Shown: positions 1 to 64,000 of the stretch, in pieces
How positions within the stretch are numbered: position 1 is the first letter of the stretch
Layout: each line of letters starts with the position of its first letter
NCBI RefSeq assembly: GCF_938028735.1
Contig: NZ_CALIMF010000007.1
Span: 1-64,000, forward strand
Length of the DNA: 64,000 nucleotides
Origin: an uncultured Thermanaerothrix sp.
Lineage (GTDB): Bacteria > Chloroflexota > Anaerolineae > Anaerolineales > Anaerolineaceae
Reading direction: 5' to 3'
Notes under the pieces: model-generated
The model's input: the letters and a program-made list of their open reading frames with translations, nothing else
The model's database searches: none
What the model was told of the DNA's origin: nothing
Program-made: the position numbers and the translations under genes

Positions 1-737
1 GCCTGTTCCACAATGATATTCAGGAGGGTGGTCGTTTCCGGATTACCAATGATGGCCACATCAATGGCGCGTAAGGCGGCCATTTGGCGCAGTTTCTCGT
101 TGACATATAGCTCGGCTTCTTGACGTTCGGTGATGTCGGAAAACATCACCAGAATCGCCGGCTGCGCTTCCCAGGTGATACGTTCGGCATGTAGGAGTAG
201 CCAGCGTGTGGCACCATGTGCCGTGATCGCCCGCAAGGTATAGCGTGGGGGTGGGTTCTCACCACGCAGGCGGGCGGCGTAGCGTGCCATGACCTGGTCA
301 CGATCTTCGGGATGAACCAGGGCGGCGACAGGAATACCTTCCAGGGTGACCAGAGGTTGGCCCAGGATTTCGGCTGCCATGGGGTTGGCAAAGGCAATGC
401 GCCCCTCCTGGCCGGCAATAACCAGAATGCCCTCCGTGGCGTTTTCTACCAAGGTGCGGTAGCGGGCCTCACTCATGCGTAGCGCAGTGGTACGCTGACG
501 CAGGCGATGCTGCAGACCAAGTAGGGTGATGAGACTGATCACTAAAAGTGCGGCCAGCAAACTGGCCATGTAGATGTAAGGTTTTAGGGTTTCCCAATTG
601 GGGAGGAGCAGCCCAAATCCTGGGTAACCATGCAAATGCTTCAGAGAGAACGCTGTTACACTTTCTTCTAGAAATAGGAAACTCACCAGCAGATTTGTGC
701 TGTGTAATGAGGCTGTAAAAAGGGAGAGGTTTTCCAT
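1..737 (-). CDS. PAS-domain membrane sensor protein, partial (C-terminus beyond window start)
   Basis: Manual reverse translation from ATG at 737: MENLSLFTASLHSTNLLVSF...YIYMASLLAALLVISLITLLGLQHRLRQRTTALRMSEARYRTLVENATEGILVIAGQEGRIAFANPMAAEILG...ILVMFSDITERQEAELYVNEKLRQMAALRAIDVAIIG. Signature of TM + PAS; absent from ORF track because it has no stop in the window. Confidence 0.85.
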   Translation of the reverse strand, partial: MENLSLFTASLHSTNLLVSFLFLEESVTAFSLKHLHGYPGFGLLLPNWETLKPYIYMASLLAALLVISLITLLGLQHRLRQRTTALRMSEARYRTLVENATEGILVIAGQEGRIAFANPMAAEILGQPLVTLEGIPVAALVHPEDRDQVMARYAARLRGENPPPRYTLRAITAHGATRWLLLHAERITWEAQPAILVMFSDITERQEAELYVNEKLRQMAALRAIDVAIIGNPETTTLLNIIVEQ

Positions 738-947
738 CCAGTAACTCGTCGTCACTGCCGGGTCTGGTGTGTAGCCGCAAGGGTGTGATTATACCCCCTT
801 TGTCTAAATTTGAATCGGAGTTTCGAACTTGCCACGCCCGCTTAAACGGCTGCTTGTCAAGCTCTTATTCCATAAATAAAATAACGTTCTTATTCTATCC
901 CAATATCCTTCAGAGGCTCTCTGGCGAGGGTATGTTAAAATGTAAAT

Positions 948-2345
948 ATGGACCTGTTCGAACATGCGATGGAGCAGGAAATGACCACGGAAGCGCCTTT
1001 GGCAATGCGCATGCGCCCGCGCACTCTAGATGAAATTGTAGGACAAGATCACATCATCGGGCCAGGCCGTCTGTTACGCCGCGCCATTGAAGCAGACCAC
1101 CTGATGACCTCTATTATTCTGTATGGACCGCCAGGAAGCGGTAAGACCACTCTGGCCCAAGTCATCGCCCGACATACTAAAGCCCATTTTGAGCGCATCT
1201 CGGCCGTGCTAGCGGGAGTGGCAGATCTGCGGCGGATCATCGAAGAGGCCACTGAACGGCGCAAACTCTATCGTCAACGCACCATCCTTTTTGTTGACGA
1301 GGTGCATCGCTGGAACAAGGCCCAGCAGGACGCCTTACTTCCTCATGTGGAAAGTGGTTTGATTACCTTGATTGGTGCAACCACTCAGAATCCTTATTTT
1401 GATGTGATTCCGGCACTGGTTTCGCGCTCGCGCATTTTTGAACTGCGTCCGTTGAGCGAGGCTGACCTAAATGAAGTACTGGAACGTGCGTTGAGCGATC
1501 CGGAGCGCGGATATGGGAAACGCGCTATTGTGATCGAGCCGGAAGCGCGCGCATTGTGGTTGCGCACAGCAGGGGGTGATGCGCGTAACCTGCTCAACGC
1601 GTTGGAATTAGCCGTTGAAACAACCCCCGCCGATGCAGAGGGAGTGATTCACATTACTCGTGAGATCGCCGAGGAGGCTATTCAACAGCGTGCCGTTCAT
1701 TACGGGCGTGAAGGGGATGCCCACTACGATACTATTTCCGCCTTTATTAAATCGGTACGCGGCTCTGATCCAGATGCGGCGCTCTACTGGTTGGCAACCA
1801 TGATTGTTGCCGGTGAGGATCCACGTTTTATCCTGCGGCGTTTAATCATCCTGGCTGGTGAAGATATTGGCCTGGCCGATCCACGGGGCTTGCTGGTAGC
1901 CGTGGCAGCCGCCTATGCCTTTGAATATATTGGAATGCCGGAGGGCATTTACCCAATTGTTGAAGCCACGCTTTACCTGGCGACTGCGCCGAAATCTAAC
2001 ACCGCAACTACCTTTTTCGAAGTACAGCGTCTCATTGAAGAAGAGGGCCCCGGAGCCGTGCCACGCCATCTAATGGATAGCAGTCGCGATGCCAAAGGGT
2101 TTGGACATGGGCAGGGGTACCAGTATCCCCATGGTTTCCCCGGACATTTTGTCCCTCAACAGTATCTGCCTGATCACTTGTTAGGTCGAATTTTTTACCG
2201 TCCTTCTGATCAAGGGTACGAAGCGGAAATAGCCACCCGCCTGGCGCAATGGCGGGCGGCCCAGGTTGCGGCCGTTCAATCCCATTCAGCTCCCACGGAC
2301 ACGGATGCCCAGGATTCTGCTATTGATTCGTCACGCCGAAAATGA
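948..2345 (+). CDS. rarA: Replication-associated recombination protein A (AAA+ ATPase, RarA/MgsA)
   Basis: MRPRTLDEIVGQDHIIGPGRLLRRAI, Walker A GPPGSGKTT, Walker B ILFVDEVHRWNKAQQD, C-terminal GEDIGLADPR; typical RarA length and motifs. Confidence 0.95.
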   Translation: MDLFEHAMEQEMTTEAPLAMRMRPRTLDEIVGQDHIIGPGRLLRRAIEADHLMTSIILYGPPGSGKTTLAQVIARHTKAHFERISAVLAGVADLRRIIEEATERRKLYRQRTILFVDEVHRWNKAQQDALLPHVESGLITLIGATTQNPYFDVIPALVSRSRIFELRPLSEADLNEVLERALSDPERGYGKRAIVIEPEARALWLRTAGGDARNLLNALELAVETTPADAEGVIHITREIAEEAIQQRAVHYGREGDAHYDTISAFIKSVRGSDPDAALYWLATMIVAGEDPRFILRRLIILAGEDIGLADPRGLLVAVAAAYAFEYIGMPEGIYPIVEATLYLATAPKSNTATTFFEVQRLIEEEGPGAVPRHLMDSSRDAKGFGHGQGYQYPHGFPGHFVPQQYLPDHLLGRIFYRPSDQGYEAEIATRLAQWRAAQVAAVQSHSAPTDTDAQDSAIDSSRRK

Positions 2346-2949
2346 TGTGATGCACCGTCGCCTTGCAGGTCGGTTGCCGGGTGTGCACTTAAATCGCCGC
2401 GGGCAGCAGCAGGCGCTGGCTGTGGCTCGAATGCTGCTAGGAGCCCCGGTGCAAGCGCTTTATAGCAGTCCTTTAGAACGTGCTTTGGAAACCGCTGAGC
2501 CTTTGGCCCGTGCTTTGGGCTTGCAGATTGAAGTGCGTCCAGGATTAAACGAAGTGGATTTTGGACGCTGGCAGGGGCGTTCCTATAAGCAGTTGCAACG
2601 CACCCGGTTGTGGAAACTCCTGCAAGCGGAACCCGCGCAGGTGCATTTTCCGGGTGGGGAATCGTTGGTGGAGGCACAACAACGTGTGGTGAATGAACTA
2701 GAGAGTCTGGCGATGGAGGGAGCGGTGGCTTGTGTCACCCACGCCGATGTGATTCGCCTGGCTCTGCTCCATTATCTCAATATGTCCCTCAACGATCTGC
2801 ACCGATTGGTCATTGCGCCAGCATCCCTTTCCACAATTGTTTTAGGGGAAAGACCACAAGTGATTACTATCAATCGAACCGCTGAGTTTGAGTGGCCAGT
2901 AATGCCGGCTCAGGCCGTTTCTCCTGGCAATCCTTCCGCCCGACCCTGA
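2305..2949 (+). CDS. Histidine phosphatase (phosphoglycerate mutase-like) family protein
   Basis: MPRILLLIRHAENDVMHRRLAGRLPGVHLNRRGQQQA (RH motif), YSSPLERALETAEPLA, VTHADVIR. Start ATG 2305 is internal to the track ORF beginning 2266. Confidence 0.88.
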   Translation: MPRILLLIRHAENDVMHRRLAGRLPGVHLNRRGQQQALAVARMLLGAPVQALYSSPLERALETAEPLARALGLQIEVRPGLNEVDFGRWQGRSYKQLQRTRLWKLLQAEPAQVHFPGGESLVEAQQRVVNELESLAMEGAVACVTHADVIRLALLHYLNMSLNDLHRLVIAPASLSTIVLGERPQVITINRTAEFEWPVMPAQAVSPGNPSARP

Positions 2950-3362
2950 TGCACTTGGGCAATTTGCGCTAGGAGTTGCTCGGCGCGCGCTACTCCGCGG
3001 TTGACAAAGTGTGGATGCCCCTTGGCGTCTAGAATAAAAGTGGTGGGAATGCTAAAAACGCCCCACTGATTTGCCAATTGAGGATATTCGTAGGCGTTAA
3101 TCTCGATGATTTGGAGAGCCTCTCCCAAGCGTTCGCGCACGCGTTGTAGTGCCGGGCGTTGCAATGTCTTGCAAGGTACACACTCCGGTGTGGTGAAATA
3201 AAGGATGGCAGGTCGCCCAGGACGGAAACCCGGAGGTGAGGTTTGGCTACGCCCGGCGCGCCACAATAACCAGCGGTTGATCAGGGCAAATGCCATTCCT
3301 CCTGCTCCCAGGATGAGCAACGCCCAAAGCAAACGGGTCAGAATCTCGGTCTCGGGGGTCAT
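2910..3362 (-). CDS. Membrane-anchored thioredoxin-fold protein
   Basis: MTPETEILTRLLWALLILGAGGMAFALINRW (TM) then ILYFTTPECVPCKTLQRPALQRV (CxxC) and SIPTTFILD. Track ORF starts too early at 3530; ATG 3362 overlaps the stop of the upstream gene. Confidence 0.85.
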   Translation of the reverse strand: MTPETEILTRLLWALLILGAGGMAFALINRWLLWRAGRSQTSPPGFRPGRPAILYFTTPECVPCKTLQRPALQRVRERLGEALQIIEINAYEYPQLANQWGVFSIPTTFILDAKGHPHFVNRGVARAEQLLAQIAQVHQGRAEGLPGETA

Positions 3363-3844
3363 AAGGCCTGTCGTGGGGGACGAAAGCCGGGGCGCGTGCC
3401 CGGAGGCGGGGCCTGATGGAAGCCAGGTACGCCTAGCCGATTGAGGAGATAGTAGAGGGCACAGCCCGCGCAGAAGCCAAGGAATAGGTTGAGCGCAGCC
3501 AAACCGACCACCAGCCAGGCCAAAACCCACCCCAGCGTAGGGGCGCCGAACAGGAGGGCCAGGGTAGCAGCGGCGACCACAGCGCCGCCAAATCCCTGGG
3601 CAAACCGGTGCGGTGCGGGGTTGTCTTGCAAGATTTCGGGCTTAAGCCAGCCCAGGGGCTTGAGAACCCCATGGTACAACCAGCCAAAACCAGGACGCCC
3701 AACTAAGGTACCCCCAAGCATGAAAATAGCCACAACTCCGACCAGGAGAGGCTGGTTAAGCACAAAACCCAGAACCAATAGCAAAATGATGATGGCCTGG
3801 TTGGTACGTAAAGCAGTGTGGTCAATAGGTTTCAGGGTGGACAT
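3359..3844 (-). CDS. DUF4395-family membrane protein
   Basis: MSTLKPIDHTALRTNQAIIILLLVLGFVLNQP...RFAQGFGGAVVAAATLALLFG...LNLFLGFCAGCALYYLL; DUF4395-like pattern with conserved FCxGC; coupled by 4-nt overlap to the thioredoxin gene. Confidence 0.8.
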   Translation of the reverse strand: MSTLKPIDHTALRTNQAIIILLLVLGFVLNQPLLVGVVAIFMLGGTLVGRPGFGWLYHGVLKPLGWLKPEILQDNPAPHRFAQGFGGAVVAAATLALLFGAPTLGWVLAWLVVGLAALNLFLGFCAGCALYYLLNRLGVPGFHQAPPPGTRPGFRPPRQAL

Positions 3845-3871
3845 GGTGAAACACCTCCAGCAAGAAAATCA

Positions 3872-3954
3872 AGCAAGCGGTTGCTTTTATTAGGTGGTTA
3901 GCAACCGCTTGCAGGACGACACGTGAAAATCCGAACTTTATGCCAGCGGTTGCT
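3872..3954. promoter_or_regulatory. Three copies of a 14-bp dyad operator (AGCAAnCGnTTGCT)
   Basis: 3872-3885 AGCAAGCGGTTGCT, 3900-3913 AGCAACCGCTTGCA, 3941-3954 TGCCAGCGGTTGCT; central CG dyad upstream of the DUF4395/thioredoxin pair. Confidence 0.7.
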
Positions 3955-4081
3955 ACCTCCGCGGCTTACACAAATATATATTTTTCATCTGCTTCTGGAA
4001 ATTCTTCATGACAAATATTATAAAATATGTCGCCATATACGCAAGAGTGATTTGTGAACGCTTGGGCGCGGAAGGCCGACC

Positions 4082-4110
4082 TTGACCGATCGGGGGGGGT
4101 GTTTTATAAT
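4082..4110 (+). promoter_or_regulatory. Sigma70-type promoter of polysaccharide cluster with 8-G spacer tract
   Basis: -35 TTGACC (4082-4087), 17-nt spacer GATCGGGGGGGGTGTTT, -10 TATAAT (4105-4110), start codon about 22-28 nt downstream. Confidence 0.75.
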
Positions 4111-4137
4111 TCAATCACTGAATATTAGCAGGTGTTT

Positions 4138-5584
<1,447 letters not shown>

Positions 5585-5598
5585 AACAGGGTGAGTCT

Positions 5599-6438
5599 AT
5601 GGCATTACGTGAACAAACTGCGGTCACTATCATTCGACCCTCGCGGGGTTGGGCAGCGCTTGACCTGCGCGATGTGTGGCTTTATCGCGAATTAGTCTAC
5701 TTTCTCACCTGGCGCGACCTGAAAGTTCGCTACAAGCAGACCCTCCTGGGTGCTGCATGGGCTGTCTTGCAACCCTTTCTGACCATGGTGGTCTTTACCA
5801 TTTTCTTTGGTAATTTTGCCAAAGTCTCTTCTGAGGGTTTGCCTTATCCCGTTTTTTCCTATACGGCTTTGCTTCCTTGGGGGCTGTTTGCGAAGGCGCT
5901 CAATGACGCCAGCCGCTCACTGGTGGGCAATAGCCACATGCTTACTAAAATTTACTTTCCACGGTTGATTCTCCCTCTGGCGTCGGTGCTCAGTGGTGTG
6001 GTGGACTTTGGAATTGCCTTCCTCTTTCTGCTGGGGATGATGGCTTACTATGGTATTTACCCCACCTGGGGGCTCCTGATTTTACCTGTGCTTCTATTGC
6101 TTGCGCTGATAACGGCGCTGGGGGTGGGGTTGTGGCTCTCAGCTTTGAATGTCCTCTATCGGGATGTGGGGTATGCTTTGCCTTTCTTGACCCAGTTGTG
6201 GATGTTCGTCTCACCGATCATTTACTCTATCAACACGGTTCCTGAACAATGGCGGTTGGTTTATGCGCTCAATCCCATGACGGGTGTAGTACAGGGTTTT
6301 CGTTGGGCGCTCTTGGGTAGCCAAACCGAGCAATTGGGGTTGATTATTGCCATCTCCAGCGGTATGGCGCTGATCATCCTGATCAGTGGACTGTTCTATT
6401 TTCGGCGCATGGAACGCCTGTTTGCAGATCGTGTCTAA
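5599..6438 (+). CDS. ABC-2 type polysaccharide export permease (Wzm-like)
   Basis: LVYFLTWRDLKVRYKQTLLGAAWAVLQPFLTMVVFTIFFG...LNVLYRDVGYALPFLTQLWMFVSPIIY; precedes Wzt-like ATPase. Confidence 0.92.
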   Translation: MALREQTAVTIIRPSRGWAALDLRDVWLYRELVYFLTWRDLKVRYKQTLLGAAWAVLQPFLTMVVFTIFFGNFAKVSSEGLPYPVFSYTALLPWGLFAKALNDASRSLVGNSHMLTKIYFPRLILPLASVLSGVVDFGIAFLFLLGMMAYYGIYPTWGLLILPVLLLLALITALGVGLWLSALNVLYRDVGYALPFLTQLWMFVSPIIYSINTVPEQWRLVYALNPMTGVVQGFRWALLGSQTEQLGLIIAISSGMALIILISGLFYFRRMERLFADRV

Positions 6439-6459
6439 TTTGTTGGCGGAAAAATCTGT

Positions 6460-7716
6460 ATGAGTCGTTATGCTATTCAAGTCCGAGATCTGGGTAAGCA
6501 ATATCGTATTGGGACGATTGTGACCCGCTATCCCACGCTACGAGAGGCCATGGTAGATCGGGTACAGTCCCTCTTCCGCCGCAACCATCATCCGACTGAA
6601 ACTATCTGGGCGTTGCGACATGTTTCCTTTGAGGTAGAGCATGGGAAGGTGCTAGGAGTGATTGGGCGTAATGGGGCGGGAAAGAGCACCTTACTCAAAA
6701 TATTGTCCCGGGTTACCGAACCCACTGAAGGGGAGGCTGAAATCCACGGTCGTGTGGGTTCGTTGCTGGAGGTGGGTACGGGTTTCCACCCCGAGTTGAC
6801 TGGGCGCGAGAATATCTACCTCAATGGGGCCATCTTGGGAATGAAACGGACGGAAATTGATCGTAAATTCGATGAGATTGTGGCTTTTGCCGAGGTGGAG
6901 CCCTTCATTGACACGCCAGTAAAACGTTATTCCAGTGGGATGTACTTACGCCTAGCGTTTGCCGTGGCGGCGCACCTTGAGCCTGAGATTCTGGTGGTGG
7001 ATGAAGTGCTGGCAGTAGGGGATGCCGAGTTTCAGCGTAAATGCCTGGGCAAGATGGGAGAGGTGGCGCGTGAAGGACGTACTGTGCTATTTGTTAGTCA
7101 TAATATGTCTGCTATTCTACGTTTGACTGAAGAGACCTTGGTGCTGGATAAGGGGCGCCTGGTCATGCGTGCCCCGACCCCAGAGGCGGTAGATTTCTAT
7201 CTTTCCCAGGGATTTTCACAAACTGGAGAGCGCATCTGGCATCCAGACGAGGTTCCTGCCGCGGCGGCTCCCTTCCGCCCGATTGCTCTGCGCATCCGCA
7301 ATGCGCAAGGGCAGGTTGTGGATACTATTCGTTCGGTGGAGCCCAGCACTATTGAAATTGAATACGAGTTAAGTGCACCTATCCCCGGCTTGCGAGTGGG
7401 CCTTTATTTGATGAGCACGCGCGGCGAGTATGTTTTCACCTCGTTCGATACCGACGATCCGGAGCACTTTGAACAGTTTGCGGTACGCCCAGCCGGGCGC
7501 TACATCAGCCGGTGTTTGCTGCCGGCAAACCTTTTGAATGAGGGGCGCTTTGTGGTGGGAGTGAACGCCAGCGCCTATCGGGTACGGCGTTATTTCCAGG
7601 ATGAGCAGGCATTGACCTTTACGGTGGACGCTACTGGTGCGCCGGGCACGCAGTGGCCCGAGCCGCGCTTAGGTGCCGTGCGTCCCCGTTTGGAATGGCA
7701 AGTTGAGGTTGCTTGA
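6460..7716 (+). CDS. ABC transporter ATP-binding protein, Wzt-like with C-terminal carbohydrate-binding domain
   Basis: VIGRNGAGKSTLLKILSRVTEPTEGEAEIHGRVGSLLEVGTGFHPELTGRENIYLNGAILGM, YSSGMYLRLAFAVAAH, VDEVLAVGDAEFQRK; about 150-aa Wzt_C-like tail. Confidence 0.92.
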   Translation: MSRYAIQVRDLGKQYRIGTIVTRYPTLREAMVDRVQSLFRRNHHPTETIWALRHVSFEVEHGKVLGVIGRNGAGKSTLLKILSRVTEPTEGEAEIHGRVGSLLEVGTGFHPELTGRENIYLNGAILGMKRTEIDRKFDEIVAFAEVEPFIDTPVKRYSSGMYLRLAFAVAAHLEPEILVVDEVLAVGDAEFQRKCLGKMGEVAREGRTVLFVSHNMSAILRLTEETLVLDKGRLVMRAPTPEAVDFYLSQGFSQTGERIWHPDEVPAAAAPFRPIALRIRNAQGQVVDTIRSVEPSTIEIEYELSAPIPGLRVGLYLMSTRGEYVFTSFDTDDPEHFEQFAVRPAGRYISRCLLPANLLNEGRFVVGVNASAYRVRRYFQDEQALTFTVDATGAPGTQWPEPRLGAVRPRLEWQVEVA

Positions 7717-7717
7717 G

Positions 7718-9364
7718 ATGAAAACCAATGGCAAAGAACTCTTAAAAGAGGTGTTAGGGAGTCTGCCTTTTGCGGCAGAGTTGTACTGGATGGTGCGTCA
7801 AGGGGGCAATAAACCGATCCAGAGTCGTTTCGTGCTGCGCAACTTGCAGAATGCCTTGCCCCAAATGGTGGCACAGGCCCAGGCGCTACGCGAAAAGGCG
7901 TCCCGCGGGCGTGAGGTCTTCATCTTCGCCACCCTGCATTATTGGATTGAGCACGCGGCGCTCTTGGCCGTTTCGTTGGCCGCACAGGGGCATCGGGTTA
8001 CTTTGGCGTTCTTGCCCTATGGGGACTGGTACACACCGATTAACCGCTTCGACTTGCGCCGCCAGAATGCTTATGCCCGCAAAGTTCTTTCGGATGCAGA
8101 GGGATTGATTAATGTGATCTCCTTTGTGTCGCTGCGCGCGCCTTATACGCACCTCCCCCACGAACTTGAGGAAGCCGTGCGCCAGGTCGCGCTTTTCGAT
8201 ACTCAGTACACCCTGCAGGTCGAGGAGGTGGATCTGGAGAGCGACCTTTACCGCTTGCGCCACTTACGCAATAAGGACGCCGCCCAAGCAGCCCTCGCCT
8301 GGTTGAAGCAGCATCGCCCAGATGTAGCCATCATTCCGAATGGTACGATCCAGGAACTGGGTGTTGTTTACCGGGTTGCGCGCTTTTTGAAGATCCCTAC
8401 TGTGACCTACGAATTCGGTGACCAGCGTCAGCGCATCTGGCTGGCACAGAACGCCGAAGTGATGCGCCAGGAAACGGACGCGTTGTGGCGTGCTCGCAAG
8501 GATGTTCCCTTGACGGATGATGAATTAGAGCGCATGCGCGCGCTCTTAATGGCACGACGTCGCGCCACCCGTTGGGAGAACTTCGCGCGCTTGTGGCAAG
8601 GGGTGCCGGCTCAAGGAGGGATGCAGGCGCGGGCGGCGCTTGGGTTGGATGAGCGTCCAGTGGTCTTACTAGCCACGAACGTTCTGGGGGATAGCCTGAC
8701 GTTAGGGCGTCAGGTCTTCAGCAAAACGATGACAGAATGGATTAGCCGCACGGTGCAATACTTTATCGGCCGTCCGGATGTCCAGTTGGTCATTCGAGTG
8801 CATCCTGGCGAAGTGCTGACGCGGGGACAGTCCATGGCCGATATCATTCACCATCTTTTACCTCGCCTTCCCGAGCACATTCGGCTCATTCGTCCTAAGG
8901 ACCCCGTCAACACTTACGACCTGGTAGAAGTGGCGGATCTGGGCTTGGTTTATACCACCACGGTGGGGCTGGAGATGGCCATGCATGGGTTACCGGTCAT
9001 TGTGGCTGGCCAGACGCACTATCGGCAACGTGGCTTTACCTATGATCCCGATTCTTGGGTGAGTTATTTCAAGTTGCTGGGGCAGATTTTGGAAAACCCA
9101 GTTGCTTACCGCTTGAATCGCGAGCAGATTCAGCGAGCCTGGCAGTATGCTTACCGGTTCTTCTTTGAATATCCGCAGCCCTTTCCCTGGCATCTGGTGC
9201 GTATGTGGGAAGACTACCAGGCACGCCCCTTAGCAAGTGTGTTAGAGGGCGAGGAACACGATCTCTACGCCCCAACTTTCCGCTATTTAGTTGGTGAACC
9301 CATTGAGTGGACTGTCTCGCCCCAGATGGTGGCTTACAACGCGCGTGAGGGTGCCAATGCATGA
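7718..9364 (+). CDS. Capsule polysaccharide biosynthesis-like protein (putative glycosyltransferase)
   Basis: VVLLATNVLGDSLTLGRQVFSKTMTEWISRTVQYF...LVIRVHPGE...NTYDLVEVADLGLVYTTTVGLEMAMHGLPVIVAGQTHYRQRGFTYDPDS; KpsC/capsule_synth-like C-terminal motif. Confidence 0.7.
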   Translation: MKTNGKELLKEVLGSLPFAAELYWMVRQGGNKPIQSRFVLRNLQNALPQMVAQAQALREKASRGREVFIFATLHYWIEHAALLAVSLAAQGHRVTLAFLPYGDWYTPINRFDLRRQNAYARKVLSDAEGLINVISFVSLRAPYTHLPHELEEAVRQVALFDTQYTLQVEEVDLESDLYRLRHLRNKDAAQAALAWLKQHRPDVAIIPNGTIQELGVVYRVARFLKIPTVTYEFGDQRQRIWLAQNAEVMRQETDALWRARKDVPLTDDELERMRALLMARRRATRWENFARLWQGVPAQGGMQARAALGLDERPVVLLATNVLGDSLTLGRQVFSKTMTEWISRTVQYFIGRPDVQLVIRVHPGEVLTRGQSMADIIHHLLPRLPEHIRLIRPKDPVNTYDLVEVADLGLVYTTTVGLEMAMHGLPVIVAGQTHYRQRGFTYDPDSWVSYFKLLGQILENPVAYRLNREQIQRAWQYAYRFFFEYPQPFPWHLVRMWEDYQARPLASVLEGEEHDLYAPTFRYLVGEPIEWTVSPQMVAYNAREGANA

Positions 9365-10230
9365 ACGTGCCTGGCTCGATTAAGCAGCAGGTACAACAAT
9401 TCTATGATCAGGTAGGTTGGCAGCAGGTAGCCGAGGGGGTCTATCAAAACATGCGTTATGAGGACCTGCGTCCGGTTTCAGCTGAGTATCGGCGACGCTG
9501 TCACCTGCGAGTGGGGCGTCATCTAGCGCCGCGAGGGCGCTTTCTGCTGGATGCGGGTTCGGGTCCAGTACAGTATCCAGAGTATCTAACTTATTCTCAG
9601 GGCTATACCTATCGGGTGTGTGCAGATATCTCACTGGTTGCCCTCAAAGAGGCGCGGACACGTTTGGGTGAGCACGGGTTGTACGTGGTGGCGGATGTGG
9701 CCAACCTGCCTTTCCGCGCCGAGGCATTTGAAGGGGCTGTTTCTCTGCATACCTTTCATCACCTTCCCCTAGAGGAGCAGGTGAAGGCTTACCGCGAACT
9801 CTACCGCGTGCTGAAGCCTGGCGCTAGTGGTGTGGTTGTCAATGGGTGGACGGACTCCCCTCTAATGCGCCGTTTTGAGTGGGTAATGCGTTTGGCGGAG
9901 CGCTTGAAAACTCGTTTGCAGCGTTCTTCACCTTCACCCGTTGCTCAACCCTCATCCGCGCAGGAGGGGGCAACACCCGCAGGTACCTATGTGGAAAAAA
10001 TGACCCCCGAATGGCTAAAGGCACATATCGGCATACAGATGCCCCTGGAAATTCGCGTCTGGCGCAGTGTGAGCGTGCGGTTTCTCCGCGCGGTTATTCA
10101 TGAGCGCCTGCTGGGGCGTTTCTGGTTGCGGTTGTTATATGCACTCGAAGAACGCTTTCCGCACTACTTCGGTGAAAAAGGGCAGTACCCCCTCATTATC
10201 TTACGTAAATCGAATAAGGAGTCTGCATGA
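9361..10230 (+). CDS. Class I SAM-dependent methyltransferase
   Basis: LLDAGSGPVQYPEY...VCADISLVALKEARTRL...VVADVANLPFRAEAFEGAVSLHTFHHLPLEEQVKAYRELYRVLKPGASGVV. Confidence 0.88.
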   Translation: MNVPGSIKQQVQQFYDQVGWQQVAEGVYQNMRYEDLRPVSAEYRRRCHLRVGRHLAPRGRFLLDAGSGPVQYPEYLTYSQGYTYRVCADISLVALKEARTRLGEHGLYVVADVANLPFRAEAFEGAVSLHTFHHLPLEEQVKAYRELYRVLKPGASGVVVNGWTDSPLMRRFEWVMRLAERLKTRLQRSSPSPVAQPSSAQEGATPAGTYVEKMTPEWLKAHIGIQMPLEIRVWRSVSVRFLRAVIHERLLGRFWLRLLYALEERFPHYFGEKGQYPLIILRKSNKESA

Positions 10231-11234
10231 ACTGGTCGGATAAAGTGGTGTTAGTTACCGGAGGAACGGGATCCTTTGGACGTAAATTTGTTCAGGTAAT
10301 GCTGGAAGAGTACCATCCCGCCAAGCTCATTGTTTTCAGCCGGGATGAACTCAAGCAACATGAGATGCGTGTGAGTGGGTTCGATCATCCCTCGCTGCGC
10401 TACTTTATTGGTGACGTGCGCGATTTACAGCGCCTGCGTCGTGCTTTTGATGGTGTGGATATTGTGGTACATGCAGCGGCGCTTAAGCAGGTGCCAGCAT
10501 GCGAGTACAATCCCATGGAGGCCATTAAAACCAATATCCTGGGGAGTAGTAACGTCATCGAGGCAGCGCTGGATGCCGGGGTAGAACGTGTGGTTGCCCT
10601 AAGCACAGATAAGGCTGTCAACCCGATCAATCTGTATGGGGCTACCAAACTGGCCGCAGAGAAACTTTTTGTCCAAAGCAATGCTTATGCCGGTGGGAAG
10701 TCAACCCGCTTCAGTTGCGTGCGCTATGGGAACGTGGTGGGAAGTCGTGGCAGTGTAGTGCCGGTGTTCTTGCGCCAGCGCGAGAGCGGTGTGCTCACCA
10801 TCACTGATGAGCGCATGACGCGCTTTTGGATTTCGCTGGATCAAGGGGTTCGCTTCGTCATTCACTGCCTGGAACAAATGATGGGCGGGGAGGTCTTTGT
10901 GCCCAAGATCCCGAGTATGCGGGTGATGGATCTGGCGCGGGCCATTGCTCCCGAAGCACGTTTGGAAATCATCGGAATTCGCCCGGGTGAGAAATTACAT
11001 GAGGTACTGATCTCAGAGGATGAGGCCCGTTCGACAGTTGAACTTGAGCATATGTACGTGGTACAGCCGGTAGAGGCTTTCTGGTTCGGTCGTGAATGGG
11101 AGGGACGCGGTAAGCCCCTGCCGGATGGTTTTCGTTACGCCAGCAACACCAATGAAGCCTGGCTTACGATTGACGAGTTGCGGCAGATGATTGCCCCTAT
11201 TGAGGCTGAGTACTTGCAAGGTAAGTTGTCATGA
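10227..11234 (+). CDS. pseB: UDP-N-acetylglucosamine 4,6-dehydratase (inverting), PseB/CapE family
   Basis: VLVTGGTGSFGRKFVQVML, FSRDELKQHEMR, HAAALKQVPACEYNPMEAIKTNILGSSNVIEAAL, STDKAVNPINLYGATKLAAEKLF, RPGEKLHEVLISEDEARST. Confidence 0.88.
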   Translation: MNWSDKVVLVTGGTGSFGRKFVQVMLEEYHPAKLIVFSRDELKQHEMRVSGFDHPSLRYFIGDVRDLQRLRRAFDGVDIVVHAAALKQVPACEYNPMEAIKTNILGSSNVIEAALDAGVERVVALSTDKAVNPINLYGATKLAAEKLFVQSNAYAGGKSTRFSCVRYGNVVGSRGSVVPVFLRQRESGVLTITDERMTRFWISLDQGVRFVIHCLEQMMGGEVFVPKIPSMRVMDLARAIAPEARLEIIGIRPGEKLHEVLISEDEARSTVELEHMYVVQPVEAFWFGREWEGRGKPLPDGFRYASNTNEAWLTIDELRQMIAPIEAEYLQGKLS

Positions 11235-12166
11235 AACGCTGGTTGGTCACCGGGGCTAGTGGATTGCTGGGGTTAAATTTTGCCCTGCACTTTGCTTCGC
11301 GTTTTCAAATCACAGGCGTGGTTAATCACCATTCTTTGCGTCATCCACCATTTGAGATGATCTCGGCTGACCTGACTTACCCGGAGATGGTCAACCATCT
11401 GGTTGAAACAGCCAGGCCTGAAGTTGTCTTACACGCCGCTGCGTTGGCCAACCTGGATGTATGTGAGCAGCATCCCGAACTGGCTTGGCGATTGAATGCT
11501 GAAGTGCCAGCCGAACTGGCGCGCGTTTGTGCTCAAAAGGGGATACGGTTGGTGCACATCTCAACCGATGCGGTTTTTGACGGGCAGCGGGGCAATTATA
11601 CCGAAGAGGATGTGCCTAATCCATTGAGTATTTATGCACAGAGCAAACTGGCCGCTGAGCGGTATGTGTTAGAGAGTCATCCCCAAGCCCTGGTGGCACG
11701 GGTCAATTTCTACGGCTGGAGCCTGCAGGGGCGCCGCAGCCTAGCCGAATTTTTCTTTTATAATTTGAGCCAAGGGCGTCGTGTCAACGGGTTTGTGGAT
11801 GTGATTTTCTGCCCCCTGGAAGTAACACAGTTAAGTGAAATTCTGGTCACTCTGGTGGAGCGCGATTGTCAGGGATTGTACCACGTGGTCAGTCGCGAGT
11901 GCCTCAGCAAATATGCTTTTGGATGTGCTCTGGCTGAGCGTTTTGGGTTAGATGCCAGCCTGATTACCCCCGTTTCAGTCAACAAGAGTCAATTGCGCGC
12001 ACCCCGCGCTCCGAATCTGACCCTCTCTACGGCTAAGTTGCAGGCGGTGCTGGGCGAAGTACCGGGGCAACGTGAGGGCTTAGAACGGTTTTATCAGCAT
12101 TATCGCGAGGGCCGCGCCACCTATTTGCGGGGCATGGCGCTTGATGCGGAACATCTGCAGGCTTGA
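11231..12166 (+). CDS. SDR-family sugar nucleotide reductase (dTDP-4-dehydrorhamnose reductase-like)
   Basis: WLVTGASGLLGLNFALHFA, VVLHAAALANLDVCEQHPELAWRLNAE, HISTDAVFDGQRGNYTEEDVPNPLSIYAQSKLAAERYV. Confidence 0.8.
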   Translation: MKRWLVTGASGLLGLNFALHFASRFQITGVVNHHSLRHPPFEMISADLTYPEMVNHLVETARPEVVLHAAALANLDVCEQHPELAWRLNAEVPAELARVCAQKGIRLVHISTDAVFDGQRGNYTEEDVPNPLSIYAQSKLAAERYVLESHPQALVARVNFYGWSLQGRRSLAEFFFYNLSQGRRVNGFVDVIFCPLEVTQLSEILVTLVERDCQGLYHVVSRECLSKYAFGCALAERFGLDASLITPVSVNKSQLRAPRAPNLTLSTAKLQAVLGEVPGQREGLERFYQHYREGRATYLRGMALDAEHLQA

Positions 12167-12189
12167 ACCCTTACGAAAGGAGTGCTACT

Positions 12190-13257
12190 ATGGATATTCA
12201 GATCGGTCAGCGTTGGATTGGGGATAATCATCCCACTTACTTTGTAGCGGATATTGCTGCCAACCACGATGGAAGCCTTGAGCGGGCTAAGGACCTGATT
12301 CGCTTGGCAAAAGAAGCCGGTGCGGACGCTGCCAAGTTTCAAAACTTTCATGCCCCCAAGATTGTCTCGGATTATGGCTTCCGCGCGCTGGGTTCACAGC
12401 GATCCCACCAGGCGAAATGGAAAAAATCTGTCTTTGAGGTTTATCAGGACGCTTCGATCCCGCTGGAGTGGACCTATGAACTAAAAGCAGTTTGCGATGA
12501 GGTGGGAATTGATTATTTCTCTGCCCCTTATGATTTTGAGTCGATTGATTTCCTGGAACCTTTTATGCCGGCCTACAAAATCGGTTCTGGTGAGATTGAC
12601 TGGCTGGAAGCGCTCGAGCGGATCGCCAAAAAGGGGAAGCCGGTCATGTTGGCAACGGGCGCGGCCAACATTGGAGAGGTTCAGCGGGCTGTGCACACCA
12701 TTCTGAAATACAACTCGCAACTGGTGTTGATGCAGTGCAATACCAACTACACGGGCAGTCGTGAGAACTTCAAATATGTCAATCTGAATGTTCTGAAGAC
12801 TTACCGGGTGATGTTCCCAGAGGTGGTTTTAGGGTTGTCGGACCACACCCCCGGCCATGCGGCCGTATTGGGCGCGGTGGCGCTGGGAGCACGGGTGGTC
12901 GAGAAGCATTTCACCGATGATAATACCCGCGAGGGTCCGGACCATCCCTTCTCGTTGACCCCCGCAGCTTGGCGCGAGATGGTTGAGCGCACGCGTGAAC
13001 TGGAATGGGCGCTGGGATCGGCAGATAAGGTGGTCACTGAGAACGAACGCGAGACGGTTATCCTACAACGCCGTTGTCTGCGTGCTGCCCGTGATATTAA
13101 AGCCGGCGAGGTCCTCACCCGAGAGATGATTGATGTTTTGCGACCGGCTACTCCAGGCGCCATCCTGCCCCCGGAGATTGATCGCGTGATCGGGACGCGT
13201 GCGCTGGTGGATATCCCTTACGGTAAAGAATTGCGTTGGATCGATCTGGGAAGTTAG
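12190..13257 (+). CDS. N-acetylneuraminate/pseudaminate synthase family protein (NeuB/PseI/SpsE) with SAF domain
   Basis: YFVADIAANHDGSLERAKDLIRLAKEAGADAAKFQNF, KIGSGEIDWLEALERIAKKGKPVMLATGAANI, LGLSDHTPGHAAVLGAVALGARVVEKHFTDDNTREGPDHPFSLTPAAWREMV; SD GAAAGGAG before ATG 12190. Confidence 0.9.
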   Translation: MDIQIGQRWIGDNHPTYFVADIAANHDGSLERAKDLIRLAKEAGADAAKFQNFHAPKIVSDYGFRALGSQRSHQAKWKKSVFEVYQDASIPLEWTYELKAVCDEVGIDYFSAPYDFESIDFLEPFMPAYKIGSGEIDWLEALERIAKKGKPVMLATGAANIGEVQRAVHTILKYNSQLVLMQCNTNYTGSRENFKYVNLNVLKTYRVMFPEVVLGLSDHTPGHAAVLGAVALGARVVEKHFTDDNTREGPDHPFSLTPAAWREMVERTRELEWALGSADKVVTENERETVILQRRCLRAARDIKAGEVLTREMIDVLRPATPGAILPPEIDRVIGTRALVDIPYGKELRWIDLGS

Positions 13258-14376
13258 GTGGCTCGCGTTCTCTATTTCAGCCGCGATTATACCCCGCACG
13301 ATCACCGCTTCCTCTCAGCGCTGGCTTCCACTCCCCACCAGATCTACTATTTGCGCCTGGAACGGGGGCCGCGCCAGTTGGAGGAACGTCCGCTACCCGA
13401 AAGGGTGACTTACGTGCCCTGGGCAGGTGGGTTGCAGCCTTTTACCTGGACAGCCCTGCCCCGCCTTTGGCGTGATTTGCGGCGTGTTTTAAACGAGGTT
13501 AAACCCGATTTGATCCATGCTGGCCCTGTTCAATCCGCGGCTTTCTTGGCAGCACTGAGCGGTTTCCAACCCCTAGTGGTGATGTCGTGGGGGTCTGATT
13601 TACTCCAGGATGCCCATCGCAACCGTTGGTGGCGCTGGATTACGACTGCTGCGTTGCGTCGCGCGACCGTTCTGGTGGGAGATTGTCGAGCAGTCCAGGA
13701 GACGGCACAGGCTTTTGGCGTGCCCGCTGAACGCATTGTTCTCTTCCCTTGGGGGGTGGATCTCACACATTTTAGTCCGGGGGAGGATGGCGGGCTGCGT
13801 GTTCGTCGTGGCTGGCAAGATGCGTTTACGTTGCTTTCGTTGCGTTCTTGGGAACCCATTTACGGCGTGGATGTGGTGGTGCGGGCCTTTGCGGAAGTTG
13901 CGCAAGACCTGCCCGACTTACGCCTTTTTCTCTTGGGTGGAGGCTCCCAAGCGCCGCTGATCCAAAGATTGCTTTATGAGAACGATCTTTTAGATCGGGT
14001 TTACCTGGGTGGGCAGGTGGGGTATGAGCGTTTGCCATTCTTTTACCGGGCTGCGGATGTATACATCAGCGCTTCACATAGCGATGGCTCTTCGGTCTCG
14101 TTGTTGGAAGCCCTAGCGTGCGGCTTGCCTGCGCTGGTCTCGGATATTCCTGGCAACCGTGAGTGGGTAGTGCCGGGCGTGCATGGGTGGCTTTTCCCAG
14201 ATGGTGATGCGCACGCGCTGGCGGAAGCCATTCGCCAGGCCTATGCCCAGCGGGAGGCCCTGGCGGAAATCCGCCGCCAGGCGCGCTTACTGGCTGAAGA
14301 ACGGGCAGATTGGAGTAAAAACTTTGCCAGATTGCTCCAGGCTTATGAGCTGGCCTGGCAGATTGCTGCGAGGTGA
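13258..14376 (+). CDS. Glycosyltransferase family 4-like
   Basis: LIHAGPVQSAAFLAAL, FPWGVDLTHFSPGE, FYRAADVYISASHSDGSSVSLLEALACGLPALVSDIPGNREWV; GTG start. Confidence 0.88.
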   Translation: MARVLYFSRDYTPHDHRFLSALASTPHQIYYLRLERGPRQLEERPLPERVTYVPWAGGLQPFTWTALPRLWRDLRRVLNEVKPDLIHAGPVQSAAFLAALSGFQPLVVMSWGSDLLQDAHRNRWWRWITTAALRRATVLVGDCRAVQETAQAFGVPAERIVLFPWGVDLTHFSPGEDGGLRVRRGWQDAFTLLSLRSWEPIYGVDVVVRAFAEVAQDLPDLRLFLLGGGSQAPLIQRLLYENDLLDRVYLGGQVGYERLPFFYRAADVYISASHSDGSSVSLLEALACGLPALVSDIPGNREWVVPGVHGWLFPDGDAHALAEAIRQAYAQREALAEIRRQARLLAEERADWSKNFARLLQAYELAWQIAAR

Positions 14377-15188
14377 AGATGTCGGTTGGGATGGCGCTCA
14401 ACATTGTGGCTATCCTTCAGGCGCGCATGGGTTCTAGCCGCTTACCGGGTAAGGTGATGCTGGATCTAGCCGGACGGCCGGTTTTGGCTTGGGTGGTAGA
14501 GCGTACCCGAAGGGCGCATTGGGTCAATCAGGTCGTCGTGGCCACAACGTTGGACCCCGCAGATCAGCCAATTGTCGCCTTTTGCCAGGAACGGGGCTAT
14601 CCCTGGTGGCGTGGTCATCCCTATGATGTGCTAGATCGCTTTTACCAAGCAGCACGTCATTTCAAGGCAGATATTATCGTGCGGGTGACGGCAGATTGCC
14701 CGTTAGTGGATCCACAATTGATTGATGCGACGATAGGGGCCCTGCTCCGCGAAAAAGCGGACTTTGCGGCTAATCGCCTGCCCCCACCGTGGCGGCGTAC
14801 CTATCCCATTGGCCTGGATGTGGAGGTTTGTACCTTCGCAGCTTTGGAACAGGCCTGGCGCGAAGCCCGAGCACCGCATCACCGTGAGCATGTCATGCCG
14901 TATCTCTACGAGATCCCTGGACGTTTCCACACGGTGATTCTGGATGCTGAAGCTGATTATGGGCAGGTGCGCTGGACGGTGGATACCCCTCAGGACTTGG
15001 AAGCGGTGCGCCAATTGGTGGCGTTACTAGGTGGGCGAGATGATTTTACCTGGCGAGAGGCTCTGGCTATTTGGCAGGCTCACCCCGAACTGGCGGCGTT
15101 GAATGCGCAGATCAATCATCATACCTACAAAGATGTCGACGCTCGCTTTAATCCCGGGGCTGCACCTCACGGGGAAAATACACCATGA
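14373..15188 (+). CDS. Cytidylyltransferase / SpsF-like nucleotidyltransferase
   Basis: NIVAILQARMGSSRLPGKVMLDLAGRPVLAWVVERTRRA...VVATTLDPADQPIVAFC...GHPYDVLDRFYQAARHFKADIIVRVTADCPLVDPQLID. Start GTG 14373 or ATG 14379/14391. Confidence 0.87.
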   Translation: MKMSVGMALNIVAILQARMGSSRLPGKVMLDLAGRPVLAWVVERTRRAHWVNQVVVATTLDPADQPIVAFCQERGYPWWRGHPYDVLDRFYQAARHFKADIIVRVTADCPLVDPQLIDATIGALLREKADFAANRLPPPWRRTYPIGLDVEVCTFAALEQAWREARAPHHREHVMPYLYEIPGRFHTVILDAEADYGQVRWTVDTPQDLEAVRQLVALLGGRDDFTWREALAIWQAHPELAALNAQINHHTYKDVDARFNPGAAPHGENTP

Positions 15189-16120
15189 CCTGGCTCGCCC
15201 TTTTCACCACTCCCAAACCATTCACCGATCCGCACATTGCTCGGATTCAGCGCAATGCGATTCGTTCCTGGGTAGCACTGGGAGAGGCAGTGGAGGTGAT
15301 TCTGGTTGGGGATGAGGCCGGGGTAGCAGAGGTGGCGCGTGAGTTTGGGGTAAAGCATGTCCCAGAGGTGGCACGTAACGCCTATGGGACGCCGTTAATT
15401 CCGGCCATTTTTGAGCAGGCGCGCCTTCATAGCAAGTCGCCCGTGCTGGCGTATGTTAATGCGGATATTCTGCTCACTTCCAGTTTTTTACAAGGGGCGC
15501 AAGCCGTGCATCGTGTTATGCCGCAGTTTTTGATTGTGGGGCAGCGTTGGGATCTGGATGTCCAGGAGGATTTTGTCATTGGGCGGGGGTGGGAGGAAGA
15601 GCTGCGTCAGCGGGTGCAAATGCACGGACGGCGTCACCCGCCAGCCGGGAGCGATTATTTTATCTTTCCGCGTGAATGTTTTCAAAATCTACCCTCGATG
15701 GCAGTTGGCCGCGCCGGCTGGGATAACTGGATGATTTACTTCGCTCGCCGGCAGGGTTGGCCAGTAGTAGATGCCTCATCCTTCATCTACATTGTGCACC
15801 AGAATCACGATTATCGGCATCTCCCGGGGGGACAGCCCCATTATCGCCTTCCGGAGACGGAGGAAAATGTCCGTTTGGGAGGTGGACGGCGCACGATTTT
15901 TACCCTCTTGGATGCCACACATGTGCTAGATAATGAAGGTCTGCGGCGTGCGCCACTCACTTGGGGAAAATTTTGGCGTGAGGTCGAAGTTTTTCCCTTG
16001 ATTACCCTGCGCTCACGGGTGCTGGGGTGGTTGGCTTTTGCTCTTTTTCATCCCCGCAAGGCCTATTACGAGGCTTATGCCTGGTTAGCGGCTGTCACGC
16101 GCCCCTTGCGGCGACGTTAG
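15185..16120 (+). CDS. Putative GT-A-fold glycosyltransferase-like protein of polysaccharide cluster
   Basis: MTWLALFTTPKPFTDPHIARIQRNAIRSWVALGEAVEVILVGDEAGVAEVA...PVLAYVNADILLTSSFLQ (DxD-like NAD) ... VGRAGWDNWMIYFARRQGWPVVDASSFIYIVHQNHDY. Confidence 0.6.
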   Translation: MTWLALFTTPKPFTDPHIARIQRNAIRSWVALGEAVEVILVGDEAGVAEVAREFGVKHVPEVARNAYGTPLIPAIFEQARLHSKSPVLAYVNADILLTSSFLQGAQAVHRVMPQFLIVGQRWDLDVQEDFVIGRGWEEELRQRVQMHGRRHPPAGSDYFIFPRECFQNLPSMAVGRAGWDNWMIYFARRQGWPVVDASSFIYIVHQNHDYRHLPGGQPHYRLPETEENVRLGGGRRTIFTLLDATHVLDNEGLRRAPLTWGKFWREVEVFPLITLRSRVLGWLAFALFHPRKAYYEAYAWLAAVTRPLRRR

Positions 16121-16123
16121 GCA

Positions 16124-16945
16124 TCAGCGTTTCGGTGTGAGCATGGGGGAAGGGCTAAGTGTGGGACTGGGTAAGAGGGTCGGGTCAATCGCATAGATGC
16201 GCAAACGACGAAAACTGACCGAGAGCGCGGAGTCGCCCGCAGCACGTGCAAAAACACCGATCTGTCCTCTGGTGAAAACCGGGTCGCGCAGGCTGAGTTC
16301 TTCAAAGCCATTGACAAACAGGCGCAAGCGATCCTGGTACATCCAGACTCCCAGGCGTGTTTCTACCAGGGGGTTGACTTGAATCTCACCTAGGGTAATC
16401 CACTCGCTTAAGGGCAGGCTGCGACCGCCCTGGAGACGCTCCAGGCGCATTTGTGCCTGGCAGGTAATGACCCAGCGGTAAGCATTTTGCTCGTTGAGCG
16501 CGCGCAGGAGGAGCCCAAAGGCATCCTGTCCCTGGCATAGATTGGGCTGCAAGGCGATTTCAAGATAGACGTTCTCTATTTCGGGGGTGCTGCGCAGGCT
16601 GGTTAAATATCCTTTGGAAGCAATAACTGCAAGGGTCAGCTGGCTCTGCTCATAAGCCGCGCTGCCGGTAGTATTGCGGTAAGTTTGCCATGCTCCTGGC
16701 GAATCAAAATCATCGCGCAGCACCTCGTCGCCCAGCCCCAGGGCGGGGGTTGGGCTGGGCGTGATGACGCGAGTGGGTAGTAGTGTGGGGGTGGCGGTAG
16801 GAGGAAACCACACTGGTGAGGGGGTAGAGGTGGCTGGTGGGGGTAGGGGGGTAGGAGTTTCTGCAACCGAAGTTGTAGGAGGCGTACATCCAAACCCCGA
16901 GATGGCAATAATCACAACCAGAAAAGCGCCGCCCCGTCGCTTCAT
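16124..16945 (-). CDS. Lipoprotein with Pro/Thr-rich linker and concanavalin-like C-terminal domain
   Basis: Signal with lipobox ISGFGC, then TPTPLPPPATSTPSPVW..., then DDFDSPGAWQTYRNTTGSAAYEQSQLTLAV...YLEIALQPNLCQGQDAFGLLLRA. Confidence 0.7.
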   Translation of the reverse strand: MKRRGGAFLVVIIAISGFGCTPPTTSVAETPTPLPPPATSTPSPVWFPPTATPTLLPTRVITPSPTPALGLGDEVLRDDFDSPGAWQTYRNTTGSAAYEQSQLTLAVIASKGYLTSLRSTPEIENVYLEIALQPNLCQGQDAFGLLLRALNEQNAYRWVITCQAQMRLERLQGGRSLPLSEWITLGEIQVNPLVETRLGVWMYQDRLRLFVNGFEELSLRDPVFTRGQIGVFARAAGDSALSVSFRRLRIYAIDPTLLPSPTLSPSPMLTPKR

Positions 16946-18237
16946 GAAGACACTTGGACCACCTGGCTACGCTCTGGGCCAACCGAGACGCGGCGCACGG
17001 GCACTCCGCACAAATCTTCAATGCGGCGCACGTAGTCACGCGCAGCGGAGGGTAGATCCTCCCAGTGACGCACTGAAGTCACATCTTCCATCCAGCCGGG
17101 CATTTCTTCATAAATGGGCTCAAAAGGCTCCAAGTGCGCTGGACCCAAAGGCAGATCCTGAATCGCTTGCCCGTTGTAACGATAGGCCACACATAAGCGC
17201 AAGGTAGAGAGCCCGCTGAGAATGTCCATCTTGGTGATCATTAACTCGGTTACACCATTGACGCGCACCGCGTAACGCAGGAGCACTCCATCCAACCACC
17301 CAACCCGACGCGGGCGTCCGGTGGTAGTACCGAACTCGTCCCAGGGGTTTTTACCTGTACCTCGTAGCCGTTCGGCTGTTTTACCGAAAACCTCAGTCGG
17401 GAAGGGGCCGGCGCCGACCCGCGTCTGGAAGGCTTTGGTGACCCCGATGACAGCGCGGACAGGAACAATGCCCAGCCCCAACCCCAGCAAGGCACCAGCA
17501 GCAGTGGGGGTGGAACTGGTTACATAGGGATAGGTGCCCAGATCAAGATCAAGCAGAGTGCCCTGGGCGCCTTCTGCCAGCACTTGCCTATCCAGGCGCA
17601 GGGCCTGATGAAGTTCCTTACCCACATCGGCAATGAAAGGTTGAAGTATGGTGGCATAATGAGTATATTCGCGCACTACAGCCTGCACGTCCAAAGGTTC
17701 AGTTTCGTAGATACGCGTCAGCCAGATGTTAATAGTATGGATGTGATGTTCGAGTTTGTCGCGAAACGTATCCAAGTCAAGCATGTCTTCCATGCGTAAC
17801 CCATGACGCGCAGCTTTATCGGTATAGGCAGGACCAATTCCACGACCGGTGGTGCCAATCTGCCCACTGCCCCGAGCGCGCTCCTGCGCTTGGTCCAATG
17901 CCCGGTGAGCGGGGGTGATCAGATGGGCAGCAAACGAGATCCTCAAGCGCTCTGGCGTAATGTTGACCCCCGCGGCCTTTAGATGATCAATCTCTTGAAT
18001 CAGCGTGGCAGGGTTAATAACCATGCCATTCCCCAACACTCCGATCGTGTGGGGATGAATAATGCCCGAAGGGATAAGGTGAAGACGAAATGTGTGACCA
18101 CCCACGTTAACCGTGTGCCCAGCGTTATCCCCTCCGTTATAGCGTGCCACTAGGTCGGCCTGGGCAGCCAGCAGGTCAACAATGCGGCCTTTGCCTTCAT
18201 CCCCCCATTGGGTTCCAATGACGATATCCAAAGGCAT
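16942..18237 (-). CDS. purA: Adenylosuccinate synthase
   Basis: MPLDIVIGTQWGDEGKGRIVDLLA, RYNGGDNAGHTV, GTTGRGIGPAYTDKAARHGLRM, EGAQGTLLDLDLGTYPYVTSS; ATG at 18237, not 18342. Confidence 0.97.
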   Translation of the reverse strand: MPLDIVIGTQWGDEGKGRIVDLLAAQADLVARYNGGDNAGHTVNVGGHTFRLHLIPSGIIHPHTIGVLGNGMVINPATLIQEIDHLKAAGVNITPERLRISFAAHLITPAHRALDQAQERARGSGQIGTTGRGIGPAYTDKAARHGLRMEDMLDLDTFRDKLEHHIHTINIWLTRIYETEPLDVQAVVREYTHYATILQPFIADVGKELHQALRLDRQVLAEGAQGTLLDLDLGTYPYVTSSTPTAAGALLGLGLGIVPVRAVIGVTKAFQTRVGAGPFPTEVFGKTAERLRGTGKNPWDEFGTTTGRPRRVGWLDGVLLRYAVRVNGVTELMITKMDILSGLSTLRLCVAYRYNGQAIQDLPLGPAHLEPFEPIYEEMPGWMEDVTSVRHWEDLPSAARDYVRRIEDLCGVPVRRVSVGPERSQVVQVSS

Positions 18238-18352
18238 CTCACGGCCCTCCCCAAATGCGAGAAAACTATCCTTCGTGTATTGCAAATTATACCCTGCCCC
18301 TCTTAAAAAATGGGGATGGGTAGCGTATGGTATAATTTGCACACGTTTATCT

Positions 18353-19126
18353 ATGAAACATCTTGGTTGGTTGCTTCTCAGTGGTATTTCGCTTTTTCTG
18401 ATGGCGGCACTCTGGCCGTTGCCCTCTGCAAGTCCGTGGGCACAGGTGAGTTACGCTACCCCAACGGCTTTACCAGATGGACGAATTCTGTATATTGTTC
18501 AGCCGCAGGACACTTGTATCCGCATTTCATTGCTCACCGGCGTGTCCATTGATGATCTACGTCTTCTGAACGGGCTGGACGCAAATTGCACACTGCGCGA
18601 GGGGCAAAGCCTTTTGCTAGGCACAGTTGCGCCCACCCCCACACCTTTTGGGCCTACGGAGACGCCCACACCTCTTTTACCCTCCCCTACTCCTTTCCAG
18701 GGAAATGGGCGTATTTGTGTCCTGCTTTTCAACGATATCAACGGGAACGCCTTGGTAGAGGAAGGGGAAGCAGGGATTGCTGGAGGGGCCATCAGCATCA
18801 CCGACCGCCTGGGAAGGATCTCGCGTGAGGGCGTAAGCCAAAGCGGGACAGAACCAGTATGTTTCGATGATCTGCCCGAGGGGGATTACAATATCAGCGT
18901 GGCAATTCCAGAGGGCTATAACCCTACCACGCGCATGAATTATGCGCTGACGTTGCGCGCTGGGGATACCTCTACCCTCGATTTCGGGGCCCAACTGAGT
19001 TCGCGCGCGCAGCCCGGCGATGTCACCGGGGTGCAGCGTTCTCCGCTTCTAGCCATTCTGGGGGCTGTACTCCTCCTCCTTGGCGTGGGATTGGGGGTGT
19101 ATGCTCGCTTCGTGCTGCGCCGCTGA
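18353..19126 (+). CDS. LysM-domain secreted/membrane protein with SdrD-B-like domain and C-terminal TM
   Basis: Signal MKHLGWLLLSGISLFLMAALW; LysM-like YIVQPQDTCIRISLLTGVSIDDLRLLNGLDANCTLREGQSLLL; RICVLLFNDINGNALVEEGEAGIAGGAISI; C-terminal TM AILGAVLLLLGVGLGVYARFVLRR. Confidence 0.8.
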   Translation: MKHLGWLLLSGISLFLMAALWPLPSASPWAQVSYATPTALPDGRILYIVQPQDTCIRISLLTGVSIDDLRLLNGLDANCTLREGQSLLLGTVAPTPTPFGPTETPTPLLPSPTPFQGNGRICVLLFNDINGNALVEEGEAGIAGGAISITDRLGRISREGVSQSGTEPVCFDDLPEGDYNISVAIPEGYNPTTRMNYALTLRAGDTSTLDFGAQLSSRAQPGDVTGVQRSPLLAILGAVLLLLGVGLGVYARFVLRR

Positions 19127-20074
19127 ATGCTCCTCGCACAATCCTCTCCCAAGTGTTTGACCACTTAGTGCCTCGGGGGTGATTTGGCCTAGGAAATTCC
19201 AGAAAGCTTCTTGAGCGCGGCCAAGGGGATGGAGACGGTAGCGGCAAAAGAAGATCTCCTCGATTAATTCTACATCGCGGAGGCGCACAACGGCCACCTT
19301 GCCTTTTCCCACGTGATCCACTGCCGATTTGGGAACAAAACCCACACCAATTCCTTTCTCCACGGCGATCACAATGGCCTCGGAATTCCCTAGAGTGAGC
19401 ACAATGCGCAAATCATGGATATTAAGCCCTTGCTTTGCCAAGGCATTGTGGACAACCCGATAGGCCCCCGCGCTTTCTTCGCGCATGATAAGGCACTCGC
19501 GTGGCAAATCGTCCAGCGCAACTTCGCCCTGGGCTGCCCAGGGGTGATCAAGGGGGGCAATCAGGAGCACGGGTTCACGGTAGAACGGACGAAATTCGAT
19601 ATGGCGGTCGAGTTCATCAAAACTGCTTGAAAAGGCAAAATCTACCTCACCTTTGCGCAGCATTTCTAGCGCTATGGCGCGAGGGGTGACATGCACGGTG
19701 GCCTGAACGCGGGGGTGCTGGGCCATGAAGCGTCCCAGGATGAGGGGGAGCAGGTATTTGCCTGGGGTGGTGCTACAGCCAATCCTCAGATGACCAATGA
19801 TCTCCCCGCGCAGGCTGTGCATGAGTTCCTCCGCGCGTGAATGGACAAGCAAGATTTGTCGTGCCAATGGAACCAGGGCCATCCCGGCTTCGCTCAAGAC
19901 CATCTTGCGCCCCTTACGGATAAACAAGGGGACGCCCAGACGGTTCTCAAGTTGATGAATGTGCTGGGTGATTGAGGGTTGGGAAAGGCCAAGTTTCTCA
20001 GCCGCGCGGGAGAAGTTAAGGGTTTCGGCAGCGGTCAAGAAAACTTGAAGTTGATAGGGATTCAGCATTTGCAT
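19049..20074 (-). CDS. LysR-family transcriptional regulator
   Basis: MQMLNPYQLQVFLTAAETLNFSRAAEKLGLSQPSITQHIHQLENRLGVPLFIRKGRKMVLSEAG; LysR substrate-binding domain follows. Confidence 0.93.
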   Translation of the reverse strand: MQMLNPYQLQVFLTAAETLNFSRAAEKLGLSQPSITQHIHQLENRLGVPLFIRKGRKMVLSEAGMALVPLARQILLVHSRAEELMHSLRGEIIGHLRIGCSTTPGKYLLPLILGRFMAQHPRVQATVHVTPRAIALEMLRKGEVDFAFSSSFDELDRHIEFRPFYREPVLLIAPLDHPWAAQGEVALDDLPRECLIMREESAGAYRVVHNALAKQGLNIHDLRIVLTLGNSEAIVIAVEKGIGVGFVPKSAVDHVGKGKVAVVRLRDVELIEEIFFCRYRLHPLGRAQEAFWNFLGQITPEALSGQTLGRGLCEEHSAAQHEASIHPQSHAKEEEYSPQNG

Positions 20075-20464
20075 GCCTCCGTATCAGATTTTCTCTATGA
20101 TAAATTTTTTTGATTATAAACCATAATCCGTTTGGACTATTTTTGTGATTAGAGACGCTAATTTGTTTTGGAGGACATGCTTCTCAAAGCAGGGGCGAAG
20201 ATGGGAATTGATTAGAGTGGGGGTATGGATTGTGTGATGTGTTTGGGTGGTTCTGCTGTCCTTAGCGCGGGGATGGTCTCGGGAGCGTGTGTCCCTGCTG
20301 TCCCGTGAAAGCCAAGGTAATACTTATCCTCTGGTGTCCATAGCCCCATGGGTAAATAACTGTAACAACGTAGCCCATCTGGCGGTCTGAATGCCTGGGT
20401 AGCAGCCCAGTTCCCCGTTAGTAAATCCTCTTAAGAAAATACAAAAAAATACAAAGATACAGAA

Positions 20465-20498
20465 CTGATCGGGTGAGGTTATCCACTCACCCGATCAG
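20465..20498 (-). terminator. Rho-independent terminator downstream of TPR gene
   Basis: Perfect 13-bp stem CTGATCGGGTGAG / CTCACCCGATCAG, 8-nt loop; minus-strand readthrough enters a T-rich tract (TATTTTTTTGTATTTT). Confidence 0.85.
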
Positions 20499-20501
20499 TC
20501 T

Positions 20502-22889
20502 TTAAGCGGATGATCCCGGTGGGGGCAGTTCCCGCAGGAGTTTCTGTAAAGCCATTTCATAATCGGCTTTGTTGGGAGGATTAAGGGCAATGATTTCGCG
20601 AACTATGCGGATGGCCTGATGAGGTTCACCCAATTCAATATAAGCATCTGCAAGGGTGTCCAGTTCTGCTACGGCATGCTCAGTCTGTTGAATCTGTCGG
20701 TACAGATGAGCCAGGCGATAGCGTAGAAGCAATTTCTTTTGTGGATACTCCAGAATCAGATCATGCAGGAATTGCACAGCCTCATCTACACGGTTGGCGC
20801 TGATTAGGAAGTGGATGTAATTATCTATTTCGTTAAGAGCGGCTGCTTCCTGACCCAGACGGAAGTGAAGTTCAATGATGCGTTTACGCAAATCACGGTC
20901 GTCCGGCTGTAATGCTCGCATTTGCTCGTACGTGCTAACGGCTTGTCGCCAGTCGAGGCGCTGTTGGTCAATGTCCGCTATCTTTCCCAAAATGAGCAAT
21001 GCCCAGCGCCGATACTCGCGTGAGGATTGGGCAATGCGAAGGGCTTCTAAGTACGTCTGGCGGGCCTGGTCTAACTCAGCCAGGTGGTAATGTGTATCGG
21101 CCAACGCTATGTTCTCTTGAACCGCCTCATCAGTGCGCCCCTGGTTGAGCAATAATTCGATCAGTTGGTGCCGAATGGAGAGTTCCATGGGGGCCATTTG
21201 AACACTGCGCTGTAGCAGGTTTACGGCCTGACCGGTGTCACCGCGCAGGTGATACAGAGAAGCCACCAGGCGGTATTTGGTGACGGCTTCCTGGGTCATT
21301 CCCTTTTGCATCATCAGGTCGCCGATCTGAACGTGCAAGGGCAGGTAAGTCGGTGCAAAACTTAGCGCACGGAAAGCTTCTTCCATGGCCGAGTAGAGCA
21401 TATGTTGAGCAGCCAATTGCCGAACCTGCTCGAGGGCTTCGATCACCTGCGCACTGCGGGTTTGCAGCAACATCTCTGCCAGTGGCAGAAGAGGGGCATT
21501 CTCGCCCTTTTGTTGCTGTAATTGCTGACGCGCCTTTCTTAGGAAATCCTGCCAATTAGGTTGAGCAATTTGGCGCTCTATGCTCTCGCAAAGGCTCTGC
21601 AACTTTTGCGCATCTTTTTCATTGCGTTGAGCCTCGATGATGGACTCATAAGCCTGATTTAACTCCCCAACCCGTGGGGGTGGAACGGTTTGCCCATCCG
21701 CCAGGCGCAGAGCCTGCAGATAGGCTATCGCCGCCTCACTGAGATTGCCCAGGCGGGCGGCGATTCGCCCGATCAGAAGGAAAGCGGCCAGGGCAAAATC
21801 GGGGTGAGCCGCCGCGCGGTAAAGATACTGCAGGGCACGGGCCGGCTCCCGTTCGGATAGTAATAGCCCCAAGTTGAAGGAGAGGGCGGGGTGAACGAGT
21901 CCTAGTTTTTCCGCATGTTCCAGTTCCTGCAGTGCCTGAGCATCATCGCCATGGGTTTGTGATTCGATGGCTTGGTTAAGGTGGAGGAGCAAGCGCGTTC
22001 GATCAGCCTGACTCGTAGGCAAGAGCGTTCCCGTTCCGCGGGCCAGGGCGCTCAGTCCCCGGCGGGAAGAGGGAGAAGAGGGACTAACAGCATGTTCGGC
22101 CTGATCGAAAAGCAGGGTGGCCAGTTGAATCAACGCCTGCTGGCGTGCCTCAATAATGGGATCCAGGGCCTGGCGATCTTGATCGCCGGTCTCGGTTTTT
22201 AAAATCTCAGCCAGGCGCACCGGGCCGGTACCGCCACGTGGTCGGGTGGGTTTGGGCAGAGGTGTACCATTGCGCAAGGCTTGCAGAGCCTGTGTGGCTT
22301 CGGCACTTCCAGGAAGGAGTTCTAAAGCGTGCTGGACAGTCTGAATGGCCTTGGAAACCTGGTTATTCTGCTGTAACAGGCTAGCTACAGCTAGATAGGC
22401 TTCCACAGCCTCACTTCTGCGCCCCAAACGTTCATAGATGAGCGCCAGGCGGCTGTGAGCGGTTAGGTTTTCAGGTTGCAAGCTCAGAACGCGAGTAAGG
22501 CTGGCAATTGTCTTCTCAACATCGCGGTTCTTCAGGTACAGATCGGCGGCTTGTAAACCGAACCTGACGGCGTCTTTTAGCCGCCCCAGGCGTTCGTAGA
22601 TACGGGCCATTTTCTCATGCGCCAGGGGATCCTCAGGTTGTAGAGTCGCCAGACGCTGATAGATGGAAAGAGCCTCGGTGAACCGCTGCAACTCAAACAA
22701 CGCCAACCCAAGGTTGCTAAGCGCTTGGGAATCTTCTGGAAACTCATCCAAAGCACGCCGATAATGTTGAGCGGCGAGTTCCCAGTTCTGGTCCCAGGCC
22801 GCCGAATGCCCTTCGTTCATGGCTTGCTGAAAAAGTTCGCGATTGCCGGTCACGTTCCCCTCGTTCTGTAAATCAGATAGTATCGTCAA
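20502..22889 (-). CDS. Large tetratricopeptide-repeat protein
   Basis: Repeated TPR units, e.g. AWDQNWELAAQHYRRALDEFPEDSQALSNLGLALFELQRFTEALSIYQRLATLQPEDPLAHEKMARIYERLGRLKDAVRFG. Confidence 0.9.
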   Translation of the reverse strand: MTILSDLQNEGNVTGNRELFQQAMNEGHSAAWDQNWELAAQHYRRALDEFPEDSQALSNLGLALFELQRFTEALSIYQRLATLQPEDPLAHEKMARIYERLGRLKDAVRFGLQAADLYLKNRDVEKTIASLTRVLSLQPENLTAHSRLALIYERLGRRSEAVEAYLAVASLLQQNNQVSKAIQTVQHALELLPGSAEATQALQALRNGTPLPKPTRPRGGTGPVRLAEILKTETGDQDRQALDPIIEARQQALIQLATLLFDQAEHAVSPSSPSSRRGLSALARGTGTLLPTSQADRTRLLLHLNQAIESQTHGDDAQALQELEHAEKLGLVHPALSFNLGLLLSEREPARALQYLYRAAAHPDFALAAFLLIGRIAARLGNLSEAAIAYLQALRLADGQTVPPPRVGELNQAYESIIEAQRNEKDAQKLQSLCESIERQIAQPNWQDFLRKARQQLQQQKGENAPLLPLAEMLLQTRSAQVIEALEQVRQLAAQHMLYSAMEEAFRALSFAPTYLPLHVQIGDLMMQKGMTQEAVTKYRLVASLYHLRGDTGQAVNLLQRSVQMAPMELSIRHQLIELLLNQGRTDEAVQENIALADTHYHLAELDQARQTYLEALRIAQSSREYRRWALLILGKIADIDQQRLDWRQAVSTYEQMRALQPDDRDLRKRIIELHFRLGQEAAALNEIDNYIHFLISANRVDEAVQFLHDLILEYPQKKLLLRYRLAHLYRQIQQTEHAVAELDTLADAYIELGEPHQAIRIVREIIALNPPNKADYEMALQKLLRELPPPGSSA

Positions 22890-25653
22890 AAGGGTTCATC
22901 TCACCCCAATTCAACCCCCAGCGGGCCTCGGTGAGGAGAGGTACAACCAGTTGATAGGCATTTTCCATCACGTTCTTCACTACGCGCGCCGTGTTCTCCT
23001 TCTCTTCCTCGGGACACTCCAATACCAGTTCATCGTGCACCTGTAGTAGTAAGCGGGCGGAAAGCCCGGCTGTCTCTAGGGCTGTTGGTAGTCGCACCAT
23101 GGCAATTTTCATGATATCCGCTGCTGTACCTTGGATAGGGGCATTGATGGCTTCACGTTCTTCACGTTGACGAACAGCGGGGCTGGGGGGATTCTTGAGG
23201 TTGGGGAAGTAACGTCGGCGTCCCAATAAGGTCTCCACATATCCCTGACGGGTCGCCATGGCACGGGTATTCTCAATATAGTCCTTGACGCGAGGGAACT
23301 GGTGGAAGTAAGCCCGTACAAAATTCTCTGCTTCGGCTAAGGTCAGGTCGGTGGTACGGGTAAGCCCATATGGGCTCATGCCGTAGATCAGGCCGAAGTT
23401 GATGGCTTTAGCGTGTCGGCGTTGTTCTTTGGTAACTTGGTCAAGGGGGACCCCGTAAATTGCCGCAGCCGTAGCGGCGTGAATGTCCTGTCCCGCCAGG
23501 AAAGCATTGATCATAGCCTCGTCACCTGAGATATGGGCTACGATGCGCAGTTCGATTTGAGAATAATCTACCGAAATAAGCACCATTCCAGGTGTAGCGA
23601 TAAAGGCGCGCCGTACTAAACGTCCCGTTTCGGTGCGTGCAGGGATATTCTGCAGGTTAGGGTCTGAAGAAGCGAGGCGCCCGGTAACCGAGCCGGTTTG
23701 GTTGAACGAGGTATGCACTCGCCCGGTCTTAGGATTGACCTGCTTAGGTAATGCCTCTACATAAGTGGATTTGAGTTTAGAGAGTTCCCGGTACTCCAAG
23801 ATCATCTCAATCACGGGGTGCGCAGAACGCATTTCTTCAAGGACCTCGGCTGAAGTGGAGTAGTGTCCACTGCTGGTGCGCTTGCGCCGATCTGGTGGTT
23901 CTAGTCGGAGGGTTTCGAAGAGGGCTTTGGATAGTTGCTGAGTTGAGTTGAGATTAAAGGGATACCCTATCACCTCAAAAATCTGGGCTTCAATTTCGGC
24001 CAGCCGCTGGGTTAATTCGCGCGACATTTGGCGCAGGAAAGGTATGTCCAGTGCAATACCGGCCTGCTCCATACGAGCCAGGACTGGCACCAGCGGCATT
24101 TCTACCTCGTTGAACAAGCGTAGGGCGTTAACTTCTCTTAAGCGCTCTTCAAGAAGGGGTTTCAGACGCAGACAAATCTCTGCATCAGCGGCTGCGTACG
24201 CGGCCACCGTTTCAATCGGTACTTCAGCCATGGAACGCTGTTTTTTGCCTTTACCAATAAGTTCCTCAATGTGGGTCATTTGGACGCCCAAGTAGGTTTC
24301 AGCCAGTCCCTTGAGGTTGAGGTTGTAGCCTTCAGGATTAAGCAGCCAGGCGGCAATCATGGTATCGAAACTGAGGGGAGAAACCCAAACTCCGTGTTCT
24401 GCCAGGGCCAGCAAATCGTACTTAAGGTTATGACCAACCTTGCGTCGTTGGGGATGGTTCAGGTAAGGCTGTAGGCGTTCGCGCACCAGCGCCCAGGGCA
24501 GTTGTGCCTCGCCGGTGGTATGTCCAATGGGGATGTAATACCCTTCACCCGGTTCAATGGCCAACGAGATCCCCACCAGTTCGGCTCGAAGAGGATCCAG
24601 ACTGGTTGTTTCGGTATCTAGCGCAAACTCGTCCGCACGATCCAGACGCTCACAAAGCTCGTCTAACGCTGGGGAAGTGCTCACAATGTGGTAACGGGTT
24701 TCGGGTGGGTTGGGAATGCCCACACGGGCGAGTGGCAACCCGAAAAGAGGAAGTTGGGTCGTTGCTGGGGGTGATTTCTGTTGCAGGGCTTTGAGGCGCG
24801 GGATCAAACTACGGAATTCTAGTTCCTGGAAAAAGCGTTCTATTGCAGCAAAGTCGAGGTTAGAAGTGCGTGCCTGTTCCAAGTCAAGGGTGATCGGGAC
24901 ATCGGTACGAATGCGTGCTAGATCACGGCTAAGGTAAGCCGAATCACGCCCTTTTTCTAGCAATGTGCGCAAGCGAGGAGGGAGTTCATCCAAATGCGCG
25001 TAGATCTCATCCAGAGTGGGGTACTGAGTCAGCAAAGAAACGGCAGTTTTTTCACCAATTCCTGGCACGCCGGGGATGTTGTCTGACGTATCACCCACTA
25101 GCGCCTTGTAGTCCACAATTTGCCAGGGATAGATGCCCAGTAGGGCTACCACGTCTTGAGGGCCGTAGTCTTTGGCTTCAGAGAGTTTGTTGCCGGCCAG
25201 ATTCACGATCACACGCTCGTTGACCAATTGTAGCAAATCGCGATCCCCGGTGAGGATTTTGACTCCCAGTCCATTTTCAACGGCCTGGTGAGCGATGCTG
25301 CCCAGAACATCATCGGCTTCGTAGCCCTCTTTTTCCAAAATTGGCAAACCAAAGGCTTCGACCATCTCGTGTAGACGATCAATTTGAGGGCGCAAATCGT
25401 CGGGCATTTTGGCCCGGGTAGCTTTGTAATCTGCAAACAAGTCATTACGGAAAGTTCGCCCGGTATCAAATGCAACCGCTAAGAATTCGGGCTGCTCTTG
25501 ATCCAGCAGACGCAATAACACACTGGTAAAACCATAGATTCCTGTAGTGATCTCACCTTTGGTGGTCATCAGGTGCTGACCGCTTTTGAGGATAGCGAAG
25601 TAGGTGCGGTAAGCCAGGGCATGACCATCAATCAAATATAACGTTGGGGGCAT
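22873..25653 (-). CDS. polA: DNA polymerase I
   Basis: 5'-nuclease LYLIDGHALAYRTYFAI; 3'-5' exo FALDTETTSLDP; polymerase VSVDYSQIELRIVAHISGD, RRHAKAINFGLIYGMSPYGL, LLLQVHDELVLECP. Confidence 0.97.
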   Translation of the reverse strand: MPPTLYLIDGHALAYRTYFAILKSGQHLMTTKGEITTGIYGFTSVLLRLLDQEQPEFLAVAFDTGRTFRNDLFADYKATRAKMPDDLRPQIDRLHEMVEAFGLPILEKEGYEADDVLGSIAHQAVENGLGVKILTGDRDLLQLVNERVIVNLAGNKLSEAKDYGPQDVVALLGIYPWQIVDYKALVGDTSDNIPGVPGIGEKTAVSLLTQYPTLDEIYAHLDELPPRLRTLLEKGRDSAYLSRDLARIRTDVPITLDLEQARTSNLDFAAIERFFQELEFRSLIPRLKALQQKSPPATTQLPLFGLPLARVGIPNPPETRYHIVSTSPALDELCERLDRADEFALDTETTSLDPLRAELVGISLAIEPGEGYYIPIGHTTGEAQLPWALVRERLQPYLNHPQRRKVGHNLKYDLLALAEHGVWVSPLSFDTMIAAWLLNPEGYNLNLKGLAETYLGVQMTHIEELIGKGKKQRSMAEVPIETVAAYAAADAEICLRLKPLLEERLREVNALRLFNEVEMPLVPVLARMEQAGIALDIPFLRQMSRELTQRLAEIEAQIFEVIGYPFNLNSTQQLSKALFETLRLEPPDRRKRTSSGHYSTSAEVLEEMRSAHPVIEMILEYRELSKLKSTYVEALPKQVNPKTGRVHTSFNQTGSVTGRLASSDPNLQNIPARTETGRLVRRAFIATPGMVLISVDYSQIELRIVAHISGDEAMINAFLAGQDIHAATAAAIYGVPLDQVTKEQRRHAKAINFGLIYGMSPYGLTRTTDLTLAEAENFVRAYFHQFPRVKDYIENTRAMATRQGYVETLLGRRRYFPNLKNPPSPAVRQREEREAINAPIQGTAADIMKIAMVRLPTALETAGLSARLLLQVHDELVLECPEEEKENTARVVKNVMENAYQLVVPLLTEARWGLNWGEMNPFDDTI

Positions 25654-25665
25654 GGGAGATTGACC

Positions 25666-27444
25666 TCAGGAAGCGGGGCGATTTTGAGCTATCAGGGCTT
25701 CAATTTCTGCATTGCTTGGAGGAGTCTCGTTGGCAATCGCCAGATGCGCTGGTGCCCAAAAGGAGTCGGGTGCCAGATCAGCCAGCGCCTCAGGCACCCG
25801 ATGAAAGAGCCGCCAGGCGCTATGATGCCGCACAATGTGAACCATGTGGCGCGGGGTGATGGAGGAAGGGATAGCCATCGTCCATAGGAGGTAATTCGAG
25901 GTGACTACCAAACGCTTGAGCGTCCATCCCTGGCGCTGGCACCAATGCGGCATCCAGCGTGTCAATTCCATGGTTGCCTTGGGGTTCTGCAGGGCTTCTG
26001 GGAGCGTAGTGACCAGTACAGCCGTGTAGGTTAGGTAGAGAGGGGCCTCTATAGCAGGCCGATTGAGGGCAGCCGGGGATAGCGGTTGGGTGTCCTCTAC
26101 GCTGAGGGGTGGTGTAGGGGCTTCAAGATCTACGGACGGTTCGGCAGGAAACCCCCCGGTAGCCGCGGCCAAAGCCTCAAAAAAGTCGGGCGGCGGCTCA
26201 AAGGCGCCCTCGTGGACTTCTCCAAGGGGTTGAATATCCATTTCACCAGGTTCGAGTGTCCAGATGGCAGACCGGGTAGTTTCTTCCTCGGCTTGGCCGG
26301 CTTCGGTGACTAAGCGATCCTCATGGGCTGGGGGCTCTAATGAGGGCTCTTCAGGGGCAAACGTTATTTCAGGCAGCCAGTCTGCTTGTAAGCCTAGCGT
26401 TTCCTCGCGGGCAGATCGCTCTGGAGTGGGGGGTGGGGCCTCAGCCAACCATTGCTCCAACAGGCTCAGATCCGGCAGGGATATCTCCTCTTCTTCTCTC
26501 TCCTCGGGTGTAGCCCAGCCTTCTGACTCCATCATCCAGCTCAGGGATTCATCCTCAGGGGTTGAGCGTTCGCCCTCAGTGATGATCTCATCAGCGGGGC
26601 TGGTGAGAGGAGGAGCGGATGCCTCGGCAAGCAAGAGTTCTGAGGTTAGCCAAGGAGAGGCCTCAAGGGCTTCCGCTAACGACCGTCCTTGTTGCCGTGC
26701 CTGACTCAAAGGTATGGAGGTGGCAAAGAATAGCAATAATAGTGTCTGTGGGGTAAGCGGGCGAGCGTAGAGCAGGAGCGGTTCTCCCTGACCCAATGGT
26801 GTCACATACCGCAGCCATTCACCGTCTTTCAAGAGGCGTTGCCAGCGCTGCTCCATCCAGGATTCCAGGTGCTTTCGAAGAGATGTTCCAAGGGTACCCG
26901 TGTGGACAAGCAAGCGCCCAGCGCTATAAATCCAAGCGGCCTGCGCACTGCTCTGTCCCATGAAAGCATCCAGGTGCTGGCGGAGCGCTTCCAATGCTTG
27001 GGGCATTTGAGGCGGGGGCGGGAGGATTTTCTCACCTCGACAGAGAGTCTCCACGGCGAGTAGTAAATCGGGCAGGTAGAAGGGTTTGGAAAGGTAAGCC
27101 CAGGCAACAATAGTGGAGGCTTCTGGGTGGTATGGGTCATTCTCCGGCGGGAAGAGCAGGATGGGTAGGTGGGGAAACTGGCGCGATATGGTTTCCAGGC
27201 CTTCACGCAGGAGGGTATCGCCCGCAGGGAGGTCTGCAATGAGCAGATCAACGGGTTCCTGGGCAATGCGGTCAAAGATCTCCGCTGGAGAAGCACACAG
27301 GGTGACCCGGTAATGACCGGTTTCCTCCAGGCCTAGACGTAGCCATTCGGCGAATTGGGTTTGAGGGCTGAAAACCAGAAGGCTCTTTACATCATTTAGC
27401 ACATTTTTAAGTCTATCACGCCTGATAAGGCTGAGCAAGCGCAA
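25666..27444 (-). CDS. Receiver-like protein with long acidic/Pro-rich linker and C-terminal IS200/Y1-transposase-like domain lacking catalytic residues
   Basis: N-term VKSLLVFSPQTQFAEWLRLGLEETGHYRVTLCASPAEIFDRIAQEPVDLLIADLP...SKPFYLPDLLLAVETL (receiver-like); C-term YLTYTAVLVTTLPEAL...GWTLKRLVVTSNYLLWTMAIPSSITPRHMVHIVRHHSAWRLFHRVPEALADLAPDSFWAPAHLAIANETPPSNAEIEALIAQNR. Confidence 0.65.
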   Translation of the reverse strand: MRLLSLIRRDRLKNVLNDVKSLLVFSPQTQFAEWLRLGLEETGHYRVTLCASPAEIFDRIAQEPVDLLIADLPAGDTLLREGLETISRQFPHLPILLFPPENDPYHPEASTIVAWAYLSKPFYLPDLLLAVETLCRGEKILPPPPQMPQALEALRQHLDAFMGQSSAQAAWIYSAGRLLVHTGTLGTSLRKHLESWMEQRWQRLLKDGEWLRYVTPLGQGEPLLLYARPLTPQTLLLLFFATSIPLSQARQQGRSLAEALEASPWLTSELLLAEASAPPLTSPADEIITEGERSTPEDESLSWMMESEGWATPEEREEEEISLPDLSLLEQWLAEAPPPTPERSAREETLGLQADWLPEITFAPEEPSLEPPAHEDRLVTEAGQAEEETTRSAIWTLEPGEMDIQPLGEVHEGAFEPPPDFFEALAAATGGFPAEPSVDLEAPTPPLSVEDTQPLSPAALNRPAIEAPLYLTYTAVLVTTLPEALQNPKATMELTRWMPHWCQRQGWTLKRLVVTSNYLLWTMAIPSSITPRHMVHIVRHHSAWRLFHRVPEALADLAPDSFWAPAHLAIANETPPSNAEIEALIAQNRPAS

Positions 27445-27539
27445 TGGTGGCGAAGTTCGCTTGGAGTCTTGGCAACCCCTGGCGGATATGGGATAATTCA
27501 GGGCTGGCTCGGTATTCTCCGAATGTGAGGGAAAACGGC

Positions 27540-28823
27540 GTGAGGTTCAAAAAAGTTTGCGTTTTGGGTTTAGGCTATATTGGCCTGCCTACCGCCAGCA
27601 CGCTAGCCACCCATGGTCTGCAGGTCGTGGGGGTAGATGTCAATCCACAGATTGTGCATGGTTTACAAAACGGCAGGCTTCACCTTTATGAACCTGGATT
27701 GCGCACGTTGGTTCAGGCGGCTTTGCGTTCGGGCAATCTGGTGGTACGTAGCGAGCCAGAAACCGCAGATGCATTTATCATTGCTGTGCAGACCCCCTTT
27801 CTAGAGGATAAACGGGCAGATTTACGATATGTGCGGGCTGCCAGTGAAGCCATTGTCCCTCATTTAAGGACGGGAAACCTGGTTATCCTTGAGTCCACTT
27901 CCCCACCCCTGACGACCCTCCAGGTGGTTGCCCCCATTCTTGAGCGTTCAGGTTTACGAGCCGGGCAGGATTTCCACTTGGTTTATTCGCCGGAACGTGT
28001 CTTGCCGGGGCAGATTCTGCGCGAATTAATTGAGAATGCGCGTGTGGTTGGGGGGATTGATCGCGCCTCAGCCGAAGCAGCTCGTGACCTGTACGCCACT
28101 TTCGTACGAGGCGAGATTGTACTGACCGACTGCACCACTGCTGAGATGGTCAAGTTAATGGAGAATACCTTCCGCGATGTCAACATTGCACTAGCAAATG
28201 AATTTGCCCGGTTGGCAGATCGTCTGGGTATTGACGTGTGGGAGGCTATTGCACTGGCCAATCGCCATCCTCGGGTCAACATCTTGCGCCCAGGTCCTGG
28301 GGTGGGTGGACATTGCATTAGTGTGGATCCTTGGTTTCTGGTCGAGGCAGCCCCAGACCTGACCCGCTTGATCCGTTCCGCCCGTGAAGTCAATGACTCA
28401 CAGCCTGATTTTGTGGTGGAATGGGTGGAGCGCAATCTGGGACGCTTGGAGGGGCGGCGCCTGGCCGTTTTGGGCCTGGCCTATAAGCCCGATGTGGATG
28501 ATTTGCGCGAAAGTCCGGCCATTGAAGTAGTTCATCGGCTGGTCCATGCTGGGGCGCATGTGCGTGCCTACGAGCCCTTCAAACCCGAGGCTCAAATATC
28601 GGGTGTGCCAACTGTACCCACACTGCCAGAGGCGTTGGAGAAGGCCGAGGCATTGGTGTTGCTGGTAGGCCATACCAGCCTGCGCGAGATTAACCCCTAC
28701 GAGATTCAGACACTGACTCCGGCCCGCCTGGCTTTCGATGCCGTAAACGGTTGGGATAAGACAGCTTGGCAAGCGGCTGGTTTTCGAGTTCTGCGATTGG
28801 GGGATGGGCGCGAGGATGCCTGA
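27540..28823 (+). CDS. wecC: UDP-N-acetyl-D-mannosamine dehydrogenase-type nucleotide-sugar dehydrogenase
   Basis: VCVLGLGYIGLPTASTLATHGLQVVGVDVNP, VILESTSPP, YSPERVLPGQILRELIENARVVGG, AEMVKLMENTFRDVNIALANEFA, PGPGVGGHCISVDPWFLV; likely GTG start 27540 rather than 27444. Confidence 0.9.
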   Translation: MRFKKVCVLGLGYIGLPTASTLATHGLQVVGVDVNPQIVHGLQNGRLHLYEPGLRTLVQAALRSGNLVVRSEPETADAFIIAVQTPFLEDKRADLRYVRAASEAIVPHLRTGNLVILESTSPPLTTLQVVAPILERSGLRAGQDFHLVYSPERVLPGQILRELIENARVVGGIDRASAEAARDLYATFVRGEIVLTDCTTAEMVKLMENTFRDVNIALANEFARLADRLGIDVWEAIALANRHPRVNILRPGPGVGGHCISVDPWFLVEAAPDLTRLIRSAREVNDSQPDFVVEWVERNLGRLEGRRLAVLGLAYKPDVDDLRESPAIEVVHRLVHAGAHVRAYEPFKPEAQISGVPTVPTLPEALEKAEALVLLVGHTSLREINPYEIQTLTPARLAFDAVNGWDKTAWQAAGFRVLRLGDGREDA

Positions 28824-29985
28824 ACGTTTGCGCGTGGTTTCTATCTTTGGTACGCGCCCGGAGGCGGTCAAAATGGCGCCGGTGGTGCAGGCACTGGCGG
28901 CTTGCCCCGAAATTGAGTCGCGTGTGGTTGTAACCGCCCAACACCGCCAGATGCTGGACCAGGTGCTTGCCGTTTTCAACATCCAGCCAGACTTCGATCT
29001 GAATCTGATGCAGCCCAATCAGTCCCTGGCAGCATTAACGGCGAACATCTTGGTCCATCTCGACCCGGTGCTGGAAAAGTTGCGCCCGGATTGGGTGTTG
29101 GTGCAGGGTGATACCACCACTGTGATGACCACGGCGTTAGCATGTTACTATCGCCGTATCCGCGTGGGTCACGTGGAGGCAGGCCTGCGCACTGGCGACA
29201 AATGGCAACCCTTCCCGGAGGAAATCAATCGCCGCATCGCGGGTGTGGTGGCCGACTTGCACTTTGCGCCAACTGAGCACAGCCGACGCAACTTACTGGC
29301 CGAGGGTGTGCCAGATTGGCGAATCGTGGTTACCGGGAATCCGGTTATTGATGCGCTCCATCAGATTGTGCGCCAGCCAGTACCGGGGGAGGTAAAGGCT
29401 TTGCTGGCCCGTCATGGTATCGGACCAGGTGGAAAGCGCCTGATCCTGGTGACCGCCCACCGGCGCGAAAATTTCGGTCGGCCCCTCGAAGCCATTTGCC
29501 AAGCCCTGCGCCAGATTGCTGAAACTTTTGCTGACTCGGTGCACTTAGTTTACCCGGTGCATCTTAATCCGAATGTGCAAAAGCCTGTGTATACCCTCCT
29601 TTCCAATATTTCAAACATTACCCTTATCGCCCCTTTGGACTATCTACCGATGGTGCATTTGATGCGTCAGGCCACCTTGGTGCTGACCGACTCAGGAGGT
29701 ATTCAGGAAGAGGCCAGCAGCTTGGGGATTCCTACTTTGGTACTTCGGGCAGTCACCGAACGCCCGGAGGGGGTGGAAGCAGGTATCCTGAAACTGGTGG
29801 GCACGGATCCTGAAACGATAGTGAATGAAACGGCCCGCCTGTTGAGAGATGAGCGGGCCTATGCTGCCATGGCGCAAGCGGCAAATCCCTTTGGAGATGG
29901 ACACGCCGCTGAGCGCATCGTGACGGCTCTACTGACCTTTCGTGAGCCCCACATGAACCTGATCAACGATGGCAACCCCAATTAG
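28816..29985 (+). CDS. wecB: UDP-N-acetylglucosamine 2-epimerase (non-hydrolysing)
   Basis: VVSIFGTRPEAVKMAPVVQAL, VQGDTTTVMTTALACYYRRIRVGHVEAGLRTGDKWQPFPEEINRR, TDSGGIQEEASSLGIPTLVLRAVTERPEGVEAG. Confidence 0.95.
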   Translation: MPERLRVVSIFGTRPEAVKMAPVVQALAACPEIESRVVVTAQHRQMLDQVLAVFNIQPDFDLNLMQPNQSLAALTANILVHLDPVLEKLRPDWVLVQGDTTTVMTTALACYYRRIRVGHVEAGLRTGDKWQPFPEEINRRIAGVVADLHFAPTEHSRRNLLAEGVPDWRIVVTGNPVIDALHQIVRQPVPGEVKALLARHGIGPGGKRLILVTAHRRENFGRPLEAICQALRQIAETFADSVHLVYPVHLNPNVQKPVYTLLSNISNITLIAPLDYLPMVHLMRQATLVLTDSGGIQEEASSLGIPTLVLRAVTERPEGVEAGILKLVGTDPETIVNETARLLRDERAYAAMAQAANPFGDGHAAERIVTALLTFREPHMNLINDGNPN

Positions 29986-31009
29986 GAATGTTTGCATTTG
30001 GCCAAAACTGGAGGGCTTGGGTGGGCCAACCTCCTTCCAACGCCGTCTAATGGTGGCCTTACAAGCCCGGGGCGTGTCGGTACATCATGATCCCCAGGAT
30101 CCGGACTGTCAGGCAATCCTGCTCATCGGTGGAACCCGCCACGTAGGTGTGTTGTGGCGGGCTCATCAGCGCGGTCTCCGCATCTTGCAACGCCTGGATG
30201 GGATGAACTGGATTCATCGGCGGCGTTTTCAGGGGCTCCGTTATGCTCTGCGTGCCGAGTACGCCAATCTAAATCTGGCCTTCATTCGCCGTTTTCTAGC
30301 GGATGGCGTGGTATATCAGAGCCAATTTGCCCGTGCCTGGTGGCAGCGAGTTTACGGGCGGGGAGAGAAGTGGGAGACGGTGATCTATAACGGGGTGGAT
30401 TTGGATCAGTTTGCTCCCTTTGGTATGCATGAGCGCCCCGCCGAACGCTGGCGCATGCTGGTGGTTGAGGGTCATCTGCGCGGCGGGAGCGCGCTGGGCC
30501 TAGAAAGCGCGGTGCGTCTGATGCGTGCTTTGCAGGAACGGGCCAGCCGTCCGGTGGAGTTGTGGGTGGCGGGGGAGGTGCCGACAGCAGAGCGAACCCT
30601 TGTCTCTTCGCTGGCTTGCGATCTAACCTTGAACTGGGTAGGGGTGGTCTCGCCAGAACGCATTGCCTATTTGGACCGTTCGTCACATCTATTCTTTTCG
30701 GCTGAATTGCATCCCGCCTGTCCAAATGCCGTGATTGAAGCCCTCGCGTGTGGTCTGCCGGTGGTAGGTTTTGACACCGGCGCACTGGGTGAGATTGTGA
30801 CTCCCGTGGCTGGGCGGGTTGTTCCATATGGTGCCGATCCCTGGCGCCTTCAGTCTCCGCAGATTGAGCCTCTCGTGGAGGCCAGCCTTGAGATCTTATC
30901 CAATTGGTCGGTCTTCTCGCGCGGTGCGCGCCAGCGTGCCGAAGCGGCCTTTGGGCTGGAGCGGATGACTTCTCAGTATCTCGAGGCGCTTCAGGTGATT
31001 TTGGGGTAA
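29969..31009 (+). CDS. Glycosyltransferase family 1/4-like
   Basis: TVIYNGVDLDQFAPFGMHER, YLDRSSHLFFSAELHPACPNAVIEALACGLPVVGFDTGALGEIV. Confidence 0.87.
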   Translation: MATPIRNVCIWPKLEGLGGPTSFQRRLMVALQARGVSVHHDPQDPDCQAILLIGGTRHVGVLWRAHQRGLRILQRLDGMNWIHRRRFQGLRYALRAEYANLNLAFIRRFLADGVVYQSQFARAWWQRVYGRGEKWETVIYNGVDLDQFAPFGMHERPAERWRMLVVEGHLRGGSALGLESAVRLMRALQERASRPVELWVAGEVPTAERTLVSSLACDLTLNWVGVVSPERIAYLDRSSHLFFSAELHPACPNAVIEALACGLPVVGFDTGALGEIVTPVAGRVVPYGADPWRLQSPQIEPLVEASLEILSNWSVFSRGARQRAEAAFGLERMTSQYLEALQVILG

Positions 31010-31022
31010 TTCCCTCGCAGAA

Positions 31023-31544
31023 TCACAGCCCGCCTAGGATCAGCCCCTGAGTGCCACGACTGATCTCCCAGGGATAGACAATATACGCATCGGTTGTGGC
31101 AGCGTAATAATCAGGACGTGCCGTACCGAAAAGACTGCGATAGGGGTTGAAGTGTAACACACAGGTGTAAGGGATTCCCCCCGCTCCAGTAATGCGATTT
31201 TTGACCGCAGTGATGGTGCGCCCAGACCCCCAGACGTCATCTACGACCAAAATGCGACGGTTACGCAAAAGGTGATCTTCTGGGAACTGTAAGAACTTGG
31301 GCCAGGCCAGCAAGCGAGATTTGTCTTTCTCTTTTTCTTTGAGGTTCTCGTACTCTAGCTCGGCGGGGAAATCCACTGAAGCCGTAAGAATAATGCTCAT
31401 TTTCAGCGCTTCGGCCAGCAGGCCTCCGGGAATAATACCGCCATGGGTGATCATTACCATGGCGTCGAACTCTACTTCGAACTGAGGAATAAGATGGTCA
31501 ATTAACTGCTCTACATCATTCCAGGTTAAAACCTCACGCCGCAT
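31023..31544 (-). CDS. Phosphoribosyltransferase domain protein (purine PRT-like)
   Basis: MVMITHGGIIPGGLLAEAL and PRPP motif ILVVDDVWGSGRTITAVKNRI. Confidence 0.8.
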   Translation of the reverse strand: MRREVLTWNDVEQLIDHLIPQFEVEFDAMVMITHGGIIPGGLLAEALKMSIILTASVDFPAELEYENLKEKEKDKSRLLAWPKFLQFPEDHLLRNRRILVVDDVWGSGRTITAVKNRITGAGGIPYTCVLHFNPYRSLFGTARPDYYAATTDAYIVYPWEISRGTQGLILGGL

Positions 31545-31600
31545 GCCCTGGCTCCCGGTCAGTTTTTAAGGTTGGTTAGTTCCAATTATACTCGCCCCTA

Positions 31601-32494
31601 CTACTGGGTGAAGTCCAATTGCCACCCACCGATAAAGGTTTGTCCATCTGGTGTTTTACACTGTGGGGGTTGGAGCCCCCGTACTGTTTCTCCCACATCG
31701 CCGGGTCGAACATCATATACTAGATGAGGGTCCAACAAGGCATCGGCGTAGCCAGGGCTGATCGTGGGGTAAAGCCCAGTATAGAAGACATTCTGCCCAC
31801 TATTCCAAAGTAATGTAATCGGAATGCCTGGCAACGGCTGCCCGTTATTATCGGTCAGGTAAATCTGGAGCAGGCCCGCGGGGACGCCGCTTTCGCATAA
31901 CTGACGTTGTTCGACTAGTTTGAACGGCGCCTGAAGGGCTGCGCGCTGAGTAGGTGAAGGCCGGGGGGTGAAAGTCGGCCAGGGGGTCACAGTGGAAGTA
32001 GGGGAAGGCGTAGGAGTCGGTGTGGCGATGGCCTGACCAAGATCGAGCGTCGGTAGAGGGGTTGTGTAAGCAGGAGTGCCAGAACCAGAGGCAGGGGTTG
32101 CCGATGATGAAGGAGAGAGGGTGGATGAAGTGAGGTCAGTCACCAACTGGGCCAACGCACGTGCGCTCTCAAGATTGTTCCCTTCTGCCAGCCATTGCTG
32201 TGCCTGGCTAGCCAGCGCTTCTGGTGCAAGGTCGCCATCAAGCAATTGCAGACGCAGGCGGGCGCGCTCGAGGTTGCCATTGGATTGGTAAGCCTGGGCG
32301 ATCAGCAGGCGATAGGTGGCCTTGTATGGTTCGCCTAGCATGGCGGGAGCCGTATCTACATAGCGCAGGGGGCTGAGCACACGCGCGATGAACAACCCAA
32401 GCAGGACCCCTAGCACCAGCCCGGTGAGCAGGTACAAAGGTGGTTGGGGAGATGGCTCTTCGCTAGGATAGTTGTCCAGGTCGTCAAGGGTCAT
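31601..32494 (-). CDS. Single-TM helical-repeat protein with S/T/P-rich linker and C-terminal beta domain
   Basis: TM LYLLTGLVLGVLLGLFIARVLSPL; YKATYRLLIAQAYQSNGNLERARLRLQLL; TPTPTPSPTSTVTPWPTFTPRPSPT; LLQIYLTDNNGQPLPGIPITLLW. Confidence 0.65.
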   Translation of the reverse strand: MTLDDLDNYPSEEPSPQPPLYLLTGLVLGVLLGLFIARVLSPLRYVDTAPAMLGEPYKATYRLLIAQAYQSNGNLERARLRLQLLDGDLAPEALASQAQQWLAEGNNLESARALAQLVTDLTSSTLSPSSSATPASGSGTPAYTTPLPTLDLGQAIATPTPTPSPTSTVTPWPTFTPRPSPTQRAALQAPFKLVEQRQLCESGVPAGLLQIYLTDNNGQPLPGIPITLLWNSGQNVFYTGLYPTISPGYADALLDPHLVYDVRPGDVGETVRGLQPPQCKTPDGQTFIGGWQLDFTQ

Positions 32495-32850
32495 GGTGTT
32501 ACCGTGGATTGAATGCGGGGGTAAGTCTGGAGAGCCTGGAAGAGACGCGCCAAGGTTTCAATGTCCTCGCGTGCATATCCCAACTGCTGGGCGGTCAGGA
32601 TGGCTTCTTGCACTTTGCGTAAGGGAGATTCTCCCAGCAGGGCCAGGCGTTGTGCTGCGGCATTCACATCCCCTTCGCGCTGGTAGATCTCGGCCACCAT
32701 CAATACATAATCAGCCTGGTAGTCGGCGCGTAGGGTTTCGGGAGTCATGTCCTTGGGCTGGGCGGCGAGAATGCCCCACCCTAGATAGAGTCCCAGCCCC
32801 AATCCTACCGCCAGCGTGAACAGAAAACCCAAAACGCGCCAGAGTCGCAC
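32491..32850 (-). CDS. Small single-TM helical-repeat protein, paralog of downstream neighbour
   Basis: FLFTLAVGLGLGLYLGWGILAAQPKDMTPETLRADYQADYVLMVAEIYQREGDVNAAAQRLALLGE resembles 31601..32494 N-terminus. Confidence 0.65.
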   Translation of the reverse strand: MRLWRVLGFLFTLAVGLGLGLYLGWGILAAQPKDMTPETLRADYQADYVLMVAEIYQREGDVNAAAQRLALLGESPLRKVQEAILTAQQLGYAREDIETLARLFQALQTYPRIQSTVTP

Positions 32851-32852
32851 GG

Positions 32853-34514
32853 CTAGGGAGTCTCCTTAAGCATAGGGATGCGTAACCCATGGCGGCGAGC
32901 CGCGGCAATGGCTTCAGGGTAACCGGCATCGGCGTGACGCACAATGCCCATGCCAGGATCGGTGGTAAGTACGCGTTCCAGCCGTCGAGCTGCTTCGGGC
33001 GTACCATCGGCCACCACTACCATTCCGGCGTGCTGGCTAAAGCCAATTCCCACACCACCTCCATGATGGAAGGCCACCCAGGTCGCGCCGGCAGCGGTGT
33101 TGACCAGGGCGTTCAAAATAGGCCAATCAGAGATGGCGTCACTTCCGTCGCGCATTCCTTCAGTCTCACGATTGGGAGAGGCGACAGAACCGGCATCCAG
33201 GTGGTCCCGGCCGATTACAATTGGGGCTTTGAGGATACCCTGAGCTACCATCTCGTTGAATTTTAGCCCGGCTTTAGCGCGCTCACCATACCCCAGCCAG
33301 CAAATGCGCGCCGGTAAGCCCTGGAAGGGGACCCTCTCGCGCGCCATGCGCAACCAACGCTGTAAGTGCTCGTCCTCAGGGAAAAGTTTCATAATGGCCT
33401 TGTCAGTGCGATAGATGTCCTCAGGATCACCTGAAAGGGCTACCCAACGGAAGGGACCTTTGCCCTCACAAAACAGGGGACGGATGTAGGCGGGTACAAA
33501 GCCAGGAAAGTTAAAAGCGTCTTTGACACCGGCCTCATAGGCGCGCTGGCGCAAATTATTCCCATAATCAAAGACCTCAGCCCCGCGGCGCTGGAATTCG
33601 AGCATGGCTTGCACATGCCGGGCCATGGAATCCATGGCTCGACGTTCGTATTCAGCCGGGTCTTTGGTACGTAGTACCGCCGCTTCTTCGACACTTAGCC
33701 CACTAGGGATGTACATGAGCACATCGTGCGCGGGTGTTTGGTCGGTAACCACGTCAGGGGTCACCCCGCGCGTGACCAATTCCGGGTAAATATCCGCCGC
33801 GTTGGCGATTAGCCCAATCGAGCGTGGGATACCTTTGTCTAGGCATTCCTCAACCCGTGTCATGGCCTCCTCAAGGTCGTTGGTCACTTCGTCAACGTAC
33901 CCGATTTCCAGGCGGCGGCGGGCTCGCGCAGGATCCACTTCCACAATTAACCCTACCCCTTCATTCATCGTAATAGCAAGGGGTTGAGCACCTCCCATGC
34001 CACCCAAGCCGGCCGTCAGCACAAACTTCCCTTGCAGCGAAGGCCAGCCGCGTTTGCGCGCCACGGCGGCTAAAGTCTCATACGTGCCTTGAAGGATGCC
34101 CTGGGTACCGATGTAAATCCAAGAACCGGCAGTCATTTGCCCGAACATCATCAAACCTTTGGCGACCAGTTCGTCAAAGTGCTTCTGAGTTGCCCAGTGT
34201 GGCACAAGGTTGGAATTGGCGATCAGCACGCGCGGCGCATCGGGGTGGGTTTTGAAGATTGCCACGGGCTTGCCCGATTGCACCAACAGCGTTTCGTCAT
34301 TTTCCAATTCACGCAAGCACGCCAGAATAGCCTCAAACGCTTCCCAGTTACGGGCTGCCTGACCACGCCCACCGTAGACCACCAGATCCTGAGGGCGTTC
34401 GGCGACCTCAGGGTCTAGGTTGTTCTGGATCATACGATAGGCGGCCTCGGTCTGCCACGATTTGCAGGTGAGCTGGTTGCCGCGAGGGGCACGAACAACG
34501 CGCGGTTGAGTCAT
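32853..34514 (-). CDS. hutU: Urocanate hydratase
   Basis: [99 protein letters not shown] 34514. Confidence 0.96.
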
Positions 34515-34650
34515 AGTTTTGCCTCCAAAGTCTAGCCAGGAAATTGTTAGCGGCGAGATCGGTGGGACATTTTTCATTTTACATCAGAAATGGGTAGAGA
34601 AGACGAGGTGAACCTTGCTCTTTAGCGGCTCTCGGGGCATAATCCAAGCG

Positions 34651-35763
34651 ATGAAAACCGCATATCCCCAAATTCTGGCTCTTTCTCATGGGCGTTTGAC
34701 CTTCCCCGCCTTTCTTCCTGATGCCACCTGGGGTGTGGTGCGTGGCGTAGACGCTACAGACCTGCTATCCATTGAAACCCCAGCGCTGATGATGAATACC
34801 TTCCATCTTGTACAAAAGCCTGGGGCGATGGTGGTGGAGGCCCTAGGCGGATTGCATCGAATGAGTGGGTGGCAGCGCCCGATTTTTACCGACTCAGGAG
34901 GGTTTCAGGCCTATTCTCTGATCCAGCAACAACCCCAGCGGGGGAAAATCAGCTCACAAGGCATCCACTATCAGCCCGAGGGGCGGCGGCGCAAATTCGT
35001 TCTAACCCCCGAAAGGGTAGTGGAGTGGCAGTTGCGATTTGGTAGCGATGTGTTGTTTTGCCTGGATGTCTGTACCCATGTAGATGCGCCCATCACCGCC
35101 CAGCGCGAGGCAGTAGATTTGACGATTGCTTGGGCTCGCCGCAGCAAAGTGGCTTATCAGCAATGGCTCGACCGGCACTCGCCGGAGGGTGGCAGACGCC
35201 CGTTGATCTTTGCGGTGGTTCAAGGCGGCGGGTCTTTCGAGTTGCGTCGTCAATGCGCTGAGGCCTTGCTGGAAATTGGATTTGATGGTTTTGGTTTTGG
35301 CGGTTGGCCGTTAGATCGTCAGGGACGTTTGCTCACGGACATTTTGGCGTGGGTGCGTGAGTGTATTCCACCGGAGTATCCACTCCACGCCTTGGGGATC
35401 GGCCATCCGCAAAACCTGGTCAGCGGTTATCACCTAGGGTACGGACTTTTTGATTGTGCAATGCCGACCCGCGATGCACGTCATGGCCGCCTTTACCGCT
35501 TTACCGCCTGGCCACCGCGTCCCTCGCCAGAGGATGAATCCTGGTGGGAATTTGTGCACATGGATAGTGAGCGCTTAACCCGTCAGGAGACCCCGATTTC
35601 TCCCTTTTGTGATGCGATTTGTTGTCGCAACTACAGTGCAGGGTATCTGCGCCATCTCTATTTATTGGGAGACAGCCTCTACCAGCGCTTGGCTACCTTG
35701 CATAACCTGCGCTTTATGCAGCAATTGAGCGCGTACCTGCACCTTGAGAGAGGAATGGCGTGA
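34651..35763 (+). CDS. tRNA-guanine transglycosylase family protein (non-canonical)
   Basis: MMNTFHLVQKPG, FTDSGGFQAYSLI, FCLDVCT, FGFGGWPLDR, ALGIGHPQNL...FDCAMPTRDARHGRLY, FCDAICCRNYSAGYLRHLY. Confidence 0.85.
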   Translation: MKTAYPQILALSHGRLTFPAFLPDATWGVVRGVDATDLLSIETPALMMNTFHLVQKPGAMVVEALGGLHRMSGWQRPIFTDSGGFQAYSLIQQQPQRGKISSQGIHYQPEGRRRKFVLTPERVVEWQLRFGSDVLFCLDVCTHVDAPITAQREAVDLTIAWARRSKVAYQQWLDRHSPEGGRRPLIFAVVQGGGSFELRRQCAEALLEIGFDGFGFGGWPLDRQGRLLTDILAWVRECIPPEYPLHALGIGHPQNLVSGYHLGYGLFDCAMPTRDARHGRLYRFTAWPPRPSPEDESWWEFVHMDSERLTRQETPISPFCDAICCRNYSAGYLRHLYLLGDSLYQRLATLHNLRFMQQLSAYLHLERGMA

Positions 35764-36578
35764 ACGAAGAAGGATATGTGGAAGAAGTGAGCCGTCAGGT
35801 ATTGTCACACCCGCGTTATCAACACTTAGAGCCGGGATTGGTGCGGGCGCTGGTGCGGCAGGAACTGAGAAAAGGGCGCTCCCCGCGTGAAATCGTCAAA
35901 ACCGTGCGTAGCAAGTTGCACCAAGTGGCTGCCTCTTATCTTGAGCGCCCCATTGACTACTCAGCCTGGCTGGAACGTTTGCGTACATTACCTCGAGATC
36001 GGCAGCATCCGCAGGTGAAGGCTTTTTGTCTGGAGATGATGCGCTTGCATGCTTCAACGCGTGAACGCTTGCCTTATCTGGAGCCTTTTTACCAGCAAGT
36101 TTTGGCTCCGGTGGGCCAGATTCATTCGTTGCTGGACTTGGCCAGTGGTTTGAATCCCTTGGCGACTCCCTGGCTACCTCTGGCCCCAGATGCCCAGGTG
36201 GTGGCCTGGGAAATTTTCGCTGATATGGTGGATTTTCTTAACCACTTCTTCACCCATCTAGGGATAAGGGGGCGGGCAGAACAACGAGATTTAAGCATGA
36301 CTCTGCCCGAACAACCGTTCCAAGTGGTCTTTCTTCTGAAGACTCTTCCCTGCCTGGAACAATTGGATAAAACACTCAGTCGCCGACTCCTTGAGTCAAT
36401 CCCAGCCGACTACCTTCTGGTCTCGTTTCCCACTTATAGCCTGGGTGGTCGCAGGAAGGGCATGCGGGTTAATTACGCTCAGCGCTTTGAGCAGCTGGTT
36501 GCTGATAAGCCTTGGAGCGTTTGGCGTTTCGACTTTCCGACCGAACTGGCTTTTTTGGTACGCAAAGGGGGACGCTAA
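35760..36578 (+). CDS. ArmA/Rmt-like (FmrO family) 16S rRNA methyltransferase homolog, copy 1
   Basis: HASTRERLPYLEPFYQQVL, LLDLASGLNPLATPWLPL, FADMVDFLNHFFTHLGIRGRAEQRDLS, VVFLLKTLPCLEQ, LLVSFPTYSLGGRRKGMRVNY, FDFPTELAFLVRK. Confidence 0.75.
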   Translation: MNEEGYVEEVSRQVLSHPRYQHLEPGLVRALVRQELRKGRSPREIVKTVRSKLHQVAASYLERPIDYSAWLERLRTLPRDRQHPQVKAFCLEMMRLHASTRERLPYLEPFYQQVLAPVGQIHSLLDLASGLNPLATPWLPLAPDAQVVAWEIFADMVDFLNHFFTHLGIRGRAEQRDLSMTLPEQPFQVVFLLKTLPCLEQLDKTLSRRLLESIPADYLLVSFPTYSLGGRRKGMRVNYAQRFEQLVADKPWSVWRFDFPTELAFLVRKGGR

Positions 36579-36580
36579 CG

Positions 36581-37402
36581 ATGAAGCACAAACCCGGCGA
36601 AAATCCCTGGGTGGAGCAGTTCATTCGCCAGGTGCGTCAATCTGCCAAATATCGCCACCTGGACTTGCCGGAGACTTTGTTACAAGATGTGATCACCCGT
36701 GCCTTAGCCCGTTATGAGAAACCCGCCCAGGCCATGGTAGCTGCCCGGCGAGTGTTGCATCAGGTTGTGGCGCCCTACCTGGGGGATCCAGATTACACTT
36801 GGGCACTGCAGGCACTGGAGGTTGCTGCGGATAAGGGGATGGAGGCGATACGCCAGGTGTGTCTCGAGTTACTTCGTTCTCATGCCTCCACCCGTGAGCG
36901 TTTACCCTTCCTTAAGACCTTCTACCAACGTTTATTTGAGGTGACCGGACTACCGGAGACCATTCTGGATCTGGCCTGTGGGCTTAATCCCCTGGCCTGG
37001 CCCTGGATGGGTCTACCGCCGACCACGCGTTACCTGGCTTTTGATATTCACCGCCCTCGTGTTGCCCTGATTAACGCCTTCTTTCAACGAATAGGCGTTG
37101 AGGGTGAAGCACTTCACCAAGACATCTTGGTGCAGCCTCCTAGGATCCCGGCGGAGGTGGCGTTCTTTTTCAAGGAGATTCACCGCTTCGAGGAACGGCA
37201 GCCCGGTTGTGCGCGTCCGTTCCTGGAGGCCATACCCGCGCGCTGGGTGTTAATCTCTCTGCCTTCGCGCAGCCTAAGCCGACGCCGTGATCTCTTGCCC
37301 TTTCATCAACGGCTTATGACCAGAATTCTGAATGGCCTGGACTGGGAAGTGCAAGAACTCTACTTTGAAAATGAGGTTGTCTTTTGTGTGCGTAAAGAAT
37401 GA
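36581..37402 (+). CDS. ArmA/Rmt-like (FmrO family) 16S rRNA methyltransferase homolog, copy 2 (divergent)
   Basis: HASTRERLPFLKTFYQRLFEVTGLPETILDLACGLNPLAWPWMGLPP, FDIHRPRVALINAFFQRIGVEGEALHQDI, FFFKEIHRFEERQPGCARPFLEAIPARWVLISLPSRSLSRRRDLL. Tandem with copy 1; ATG 36581. Confidence 0.7.
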   Translation: MKHKPGENPWVEQFIRQVRQSAKYRHLDLPETLLQDVITRALARYEKPAQAMVAARRVLHQVVAPYLGDPDYTWALQALEVAADKGMEAIRQVCLELLRSHASTRERLPFLKTFYQRLFEVTGLPETILDLACGLNPLAWPWMGLPPTTRYLAFDIHRPRVALINAFFQRIGVEGEALHQDILVQPPRIPAEVAFFFKEIHRFEERQPGCARPFLEAIPARWVLISLPSRSLSRRRDLLPFHQRLMTRILNGLDWEVQELYFENEVVFCVRKE

Positions 37403-38904
37403 AACCTGAACGGTCGTCTTCTCCCTTTTCTATGGAGCGTGCGCTGGAAGAAGCCCTAGCACGTTTTCGTCCCTTGCTTTCGGCTGAGGAATGGCAGGCC
37501 CTACTGGAAGAATTGAAGCGCCCGCTTGCGCCCGCATTGCGCCTGAATCCCCTAAAAGTCAACCCCGCCGAGGTACATATGTGGGCGGAGTGGTATGGCT
37601 GGCGCTTGCAACCAGTACCTTTCTGTCCGACCGGTTGGCAGGTTGTCGAATCAGCATACCCGGTTAGCCAGACAATTGAACACCGTTTGGGTTATTATTA
37701 TATTCAGGACGCAGCTTCTATGCTGCCAGTAGAGTTGTTTGATTTTCCCCCTGATGCGCGTCCGTTGATTCTGGATATGGCGGCTTCGCCGGGAGGAAAA
37801 ACCACACACTTAGTGGCGCGCACCAACGACCGTGGCTTGGTCATTGCTAACGATTCCTCGCATGAACGACTGACCGCTCTGCGGCTGGTCTTGCAAACCT
37901 GGGGAGGCATCAACTTGGCTATAACGGGGTTTCCGGGCGAACGATGGGGGGGATGGTACCCGGAAACGTTTGACGCCGTTTTGCTGGATGCCCCTTGTAG
38001 TATGCAATCCTTGCGACCATTGGAAAGTCATCCCATGCGCCCGATCAGCCAGGGGGAACAGCGACGGTTGGCACAGCGCCAGGTGGCACTGTTGCTCAGC
38101 GGATTGCGCGCGCTCAGAGTGGGGGGGCAAATGGTCTATGCTACTTGTACCCTGGCTCCTGAGGAAGACGAGGCTGTGCTGGAAGCGGCTCTACAGCGCC
38201 ACCCTGGAACATTTGAGATTGAATCGGTGGATGACCGATTGCCTGCGCCTGCCCCGGCTTTGGAGGCTACACCCGAGCACCGTTTTCCTCCTCAGGTGCG
38301 ACGTGCCGTGCGTCTCTGGCCTCATCGTTTCCACACTGCGGGATTTTTTGCCGCCCGCCTGCGTAAGGTGGCCCCAGTGCCTTCAGAATCAGGGATGACC
38401 TCCCCGCCGCAAACCCGAACGCGTCTGACTTGGTTGAGGCCGAGCGAAATGCGAGAGGTGTTGGAAGCGCTAAAGCGTGACTACGGGTTGGACATGCAAC
38501 CTCTGTTCGAGGTTCAAGTAGCGGGATTGGTTCGTCGAGAGGATTACCTTTATGCCGCCCCGCGCGCCTTTGAGGCTTATTTTGGCGCTTTACCCGTTGT
38601 GTCATTAGGGCTGCCTCTTCTGGAAGCCACCCCCGAGGGCTGGGTGTTGACCCATGAAGGCGTGGCGCGTTTTGGGCGTCAGTGCCAACACGGACGGGTG
38701 ATTCTGCCGGCTGAGATGGTAACCCCTTGGTTACGAGGAGAAGACGTGCCCTTGGTGATTCGTCCCCCCTGGCCAAAGACGCGGGTGGTAATTGTCACTG
38801 ATGTGCATGGGCGCGTTCTGGGGCGGGGGCGTGTGCAGCGGACTCAACTGAAAAATCTGCTCCCACGGCGGGTCGTGCTGCAGCAGCCACCTTCAGTGCC
38901 CTAG
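37399..38904 (+). CDS. RsmF/NOL1-NOP2-sun family rRNA cytosine-C5 methyltransferase
   Basis: ALRLNPLKVNPAEV, YYIQDAASMLPVELFDFPPDARPLILDMAASPGGKTTHL, VLLDAPCSMQSLRP, MVYATCTLAPEEDEAVLEAAL; C-terminal RsmF/PUA-like extension. Confidence 0.88.
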   Translation: MKPERSSSPFSMERALEEALARFRPLLSAEEWQALLEELKRPLAPALRLNPLKVNPAEVHMWAEWYGWRLQPVPFCPTGWQVVESAYPVSQTIEHRLGYYYIQDAASMLPVELFDFPPDARPLILDMAASPGGKTTHLVARTNDRGLVIANDSSHERLTALRLVLQTWGGINLAITGFPGERWGGWYPETFDAVLLDAPCSMQSLRPLESHPMRPISQGEQRRLAQRQVALLLSGLRALRVGGQMVYATCTLAPEEDEAVLEAALQRHPGTFEIESVDDRLPAPAPALEATPEHRFPPQVRRAVRLWPHRFHTAGFFAARLRKVAPVPSESGMTSPPQTRTRLTWLRPSEMREVLEALKRDYGLDMQPLFEVQVAGLVRREDYLYAAPRAFEAYFGALPVVSLGLPLLEATPEGWVLTHEGVARFGRQCQHGRVILPAEMVTPWLRGEDVPLVIRPPWPKTRVVIVTDVHGRVLGRGRVQRTQLKNLLPRRVVLQQPPSVP

Positions 38905-39641
38905 AGATCGTTGAGTTCATAGAGGGTGAGCGCGGCCCCAAGGATGGCGGCGGTTTCCATGCGTAAGATGCGTGTTCCCAGAGAACACGTCAGCCAACCA
39001 GCTTGCTGCGCTCGGAGAACTTCATTCGGGCTCAGGCCCCCTTCTGGCCCAATGATCAACGCTACTTCCTCAGGAGACATGGACAGGCTGCGAATGGCCT
39101 GCCGCAAGGAACGTTGATTTTCACCTTCCCAAGCCATGAGGCAAAGGGAGGTGGTGGTTTGGGCCTGCTTTATTGCCCGTTCCAGTTCGAGAGGAGGATG
39201 AACTTCAGGGATTCGTCCCCGCCCACATTGTTCGGCGGCCTCCTGGACAATACGCCGCCAGCGGGGAAGTTTCTCGCGAGCAACAGTAATTTCTCGCACC
39301 AAGGTGCGTTGGGTAATCAGGGGAACAAAAGCGATTATCCCGACTTCAGTGCCCTTTTGTAGCACCCATTCGAATTTCTCCCGCTGAGTCAGCCCCAAGT
39401 AAAGGGTCAGGCGGGTGCGGGGTTCGCTGGTAATCGGCAAAGTCTCTAGTATCACCCCCGTAGCCGAAGAGGGTTGGAGATTTTCCAGCCGTACGCGGAA
39501 GGCCGCTCCGTTGTTATCGAGGACCACCACCTCTTGACCGGTTTTCATCCGCAAGACGGCGTAAATTTGGTGCGCGGTTTCAGGCGGGAAGCTGACCCAC
39601 GAGGCGTGAATGCAATCGGGGGGGAGAAAAAATCGGTGCAT
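38901..39641 (-). CDS. rsmE: 16S rRNA (uracil1498-N3)-methyltransferase
   Basis: MHRFFLPPD, QIYAVLRMKTGQEVVVLD, QREKFEWVLQKGTEVGIIAFVPLITQRT, AAEQCGRGRIPEV, LIIGPEGGLSPNEV, LGTRILRMETAAILGAALTLYEL. Confidence 0.95.
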   Translation of the reverse strand: MHRFFLPPDCIHASWVSFPPETAHQIYAVLRMKTGQEVVVLDNNGAAFRVRLENLQPSSATGVILETLPITSEPRTRLTLYLGLTQREKFEWVLQKGTEVGIIAFVPLITQRTLVREITVAREKLPRWRRIVQEAAEQCGRGRIPEVHPPLELERAIKQAQTTTSLCLMAWEGENQRSLRQAIRSLSMSPEEVALIIGPEGGLSPNEVLRAQQAGWLTCSLGTRILRMETAAILGAALTLYELNDL

Positions 39642-39744
39642 GGCTAAAAAAATCAAACGAGGGCTGCGGGATTTACGCTAAATGGATTATACTTGGGGCG
39701 CGATTTTTGAGGAGCCACATCCGTGGGTGTTGCCGGGGAAAAGG

Positions 39745-40473
39745 ATGAATCAACAACTGGTTTCAGAACGTTCTTATCGTTATCTGGATCTTATCACGGC
39801 GCTTTTTGTTACCGTGCTAATTGTGAGCAACATCGCTTCCTCGGCCAAGATTGTGGATTGGGGCATTTCTGTTTTTGGGGTTCGCCTGGCATTTGATGCT
39901 GGCACCCTGCTTTTTCCAATTAGTTATATTTTTGGCGATGTGCTGACTGAGGTCTATGGGTTTCGCCGCTCGCGTCGAGTAATCTGGACCGGCTTTGCCA
40001 TGTTGGGGTTGAGCGCGCTGATTTTTGGAATGGTGCGCGGACTGCCGGGTGAGGCTACCTGGGAGCAATATGCCGGTCAGCAAGCCTATGATGCCATCCT
40101 GGGCGGCATGTTCAGCGGGGGGATCGTCATTGCTAGCCTGGTAGCCTATTTGGCAGGGGAGTTCAGTAATTCCATTGTGTTGGCGCGGATGAAGGTCTTA
40201 ACCCGAGGGCGTTGGTTGTGGATGCGAACCATCGGGAGCACCTTGGTAGGCGAGGGGGTAGATACAGCCGTGTTTATTTTAGTTGCCTCGTTGACCGGTG
40301 TCTTTCCCTGGTCGCTTTTTGGCACGCTGGTGCTGACCAATTATCTCTTCAAAGTCGGGGTGGAGGTCATCATGACCCCGTTGACCTACCAAGTGGTTAA
40401 CGCTCTCAAGCGGGCTGAGAGCGAGGATTATTATGATACTCACACGCGCTTTACCCCCTTTGCCCTGACATAA
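39745..40473 (+). CDS. VUT-family queuosine precursor transporter (YhhQ-like)
   Basis: LITALFVTVLIVSNIASSAKI...FDAGTLLFPISYIFGDVLTEVYGFRRSRRVIWTGF...GSTLVGEGVDTAVFI...TNYLFKVGVEVIMTPLTYQVV. Confidence 0.9.
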   Translation: MNQQLVSERSYRYLDLITALFVTVLIVSNIASSAKIVDWGISVFGVRLAFDAGTLLFPISYIFGDVLTEVYGFRRSRRVIWTGFAMLGLSALIFGMVRGLPGEATWEQYAGQQAYDAILGGMFSGGIVIASLVAYLAGEFSNSIVLARMKVLTRGRWLWMRTIGSTLVGEGVDTAVFILVASLTGVFPWSLFGTLVLTNYLFKVGVEVIMTPLTYQVVNALKRAESEDYYDTHTRFTPFALT

Positions 40474-40490
40474 AGCCAGGGAATAAGCAG

Positions 40491-41198
40491 TCAATCCGCT
40501 TCTTCGCTTAGAGTAGAGTCAGTGGTTGTGGTGTATCCCTTACCAGCAATCACAACCACGTACTCCCCTCTCAGGGGCTCGCTTTCAAAACGGGCTTTCA
40601 ATTCGGCGAGGCTACCGCGGTAAATCGTTTCGAACATCTTGGTCAGATCATTAGCGATGGCAGCTGGGCGATTGCCGTAGACTGCTAGCGCATCGGTGAG
40701 AAACTCACGCAGGCGATAGGGACTCTCGTAGAAAATCAGGGTATGGGGGCTTTCTCGATCGATCTCCAGAAAGCGGCGACGTGCACCGGGCTTACGGGGT
40801 GGGAAGCCGCGGAATGTGAAAGAATGTACGGGCAGGCCAGAGAGGATAAGAGCTGGAATGAGGGCAGTTGGGCCGGGGATGGCGGTTAATGGTATGCCGG
40901 CAGCAATAACGGCGCGCACTAGGACGTAGCCGGGGTCAGAAATGCCCGGCGTGCCCGCATCGGTGACCAGGGCCAAGGATTTACCCTCTTGGAGCAGTCG
41001 CATCAAACGCGGTAATATCTTTTTCTCGTTTTCTTCGCGGAACGAAATCTGGGGCTTGTGAATATCATAGTGCTTCAACAGAACCCCGGTACGGCGGGTG
41101 TCCTCGCTAACAACATAATCCACTAGGCGCAAAGTTTCGAGCGCACGCTGAGAAATATCTCCCAAGTTGCCGATAGGGGTGGAAACCAGATAGAGCAT
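40491..41198 (-). CDS. rsmI: 16S rRNA (cytidine1402-2'-O)-methyltransferase
   Basis: [97 protein letters not shown]. Confidence 0.95.
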
Positions 41199-41316
41199 TC
41201 TGAACCTTCAGAAAAGCGTTGGTGTTCTTAATTGTATCCCAAACACCTGGTCTTGTATCGGACTATAATACACGCCAATAGGGGCTCTGTCATGAGGGGC
41301 CAAGCAGGAGAGAGCG

Positions 41317-42006
41317 ATGAGCAAAGAAAGTTCTTGGAAACGCTTTTGGGAGGGAGTACGGAACGAGGTGCCATTGCTGATAGGGGTGGCACCTTTTGGT
41401 ATGATTTATGGCGTCATCGCCTTGGAGGCCGGCTTGTCTCCCCTTCAGGCACAGGCGATGTCGGTGGTGGTGTTTGCTGGATCGGCGCAGTTTATGACCG
41501 TCCAGCTCCTGGCGGGGATGACCCCAGCTCTGGTGGTGATCTTGACAGGCTTTGTGGTCAATTTGCGGCACTTGCTTTACAGTGCCTCGGTGGCACCATG
41601 GCTACAGGGCCTCTCCAGTTTCTGGAAAGCCCTTTTGGCGTATCTACTTACCGATGAGGCTTATGCGGTGAGTATCGTCAATTATCGCCATAATGGTCAA
41701 CGTTTGGGTGAGCATTGGTTCTTCCTCGGTGCCGGACTAGCGTTGTGGGCGACCTGGCAGACCAGTACGGCAGTGGGTATTCTGTTGGGGAGATTCGTTC
41801 CTGATACATGGGGGCTGGATTTTGCCTTACCGCTCACTTTCATTGCGCTGGTGGTGCCCAGCCTGCGCCACGCAGCGGATAGATTGACGGCTGTAGTAGC
41901 GGGCGGAATGGCCGTTTTATTAGTGGGCCTGCCTTATAAACTTGGCCTGATCCTAGCCAGTCTGGTGGCGATTGGGGTCGGCTTGGTATGGGAGAGACGG
42001 CGATGA
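41317..42006 (+). CDS. azlC: AzlC family ABC/branched-chain amino acid permease large subunit
   Basis: GVRNEVPLLIGVAPFGMIYGVIALEAGLSPLQAQAMSVVVFAGSAQFMTVQLL...VVNLRHLLYSASVAPWL. Confidence 0.93.
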   Translation: MSKESSWKRFWEGVRNEVPLLIGVAPFGMIYGVIALEAGLSPLQAQAMSVVVFAGSAQFMTVQLLAGMTPALVVILTGFVVNLRHLLYSASVAPWLQGLSSFWKALLAYLLTDEAYAVSIVNYRHNGQRLGEHWFFLGAGLALWATWQTSTAVGILLGRFVPDTWGLDFALPLTFIALVVPSLRHAADRLTAVVAGGMAVLLVGLPYKLGLILASLVAIGVGLVWERRR

Positions 42007-42326
42007 CAGTATGGTGGGTCATTCTGGCGCTGGGTGGGTTGACTTATCTCACCCGCTTGTCTTTCATTACGTTGTGGCGGCATCTACGTCTGCCTGACTG
42101 GACGCAGCGTGCCCTCTATTTCGTCCCAGTAGCCGTTCTTAGCGCTATTGTTGTGCCCGAGTTAGTGACCCTGGATCAGCATTTGAACCTTACCCTGGCA
42201 AACCCGCGTTTGTTGGCAGGGGTTGTGGCCATTGGGGTGGCATACCGCACGCGCAATGTTTTTCTCACCATTTTGGTGGGAATGGTAGCGTTTTGGTTGC
42301 TTCGTCTGGTGCTGATTGGGGGCTAA
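42003..42326 (+). CDS. azlD: AzlD family branched-chain amino acid permease small subunit
   Basis: WWVILALGGLTYLTRLSFITLW...LYFVPVAVLSAIVVPEL...GVAYRTRNVFLTILVGM; ATGA overlap with azlC. Confidence 0.9.
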   Translation: MTVWWVILALGGLTYLTRLSFITLWRHLRLPDWTQRALYFVPVAVLSAIVVPELVTLDQHLNLTLANPRLLAGVVAIGVAYRTRNVFLTILVGMVAFWLLRLVLIGG

Positions 42327-42440
42327 CGGGGGTAATCAGGACGCAAGACGGCTTAAGAGGGGTGAAGGGCGGTCTTTATCAGGAGGGCTTATACTTGATA
42401 GTGGGGTATGTGCTGAATTCTTCCTTCGTCGAGGAGGCTT

Positions 42441-43568
42441 ATGAAGTTATCACCTTTCAAACTTGAGCGCTTCTTTGCTCGCTATGAGTTCAATGTGCGC
42501 TATGTGTTGTGTGCTTCCGATTGCGAAACGTTCAGTGTGCGTGATCTTCTGGCCTTAGAGCCCGAAGCCGAAGCCCGCTTGCTGGACCTCCGCCTGGGAT
42601 ATACGGAATCATCGGGCGCGCCGAGTTTGCGCCAGGCGATCGCCAGGCTCTATACCACAATGGATCCGGATGAAATTCTGGTGCATAGTGGCGCGGAAGA
42701 GGCTATTTTTACCTTTATGGTGGCGGTACTCAGACCCGGTGATCACATTATCGTCCACAGTCCCTGTTATCAATCGCTGGCCGAGGTGGCGCGCGGACTA
42801 GGCTGCCAGGTTTCTTTCTGGCCGGCTAACGAATCCCAGGGCTGGGGACTAGATCCACAAGATCTGCGGCGCCTGATCCGCCCTTACACGCGTGCCGTGG
42901 TCATCAATGTTCCTCATAATCCTACGGGTTACCTGATGCCTCGTGAGGTGTTTGATGAAATCCATCGTCTCACTCAAAAGCATGGTCTGATTTTATTCTC
43001 CGACGAGGTTTATCGTGAACTGGAATATGATCCGGCGCAACGTTTGCCGGCCGCTTGCGATGTGAACCCACAGGCAGTGTCATTGGGGGTGATGTCAAAA
43101 GCTTACGGCCTGCCGGGGCTGCGCATTGGTTGGGTTGCCACCCATCGTCAGGATCTCTTGCAAGCGATGGCCGTGGTTAAAGACTATCTTACGATCTGTA
43201 ACAGTGCTCCTGCCGAGGTATTGGCGGAAGTGGCGCTGAAGCATCGAGAGGTGTTACTGGAGCGCAATCGGGCTATTTTGAGCCAGAACCTAGAGTACTT
43301 GTCCTCATTCTTTCAGCGTTACCCTGAGCGTCTGAGTTGGGTGCCACCTCGGGCCGGTTCGGTGGCTTTTCCGCGTTTGCTCGAAGGCGACGTGGAGGCT
43401 TTTTGTGAAGCTTTGGTGGTGAAAACAGGTGTTTTACTGGCACCAGGAACGCTCTTTGACGATATGGGGAACCATTTTCGCCTTGGGCTGGGCCGACGCA
43501 ACATGCCTGAGGCACTGACGCTACTGGAAGCCTTTATGGAGGAATGGCGGACACTGCCCACTCTCTAG
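42441..43568 (+). CDS. Pyridoxal-phosphate aminotransferase class I/II
   Basis: LGYTESSGAPSLRQAIARLY, VHSGAEEAIFTFM, NVPHNPTGYLMPREVFDEI, SDEVYRELEYD, VMSKAYGLPGLRIGWV. Confidence 0.92.
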   Translation: MKLSPFKLERFFARYEFNVRYVLCASDCETFSVRDLLALEPEAEARLLDLRLGYTESSGAPSLRQAIARLYTTMDPDEILVHSGAEEAIFTFMVAVLRPGDHIIVHSPCYQSLAEVARGLGCQVSFWPANESQGWGLDPQDLRRLIRPYTRAVVINVPHNPTGYLMPREVFDEIHRLTQKHGLILFSDEVYRELEYDPAQRLPAACDVNPQAVSLGVMSKAYGLPGLRIGWVATHRQDLLQAMAVVKDYLTICNSAPAEVLAEVALKHREVLLERNRAILSQNLEYLSSFFQRYPERLSWVPPRAGSVAFPRLLEGDVEAFCEALVVKTGVLLAPGTLFDDMGNHFRLGLGRRNMPEALTLLEAFMEEWRTLPTL

Positions 43569-43980
43569 GACATAGGCAAACAGGCTGCGGTTAGCGCCGG
43601 TTGGGCCAAGCCGGTGACCTGAAAGACGCGGGTGCAATACAGTGCGTGGAGCGACGTGTCAGAGTTGCTACCGCACTATTTGTACGGTGCTCGCTTGCTC
43701 GTGTGGTGGCGGAAGGGGATTTGGAGGCCACCTACCCAGCCCTTTTGGTTTCACCTATTGGGGCCTAATCTGGGAAAAGGGTAGATAGTTCCGGCGACGG
43801 GGCATATTTACCATTTATTGGCCGTGCCTACCCCAGTTTCATCCGCTAAAGGCCAGAGTGGATTAATCGGCTAAGGGGCGTGGGAACAGGCGATTGAGAA
43901 GGGCATAATATCACCAGAGTCTCATTACCAGAGTTTAATTACCTGGTTTTTTGGTGTCTTCACCTATGGGGCGATGCCCC

Positions 43981-44009
43981 TTGACAGACTATCCATCTTC
44001 CTGTAATTT
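43981..44009 (+). promoter_or_regulatory. Sigma70-type promoter of mrp operon
   Basis: Consensus -35 TTGACA (43981-43986), 17-nt spacer, -10 TAATTT (44004-44009); SD AAAGGAGGG precedes ATG 44057. Confidence 0.75.
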
Positions 44010-44056
44010 TATGCAACCTGTTGCGTATAGAAAAACACCGCTAGAAAGGAGGGAGA

Positions 44057-46408
44057 ATGCTGGTCATCATCTTATCGGGTTTCATTTTTGCTGCTCTCAT
44101 CCCGTGGCTTTATCGGCGCTTCGGTCCCCGTAGCGGGTGGTTGTTTGCTCTGTTGCCCCTTAGTTGGCTGGTCTATTTAGCCGGTCAGGCGCCCTTCATT
44201 TTGGGGCAGGGCCAAGTGATTGAGGAACGCATCTCCTGGATGCCTTCGCTAGGTGTAGAACTGGCCTTTCGCCTGGATGGGCTGGGGATGTTGTTTGCAC
44301 TTCTGATTACCGGGATCGGGGCCCTAGTCATTATTTACGGGGGTGGATACCTGGATGGGCATCCCTATCAGGGGCGCTTTTTTGTCCTAATCACCCTCTT
44401 CATGGTAGCCATGCTGGGCGTTGTGCTTAGCGATCACCTTTTCCTCCTTTTCATTTTCTGGGAGTTGACCAGCATTACCTCATTCCTTCTCATTGGTTTT
44501 GAGCATCAGCGTTATGGCGCCCGCGCCGCTGCCTGGCAAGCCTTACTGGTCACCGCAGGGGGAGGCCTGGCGCTTCTGGCAGGGTTGGTGCTTCTTAGCC
44601 AGGTGGCGGGGAGTGGGTTGATCAGCGTCATCAATCAGAATGGCGCAGTGGTCCGCAATAGTCCGCTTTACCCGATGGTTCTACTTTTGATCCTGATTGG
44701 TGCTTTTACCAAATCGGCTCAGTTCCCGTTCCATTTCTGGCTACCCAATGCAATGGCTGCGCCGACGCCGGTGAGCGCCTACTTACACTCGGCCACCATG
44801 GTGAAGGCGGGGGTGTTTTTGCTAGCCCGACTGACGCCGGTTCTGGCTGAAACTCCACTATGGCAGATGCTAGTAAGTGGGGTGGGGTTTCTGACCCTGC
44901 TGACCGGGGCGCTGCTGGCACTGGGACAACGGGACCTAAAGCGCTTGCTGGCCTACACTACTGTAGGAGCGCTGGGTACCATGACTTTTCTACTGGGGCT
45001 AAGTGATGCTCTAGCGGTGAAGGCGGCGGTATTGTACATCCTAGCCCATGGGCTTTATAAAGGGGCATTGTTCTTGGTGGCAGGTGCGGTTGATCACAGT
45101 ACTGGTACGCGGGATATCGAACGGTTGGGAAATCTGGCATCTACTGTGCCGCAAGTTGCCTTGGCGGCGCTACTGGCTGGGATTTCTATGGCTGGTTTGC
45201 CGCCGGCGCTGGGTTTTCTGGCGAAGGAACTTTTCTTTGAGAGTCTGATGGAAAGCACCTGGCCGCTTTATCTGAGCCTGGGGGGTGCCATCTTAGCTGG
45301 TGCTATTAACTTCGTTGTGGCTGCACTGGTTGCGTTCAAGCCATTCTGGGGACGCGCCCAGGATGTTCCTCATCCTCCGCACCCAGTTTCGGTTGAATTC
45401 TGGTTGGGTCCCTTGATTCTAAGTGGTCTGGGGCTGGTGGTCGGGGTCATACCAGCGCTGACCATTCCTCTCATTCAGGGTGCCGCCCAAAGTGTTCTTC
45501 AGTTCCCTCTTAAGGTAAAACTGGCCCTCTGGCATGGGATGACGCCGGTGCTAGGGCTTAGCCTTCTGACTATGGGGTTGGGCGGATTGGGCTGGGCTAT
45601 CTATCGGAGCCTCTGGCAAGGGGGCAGAATCTGGCAGAAACTAGCCCCTGTGGGCCCGGCTCATCTGTACGAGGTGGGACTTACCGGGCTGCGTCGCTTT
45701 GCGGCTTGGCAGACGCGCGTTCTACAGAATGGATACCTACGCTTTTATGTGATGACCATCGTTCTGACCACAGTACTCCTGACTGGCTTCACCCTGCTCA
45801 GCCGTCTGTCCTGGTTGGGAGTAGGTGGATGGGGCAGTATCCGCTTTTATGAGGTTGTGGTGGTGGCACTCATGATCATGGCGGCGGTTGTTATCCCACG
45901 CCTGCGTTCGCGCCTGGCGACGATTGCCACAATGGGCATGATTGGCTATGGTTTGGTGTTGATTTACTTGATTTACAGCGCACCTGATCTGGCAATGGTT
46001 CAATTTGCAATTGAGACTCTGACCGTCATCCTGTTTGTGCTGGCGGTCTATCGTTTGCCCAAGTTCACGCTTCTCACTCCCTCGCCCACGCGCTTCCTCG
46101 ACCTGCTGGTTGCCATTGCTGGCGGGATGTTAATGACGGCACTGGTGCTGGTCGTGACGGCTCGGCCCATGGTTCCTCACATTTCTGATTATTTTGCCCA
46201 AAACAGCCTGACCCTGGCCAACGGACGTAACGTGGTCAATGTTATTTTGGTGGATTTCCGTGGACTGGATACCCTGGGGGAGATCACCGTGCTGGCTCTG
46301 GCTGGAATTGGGGTATATGCCCTGGTGCGTCTGACCCTGGGGCGCCTGATGGTTCATTTTGAGGGGTTAGAGGAAGAAGAGGAGGTGGAGCATGAGAGGG
46401 CGCTCTGA
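44057..46408 (+). CDS. mrpA: Na+/H+ antiporter MnhA/MrpA subunit
   Basis: NuoL-like antiporter core ([59 protein letters not shown]) plus C-terminal MrpA/B domain. Confidence 0.95.
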
Positions 46409-46805
46409 AATCCTGGCAACGGCGGCGCGCTACCTAATGCCATTGCTGATCGTTTTTTCCATTTTCCTGCTTTTACGAGGGCATAACGAAATTGGAGGTG
46501 GTTTCGTGGGTGGTCTGGTGGCCTCGGTAGCGATTGTCCTTTATATGCTTGCGGAAGGGGTACAGGCTGCCCGCGACCTGCTCAAAATTGAACCCCGGCT
46601 CCTGATTGCCATTGGGTTGCTTGTAGCGCTTAGTAGCGCTATGCTGGCTTGGATGGTTAACCAGCCCTTTATGACCGGTTTATGGTGGAAACACCCCCTG
46701 CCGGTGGTGGGGAAAGTGGGTACTCCCCTGGTTTTTGATCTGGGGGTTTACCTAACGGTCATGGGAACAACGTTAATGATCCTTTTCACACTGGCGGAGG
46801 ATTGA
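46392..46805 (+). CDS. mrpB: Na+/H+ antiporter subunit B (MnhB/MrpB)
   Basis: [50 protein letters not shown]. Confidence 0.93.
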
Positions 46806-46809
46806 GAGA

Positions 46810-47211
46810 ATGACATTGGCTTTAGCCCTTTTGATCGGGGTGTTATTCACCATTGCCCTGTACCTGATGATGCGCCGCAACTTGGTCAAGGTGCTGATCG
46901 GCCTGATTATCTTGAGCAATGCGATTAACCTTTTCATTTTCACGTTGGGGCGCCTGGTTCGTGGACGCCCACCGCTAATACCGGCTGGCGAAACAGCTTT
47001 GCAGCCCCCATATGCCGATCCGTTACCTCAGGCTCTCATCTTGACGGCTATAGTCATTAGCTTTGGGGTTACAGCGTTTGCCATTGCACTGATGCGTCAG
47101 GCTTATCAAGTTCTGGGCACAAGCGATTTGAACGAATTGCGGGATACTGACATTCAACCACGCTATCATCCGGATTATCACCATGCTGAAAGCGAAGAGG
47201 AGGGCCATTGA
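46810..47211 (+). CDS. mrpC: Na+/H+ antiporter subunit C (MnhC/MrpC, NuoK-like)
   Basis: [30 protein letters not shown]...[25 protein letters not shown]. Confidence 0.94.
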
Positions 47212-48710
47212 TGGGCGATTATTTGGTGCTGTTTCCTCTTATTGTGCCGCTTTTCTTTGCAATTCTATCGCTGTTTGCCTGGCGGGCAATCACCTGGCAG
47301 CGGGTGTTGGCTGTAGCAGGGACACTGATTCTTTTCTCCAGTGGCCTTGCCCTGCTGGACGTTGTCACGCGTGAAGGGATTCGTACCGTCCAGATTGGTA
47401 ACTGGCCACCCCCCTATGGAATCTCGCTGGTGGTGGATGCTTTTAGTGCGCTCATGGTCGTCATTGCGGGGGGATTGGCTGTTCTGATCGCTATTTTCTC
47501 CCTGGGCAGCATGGATGAAGCTCGTTTGCGGTATGGCTTTTATCCACTCTTCTTTGTGCTTTTGATGGGAGTGTGTGGGGCTTTTATCACTGGGGATATC
47601 TTCAACCTCTATGTGTGGTTTGAGGTGATGTTGATGGCCTCATTTGTATTAATTGCTCTGGGGGGCGAACGTGCCCAATTGGAAGGGGCGTTGAAGTATG
47701 TGATTTTGAACCTGTTGTCCTCGGCTTTGTTTCTCTCCGCCACCGCCGTCCTTTATAGCCTCACTGGCACGCTCAACATGGCAGATTTGTCCATCCGTCT
47801 GCGCACTACAATTGCACCGGATTTGGTGACCACCGTGGCAGTCATGTACTTGATCGCTTTCAGTATCAAGGCGGCTGTATTTCCCTTGTTCTTCTGGCTG
47901 CCGGCATCTTATCACACCCCGCCAGTGACGGTAACGGCGTTGTTTTCGGGTTTGCTGACCAAGGTGGGGGTTTATGCGTTGATACGGGTTTTCACGCTGC
48001 TCTTTCTGGCAGATGTGGCTTTCACTCATACCCTTATTTTGGTGCTAGGGGGCTTTACTATGGTCACTGGTGTGCTAGGAGCGGCTGCGCAGTATGATAT
48101 CCGGCGCTTGCTCTCATTCCACATTATCAGCCAGATTGGTTATTTGCTCATGGGGTTGGGCCTTTTCAGTCAACCTGCCCTGGCGGCAACGCTCTATTTC
48201 ATGGCTCATGTGATCATTGCTAAGGCTGTATTGTTCCTGATCGCCGAGGTCATGTACCGCATGGGAGGCTCATTTGATCTGCGCCATCTGGGTGGGTTTT
48301 ATCAGGCTTATCCTTGGCTGGCTTTAGGTTTTCTGCTGCCGGCGCTTTCACTGGCGGGTATTCCGCCACTCTCGGGCTTTTTTGGAAAACTGGCGCTGGT
48401 ACAGGCAGGGTTGGCTCAGGGACAGTTTGGGATTGTCAGTGTTTCGTTGGCCGTTAGCTTGCTCACACTTTTCTCGATGACCAAGATTTGGAATGAGGGA
48501 TTCTGGAAACCGGCCCCAAAGGAATTACGGCCTTTGTCCGGTTCTATGGGACAGCGTGTGGCGCTAATCCTACCCATTGCGCTGATGGGATTGATCACGT
48601 TGGGCTTAGGGCTGGGGGCGGAGCCGGTCTATGCCTTTGCTGAGCAAGCTGCAGCCCAATTGTTGGATCCTGGTGCCTACGTGGCGGCGGTTATTGGAGG
48701 ATTACCATGA
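47208..48710 (+). CDS. mrpD: Na+/H+ antiporter subunit D (MnhD/MrpD, NuoN-like)
   Basis: [28 protein letters not shown]...[45 protein letters not shown]. Confidence 0.95.
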
Positions 48711-49186
48711 ACCTGCTCCTGTTAAACGTGCTGCTGGCTCTGGCTTGGGCAGCCTTGATGGGACAATTCGATCTTCCCAATCTGATTTTTGGGTTTGTGT
48801 TGGGGTACTTTGCTTTGTGGCTGACCGCCCGGCACATTGGCCCCAATTATTTTCGCAAAGTACCCTTAAGCCTTGTGTTCTTGGGATTTTATCTGCGGGA
48901 ACTGGTGTTAGCAAACTTGCGGGTGGCGCGAATGATCCTTTCGCGAGATCTTAAAAAGCTTCTACGTCCGGCCATTGTGGCGGTACCTTTGGACTTGCAC
49001 CATCGCTCGGCAGTGGTGTTCCTTGCTAATATGCTTACCCTAACGCCGGGGACCCTTTCTGTGGATGTCTCCAATGATTTGAGGACACTCTTTCTACATA
49101 CCCTTGTCCTTGAGAGCCCCGAGATTACGCGTCGCGAAATCAAAGAGGGTTACGAACGTCGCATCAAGGAGTTGTTTGAGACATGA
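48707..49186 (+). CDS. mrpE: Na+/H+ antiporter subunit E (MnhE/MrpE)
   Basis: NVLLALAWAALMGQFDLPNLIFGFVLGY...LTLTPGTLSVDVSNDLRTLFLHTL. Confidence 0.93.
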   Translation: MNLLLLNVLLALAWAALMGQFDLPNLIFGFVLGYFALWLTARHIGPNYFRKVPLSLVFLGFYLRELVLANLRVARMILSRDLKKLLRPAIVAVPLDLHHRSAVVFLANMLTLTPGTLSVDVSNDLRTLFLHTLVLESPEITRREIKEGYERRIKELFET

Positions 49187-49446
49187 GCCTGACACTGGTT
49201 GCATTGATGATCCTCTCGGTTCTGACCGCTGGCATGATATTGACGTTTGTTCGCCTGCTGCGCGGTCCTAGTCTACCGGATCGTATTGTTGCCCTGGACT
49301 TAATAGTGACACTTTTGATTGGCATCATTGCCACTTATGCTATTCTCAATAATCAACCTGCCTTCCTGGATGTGGCAATTATCCTGGCATTGGTTTCGTT
49401 TCTAGGAACGGTGGCTTTTGCCTATTACATTGAGCGGAGGGTATGA
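49183..49446 (+). CDS. mrpF: Na+/H+ antiporter subunit F (MnhF/MrpF)
   Basis: MILTFVRLLRGPSLPDRIVALDLIVTLLIGIIATYAI...AIILALVSFLGTVAFAYYIERR. Confidence 0.93.
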   Translation: MSLTLVALMILSVLTAGMILTFVRLLRGPSLPDRIVALDLIVTLLIGIIATYAILNNQPAFLDVAIILALVSFLGTVAFAYYIERRV

Positions 49447-49862
49447 TGGGAAGCGAGCTCCTTGTAGACGTGCTCATGGTGGGGGGAGCGGTGTTCATGT
49501 TTCTGGCAAGTTTGGGGGTTTTGCGCATGCCAGATCTCTACACACGCATGTCGGCCACCTCCAAAGCCGCCACCTTGGGGAGCGGCCTGGTCATGCTAGC
49601 CGCTGCTGTTTATTTCAACGAATTTAGCATTACCGTGCGCGTGTTGGCCATCATTGTTTTCTTGCTGCTTACTGTGCCAGTGGCAGCCCATATGATCGCC
49701 CGCGCTGCTTATTTCGATGGTGTCCCCTTGTGGGAAGGTACAGTGTTGGATGAACTGCGCGGGCACTACAGCCGCGTGGATCATCGTCTGGTAAGTGAGA
49801 TTGTTCCCCCCACAGAAGCGGTTGTCCCCGAAGGAGAAGAGGGGGATGACTTTACCGCCTGA
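49443..49862 (+). CDS. mrpG: Na+/H+ antiporter subunit G (MnhG/MrpG)
   Basis: VLMVGGAVFMFLASLGVLRMPDLYTRMSATSKAATLGSGLVMLAAAVYF...AHMIARAAYFDGVPLWEGTVLDEL. Confidence 0.93.
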   Translation: MMGSELLVDVLMVGGAVFMFLASLGVLRMPDLYTRMSATSKAATLGSGLVMLAAAVYFNEFSITVRVLAIIVFLLLTVPVAAHMIARAAYFDGVPLWEGTVLDELRGHYSRVDHRLVSEIVPPTEAVVPEGEEGDDFTA

Positions 49863-49873
49863 GACGCGGCTGC

Positions 49874-51760
49874 TTAGAAGCTGAAAAGCACATGCTCTTT
49901 TAGGAAGACTTCTACGGTTTGTAAATAATCGGTCAGGGTTTCGGCCTTGCGAAAACCGTGTCCCTCACCCGGGTAGAGACGATAAACGCAGGGCACCCCA
50001 CGGCGCCGTAGCACCTCAACAATGGTTTCGGATTGATTAGGGGGCACAACACGATCCTCGGCGCCTTGGAAAACTGCCAGCGGGTTCTGTATCTGATCTG
50101 CGTAGTAAATGGGAGAGCGTTCGCGGTAGGCTTGCGCGGCCTGTGGGAGGGGGCCGATCAGGGTATCGGTATAGTGGGACTCAAACTTGTGCGTTTCCAT
50201 GGCCAGGGTGAAGAGGTTGCTTACGCCGAAGAGGCAAATCCCAGCGCGGTAGCGTTCAGGATGCCGCGCCAGGACATTGAGCACGGTGTACCCGCCAGCA
50301 CTGCCCCCCCGAATAATCAGCCGCCGCCCATCTGCCAGACCCTCGGCTTCTAAAAGATTGGCTAACGCGACTGCATCTTCGACGTCGCTCACTCCCCAGC
50401 GGCCGCGGAGGGCATCTTGATAGGTGCGTCCGTACCCACTGCTTCCCCGGTAATTGAGTTCCGCCCAAGCATAACCGCGCGAGGTGAAGTAGGCAATCTC
50501 GGGGTTATAACGGACGTAAGCCACCGAGGTGGGGCCGCCATGGACGTTGACAATGGCAGGGGGGTGTCCTTCCCCGCGGGCGTGCGGGTGCGTGGGGGGA
50601 TAGTACCATGCGTGTACGGCTAGACCATCTTCGGCCTGCCAGGTTAGGGGCTGAGGGCGTGCCAAGTAAGAGGGGGGTAGGTGCTCGCTATCGCTGTGGG
50701 CTACAACGTGCCATCCTTGCCCATCCCAGCGAAGGATGCGGTCGGGAAGATGGGGGGCGGAAGCCAGTACGGCAATCTCCTCGCGAGAAGGGGAGACTGC
50801 AAGTTGCGCCAGCCAGGTGTAGGGGGATGTATCTATCGGATGAGAGCGCCCGCTCTCGACTTCTACCCACCATAATGTTGCTTGGCCGCCGTAATTACGT
50901 AGATAGTACACTCGCTGTCCACCGGGGCTCCACCCAACCGAGCGCATGCCCTGCACCCAAGCGGGGTAGCGCAGAAGGACCCCCTCGCCCTCTACTAGCA
51001 CACGGCGCTGGCGGGTTTCCAGGTCTAGCAGAATCAACTGATCCCAATCCCCGTGGTTGGTAATATAAGTCAGAAAGCGACCATCCGGTGAAAACAATGG
51101 GTGGGTAACGGTTATTTGGCCATCTCCAGCCAAAACCTCAGTGTGTTTCACTTGAGGAGGAGTGCCTTCTAGAGTACCAATTTTTAGCCAAGTAGCTTCC
51201 CAGGGCATGTTGGGGTGATACCACTCCACCCACGCCAGCATTTGACCACTGGGATGCCAGGCGGGTTGCATGTAAAAATCTGCGCCCTGGACAAGTTTAA
51301 CCGGCCACAGACTCCCCTGCAGATCAACCAGGGCAAGAAGATCTGTTTGATGATCCGTCCAGACATAGGCCACCCACTGCCCATCAGGGGAGATGACAGG
51401 AGCCGCCGCATACCCGAAAGCAGGTGTTAGGGGTTGGGGGGCTTGATGGTGTAAGCCGCAGCGATAGAGGCGCCCTTGCTTCTCCGCAAAGATAATCTGA
51501 TCTTTCCAGGTGGTGAATTCGCCTCCACCATAGCCCACACCCCCGCGTACCCATTGCTCTGGGGTCAAATCACGTCTGGCACCTCCCACAGAGGCGGTTA
51601 CCAGAATTCCCTGGCCGTTGGGTCGCCCCTCTAACCAGATCAGGTGCTGACCATCTCCACTCCATTGCACGTCATCCAGGCGTAGGCGGTAGGCCAGAAA
51701 GGTGCCTGTTACCGGGCTGGGCCACAATCCGAAGGGTAAAATGGGCAATTTCTCGCTCAT
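49874..51760 (-). CDS. S9-family prolyl oligopeptidase-like peptidase
   Basis: WD40-like N-domain (VQWSGDGQHLIWLEGR, ISPDGQWVAYVWTD); RLIIRGGSAGGYTVLNVLA (GxSxG-type), VFQGAEDRVVPPNQSE, YPGEGHGFRKAE. Confidence 0.93.
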   Translation of the reverse strand: MSEKLPILPFGLWPSPVTGTFLAYRLRLDDVQWSGDGQHLIWLEGRPNGQGILVTASVGGARRDLTPEQWVRGGVGYGGGEFTTWKDQIIFAEKQGRLYRCGLHHQAPQPLTPAFGYAAAPVISPDGQWVAYVWTDHQTDLLALVDLQGSLWPVKLVQGADFYMQPAWHPSGQMLAWVEWYHPNMPWEATWLKIGTLEGTPPQVKHTEVLAGDGQITVTHPLFSPDGRFLTYITNHGDWDQLILLDLETRQRRVLVEGEGVLLRYPAWVQGMRSVGWSPGGQRVYYLRNYGGQATLWWVEVESGRSHPIDTSPYTWLAQLAVSPSREEIAVLASAPHLPDRILRWDGQGWHVVAHSDSEHLPPSYLARPQPLTWQAEDGLAVHAWYYPPTHPHARGEGHPPAIVNVHGGPTSVAYVRYNPEIAYFTSRGYAWAELNYRGSSGYGRTYQDALRGRWGVSDVEDAVALANLLEAEGLADGRRLIIRGGSAGGYTVLNVLARHPERYRAGICLFGVSNLFTLAMETHKFESHYTDTLIGPLPQAAQAYRERSPIYYADQIQNPLAVFQGAEDRVVPPNQSETIVEVLRRRGVPCVYRLYPGEGHGFRKAETLTDYLQTVEVFLKEHVLFSF

Positions 51761-51799
51761 GGTCGTACTACCTTTACAAAGGGGAAATCAGATCGGCAA

Positions 51800-52132
51800 T
51801 CAAGCATCAAGGTGGGGCGAGAAAATTTCCAACAATCTAGGATAGGGCTGAAAGCCATTAATGCGTCCGCGCGGTTCGCCATTCTGGAAGAGGATGACCG
51901 TGGGTACACTTAGAATCTGGTAGCGGAAAGCCAGGTCGGGGTTATCGTCTACGTCTACTTTGTAACACTGCACGCGATTACCGAGCATCTCGGCTAGTTT
52001 GTGCAGTTCAGGCTCTAGCCGCCGGCAGGGGCCGCACCAAACGGCGCTGAATTCGACCAGAACAGGTAAAGGTGAGGATAAGACTTTGTCCTCAAAGTCA
52101 ATTTCGTGAATAACGGGGAAAGACTCGCTCAT
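51800..52132 (-). CDS. Thioredoxin
   Basis: LVEFSAVWCGPCRRLEPELHKLAEMLGNRVQCYKVDVDDNPDLAFRYQILSVPTVILFQNGE. Confidence 0.93.
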   Translation of the reverse strand: MSESFPVIHEIDFEDKVLSSPLPVLVEFSAVWCGPCRRLEPELHKLAEMLGNRVQCYKVDVDDNPDLAFRYQILSVPTVILFQNGEPRGRINGFQPYPRLLEIFSPHLDA

Positions 52133-52286
52133 TTCTGTTTTGCTCCCACATGAGTTAGGGGTAACACTTTCAAGTATAGTCGATTCCTCTCACCCTGAGC
52201 AGGTTTTATAGATATAATTAGAACAACTCCTTGTCGATACAACTACACCCAAAAGTTCAAAAACTGCTCAGGAAGGAGAAAAAGGC

Positions 52287-53240
52287 ATGATTGTCACGAC
52301 GAAGAAATTATTTGAGGCCGCTTATGGCAAATATGCTATCGGTGCCTACAACATCAATAACCTTGAACAGGCTATGGGGCTGTTCCGCGGGAACATCGAA
52401 AGTCAGGCTCCGTTCATTATTCAGATCAGCAAGGGGGCTCGGTCTTACACTCATAAGTCCATGCTAGAAGCTATTATTCGTGCTGCGGATGCCCTTTTCC
52501 CCGAGGCGATTTTTGCGGTGCATCTGGATCATGGGGATGAGGAAACCTGTTACGATGCAATCAACAGCGGTTTCTACTCCTCAGTGATGATTGACGCCAG
52601 TCATGAGGATTTTGAGACCAACGTAGCCATCACGCGGCGTGTGGTCGAGGCGGCACATGCCAAAGGGGTGGTGGTTGAAGCGGAGTTGGGCCAGTTAGGG
52701 GGTGTTGAGGAACATGTGGCGGTGGACGAGGCCGGGGCGAAATTGACTGATCCCGACAAGGCGAAAGAGTTCGTGGAGCGCACCGGGTGTGATTCCCTAG
52801 CCGTGGCGATCGGCACCAGCCACGGGGCGTATAAATTCTCGGGGGCCCAAACTTTGCGTTTTGATGTGTTGGCCGAGATCCAGAGACGCCTGCCCGGTTT
52901 TCCGCTGGTACTGCATGGTGCCAGTTCGATCCCGCAGGAGGAAGTGGAGCGGATCAACGCCGCTGGCGGCAACCTCAAGGGCGCCAAGGGGGTGGATGAG
53001 GATCTTTTCAAGCGCGCTGCTGAGTTGGGGGTAACCAAGGTCAATATTGATACTGATGGGCGTCTGGTGTGGGTACGTGTGCACCGCGAATATCTGAAAG
53101 AGCATCCTGAGACAGTGGATTTCCGCCCAATTGGGAAGTTGTTTATGGCGGAATACGCAAAAATGATTGCTCATAAGAATGAGAAATTGGGGAGTGCCGG
53201 GAAGTTACCGGAGATTCGCAAGTTGTTGGGGCTGGATTGA
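52287..53240 (+). CDS. fba: Class II fructose-bisphosphate aldolase
   Basis: AVHLDHGDEETCYDAINSGFYSSVMIDASHEDFETN, VEAELGQLGGVEEHV, FPLVLHGASSIPQE, GVTKVNIDTDGRLVW. Confidence 0.93.
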   Translation: MIVTTKKLFEAAYGKYAIGAYNINNLEQAMGLFRGNIESQAPFIIQISKGARSYTHKSMLEAIIRAADALFPEAIFAVHLDHGDEETCYDAINSGFYSSVMIDASHEDFETNVAITRRVVEAAHAKGVVVEAELGQLGGVEEHVAVDEAGAKLTDPDKAKEFVERTGCDSLAVAIGTSHGAYKFSGAQTLRFDVLAEIQRRLPGFPLVLHGASSIPQEEVERINAAGGNLKGAKGVDEDLFKRAAELGVTKVNIDTDGRLVWVRVHREYLKEHPETVDFRPIGKLFMAEYAKMIAHKNEKLGSAGKLPEIRKLLGLD

Positions 53241-53273
53241 TTTTTGGGTCAATGGATAGACAAAGCCCAGATG

Positions 53274-53310
53274 ACACATGGCGGGCTGCACGGCCCGCCA
53301 TGTGTTTTTA
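53274..53310 (+). terminator. Rho-independent terminator downstream of fba (possibly bidirectional)
   Basis: Perfect 13-bp stem ACACATGGCGGGC / GCCCGCCATGTGT with 6-nt loop and T5 tail. Confidence 0.88.
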
Positions 53311-53332
53311 CTTGCTACAATTTGGGTTGGGC

Positions 53333-54163
53333 TCAGGCTAGGCTAAGGGATTTGAAGGCTTCGACCTGAGAACGGATGGCGCGTTCGACCGGCAGGCGCT
53401 CAATACTGGAGGCACCGAAGAAGCCAACCACGCCAGGCATGCGTTTGAGAGCCACCCCGACATTGTCAGGTTCATCAAACGGGCCGCCATGACAGATCAC
53501 CATGATGTCTTTGCGCACTTTGCGCCCGGCTTCGGCCATGCGCATGGTGCGATCAATGGCCTCATCCAGGCTCAGCGCCACTCCAGCTCCAATGCTGCCT
53601 GAAGTAGTCAAACCCACGTGGGCAACTAAAATATCCGCGCCGACTTCGGCCATGGCTTTAGCTTGGTCTTCGTCAAAGACATAGGGTGAGGTGAAAAGAT
53701 CCATTTCATGGGCCAATTTGATCATGGCAATTTCTTTATCGTAGCCCATGCCGGTGGCCTCCAGGTTGGCGCGGAAGTTGCCATCAATCAAGCCTACGGT
53801 GGGGAAGTTTTGCACGCCTGAAAAACCAATCTCTTTCAGTTGCTTAAGGAAGACTGGCATCAGGCGGAAGGGATCCGTGCCGCAAACGCCGGCCAACACC
53901 GGGGTGTTCTTGACCACTGGCAGCACTTCTGAAGCCATCTCCACTACAATGGCGTTGGCGTCCCCATAAGGCATCAGACCGGCCAATGAACCGCGCCCAG
54001 CCATGCGGTAACGCCCAGAGTTATAAATGATGATGAGGTCGGCGCCGCCAGCCTCAGCGAACTTGGCCGAAATACCGGTGCCGGCGCCGCAGCCCACAAT
54101 GGGACGCCCGGCCTTAACTTGGGCTTCTAAGCGATTTAGAATTTCTTGACGTGTGAAGGCCAT
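53333..54163 (-). CDS. Phosphoenolpyruvate hydrolase-family TIM-barrel protein (Tm-1 C-terminal-domain homolog)
   Basis: [55 protein letters not shown]...[39 protein letters not shown]. Confidence 0.88.
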
Positions 54164-54189
54164 AACACTTCCCTCCCTTCCTTGGTAGA

Positions 54190-55416
54190 TTATTGAGAGT
54201 GTTTGCGCAGCATCTCAAGCAGAGTTTCGGCCACCTTGCCCGAGAATTCAGGATCGTTAATGTTGTAGTCCAGTTCAATATAGGGGATATCCGGGCGCAG
54301 GTTGCGCTTGATAGCATCGAAGCACGCCCGATCTGCCTCCGGATCCCAGAATGCGCCGCCAGGGCTATCCAACATGGAGACTCCCTTGAGGGGGATGAGG
54401 ATTGCGACCGGACCTTTGGATTCATTGGCGGCGCGAGCGATCATTTCGCCAATTTTGATGTTCTCTTCGACATTGGTGCGCAACAGGGTGACGTTGGGGT
54501 TCCACTGATAGAGTTTGCGGTTGCGGTATTTTTCGGGCACCGTATCCATGCCCCAGAAATTGGCCATATCTACGCAGCCGGGCACCAGAACGGCCGGAAT
54601 ACCGGCACGTGCTGCCGCCAGGCAACGCTCCGGTCCGGCACTCAGTACGCCACCGCAGACTTCATCGGCCAGCTCGGTGGTGGTGATATCCAGTGAGCCG
54701 ACGGCGTAACCATCAGTGATTAGAGACTCCATTACCCGTCCACCAGTGCCGGTTGCATGGAAGACTAAGACCTCATATCCCTCCGCTTCCAGGATACTCT
54801 TGGCGTGATTGACGGCAGGTGTGGTGTTGCCAAACATGGAGGCCACGATGATAGGTTTTGCCTCGGCTGTTGAGGGCCGTTCCATCTTGACCATCCCGGC
54901 AATGGCGCCAGCAGCATTGGCGTAAATGACGCGGCTGATACGGTTAAGGCCCGCCACATCCACGATCGAGGGCATGAAGGTGATATCTTTTGTACCAGTG
55001 TAGGCTGAAACATCCCCACCCCCAACTGTGGAGACCATGACCTTGGGCACACCGATGGGCAGTGCACGCATCGCCGTTGTGGCGATGGATGTGCCGCCGC
55101 TGCCTCCCATACTGATGATGCCATCCAATTTGCCTTCATCGTAAAGTCGGCGTACTACTATTGCCAACCCCTCGGCCATGATACGCATGGCTTCATCCTT
55201 GTGTTCGCCGGTGGCAAGGTAGGCGATATCACCTCCGCCGGCCTCGGCGACTTCGGCACGGGTGACATCGGGTGGGAAGGCAGGCTCACCCATGACCCCG
55301 AAATCAACGACCAGGGTCTTAACGCCCTCCCGCTCAATTAACTCTTTGAGGTAGGCAAAATCTGGCCCTTTAGTGTCCAGGGCACCGGCAATAACGACAG
55401 TTTTAGTCATATACAC
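54190..55416 (-). CDS. UPF0261/Tm-1-like ATP-binding domain protein
   Basis: [45 protein letters not shown]...[63 protein letters not shown]. Confidence 0.92.
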
Positions 55417-55480
55417 CTCCTTCCTGCTTGATGGATTTATTTGAGTTTACGAGAGGGTTTTTCGTTGCGCGCTACTCAGT

Positions 55481-55879
55481 TTACGGTAGCTCACCGGATG
55501 GCAGAATACGGCAATCCGGAAGTTCCCGAAGGGCAATCTCTGGGCCCGGAGGGGCGTAAATGGCGATGAGTTTTAACGTTTCCCAGCCTGTATTCAGGGT
55601 ACTGTGATTAACCCCTTCGGGGATGAAAACCATCATTCCTGGACGCAGTTCCATCTTCTCATCTGCCACAGTTTGCTGCCCGTAACCCGAGATGACGTAA
55701 AGGATTTCCTCAGTGCCTGGGTGATTGTGAGTCATATGACCTTTTCCCGGGGCCAGCAATACCACCCCGGCACTGAATTTTTGCGCTCCTGTTACATTTG
55801 GTGCGCTCATCCACTTGATTAGGCCCCAGTCAAACGCTTGGGTTTCCACATCTTCAGGTGAGATAAAGAATCGGCCCAT
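55481..55879 (-). CDS. Cupin-domain protein
   Basis: VVLLAPGKGHMTHNHPGTEEILYVISGYGQQTV...MELRPGMMVFIPEGVNHSTLNTG. Confidence 0.88.
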   Translation of the reverse strand: MGRFFISPEDVETQAFDWGLIKWMSAPNVTGAQKFSAGVVLLAPGKGHMTHNHPGTEEILYVISGYGQQTVADEKMELRPGMMVFIPEGVNHSTLNTGWETLKLIAIYAPPGPEIALRELPDCRILPSGELP

Positions 55880-55913
55880 TTTGTTTTCTCCCTCACTTCC
55901 TAGGACTCTAGGA

Positions 55914-56468
55914 TCAGGACTTTACTTCTTTGGGAAAAGTGATCCAAACATTGAAAACACCTAATAGTACGCCGAACACCGCCATCAGCGACGCCCAGAC
56001 ACCTGCCCATACTGTGTTCCAAGGCGTAGCAGCAATGTCTGGGTAGGATCCGCTGAAGTAAACTGCTAGGCACATTGTAATACCATTAAAGAAGGCTAAG
56101 GATCCCTCTTGGAAAACTTTTGCCCAACGCATGGAATAGACCATGAAAGCTACTCCGGCTGAGAGGATAATCCCTAGTGCTAAGTCGCCTGGGACAAGCA
56201 CAGAGGGCAGGAACTGGAAGAATTGGACCAGCAGCAGAGTGATCCCAGTGACAATGGCGCCATAGGTGTAGCTTGGTAAGATAATTTTTATTGCGCTAGG
56301 TTTCGCGCCATACTGAAAATATTCGGCCCAAACAATAAAGGCCACCCATAAGGTGAAGCTCCATTTCCCTAGCCAAAGTCCAAAAGGAATTGCTACAAGG
56401 ACAGTAACTCCAACGGCTAACCACAGAGGTATAGTTTCTTTGACCCTTACAGTGGTTTGTGTGCTCAT
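55914..56468 (-). CDS. DUF1097-family membrane protein
   Basis: Five-to-six TM; IPFGLWLGKWSFTLWVAFIVWAEYFQYGAKPSAIKIILPSYTYGAIVTG...YFSGSYPDIAATPWNTVWAGVWASLMAVFGVLLG. Confidence 0.75.
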   Translation of the reverse strand: MSTQTTVRVKETIPLWLAVGVTVLVAIPFGLWLGKWSFTLWVAFIVWAEYFQYGAKPSAIKIILPSYTYGAIVTGITLLLVQFFQFLPSVLVPGDLALGIILSAGVAFMVYSMRWAKVFQEGSLAFFNGITMCLAVYFSGSYPDIAATPWNTVWAGVWASLMAVFGVLLGVFNVWITFPKEVKS

Positions 56469-56581
56469 AACTCCTCCTTTTTAGAAAGTTGATCTTCTGT
56501 AAAATAAAGATAATGATAAATTCTCCTCACTACATGAGGCATGCGTACTATCTTAAAGTAGTCTGGGGTTCTAGTGTCCGA

Positions 56582-57223
56582 CTAATCTATGTGGACTAGT
56601 TCTCTTTCAATCGCGATTCTTACTGCTTCAATGCGATTTTTTACCCCCAATTTTCCCAGAATGTTGCTAATGTGGTTTTTAACAGTAAACTTGCTAATTT
56701 TTAGTCTCTCGGCGATAGCATTATTATTCAGCCCCGCTACCATCAATTCGAGAATCTCGTATTCGCGTGGTGTTAGAGGCTCTATTAAGTCTTTTCTACG
56801 AGGCATTTGCATGATCTTGAGCAGTGAGGATGCAACTTCTGGTGAAAAAGTTTGTAAACCAAGATGGGTTGAGCGAATGGCATCAGCGAGTTCTTGCGCC
56901 GAAACGTTTTTTAGCAGGTAACTTGTTGCTCCTGCTTCGAGAGCCCCTTTTATTAGGTCTTCTTCCCCAAACGAAGAAAGAGCGATCAACCGAATGTTGG
57001 GCTGGGCCCGATGAATGTGTTGGATTGCTGTGATCCCATCCATTTCGGGCATTAGCAAATCCATAAGCACGACATCGGGCTCAAGTCGAAGACATAATTC
57101 TATCGCTTCTTTGCCGGAAGAGGCCTCTCCTACTAGTTCAAACTCAGGAAATGCTTTCAAAAACGAGGTTAGCCCCTCTCGTAACATGTCATGATCGTCC
57201 ACAATTAAGACCCGAATCTTCAT
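56582..57223 (-). CDS. NarL/FixJ-family response regulator with LuxR HTH
   Basis: RVLIVDDHDMLREGLTSFL, DVVLMDLLMPEMDGI, LTPREYEILELMVAGLNNNAIAERLKISKFTVKNHISNILGKLGV. Confidence 0.95.
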   Translation of the reverse strand: MKIRVLIVDDHDMLREGLTSFLKAFPEFELVGEASSGKEAIELCLRLEPDVVLMDLLMPEMDGITAIQHIHRAQPNIRLIALSSFGEEDLIKGALEAGATSYLLKNVSAQELADAIRSTHLGLQTFSPEVASSLLKIMQMPRRKDLIEPLTPREYEILELMVAGLNNNAIAERLKISKFTVKNHISNILGKLGVKNRIEAVRIAIERELVHID

Positions 57224-57226
57224 TGT

Positions 57227-58900
57227 TTACTCTCCGTCTACAGCCAGCGGCCAAAAGATGTCAACCTTAGTCCCCTTGCCAGGAGCGCTTGAGATGGTTA
57301 ATTTTGCTCCCACTGAAGAGGCTCTTTCCTTCATAATCTCTAATCCCATCCCATGAATTTGAGGGTTGTTAAGATCAAAACCTCGGCCATTATCCTCTAT
57401 ACATATTTTCAACCGAGAATTTTGAAAGAGCACATTAATCTCGGTTTTTGTGGCAAACGAGTGCTTAGCTGCATTATTGAGAGCCTCTTGTACTATTCGA
57501 TATAGGGACAATTTAGTTTCTGGTTGGATCTCGAATTCTTGACCAGCGGATACAACCTTGACCTCCATCTTCTTTCTACTCATGGTTGCTTGTGCTAGTT
57601 GATACAGTAAGTCAACAAACTTGGTTTGTTGAAGGGATGACGGACGTAGTTCGATCAATAATGTGCGCATCTCAGCTAATGCACCACGAACAAGTTTTCT
57701 CAGTTGATCCAGGTTACGTTTTCCTTCCTCCGGGTCTTTACTCCACAGCACTGGGAGCACATCGGCGATAATACTCGCAGTCCAAAGGGTCTGGCTTACT
57801 GCATCATGGAGTTCTCTTGCAAGGCGTTGCCTTTCATTTATAATAGCCAATTCCTGAGCCTGTTCGTATAGTTTAGCATTATGAATGGCGATTGCAGCAT
57901 GGTTTGCAAATGCCATTAAACGCTCCGCTTTTTGTTCATCGAAGAAATGAGTTTTGTCGCTGTATAAGTTGATGAAGCCAATTATTTCTCCCTTTACGAT
58001 AATTGGTGCACCTAAGTAGGAACGAATCCAGTGAGTGTCTTGATAATGCTCCCATTCCTGATCTCGATCGACATCATGAATGATTAAAGGAAACTTTGTT
58101 TCTAACAATTTTGCAAGATTAGGGTATTTGGTTATCTCAAACCATTCCCCTTCGTTTACGCTTCCCGCAGGACGGGCGCGAACAAAACACCCCCGCTGGC
58201 CTTCAACAAGTATAATTGTCGCCATTTGATGGGGAACAATGTGTTGAATTTCCGTAAGGATGCGATCCAAGACCTCGCTTAAGTTGAGAGTACTGTTCAA
58301 GGTGGTGGATATCTCTCTCAGGGCTTCTGCAAAAGCACGTTGTTCGCGTTCGGCAGCGGTTCGCTCTTGAACCCGTATTTCCAATTCTTCGCGGGCTTTT
58401 CGTAATTCTTCCTCCTTCAACTTAAGTTCAGTGATGTCTTCGTAGGTTCCGAGCACCCCGACTACATTTCCTTCAGGATCATGAAGTGGCATCTTGTTGG
58501 TGACCACCCACGTAATTTTGCCATCTGCATGGGTTTGTGTCTCATAAAGTTGGTAGATTGGAGTGTCGGTCTCCATGACTTGTTTGTCAATCTTCCGGTA
58601 CCATTCTGCTTCTTCCCGGGTCCACGGTAGGTCAAAATCAGTTTTACCTGAGACATCTTCTGGGTTCTCATAGCCCGCATCATTAGCAAAATTGCGGTTA
58701 CACCAAACATAAACAGATTCGCGATCTTTCCAAAAGATGGCTTGGGGAATATTATCCATAATAAGGCGTAGAAGTTGAATGGCAGGATGGGCGATTCCAT
58801 TCTGCCAATCGATATCTTTCATCATCAATCCCAGAGCGACGGGGTCAATGTACGAGCTAGGATGAATGGAACGCCTTTCTGATAGCGCTCTTCGGGCCAT
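57227..58900 (-). CDS. PAS-GAF sensor histidine kinase (HisKA_3 type)
   Basis: PAS AIFWKDRESVYVWCNRNFANDAGYENPEDVSGKTDFDLPW; GAF; H-box RLARELHDAVSQTLWTAS; ATPase LYRIVQEALNNAAKHS, CIEDNGRGFD. Confidence 0.94.
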   Translation of the reverse strand: MARRALSERRSIHPSSYIDPVALGLMMKDIDWQNGIAHPAIQLLRLIMDNIPQAIFWKDRESVYVWCNRNFANDAGYENPEDVSGKTDFDLPWTREEAEWYRKIDKQVMETDTPIYQLYETQTHADGKITWVVTNKMPLHDPEGNVVGVLGTYEDITELKLKEEELRKAREELEIRVQERTAAEREQRAFAEALREISTTLNSTLNLSEVLDRILTEIQHIVPHQMATIILVEGQRGCFVRARPAGSVNEGEWFEITKYPNLAKLLETKFPLIIHDVDRDQEWEHYQDTHWIRSYLGAPIIVKGEIIGFINLYSDKTHFFDEQKAERLMAFANHAAIAIHNAKLYEQAQELAIINERQRLARELHDAVSQTLWTASIIADVLPVLWSKDPEEGKRNLDQLRKLVRGALAEMRTLLIELRPSSLQQTKFVDLLYQLAQATMSRKKMEVKVVSAGQEFEIQPETKLSLYRIVQEALNNAAKHSFATKTEINVLFQNSRLKICIEDNGRGFDLNNPQIHGMGLEIMKERASSVGAKLTISSAPGKGTKVDIFWPLAVDGE

Positions 58901-59080
58901 GGGTTTACCCTCACTGGTGACAGACGCAAACAGAATACTTGAAGGCTATTCTTTTGATCTTATGACTACAACTTTTATTATAGGGGGACTTAAGAGCCTA
59001 TTCAACGATTAGGGTTGACCATTTGATATTTATTGGGTTCTTTCAACCCATCATGCTATAATCTTCCCAAGGAGCCCTTC

Positions 59081-59602
59081 ATGCTTGAACCGGGTATTCT
59101 GAGCAACTTTATCCTGATCCTGACCGGCTTTGCAGCGGCGTTTATGGCCGCGCTCTGGCTTAGCCTGATTTTTTGGACCTATCGTGATATCCGTCAGCGT
59201 ACGCGTGATCCCTTGGTGCATATTTTGGCGACGCTGGTGGCCGCTGTTCTTTTTTTGCCTGGGGTGCTGGTCTATCTGATCCTGCGTCCCACCTATACCC
59301 TGGAAGAGGAATACCAACGTAGCCTAGAAGAAGAGGCTCTGCTGCAGACCCTGGAGGATGTCCTTCAATGTCCGGGGTGTGGGCGTAAGGTGGCAGCCGA
59401 TTGGTTAGTTTGTCCGAGCTGTTATACCCGCCTGCGCAAGCGCTGCCATCAATGTGGACGTCTGATGGAGTTGGCATGGAATATCTGTCCTTATTGCGGG
59501 ACAGCAGTGCCTGGGGCGCGCCGGGAGAACATAACTCTGGACGAGGCCCTGCAGTCCTCACTGGCGGGCAATGAAGCCCCCACAATCGAACCGTCCTCTT
59601 AG
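59081..59602 (+). CDS. Membrane-anchored double zinc-ribbon protein
   Basis: Two N-terminal TM segments; CPGCGRKVAADWLVCPSCYTRLRKRCHQCGRLMELAWNICPYCG. Confidence 0.85.
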   Translation: MLEPGILSNFILILTGFAAAFMAALWLSLIFWTYRDIRQRTRDPLVHILATLVAAVLFLPGVLVYLILRPTYTLEEEYQRSLEEEALLQTLEDVLQCPGCGRKVAADWLVCPSCYTRLRKRCHQCGRLMELAWNICPYCGTAVPGARRENITLDEALQSSLAGNEAPTIEPSS

Positions 59603-59617
59603 GATTTTCATTAACGA

Positions 59618-60478
59618 ATGATTGGTATGCGCTATTCACTTTTTGTCCAACCCGTTGATTACCTGGTCATTGGCCATGTGACCCAGGATCTGAGTCCCGG
59701 AGGGCCAGTCCTGGGTGGAACGGCGGCCTATGCCGCGCTCACCGCTCGGGCGATGGGACTGCGGGTGGGGGTAATAACCGCCTGTCATCCGGAAACAGAT
59801 CTGAGCCCGTTGAGCGAGGTTCAGGTATTGGCCTGGCCTGCAGAACACACGACTACGTTTGAGAACCTCTCGCGTCCGGAGGGGCGGGTGCAATATTTGC
59901 ACCGCCTTGCAACCTCCTTGCAATTGAACATGGTTCCTGAAGCCTGGCGGAAAACCCCTATTGTACATCTGGCGCCAGTTGCGCAGGAGGTTGATCCTAA
60001 ACTGGTGCGCGCGTTCCCCGATTCGTTCATAGGGCTGACCCCCCAAGGCTGGCTACGTGCCTGGGATGCGCAGGGGCGGGTGCATTTCACCGAGTGGCCC
60101 GAAGCCCGTTATGTGTTGGAAGCTGCCAATGCCGCGGTGTTGAGCTTGGAGGATGTGGCTGGGAATGAGGCCATCATTGAAGAAATGTTGGCCTCCATCC
60201 GTGTGTTGGTTGTGACCGAGGGGGCGGCGGGTGCGCGTTTGTATTGGAATGGAGACTTACGGTACTTCCGCCCGCCGGCGGTGCAGGAAGTGGATGCCAC
60301 CGGCGCTGGAGATGTGTTTGCGGCGGCATTCTTTATTCGTCTACACCAGACCCGTGATCCCTGGGAAGCCGCACGTTATGCGACTCAACTGGCGGCTATT
60401 TCGGTGACGCGCCCGGGGTTGGCAGGTGTGCCAACCGCCGCAGAAGCCCAGGAAAAACTGGTCGAAATTATTCCCTGA
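59618..60478 (+). CDS. PfkB-family carbohydrate kinase
   Basis: YLVIGHVTQDLSPGGPVLGGTAAYAALTARAMGLRVGV; VDATGAGDVFAAAFFIRL; start may be internal to 59618. Confidence 0.87.
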   Translation: MIGMRYSLFVQPVDYLVIGHVTQDLSPGGPVLGGTAAYAALTARAMGLRVGVITACHPETDLSPLSEVQVLAWPAEHTTTFENLSRPEGRVQYLHRLATSLQLNMVPEAWRKTPIVHLAPVAQEVDPKLVRAFPDSFIGLTPQGWLRAWDAQGRVHFTEWPEARYVLEAANAAVLSLEDVAGNEAIIEEMLASIRVLVVTEGAAGARLYWNGDLRYFRPPAVQEVDATGAGDVFAAAFFIRLHQTRDPWEAARYATQLAAISVTRPGLAGVPTAAEAQEKLVEIIP

Positions 60479-60495
60479 ATAGGGGTAAATGGAAG

Positions 60496-61302
60496 ATGGG
60501 CCGGATTTATACATTTGTCAACCAAAAAGGCGGAGTGGGAAAAACAACGTCCGCAATCTCCCTAGGGGCTTACCTGGGTTACTATGGGCAGCGCGTTTTG
60601 TTGGTGGATCTAGACCCGCAAGCCAATGCTACCTCGTCGCTTGGAATTGATAAGCGCACGGTGCGTAGCGGCACTTACGAGGCGCTTCTGGGGCTCCAAC
60701 CAGCAGGAGCAAACATCCTGCATAATCCGCGCTTCAAACTCTCGATATTGCCTTCTTCGCCGGCACTGGCTGGCGCTGAAGTTGAGTTGATTGAGGTTCA
60801 CAAACGCGAGTATCGTCTGAGTCAGGCCTTGCAGCCTTTGGTGGAGCGTTACGATTATATTTTGATTGATTGTCCGCCATCGTTAGGGTTGCTGACCGTG
60901 AATGGAATTGTGGCGGCGCAACATGGCGTGATTATCCCGGTGCAATGTGAATATTTGGCACTGGAGGGATTGGGGCAATTAATGCAAACTATCCAGCGTG
61001 TGCGGGCTTCAATTTTCCCAGATCTGAGCGTGCGTGGGGTTATTCTTACCATGTTTGATGGGCGCACCCGGTTGGCACTGGATGTGGTCAATGAGGTGCG
61101 GCGCTTTTTCCCTACGCAGGTGTTTCAAACCATTATCCCGCGCAGCATTCGCCTGGCTGAAGCGCCTTCCTATGGAATGCCGATCTCACTCTATGCACCG
61201 GATTCCACGGCTGCGAGGGCTTACGCAGCGCTAGCACGGGAATTGCTACAGGGGGATGGAATTGCCATTCCGATATTTGAGACGCAACAAGGAGCAGCAT
61301 GA
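60496..61302 (+). CDS. parA: ParA/Soj-family chromosome partitioning ATPase
   Basis: TFVNQKGGVGKTTSAISLGAYLG, LLVDLDPQANATSSLG, ILIDCPPSLGLLTVNGI, PVQCEYLALEGLGQL. Confidence 0.96.
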   Translation: MGRIYTFVNQKGGVGKTTSAISLGAYLGYYGQRVLLVDLDPQANATSSLGIDKRTVRSGTYEALLGLQPAGANILHNPRFKLSILPSSPALAGAEVELIEVHKREYRLSQALQPLVERYDYILIDCPPSLGLLTVNGIVAAQHGVIIPVQCEYLALEGLGQLMQTIQRVRASIFPDLSVRGVILTMFDGRTRLALDVVNEVRRFFPTQVFQTIIPRSIRLAEAPSYGMPISLYAPDSTAARAYAALARELLQGDGIAIPIFETQQGAA

Positions 61303-62147
61303 CGCGTAAGGGTGGCTTAGGTAAGGGGCTGGAGGCCCTCATTCCGGGTGGCTCCGGGACGTCTCCGGAAGGCGGGATCACTTATGTGCCCATTGATCAG
61401 ATTGTGCCTAATCCACTTCAGCCGCGCGCAACTCTGGATGCTGAGGGGCTGGATGAACTGGCGGCCTCAATACGCGAGCACGGGGTTCTGCAACCTCTGC
61501 TGGTCAGTCCGGAAGGAGAAGGACGATATGTGCTGATCGCTGGCGAGCGACGTTGGCGCGCGGCGCGTCAGGCAGGGCTAGAGATGGTGCCGGTACTACT
61601 TCGACCGGCTAGTGATGTACAGCGCCTAGCGCTGGCGCTTATCGAGAATCTGCAGCGCGCCGATCTTACACCCTTAGAGATGGCCGAAGCCTATCGCCAA
61701 CTGCATGAGGACTTTGGTCTTTCGCATGAGGAAATTGCGCGTCAGGTGGGGAAGAGCCGTGTGGCTGTAACCAATACCCTGCGTCTCCTCAAATTGCCCC
61801 CTCCAGTGCGCGAAGCTCTGGCGGCAGGCAAGATTAGCGAGGGACATGCGCGGGCTCTTTTGGGCCTATCCACTGCCCAGGCGCAGGTAGCGGTTCTGGA
61901 AGTTGTGTTGCGTCAGAACCTTAGCGTTCGCCAAACCGAGATGTTGGTGCAGCGCTATCAAGGCCAACGTCCAACCTCAAAGGGACGGAGTGAGTCACCG
62001 CCCGAAACGCGCGATCTGGAAGCACGTTTGGAGGAGCGCCTTGGCACGCGCGTGATGCTGCGTCGGGGCAAGCGAGGAGGCAGCCTGGTTATCCGTTTTT
62101 ACTCAGATGAGGAATTAGAAACTTTGCTCAAGGTGCTTTTAGGCTGA
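61299..62147 (+). CDS. parB: ParB/Spo0J-family partition protein
   Basis: RKGGLGKGLEALIP, IVPNPLQPRATLDAEGLDELAASIREHGVLQPLLV, YVLIAGERRWRAARQAGLEMVPVL, ALIENLQRADLTPLEMAEAYRQL. Confidence 0.96.
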   Translation: MTRKGGLGKGLEALIPGGSGTSPEGGITYVPIDQIVPNPLQPRATLDAEGLDELAASIREHGVLQPLLVSPEGEGRYVLIAGERRWRAARQAGLEMVPVLLRPASDVQRLALALIENLQRADLTPLEMAEAYRQLHEDFGLSHEEIARQVGKSRVAVTNTLRLLKLPPPVREALAAGKISEGHARALLGLSTAQAQVAVLEVVLRQNLSVRQTEMLVQRYQGQRPTSKGRSESPPETRDLEARLEERLGTRVMLRRGKRGGSLVIRFYSDEELETLLKVLLG

Positions 62148-62158
62148 GAGGAGAGGTC

Positions 62159-63751
62159 ATGCTGATCCTGCACAATGCCCGCATCTATACTTTAGATCCC
62201 CAACGGCCAGTTGCGACAGCGCTAGCGATTGAACAAGATCGCATAGTGGCTGTTGGTGAGGCTGCGGAGATTATGGATTGGGCGCATGCGGGCTCAAGTG
62301 TGCAAGACATGGAGGGGAAAGTTATCCTGCCTGGGTTGGTAGATGCGCATATTCACCTGCAACATTTTGCCCTCAACCTTCAACGGGTGGATTGCGAAAC
62401 ACCCACACGTGCGGAATGTCTGCGGCGGGTGGCAGAACGGGTTGCTCAAACACCACCAGGTCAGTGGATCCTGGGGCATGGTTGGAATCAGAATGTCTGG
62501 CCTGAAGGCTTTGGCTCTGCCCAGGACTTGGATGTACTAACCTCTATGCATCCAGTTTTTCTGACGGCGAAATCCCTGCATGCTGCATGGGTAAATTCCA
62601 CGGCCTTGCGCCTGGCTGGGATTGACGAGCACACGCCTGACCCGCCAGATGGTCGTATCCAGCGCGATGAGCGTGGTCAGCCGACCGGCATTCTTTTCGA
62701 AGCGGCGGTGGAATTGGTGCAGCGTTGCATCCCTCAGCCAGGGGTTCAAGAAGTAGCACAGGCCATCCAGGAGGCCCAATCTGCTCTATGGCGCATGGGC
62801 TTGACCGGAGTACATGATTTCGACCAGCGCACTTGTTTTCTGGCCTTGCAGATCTTGCAGCGGGAAGGTCGCCTTATGCTTCGAGTGCTTAAGAGCCTTC
62901 CCGCCGACTTGTTGGATGAAGCGATTAATCTGGGGCTTGGAAGTGGCTTTGGCGATGCCTGGCTACGCATTGGTGGGGTGAAATTATTCTCGGATGGGGC
63001 ATTGGGCCCTCAAACGGCGGCCATGTTTGAGCCGTATCTTGAGCGCGATGACCGGGGCTTGCTCTTTTTAGATGCTGAGCAGATTTTTGAGATGGGACGC
63101 AAGGCTGGTGAGGTGGGGTTAAGCCTGGCTGTGCATGCCATTGGGGATCGTGCAAATGCGGAGGTACTGACGGGGCTGGAGCGTTTGCGAGTCTGGGAAA
63201 CTGCTTCGGGTAAGCCTCATTTGCGTCATCGGATTGAGCATGTTCAACTTCTGCGTCCGCAGGATGTGGGGCGGCTGGCACGGGCGGGCATCATCGCCTC
63301 CGTGCAGCCTATCCATGCCACATCGGATATGTACATGGCAGATCGCTACTGGGGAGAACGTGCTCGTTTCGCTTATGCCTATCGTTCGCTGCTGGCGCAG
63401 GGAACGCGCCTGGCGTTTGGCTCAGATGCACCGGTGGAAACTCCCAATCCGTTCTGGGGGATTCATGCTGCCGTGACGCGGCGACGTCAGGATGGTCAAC
63501 CAGGTCCAGAAGGATGGTTCCCTCAGGAACGGTTAACCCTGGAACACGCCTTGGAAGCATACACCCTCGGCCCGGCATATGCAGCTGGACTGGAGCATAA
63601 TTTGGGGCGTTTACGCGAGGGTTATTATGCTGATCTCATCGTCTTGGACGAAGATCCTTGGCAGTTGCCAGCGGACCTACTGTATCAACTTCAGCCCTGC
63701 GCGACCATGGTGGGAGGGAAATGGGTATGGGTGAAAGGGGGAACCGAGTGA
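62159..63751 (+). CDS. Amidohydrolase family protein (YtcJ-like)
   Basis: LILHNARIYTLDPQRPVATALAIEQDRIVAVG, ILPGLVDAHIHLQHFAL, LSLAVHAIGDRANAEVL, RHRIEHVQLL, LAFGSDAPVETPNPFWGIHAAV. Confidence 0.93.
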   Translation: MLILHNARIYTLDPQRPVATALAIEQDRIVAVGEAAEIMDWAHAGSSVQDMEGKVILPGLVDAHIHLQHFALNLQRVDCETPTRAECLRRVAERVAQTPPGQWILGHGWNQNVWPEGFGSAQDLDVLTSMHPVFLTAKSLHAAWVNSTALRLAGIDEHTPDPPDGRIQRDERGQPTGILFEAAVELVQRCIPQPGVQEVAQAIQEAQSALWRMGLTGVHDFDQRTCFLALQILQREGRLMLRVLKSLPADLLDEAINLGLGSGFGDAWLRIGGVKLFSDGALGPQTAAMFEPYLERDDRGLLFLDAEQIFEMGRKAGEVGLSLAVHAIGDRANAEVLTGLERLRVWETASGKPHLRHRIEHVQLLRPQDVGRLARAGIIASVQPIHATSDMYMADRYWGERARFAYAYRSLLAQGTRLAFGSDAPVETPNPFWGIHAAVTRRRQDGQPGPEGWFPQERLTLEHALEAYTLGPAYAAGLEHNLGRLREGYYADLIVLDEDPWQLPADLLYQLQPCATMVGGKWVWVKGGTE

Positions 63752-64000
63752 ATGTAACGCCTGTGCCGCTTACCCCGGAGATCCTAGTGCCTCGTCTAGG
63801 AGATTACCTGGTTGAACGGGGATGGCTCTCCCAGGAAGATCTGGAGGCGGTGCTCAGTTATCAGGCTGCCTTGCGTGACCGGGGACAGGAGGTGCCATTG
63901 TTAGGCCAGCTCCTGGTCAAATTGGGCAAAATCAGCCAAAGCCTTTTGGACCAAGCCATCACGGAATACGTGCTTCAGTTACGGGCAGCCCTGGAAGAGA
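63748..64000 (+). CDS. MshEN/GspE-N-like domain protein, partial (continues beyond window)
   Basis: GTG start 63748 in GTGA overlap with the amidohydrolase stop; VNVTPVPLTPEILVPRLGDYLVERGWLSQEDLEAVLSYQAALRDRGQEVPLLGQLLVKLGKISQSLLDQAITEYVLQLRAALEE; absent from ORF track. Confidence 0.75.
   Translation, partial: MNVTPVPLTPEILVPRLGDYLVERGWLSQEDLEAVLSYQAALRDRGQEVPLLGQLLVKLGKISQSLLDQAITEYVLQLRAALEE

Follow-up and report, generated by a model that had tools for sequence, protein, structure and literature searches.

An open reading frame directly ahead of polA in an uncultured Thermanaerothrix sp. (GTDB lineage Bacteria; Chloroflexota; Anaerolineae; Anaerolineales; Anaerolineaceae) ends in a segment that resembles a transposase, which raises two questions: what protein does it encode, and what would a transposase-like domain do beside the gene for DNA polymerase I (Pol I)? 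The DNA analysed, hereafter the window, is a stretch of 64,000 nt (assembly GCF_938028735.1, contig NZ_CALIMF010000007.1, positions 1-64,000 of the forward strand).

The reading frame was found where the initial annotation had placed it, at 25666..27444 (-): its stop is at 25666 and it codes for 592 aa counted from TTG 27444, the numbering used here. The true start is probably GTG 27402 (578 aa) and not TTG 27444, because the aligned N-termini of orthologues begin about 4 aa ahead of the first beta strand. The frame is a real, conserved gene whose product carries, from N to C, a pseudo-receiver, a Roadblock/LC7 domain, an acidic linker and a dead Y1 transposase domain; we hold this identification of the protein to be close to certain.

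The Y1 domain occupies residues 463-592 (25669..26058, (-) strand). Searched against Pfam, the window sequence matched Y1_Tnp (PF01797) over residues 472-570 with an E value of 0.0066 for the full-length protein and of 3.1e-4 for the C-terminal part alone; the single-sequence score, like that of the receiver match described below, lies slightly under the Pfam gathering cut-off. Among the 41 family members, 39 matched Y1_Tnp individually (best E 2.7e-15). A profile built from the C-terminal part of 39 members and run against all PDB sequences gave eight distinct matches, all of them IS200/IS605 transposases: 2ec2 (3.7e-19), 2fyx (5.3e-18), 2f4f (5.4e-18), ISDra2 (about 1e-16) and IS608 (1.7e-9).

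An AlphaFold2 model of the window C-terminus, computed with 27 relatives (pLDDT 85, pTM 0.75), showed the order strand-helix-strand-strand-helix-strand-helix, which is that of the Y1 enzymes. When this model was compared with the PDB by Foldseek, ranks 1 to 30 were all Y1 proteins (ISDra2, Sulfolobus IS200, IS200, IS608 TnpA and a REP-associated tyrosine transposase, RAYT) and no non-Y1 match was obtained at E < 5e-3, which rules out an unrelated fold. The C-terminal 130 or so residues are homologous to IS200/IS605 Y1 transposases: the Y1 (HUH) plan proposed from the letters alone was borne out by both profile and structure comparison, and the failure of similarity that would have spoken against it did not arise.

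The protein was compared with its orthologue from the sister species, with which it shares 78% identity overall. The Y1 domain was the best conserved part (93% identity) and gave the lowest dN/dS of the protein, 0.054, against 0.068 for the receiver, 0.124 for the Roadblock domain and 0.11 for the linker; these ratios are rough, as dS in this comparison is close to 1 or exceeds it. These results bear on the simplest objection, namely that the resemblance is due to chance or that the gene merely reads through a decaying insertion. The Pfam score under the gathering cut-off would favour such an explanation, but chance or a misread frame is ruled out by the 39 individual Y1_Tnp matches, the profile E value of 3.7e-19 and the structure match, and a decaying transposon remnant by synteny and by purifying selection that is strongest in this very domain; we consider the objection to have practically no chance of being correct.

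The window domain has lost the residues on which Y1 catalysis depends, as the initial annotation had stated. In the alignment, the former HUH motif reads SNYLLW (25882..25899, (-) strand), with His-x-His replaced by Tyr-x-Leu, and the helix that formerly carried the catalytic tyrosine reads EALIAQ (25684..25701, (-) strand), with Leu at the Tyr position. The Trp that Y1 enzymes conserve remains, within SFWAP (25750..25764, (-) strand).

The same pattern was seen across the family. The His pair occurs in none of 131 unique fused domains: Tyr occupies the first position in 115 and Gln the second in 103, and a His persists, as a vestige of the ancestral pair, in five members at the first position and in five at the second. 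The position of the catalytic Tyr holds Y in 90, F in 37 and L in 4 of the fused domains, and the Trp is retained in 130. The complete HH-Y-W set was found in 17 of the 19 unfused full-length proteins bearing the His pair. On these sequences, the mechanism by which Y1 enzymes are known to cut is excluded, because the His pair is absent from every member. The Tyr present in 90 domains could be taken to indicate an active nuclease of an unorthodox kind, using Tyr with other metal ligands; such an enzyme is very unlikely, since both His are found together in no member and Tyr has been replaced by Phe or Leu in 41 of the 131 domains, with Leu in the window.

The N-terminal part, residues 15-140 (27025..27402, (-) strand), was assigned from a Response_reg match and the alignment. 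Response_reg (PF00072) matched residues 31-131 of the window protein with E 2.2e-5, below the gathering score, and 29 of 41 family members, the best at 1.6e-13. The window receiver retains a phospho-acceptor-type Asp (in LLIADL) and the Lys of SKPF, and the acidic pair after strand 1 is replaced by S-P; the alignment showed that most members likewise keep the Asp and the KPF Lys and have lost the acidic pair. The domain is probably a pseudo-receiver because that pair is gone.

The region that follows, about residues 145-263 (26656..27012, (-) strand), matched Roadblock proteins weakly by sequence: the best PDB profile match was MglB, at E 0.026, and Pfam Robl_LC7 was matched by 2 of 26 members, at best with 0.06. 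A model of the orthologue L134, built with the window sequence in the alignment (pLDDT 81), gave MglB, p14/MP1 and Ragulator subunits as top Foldseek matches, with E about 1e-6, and the region fits the a-b-b-a-b-b-b-a fold related to MglB. On this model, residues ~145-263 are a Roadblock/LC7 domain.

An acidic, proline-rich linker, recognised by its composition, joins this domain to Y1 (residues 264-462; 26059..26655, (-) strand). Its residues 266-462 include 47 D/E, 7 K/R and 27 P, in agreement with the acidic, Pro-rich linker of some 200 residues reported earlier, and it is the least conserved part of the protein (67% identity with the sister species). The general description of a receiver-type protein connected by a linker to a catalytically dead Y1 domain was thus correct; the MglB-like Roadblock/LC7 domain, the loss of the receiver's acidic pocket and the conserved polA neighbourhood come in addition to it.

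The polA gene (22873..25653, (-) strand; Pfam DNA_pol_A, 5_3_exonuc and DNA_pol_A_exo1) starts 12 bp downstream of the fusion gene in the same orientation, with no sign of a terminator-like site in the 12-bp gap. Across Anaerolineae, at least 106 of 123 unique loci have a co-directional polA no more than 1.5 kb downstream, and several of the other 17 are contig ends. The third gene of the conserved cluster (20502..22889, (-) strand) codes for a TPR-repeat protein of 795 aa, assigned by Pfam TPR families, and overlaps the end of polA; a TPR protein of about 770 aa follows polA in most relatives (gene cluster 2, 84 genes). A TPR protein also trails polA in some genomes that have no fusion gene, and polA and the TPR gene may be an older pair.

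The upstream edge of the locus is a divergent gene for a UDP-glucose/GDP-mannose dehydrogenase (27444..28823, (+) strand). In three loci of the window's own family (L250, L251 and L252) the fusion gene is absent and polA is directly divergent from this dehydrogenase gene. The fusion gene is dispensable in some lineages and not required for Pol I, because these loci lack it and are otherwise identical.

A match to the fusion protein was found in 46 of 61 related genomes, some of these matches covering the receiver only. A scan of about 85,000 GTDB species genomes, with a 12-row subset of the alignment as query, gave 178 relatives, of which the best 80 were almost all labelled Chloroflexota/Anaerolineae. 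Outside Anaerolineae, a phylum-wide profile found stand-alone IS200-type genes of about 140 aa with far lower scores, and those that were read kept the His pair almost without exception; a distribution of the fusion throughout Chloroflexota was rejected on account of these low-scoring short matches.

In a maximum-likelihood tree, 17 stand-alone IS200-type rows formed one clade with 100/100 support and every fused domain fell outside it. The four rows labelled as single on the fused side of the tree come from dead domains whose contigs are truncated, or from one short stand-alone gene. These sequences are most simply read as one capture of TnpA and a subsequent loss of catalysis; the tree is consistent with this, short of proof. 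The window's genome contains only one PF01797 match, and this, together with synteny and purifying selection, upholds the earlier proposal that the domain is domesticated.

Other Anaerolineae families share the architecture of the fusion protein, with a Y1 domain that has diverged further; five of these loci adjoin polA (L236, L237, L245, L265 and L266). In one such family (L236:1567-4551, L265:4767-7781 and L266:4775-7621) a linker of about 550-620 aa separates receiver and Roadblock and the Roadblock domain adjoins Y1, which differs from the Roadblock-linker-Y1 order of the window. Receiver-Roadblock genes that lack Y1 were also found (L261:6180-6947, L240:4179-5216, L242:4771-5541, L243:4140-4922 and L070:5796-7109), at least two of them, in L261 and L070, directly upstream of polA; they represent either the ancestral form or a loss of Y1.

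Several genomes of the same order carry short stand-alone genes (about 144-231 aa) for this Y1-derived domain, one genome having as many as four additional copies: L068:6618-7199(-), G308:C16, G322:C105, G428:C202 and G443:C141 and C32. Only the L068 gene was read over its whole length, and it is catalytically dead.

Net charge was compared between the two groups of Y1 domains. The median net charge was +6 (pI 9.55) in HUH-intact Y1 proteins and +1 (pI 8.1) in fused domains, with a 5th percentile of about -8 in the latter, and a KYRRK-like basic patch after strand 1 was lost in the fused domains. Other basic positions persist, and new ones (GWR, VRPE and QTRxRQG) are conserved in most members, mostly not in the window lineage; around the former active site, conserved Arg/Lys have been retained or acquired in most members. 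Few of the basic positions conserved elsewhere in the family survive in the window lineage. This loss and the fall in charge weaken the case for nucleic-acid binding.

The initial annotation had described a DNA-hairpin-binding module, and the reduced charge and pI and the lost KYRRK-like positions did not support this. In an extended form of that idea, the Y1 domain still binds hairpin DNA as TnpA and RAYT do, marks or regulates specific palindromes and possibly represses its own operon. The fold is retained, IS608, ISDra2 and RAYT structures with bound hairpin DNA are among the Foldseek matches, and some basic positions remain, but the main basic patch is gone. RAYT contacts REP around strands 1 and 4 and with the C-terminus (PMC8266576), and the matching regions are much changed in the fused domains. 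Hairpin binding of this type appears improbable.

What the protein does instead is suggested by its position: the retention of a dead-Y1 gene directly ahead of polA points to an old transposase fold in a housekeeping job. We propose a dimeric, non-catalytic binding or scaffold factor made with Pol I, and give this mechanism as a whole a probability of roughly 0.45. A single ancient capture in Anaerolineae would have joined an IS200/IS605-type TnpA domain to the C-terminus of a receiver-Roadblock protein upstream of polA, after which the captured domain would have lost its cutting chemistry and retained its fold. The Roadblock fold is usually dimeric and of platform type. The fusion protein would be a homodimer, because Y1 and Roadblock folds are both normally dimeric; in IS608 TnpA, active sites are assembled in trans within the dimer (PMC5934647). 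Pol I, the TPR protein and the fusion protein would be produced together; the Y1 domain would hold its ligand, either single-stranded nucleic acid in a structured form or a protein, and leave it uncleaved, and the receiver-Roadblock half would provide a docking platform of the signalling type for repair or lagging-strand processing that depends on Pol I. As a caveat to this mechanism, the polA gene order may be frozen ancestry; the reduced charge of the domain, the loci that lack the gene and the polA-adjacent receiver-Roadblock genes devoid of Y1 also count against it.

According to the main rival explanation, the Y1 fold now serves only for dimerisation or protein interaction and does not bind nucleic acid, and the link to polA would mean co-expression only. 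The fall in charge and the loss of the KYRRK-like patch agree with this, as does the retention of the fold and its Trp core while the catalytic positions drift, in a protein whose other half has a typical dimer and platform fold. It is harder to reconcile with the several basic positions kept or newly conserved in most members, and the strict adjacency to polA suggests a DNA-related role. We regard this explanation as a serious possibility that probably falls short. In a narrower form of the scaffold proposal, the protein would be a dead-HUH accessory factor of Pol I which detects DNA structures, or holds on to them, where replication or repair takes place; such a factor would be a replication or repair regulator of a kind not described before, an outcome we count as rather unlikely.

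Compared with IS200/IS605 TnpA (IS608, ISDra2 and IS200; PF01797), the fused domains share the fold, the order of strands and helices, the conserved Trp and sequence homology. They differ in the absence of HUH, in the frequent replacement of Tyr by F or L, in being joined to receiver and Roadblock domains and in their lower positive charge; moreover, TnpA is encoded by a stand-alone, multicopy gene of ~140 aa, whereas the fusion gene is syntenic and the single PF01797 match in its genome. Like RAYT (TnpA-REP), the fusion family has a Y1 domain in a vertically inherited, housekeeping-like gene, but RAYTs retain the HuH-Y core and process REP (PMC8266576, PMC6006769) and the fusion family is without catalysis.

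The middle domain resembles MglB-type Roadblock/LC7 proteins in fold and, weakly, in sequence, and differs in being embedded in a multidomain protein; there is also no clear MglA-type GTPase (PF00025) in its own, 88%-complete genome, where matches were weak and all lay inside longer open frames. The N-terminus matches response-regulator receivers in sequence and mostly keeps their Asp and Lys, but in most members it lacks the acidic pair after strand 1, and no output HTH domain follows.

A text search of the open-access literature found no prior description of the receiver-Roadblock-dead-Y1 architecture; a large survey of TnpA-Y1 proteins had set aside fusion proteins of unexpectedly great length ahead of its analysis (PMC6006769). 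The family would be a clade-wide domestication of Y1 distinct from that of RAYTs, in which catalysis was lost and signalling-type domains were joined: the described domesticated Y1 transposases that were found (RAYTs) are active nucleases, and the fusion family never has the His pair. In this signalling-type protein of the polA cluster the dead Y1 domain is conserved better than any other part, which shows the fold exapted for a non-cutting role, and the family points to a putative Pol I accessory factor in a major class of bacteria that has been little studied.

At the upstream edge of the locus, a sigma-70-like promoter match at 27469-27497 (TTGGCA-17-GATAAT, the second hexamer preceded by TG) points towards the UDP-glucose dehydrogenase gene. 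The first in-frame ATG of this gene, at 27444, lies upstream of the promoter match, and its true start is probably further along.

Follow-up and report, generated by a model that had tools for sequence, protein, structure and literature searches.

Paired FmrO-type methyltransferases, one with a rebuilt target side, in a putative decoding-centre operon of Anaerolineae

Introduction

Methyltransferases of the Arm/Rmt/Sgm family are otherwise known from antibiotic producers and resistance plasmids. The window, which is the whole 64,000-nucleotide stretch of DNA analysed here, is part of the genome of a close relative of Thermanaerothrix daxensis (Anaerolineae) and holds two adjoining same-strand genes for FmrO/Rmt-type products, the first with a GTG start and the second with an ATG start (hereafter A and B, Table 1). 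What would such a bacterium do with two enzymes of this kind, and would both act on the same nucleotide? A literature search for FmrO in Chloroflexi found no papers. The initial annotation had placed both genes in the FmrO/Rmt family and read them as tandem copies with complementary motif loss, each retaining what the other had altered, and it offered subfunctionalisation, a heterodimer or a new rRNA/tRNA target as explanations.

Table 1. Positions of genes and diagnostic residues in the window
Feature	Coordinates	Strand	Remarks
TGT2	34615..35763	+	likely true start ATG 34651; PF01702 268.5 bits; stop overlaps gene 1 start
FmrO-A (gene 1)	35760..36578	+	PF07091 159.5 bits; predicted intrinsic 16S rRNA m7G1405 methyltransferase
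FmrO-A S129 codon (ASGLNP for ACGLNP)	36144..36146	+	sporadic, 5/154 A
FmrO-A E151 codon, motif-II acidic residue	36210..36212	+	D in 98% of A
FmrO-A GGRRKGM loop	36444..36464	+	equals RmtC residues 239-245 (alignment to 8ghu)
FmrO-B (gene 2)	36581..37402	+	PF07091 140.3 bits; separate FmrO clade, target-side motifs rebuilt
FmrO-B R160 codon	37058..37060	+	invariant, 96/96 B; A has M/L/Q
FmrO-B K198-E-I-H-R-F-E204, motif IV signature	37172..37192	+	A counterpart KTLPCLE
FmrO-B SRRRDLL loop in place of GGRxKGM	37277..37297	+	shorter by one residue, mostly without Met
RsmF-like m5C methyltransferase	37399..38904	+	PF01189 118 bits, PF17125 52.8 bits; RsmB/F catalytic and RsmF N-terminal domain
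RsmE-like methyltransferase (U1498 in E. coli)	38901..39656	-	PF04452 155 bits; above cut-off for PRK11713.1-5 and TIGR00046
Queuosine-precursor transporter	39682..40473	+	TIGR00697 113.7 bits, cut-off 50.95
RsmI-like (C1402 2'-O-methyltransferase in E. coli)	40491..41198	-	named from sequence alone

Two FmrO-type genes in a conserved operon

Both genes were found with the motifs first quoted for them and with the end of the second at 37402, and the family placement held in a profile search. The matches to PF07091 (Pfam FmrO, cut-off 27 bits) extended over positions 4-252 of 255 for A and 2-250 of 255 for B, with E values of 1e-46 and 1e-40, a homology far above chance level. A and B were the only FmrO copies in the whole genome. 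The best solved-structure match of A was Sgm (3lcu, E 7e-45), and Sgm was also nearest for B. NCBIfam NF000466 (Rmt equivalog, cut-off 250 bits) gave 199 bits for the window A and 166.9 for the window B, 193-244 for other A proteins and 169-210 for other B proteins, all below the cut-off, and we file neither A nor B as an Rmt family enzyme. A contig search with one protein returned the Thermanaerothrix daxensis counterpart of gene 1, 88% identical, as its sole match. Compared with this species, purifying selection was seen on all four operon genes, with a dN/dS of 0.060 for A and 0.085 for B (NG86; dS was about 1 and near saturation).

The gene before A encodes TGT2, a divergent second paralogue of tRNA-guanine transglycosylase. 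TGT2 and gene 1 overlap (GTGA), genes 1 and 2 lie two bases apart, and gene 2 overlaps the RsmF-like gene (ATGA), and thus the four genes look translationally coupled. Linked same-strand pairs with A before B were found 78 times, and in 70 cases the HMM-matched ends were -45 to +61 bases apart. The gene immediately before A was TGT2 in 119 of 151 loci, and directly downstream of B stood RsmF in 70 of 94 loci and RsmE in six more; these adjacency counts are lower bounds because distances were capped at fixed values and each neighbour was represented by a single reference protein. In other Chloroflexota classes TGT2 preceded A in 21 of 27 loci. RsmE, RsmI and the queuosine-precursor transporter often came after the pair, and RsmI homologues recurred beside it in many genomes. 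A and B were unlinked in 13 genomes; in such cases TGT2 stayed beside A, and the neighbour of B was RsmF or, in other families, RsmE.

The order of genes varied in a few places. In family f67 (loci L179, L182 and L183) RsmE and RsmI, not RsmF, directly followed B; the partner methylase of B varies there, yet it stays in the decoding-site set. In two genomes, G386 (L114) and G362 (L167), the order TGT2-A-RsmF was kept with B missing and A directly before RsmF; B appears to have been lost cleanly here, inside a single genus. In a genome without TGT2 (G253, L176), the gene before RsmF was a lone FmrO that evolves fast and has no KGM loop.

Housekeeping methylation near G1405 and A1408 is carried out by RsmF (C1407), RsmI/RsmH (C1402) and RsmE (U1498), and previous work showed that Sgm and RmtC block RsmF and that ArmA blocks RsmI (reviewed in PMC12406665). 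Three of these enzymes, RsmF, RsmE and RsmI, are the genomic neighbours of A and B. Their targets flank G1405, but they belong to other enzyme families and are not homologous to A or B. A resident G1405-type enzyme beside them fits a decoding-site pathway, although such neighbours do not fix a target for A or B. The helix-44 target CACCGCCCGTCAC was intact in every 16S sequence found that spans it. A change in the sequence of the 16S target site was considered and rejected, as helix 44 was identical in genomes with and without FmrO.

A keeps the target side and B has rebuilt it

Complementary motif loss was rejected because S129 is sporadic in A. The ASGLNP motif is present in copy 1 as first noted, but it is not a systematic alteration, since only five of the 154 A proteins carried it (genomes G000, G324, G232, G400 and G133); only copy 2 was systematically altered. 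The window A also has E151 in its SAM site, and this D151E change was restricted to the genus of the window (G000 and G324). At all other target-side positions the window A was canonical (K194, P197, C198, E200 and GGRxKGM). Both the target loop SxGGRxKGM...Y and the motif-IV segment K-x-x-P-C-L-E characterised A and were present in full in the window copy, and neither was found in B. Among A proteins from genomes with both genes, K194 and G234 were conserved in 100%, P197 and M235 in 97% and C198 in 88%. The region of RmtC that corresponds to the GGRRKGM loop presumably holds the flipped G1405.

The SLPSRSLSRRRDLL change that had been noted in copy 2 was real and turned out to belong to a whole clade. 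The motif-IV segment was K-E-x-[HP]-R in all 96 B proteins, with K198, E199 and R202 fixed and with H (86%) or P (14%) at position 201. In the loop, the G of KGM was deleted in 100% of the B proteins, while the Met was kept in 15% and changed to Leu in 75%. These changes were absent from A, from Sgm and from all Rmt enzymes tested, and thus are not differences common to all ordinary homologues.

In contrast to the target side, the SAM-binding motifs (D-x-A-C-G-L-N-P, the motif-II acid and the motif-III D) were found in both clades. D130 was conserved in 96/96 B proteins and C133 and D155 each in 95/96; A132, P137 and D181 were kept as well, and so were the N-terminal basic docking residues K23 and R56. 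An AlphaFold2 model of B (pLDDT 94.7) had its best PDB match in Sgm (3lcv, TM 0.84-0.89), followed by RmtC, RmtB, RmtF and ArmA, so that the Sgm/Rmt fold is assigned to B from a model and to A from sequence only. The fold and the SAM motifs are common to A, B and the producer-type m7G1405 methyltransferase Sgm (3lcu/3lcv); A keeps the whole target-side set of Sgm at a median identity of 32%, whereas B, at a median of 29%, is without it. Like A, the plasmid enzymes RmtB2/C/D/E/F/G/H belong to PF07091, and A is about 30% identical to them. The combination of a kept cofactor side and a rebuilt target side suggests that B is no dead copy but remains active, on a different target.

Age and distribution of the two clades

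Some 250 FmrO proteins were typed by their motif-IV segment, and the types were then tested by trees. B formed a single clade (FastTree 100; IQ-TREE 100/99, and 100/100 after plasmid Rmt sequences were added), separate from A, Sgm and RmtB2/C/D/E/F/G/H. Sgm was placed beside A, and the plasmid Rmt group formed its own cluster (91/96). Since the trees set B apart and Sgm beside A, the A-B split would have roughly the same age as the Sgm split, if it is not older. The root depends on the long Rmt branches, among which RmtC and RmtE2 were flagged, and therefore it is likely, not proven, from these trees that the divergence of A and B predates or roughly coincides with the split between Anaerolineae A and actinobacterial Sgm. 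A recent tandem duplication was ruled out by the trees; A and B are two old Anaerolineae lineages, with a median A-B identity of 30% within one genome. The idea of a tandem duplicate with reciprocal subfunctionalisation thus found no support, given the age of the split and the retention of the ancestral motifs in A. We file B as a new, previously uncharacterised branch of the FmrO superfamily, sister to the A-type.

Occurrence was surveyed in Chloroflexota genomes, many of them metagenome-assembled, and the counts refer to genomes drawn and not to independent events. In the family-level sample 85 of 101 genomes carried FmrO, almost always in exactly two copies, while a class-wide draw gave 75 of 298, mostly with a single copy, and a phylum-wide draw 58 of 301. 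Both A and B were present in 93 genomes; 60 had only A and three only B, and of these three, two were less than 80% complete and the third (G214) 94% complete. Thus, A can do without B, and B is rarely found without A. The loss of B in G362 and G386, together with the absence of both genes from many relatives, such as family f2, shows that the pair is dispensable.

Proposed function of A and B

Drawing on homology, clade structure, residue conservation, the operon and co-occurrence, we favour, with modest confidence, the reading that A and B are residents of a decoding-centre operon, in which A, as an intrinsic methyltransferase, would make m7G1405 and B would be active too, methylating a different target close to G1405. 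Against this reading stand S129 and E151 in the SAM site of the window A, the NF000466 scores below the Rmt cut-off and the dispensability of the pair. In the proposed mechanism, where enzyme activity, the targets, the docking and a possible order of action are all predictions, A would dock on the 30S subunit via its N-terminal domain, flip out G1405 of helix 44 and methylate N7 in the manner of Sgm and the Rmt enzymes. B would be a SAM-dependent methyltransferase on the same subunit, having retained the cofactor pocket and the docking residues. Its motif IV (TxPCL to ExHRF) and its base-clamping loop, with GGRxKGM lost, are rebuilt, so that another nucleotide, probably in the vicinity of G1405, would be presented. 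A new rRNA/tRNA target, as suggested at the outset for the pair, may therefore apply to copy 2 alone, for which it is the best-supported reading of the sequences. A is filed here as an FmrO-superfamily protein that would work like an m7G1405 methyltransferase, and B is not filed as such an enzyme because the target-side features were tested and found to be missing.

The retention of two paralogues together, one with altered catalytic motifs, recalls Trm61-Trm6, an active/inactive tRNA methylase pair, and B could likewise be a partner subunit that binds SAM or RNA and tunes A in a heteromer. That B is almost never found without A, that the genes adjoin and that the within-paralogue identities correlate (r 0.70, partly expected from shared ancestry) would agree with this. 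However, B retains all of its SAM motifs, which is not typical of a pseudo-enzyme subunit, A occurs alone in many genomes and stays where B was deleted, the two genes can be unlinked, and Sgm and the Rmt enzymes are active alone. At six loci A and B stand in one frame with a single stop between them, and an AlphaFold2 model of one such read-through pair (L163) gave two folded halves without a confident contact (pLDDT 83.7, pTM 0.51). The heterodimer of the initial annotation therefore gained no support from the fused model, which is weak evidence given its shallow alignment of six paired sequences and its short linker. We consider a partner subunit rather unlikely. Methylation of G1405 by both enzymes, with B redundant or differently timed, for example on an assembly intermediate, appears distinctly improbable. 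The two have the same fold, N-terminal docking residues and operon, but two features kept in A and Sgm and largely in Rmt enzymes, the K-x-x-P-C-L segment and the GGRxKGM loop, are missing from B, which has other invariant residues instead.

With Sgm as the nearest solved structure and plasmid resistance genes among the close homologues, A and B could serve aminoglycoside self-protection or resistance, of the producer type or acquired. We find this improbable, since the genes are chromosomal, occur in 85 of the 101 family genomes with conserved synteny among rRNA- and tRNA-modification genes, and reach a best plasmid identity of about 30-35%. Unlike producer-type Sgm, they are found class-wide beside TGT2 and decoding-site methylases, and no producer cluster was noticed in passing among their neighbours. 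The best explanation is that A and B are resident and vertically inherited and are not acquired resistance genes. A gene of the Arm/Rmt/Sgm type would then be resident in much of a phylum and operon-linked to rRNA enzymes for neighbouring positions, and a permanently m7G1405-modified ribosome may therefore be normal in these bacteria. B adds a conserved branch with a rebuilt target pocket.

TGT2 and the origin of plasmid rmt genes

The first gene of the operon scored far above the PF01702 cut-off of 26.3 bits, but at 274.1 bits it stayed below that of TIGR00430 (Q_tRNA_tgt, 306.75 bits); a canonical TGT was found elsewhere in the genome (G000:C2, 530 bits). The catalytic residues D93, D151, Q203 and D280 were conserved in TGT2, and its base-pocket motif was GGWPLD, compared to GG(L)(S/A)VGE in the canonical preQ1 pocket. 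Among 111 TGT2 proteins the pocket was conserved at W (98%), P (100%), L (95%) and D (100%). At the Zn-ligand position 334 (window 35600-35763) the window copy had Ala, where 95% of TGT2 proteins have Cys, and a Cys was found at 336 instead. At least two TGT matches were seen in 49 of 75 FmrO-positive and 35 of 223 FmrO-negative genomes, many of the latter with odd split matches. It is conceivable but very improbable that the operon makes an unprecedented modification set in 16S rRNA, with A forming m7G1405, B modifying a second helix-44 nucleotide and TGT2 exchanging a guanine for a 7-deazaguanine. If TGT2 did act on 16S rRNA, it would be the first base-exchange enzyme on rRNA, and if the full decoding-centre set existed, the clinical rmt genes would be single enzymes torn from a pathway.

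Five plasmid loci (L335, L336, L337, L341 and L342) had a TGT2-type gene upstream of an rmt gene, as for A. Upstream of rmtD1, rmtG and rmtB2 the TGT had the motif GGWPL(D/G), and upstream of rmtE2 a truncated TGT had GGFPVN. The plasmid TGTs were 41-48% identical to the window TGT2, compared to about 33% for the enterobacterial chromosomal TGT, and they grouped with TGT2 against the canonical TGTs of Chloroflexota (SH-aLRT 100). The neighbour of rmtG was previously noted as a 'putative tRNA ribosyltransferase' (PMC3904158). The TGT2-type gene upstream suggests that plasmid rmtB2, rmtD, rmtG and rmtE2 may have been captured from TGT2-FmrO operons; the identity between A and the plasmid enzymes is only about 30%. 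A plasmid-borne B was considered and rejected, as the matches listed were all Rmt proteins with 32-35% identity and less than 80% query coverage, and no B stood beside rmt at any plasmid rmt locus inspected. The common TGT2-rmt gene order is a concrete lead to the source of plasmid rmtB, rmtD, rmtE and rmtG. At the rmtB2 locus, a metallophosphoesterase gene lies between the TGT and the rmt gene.
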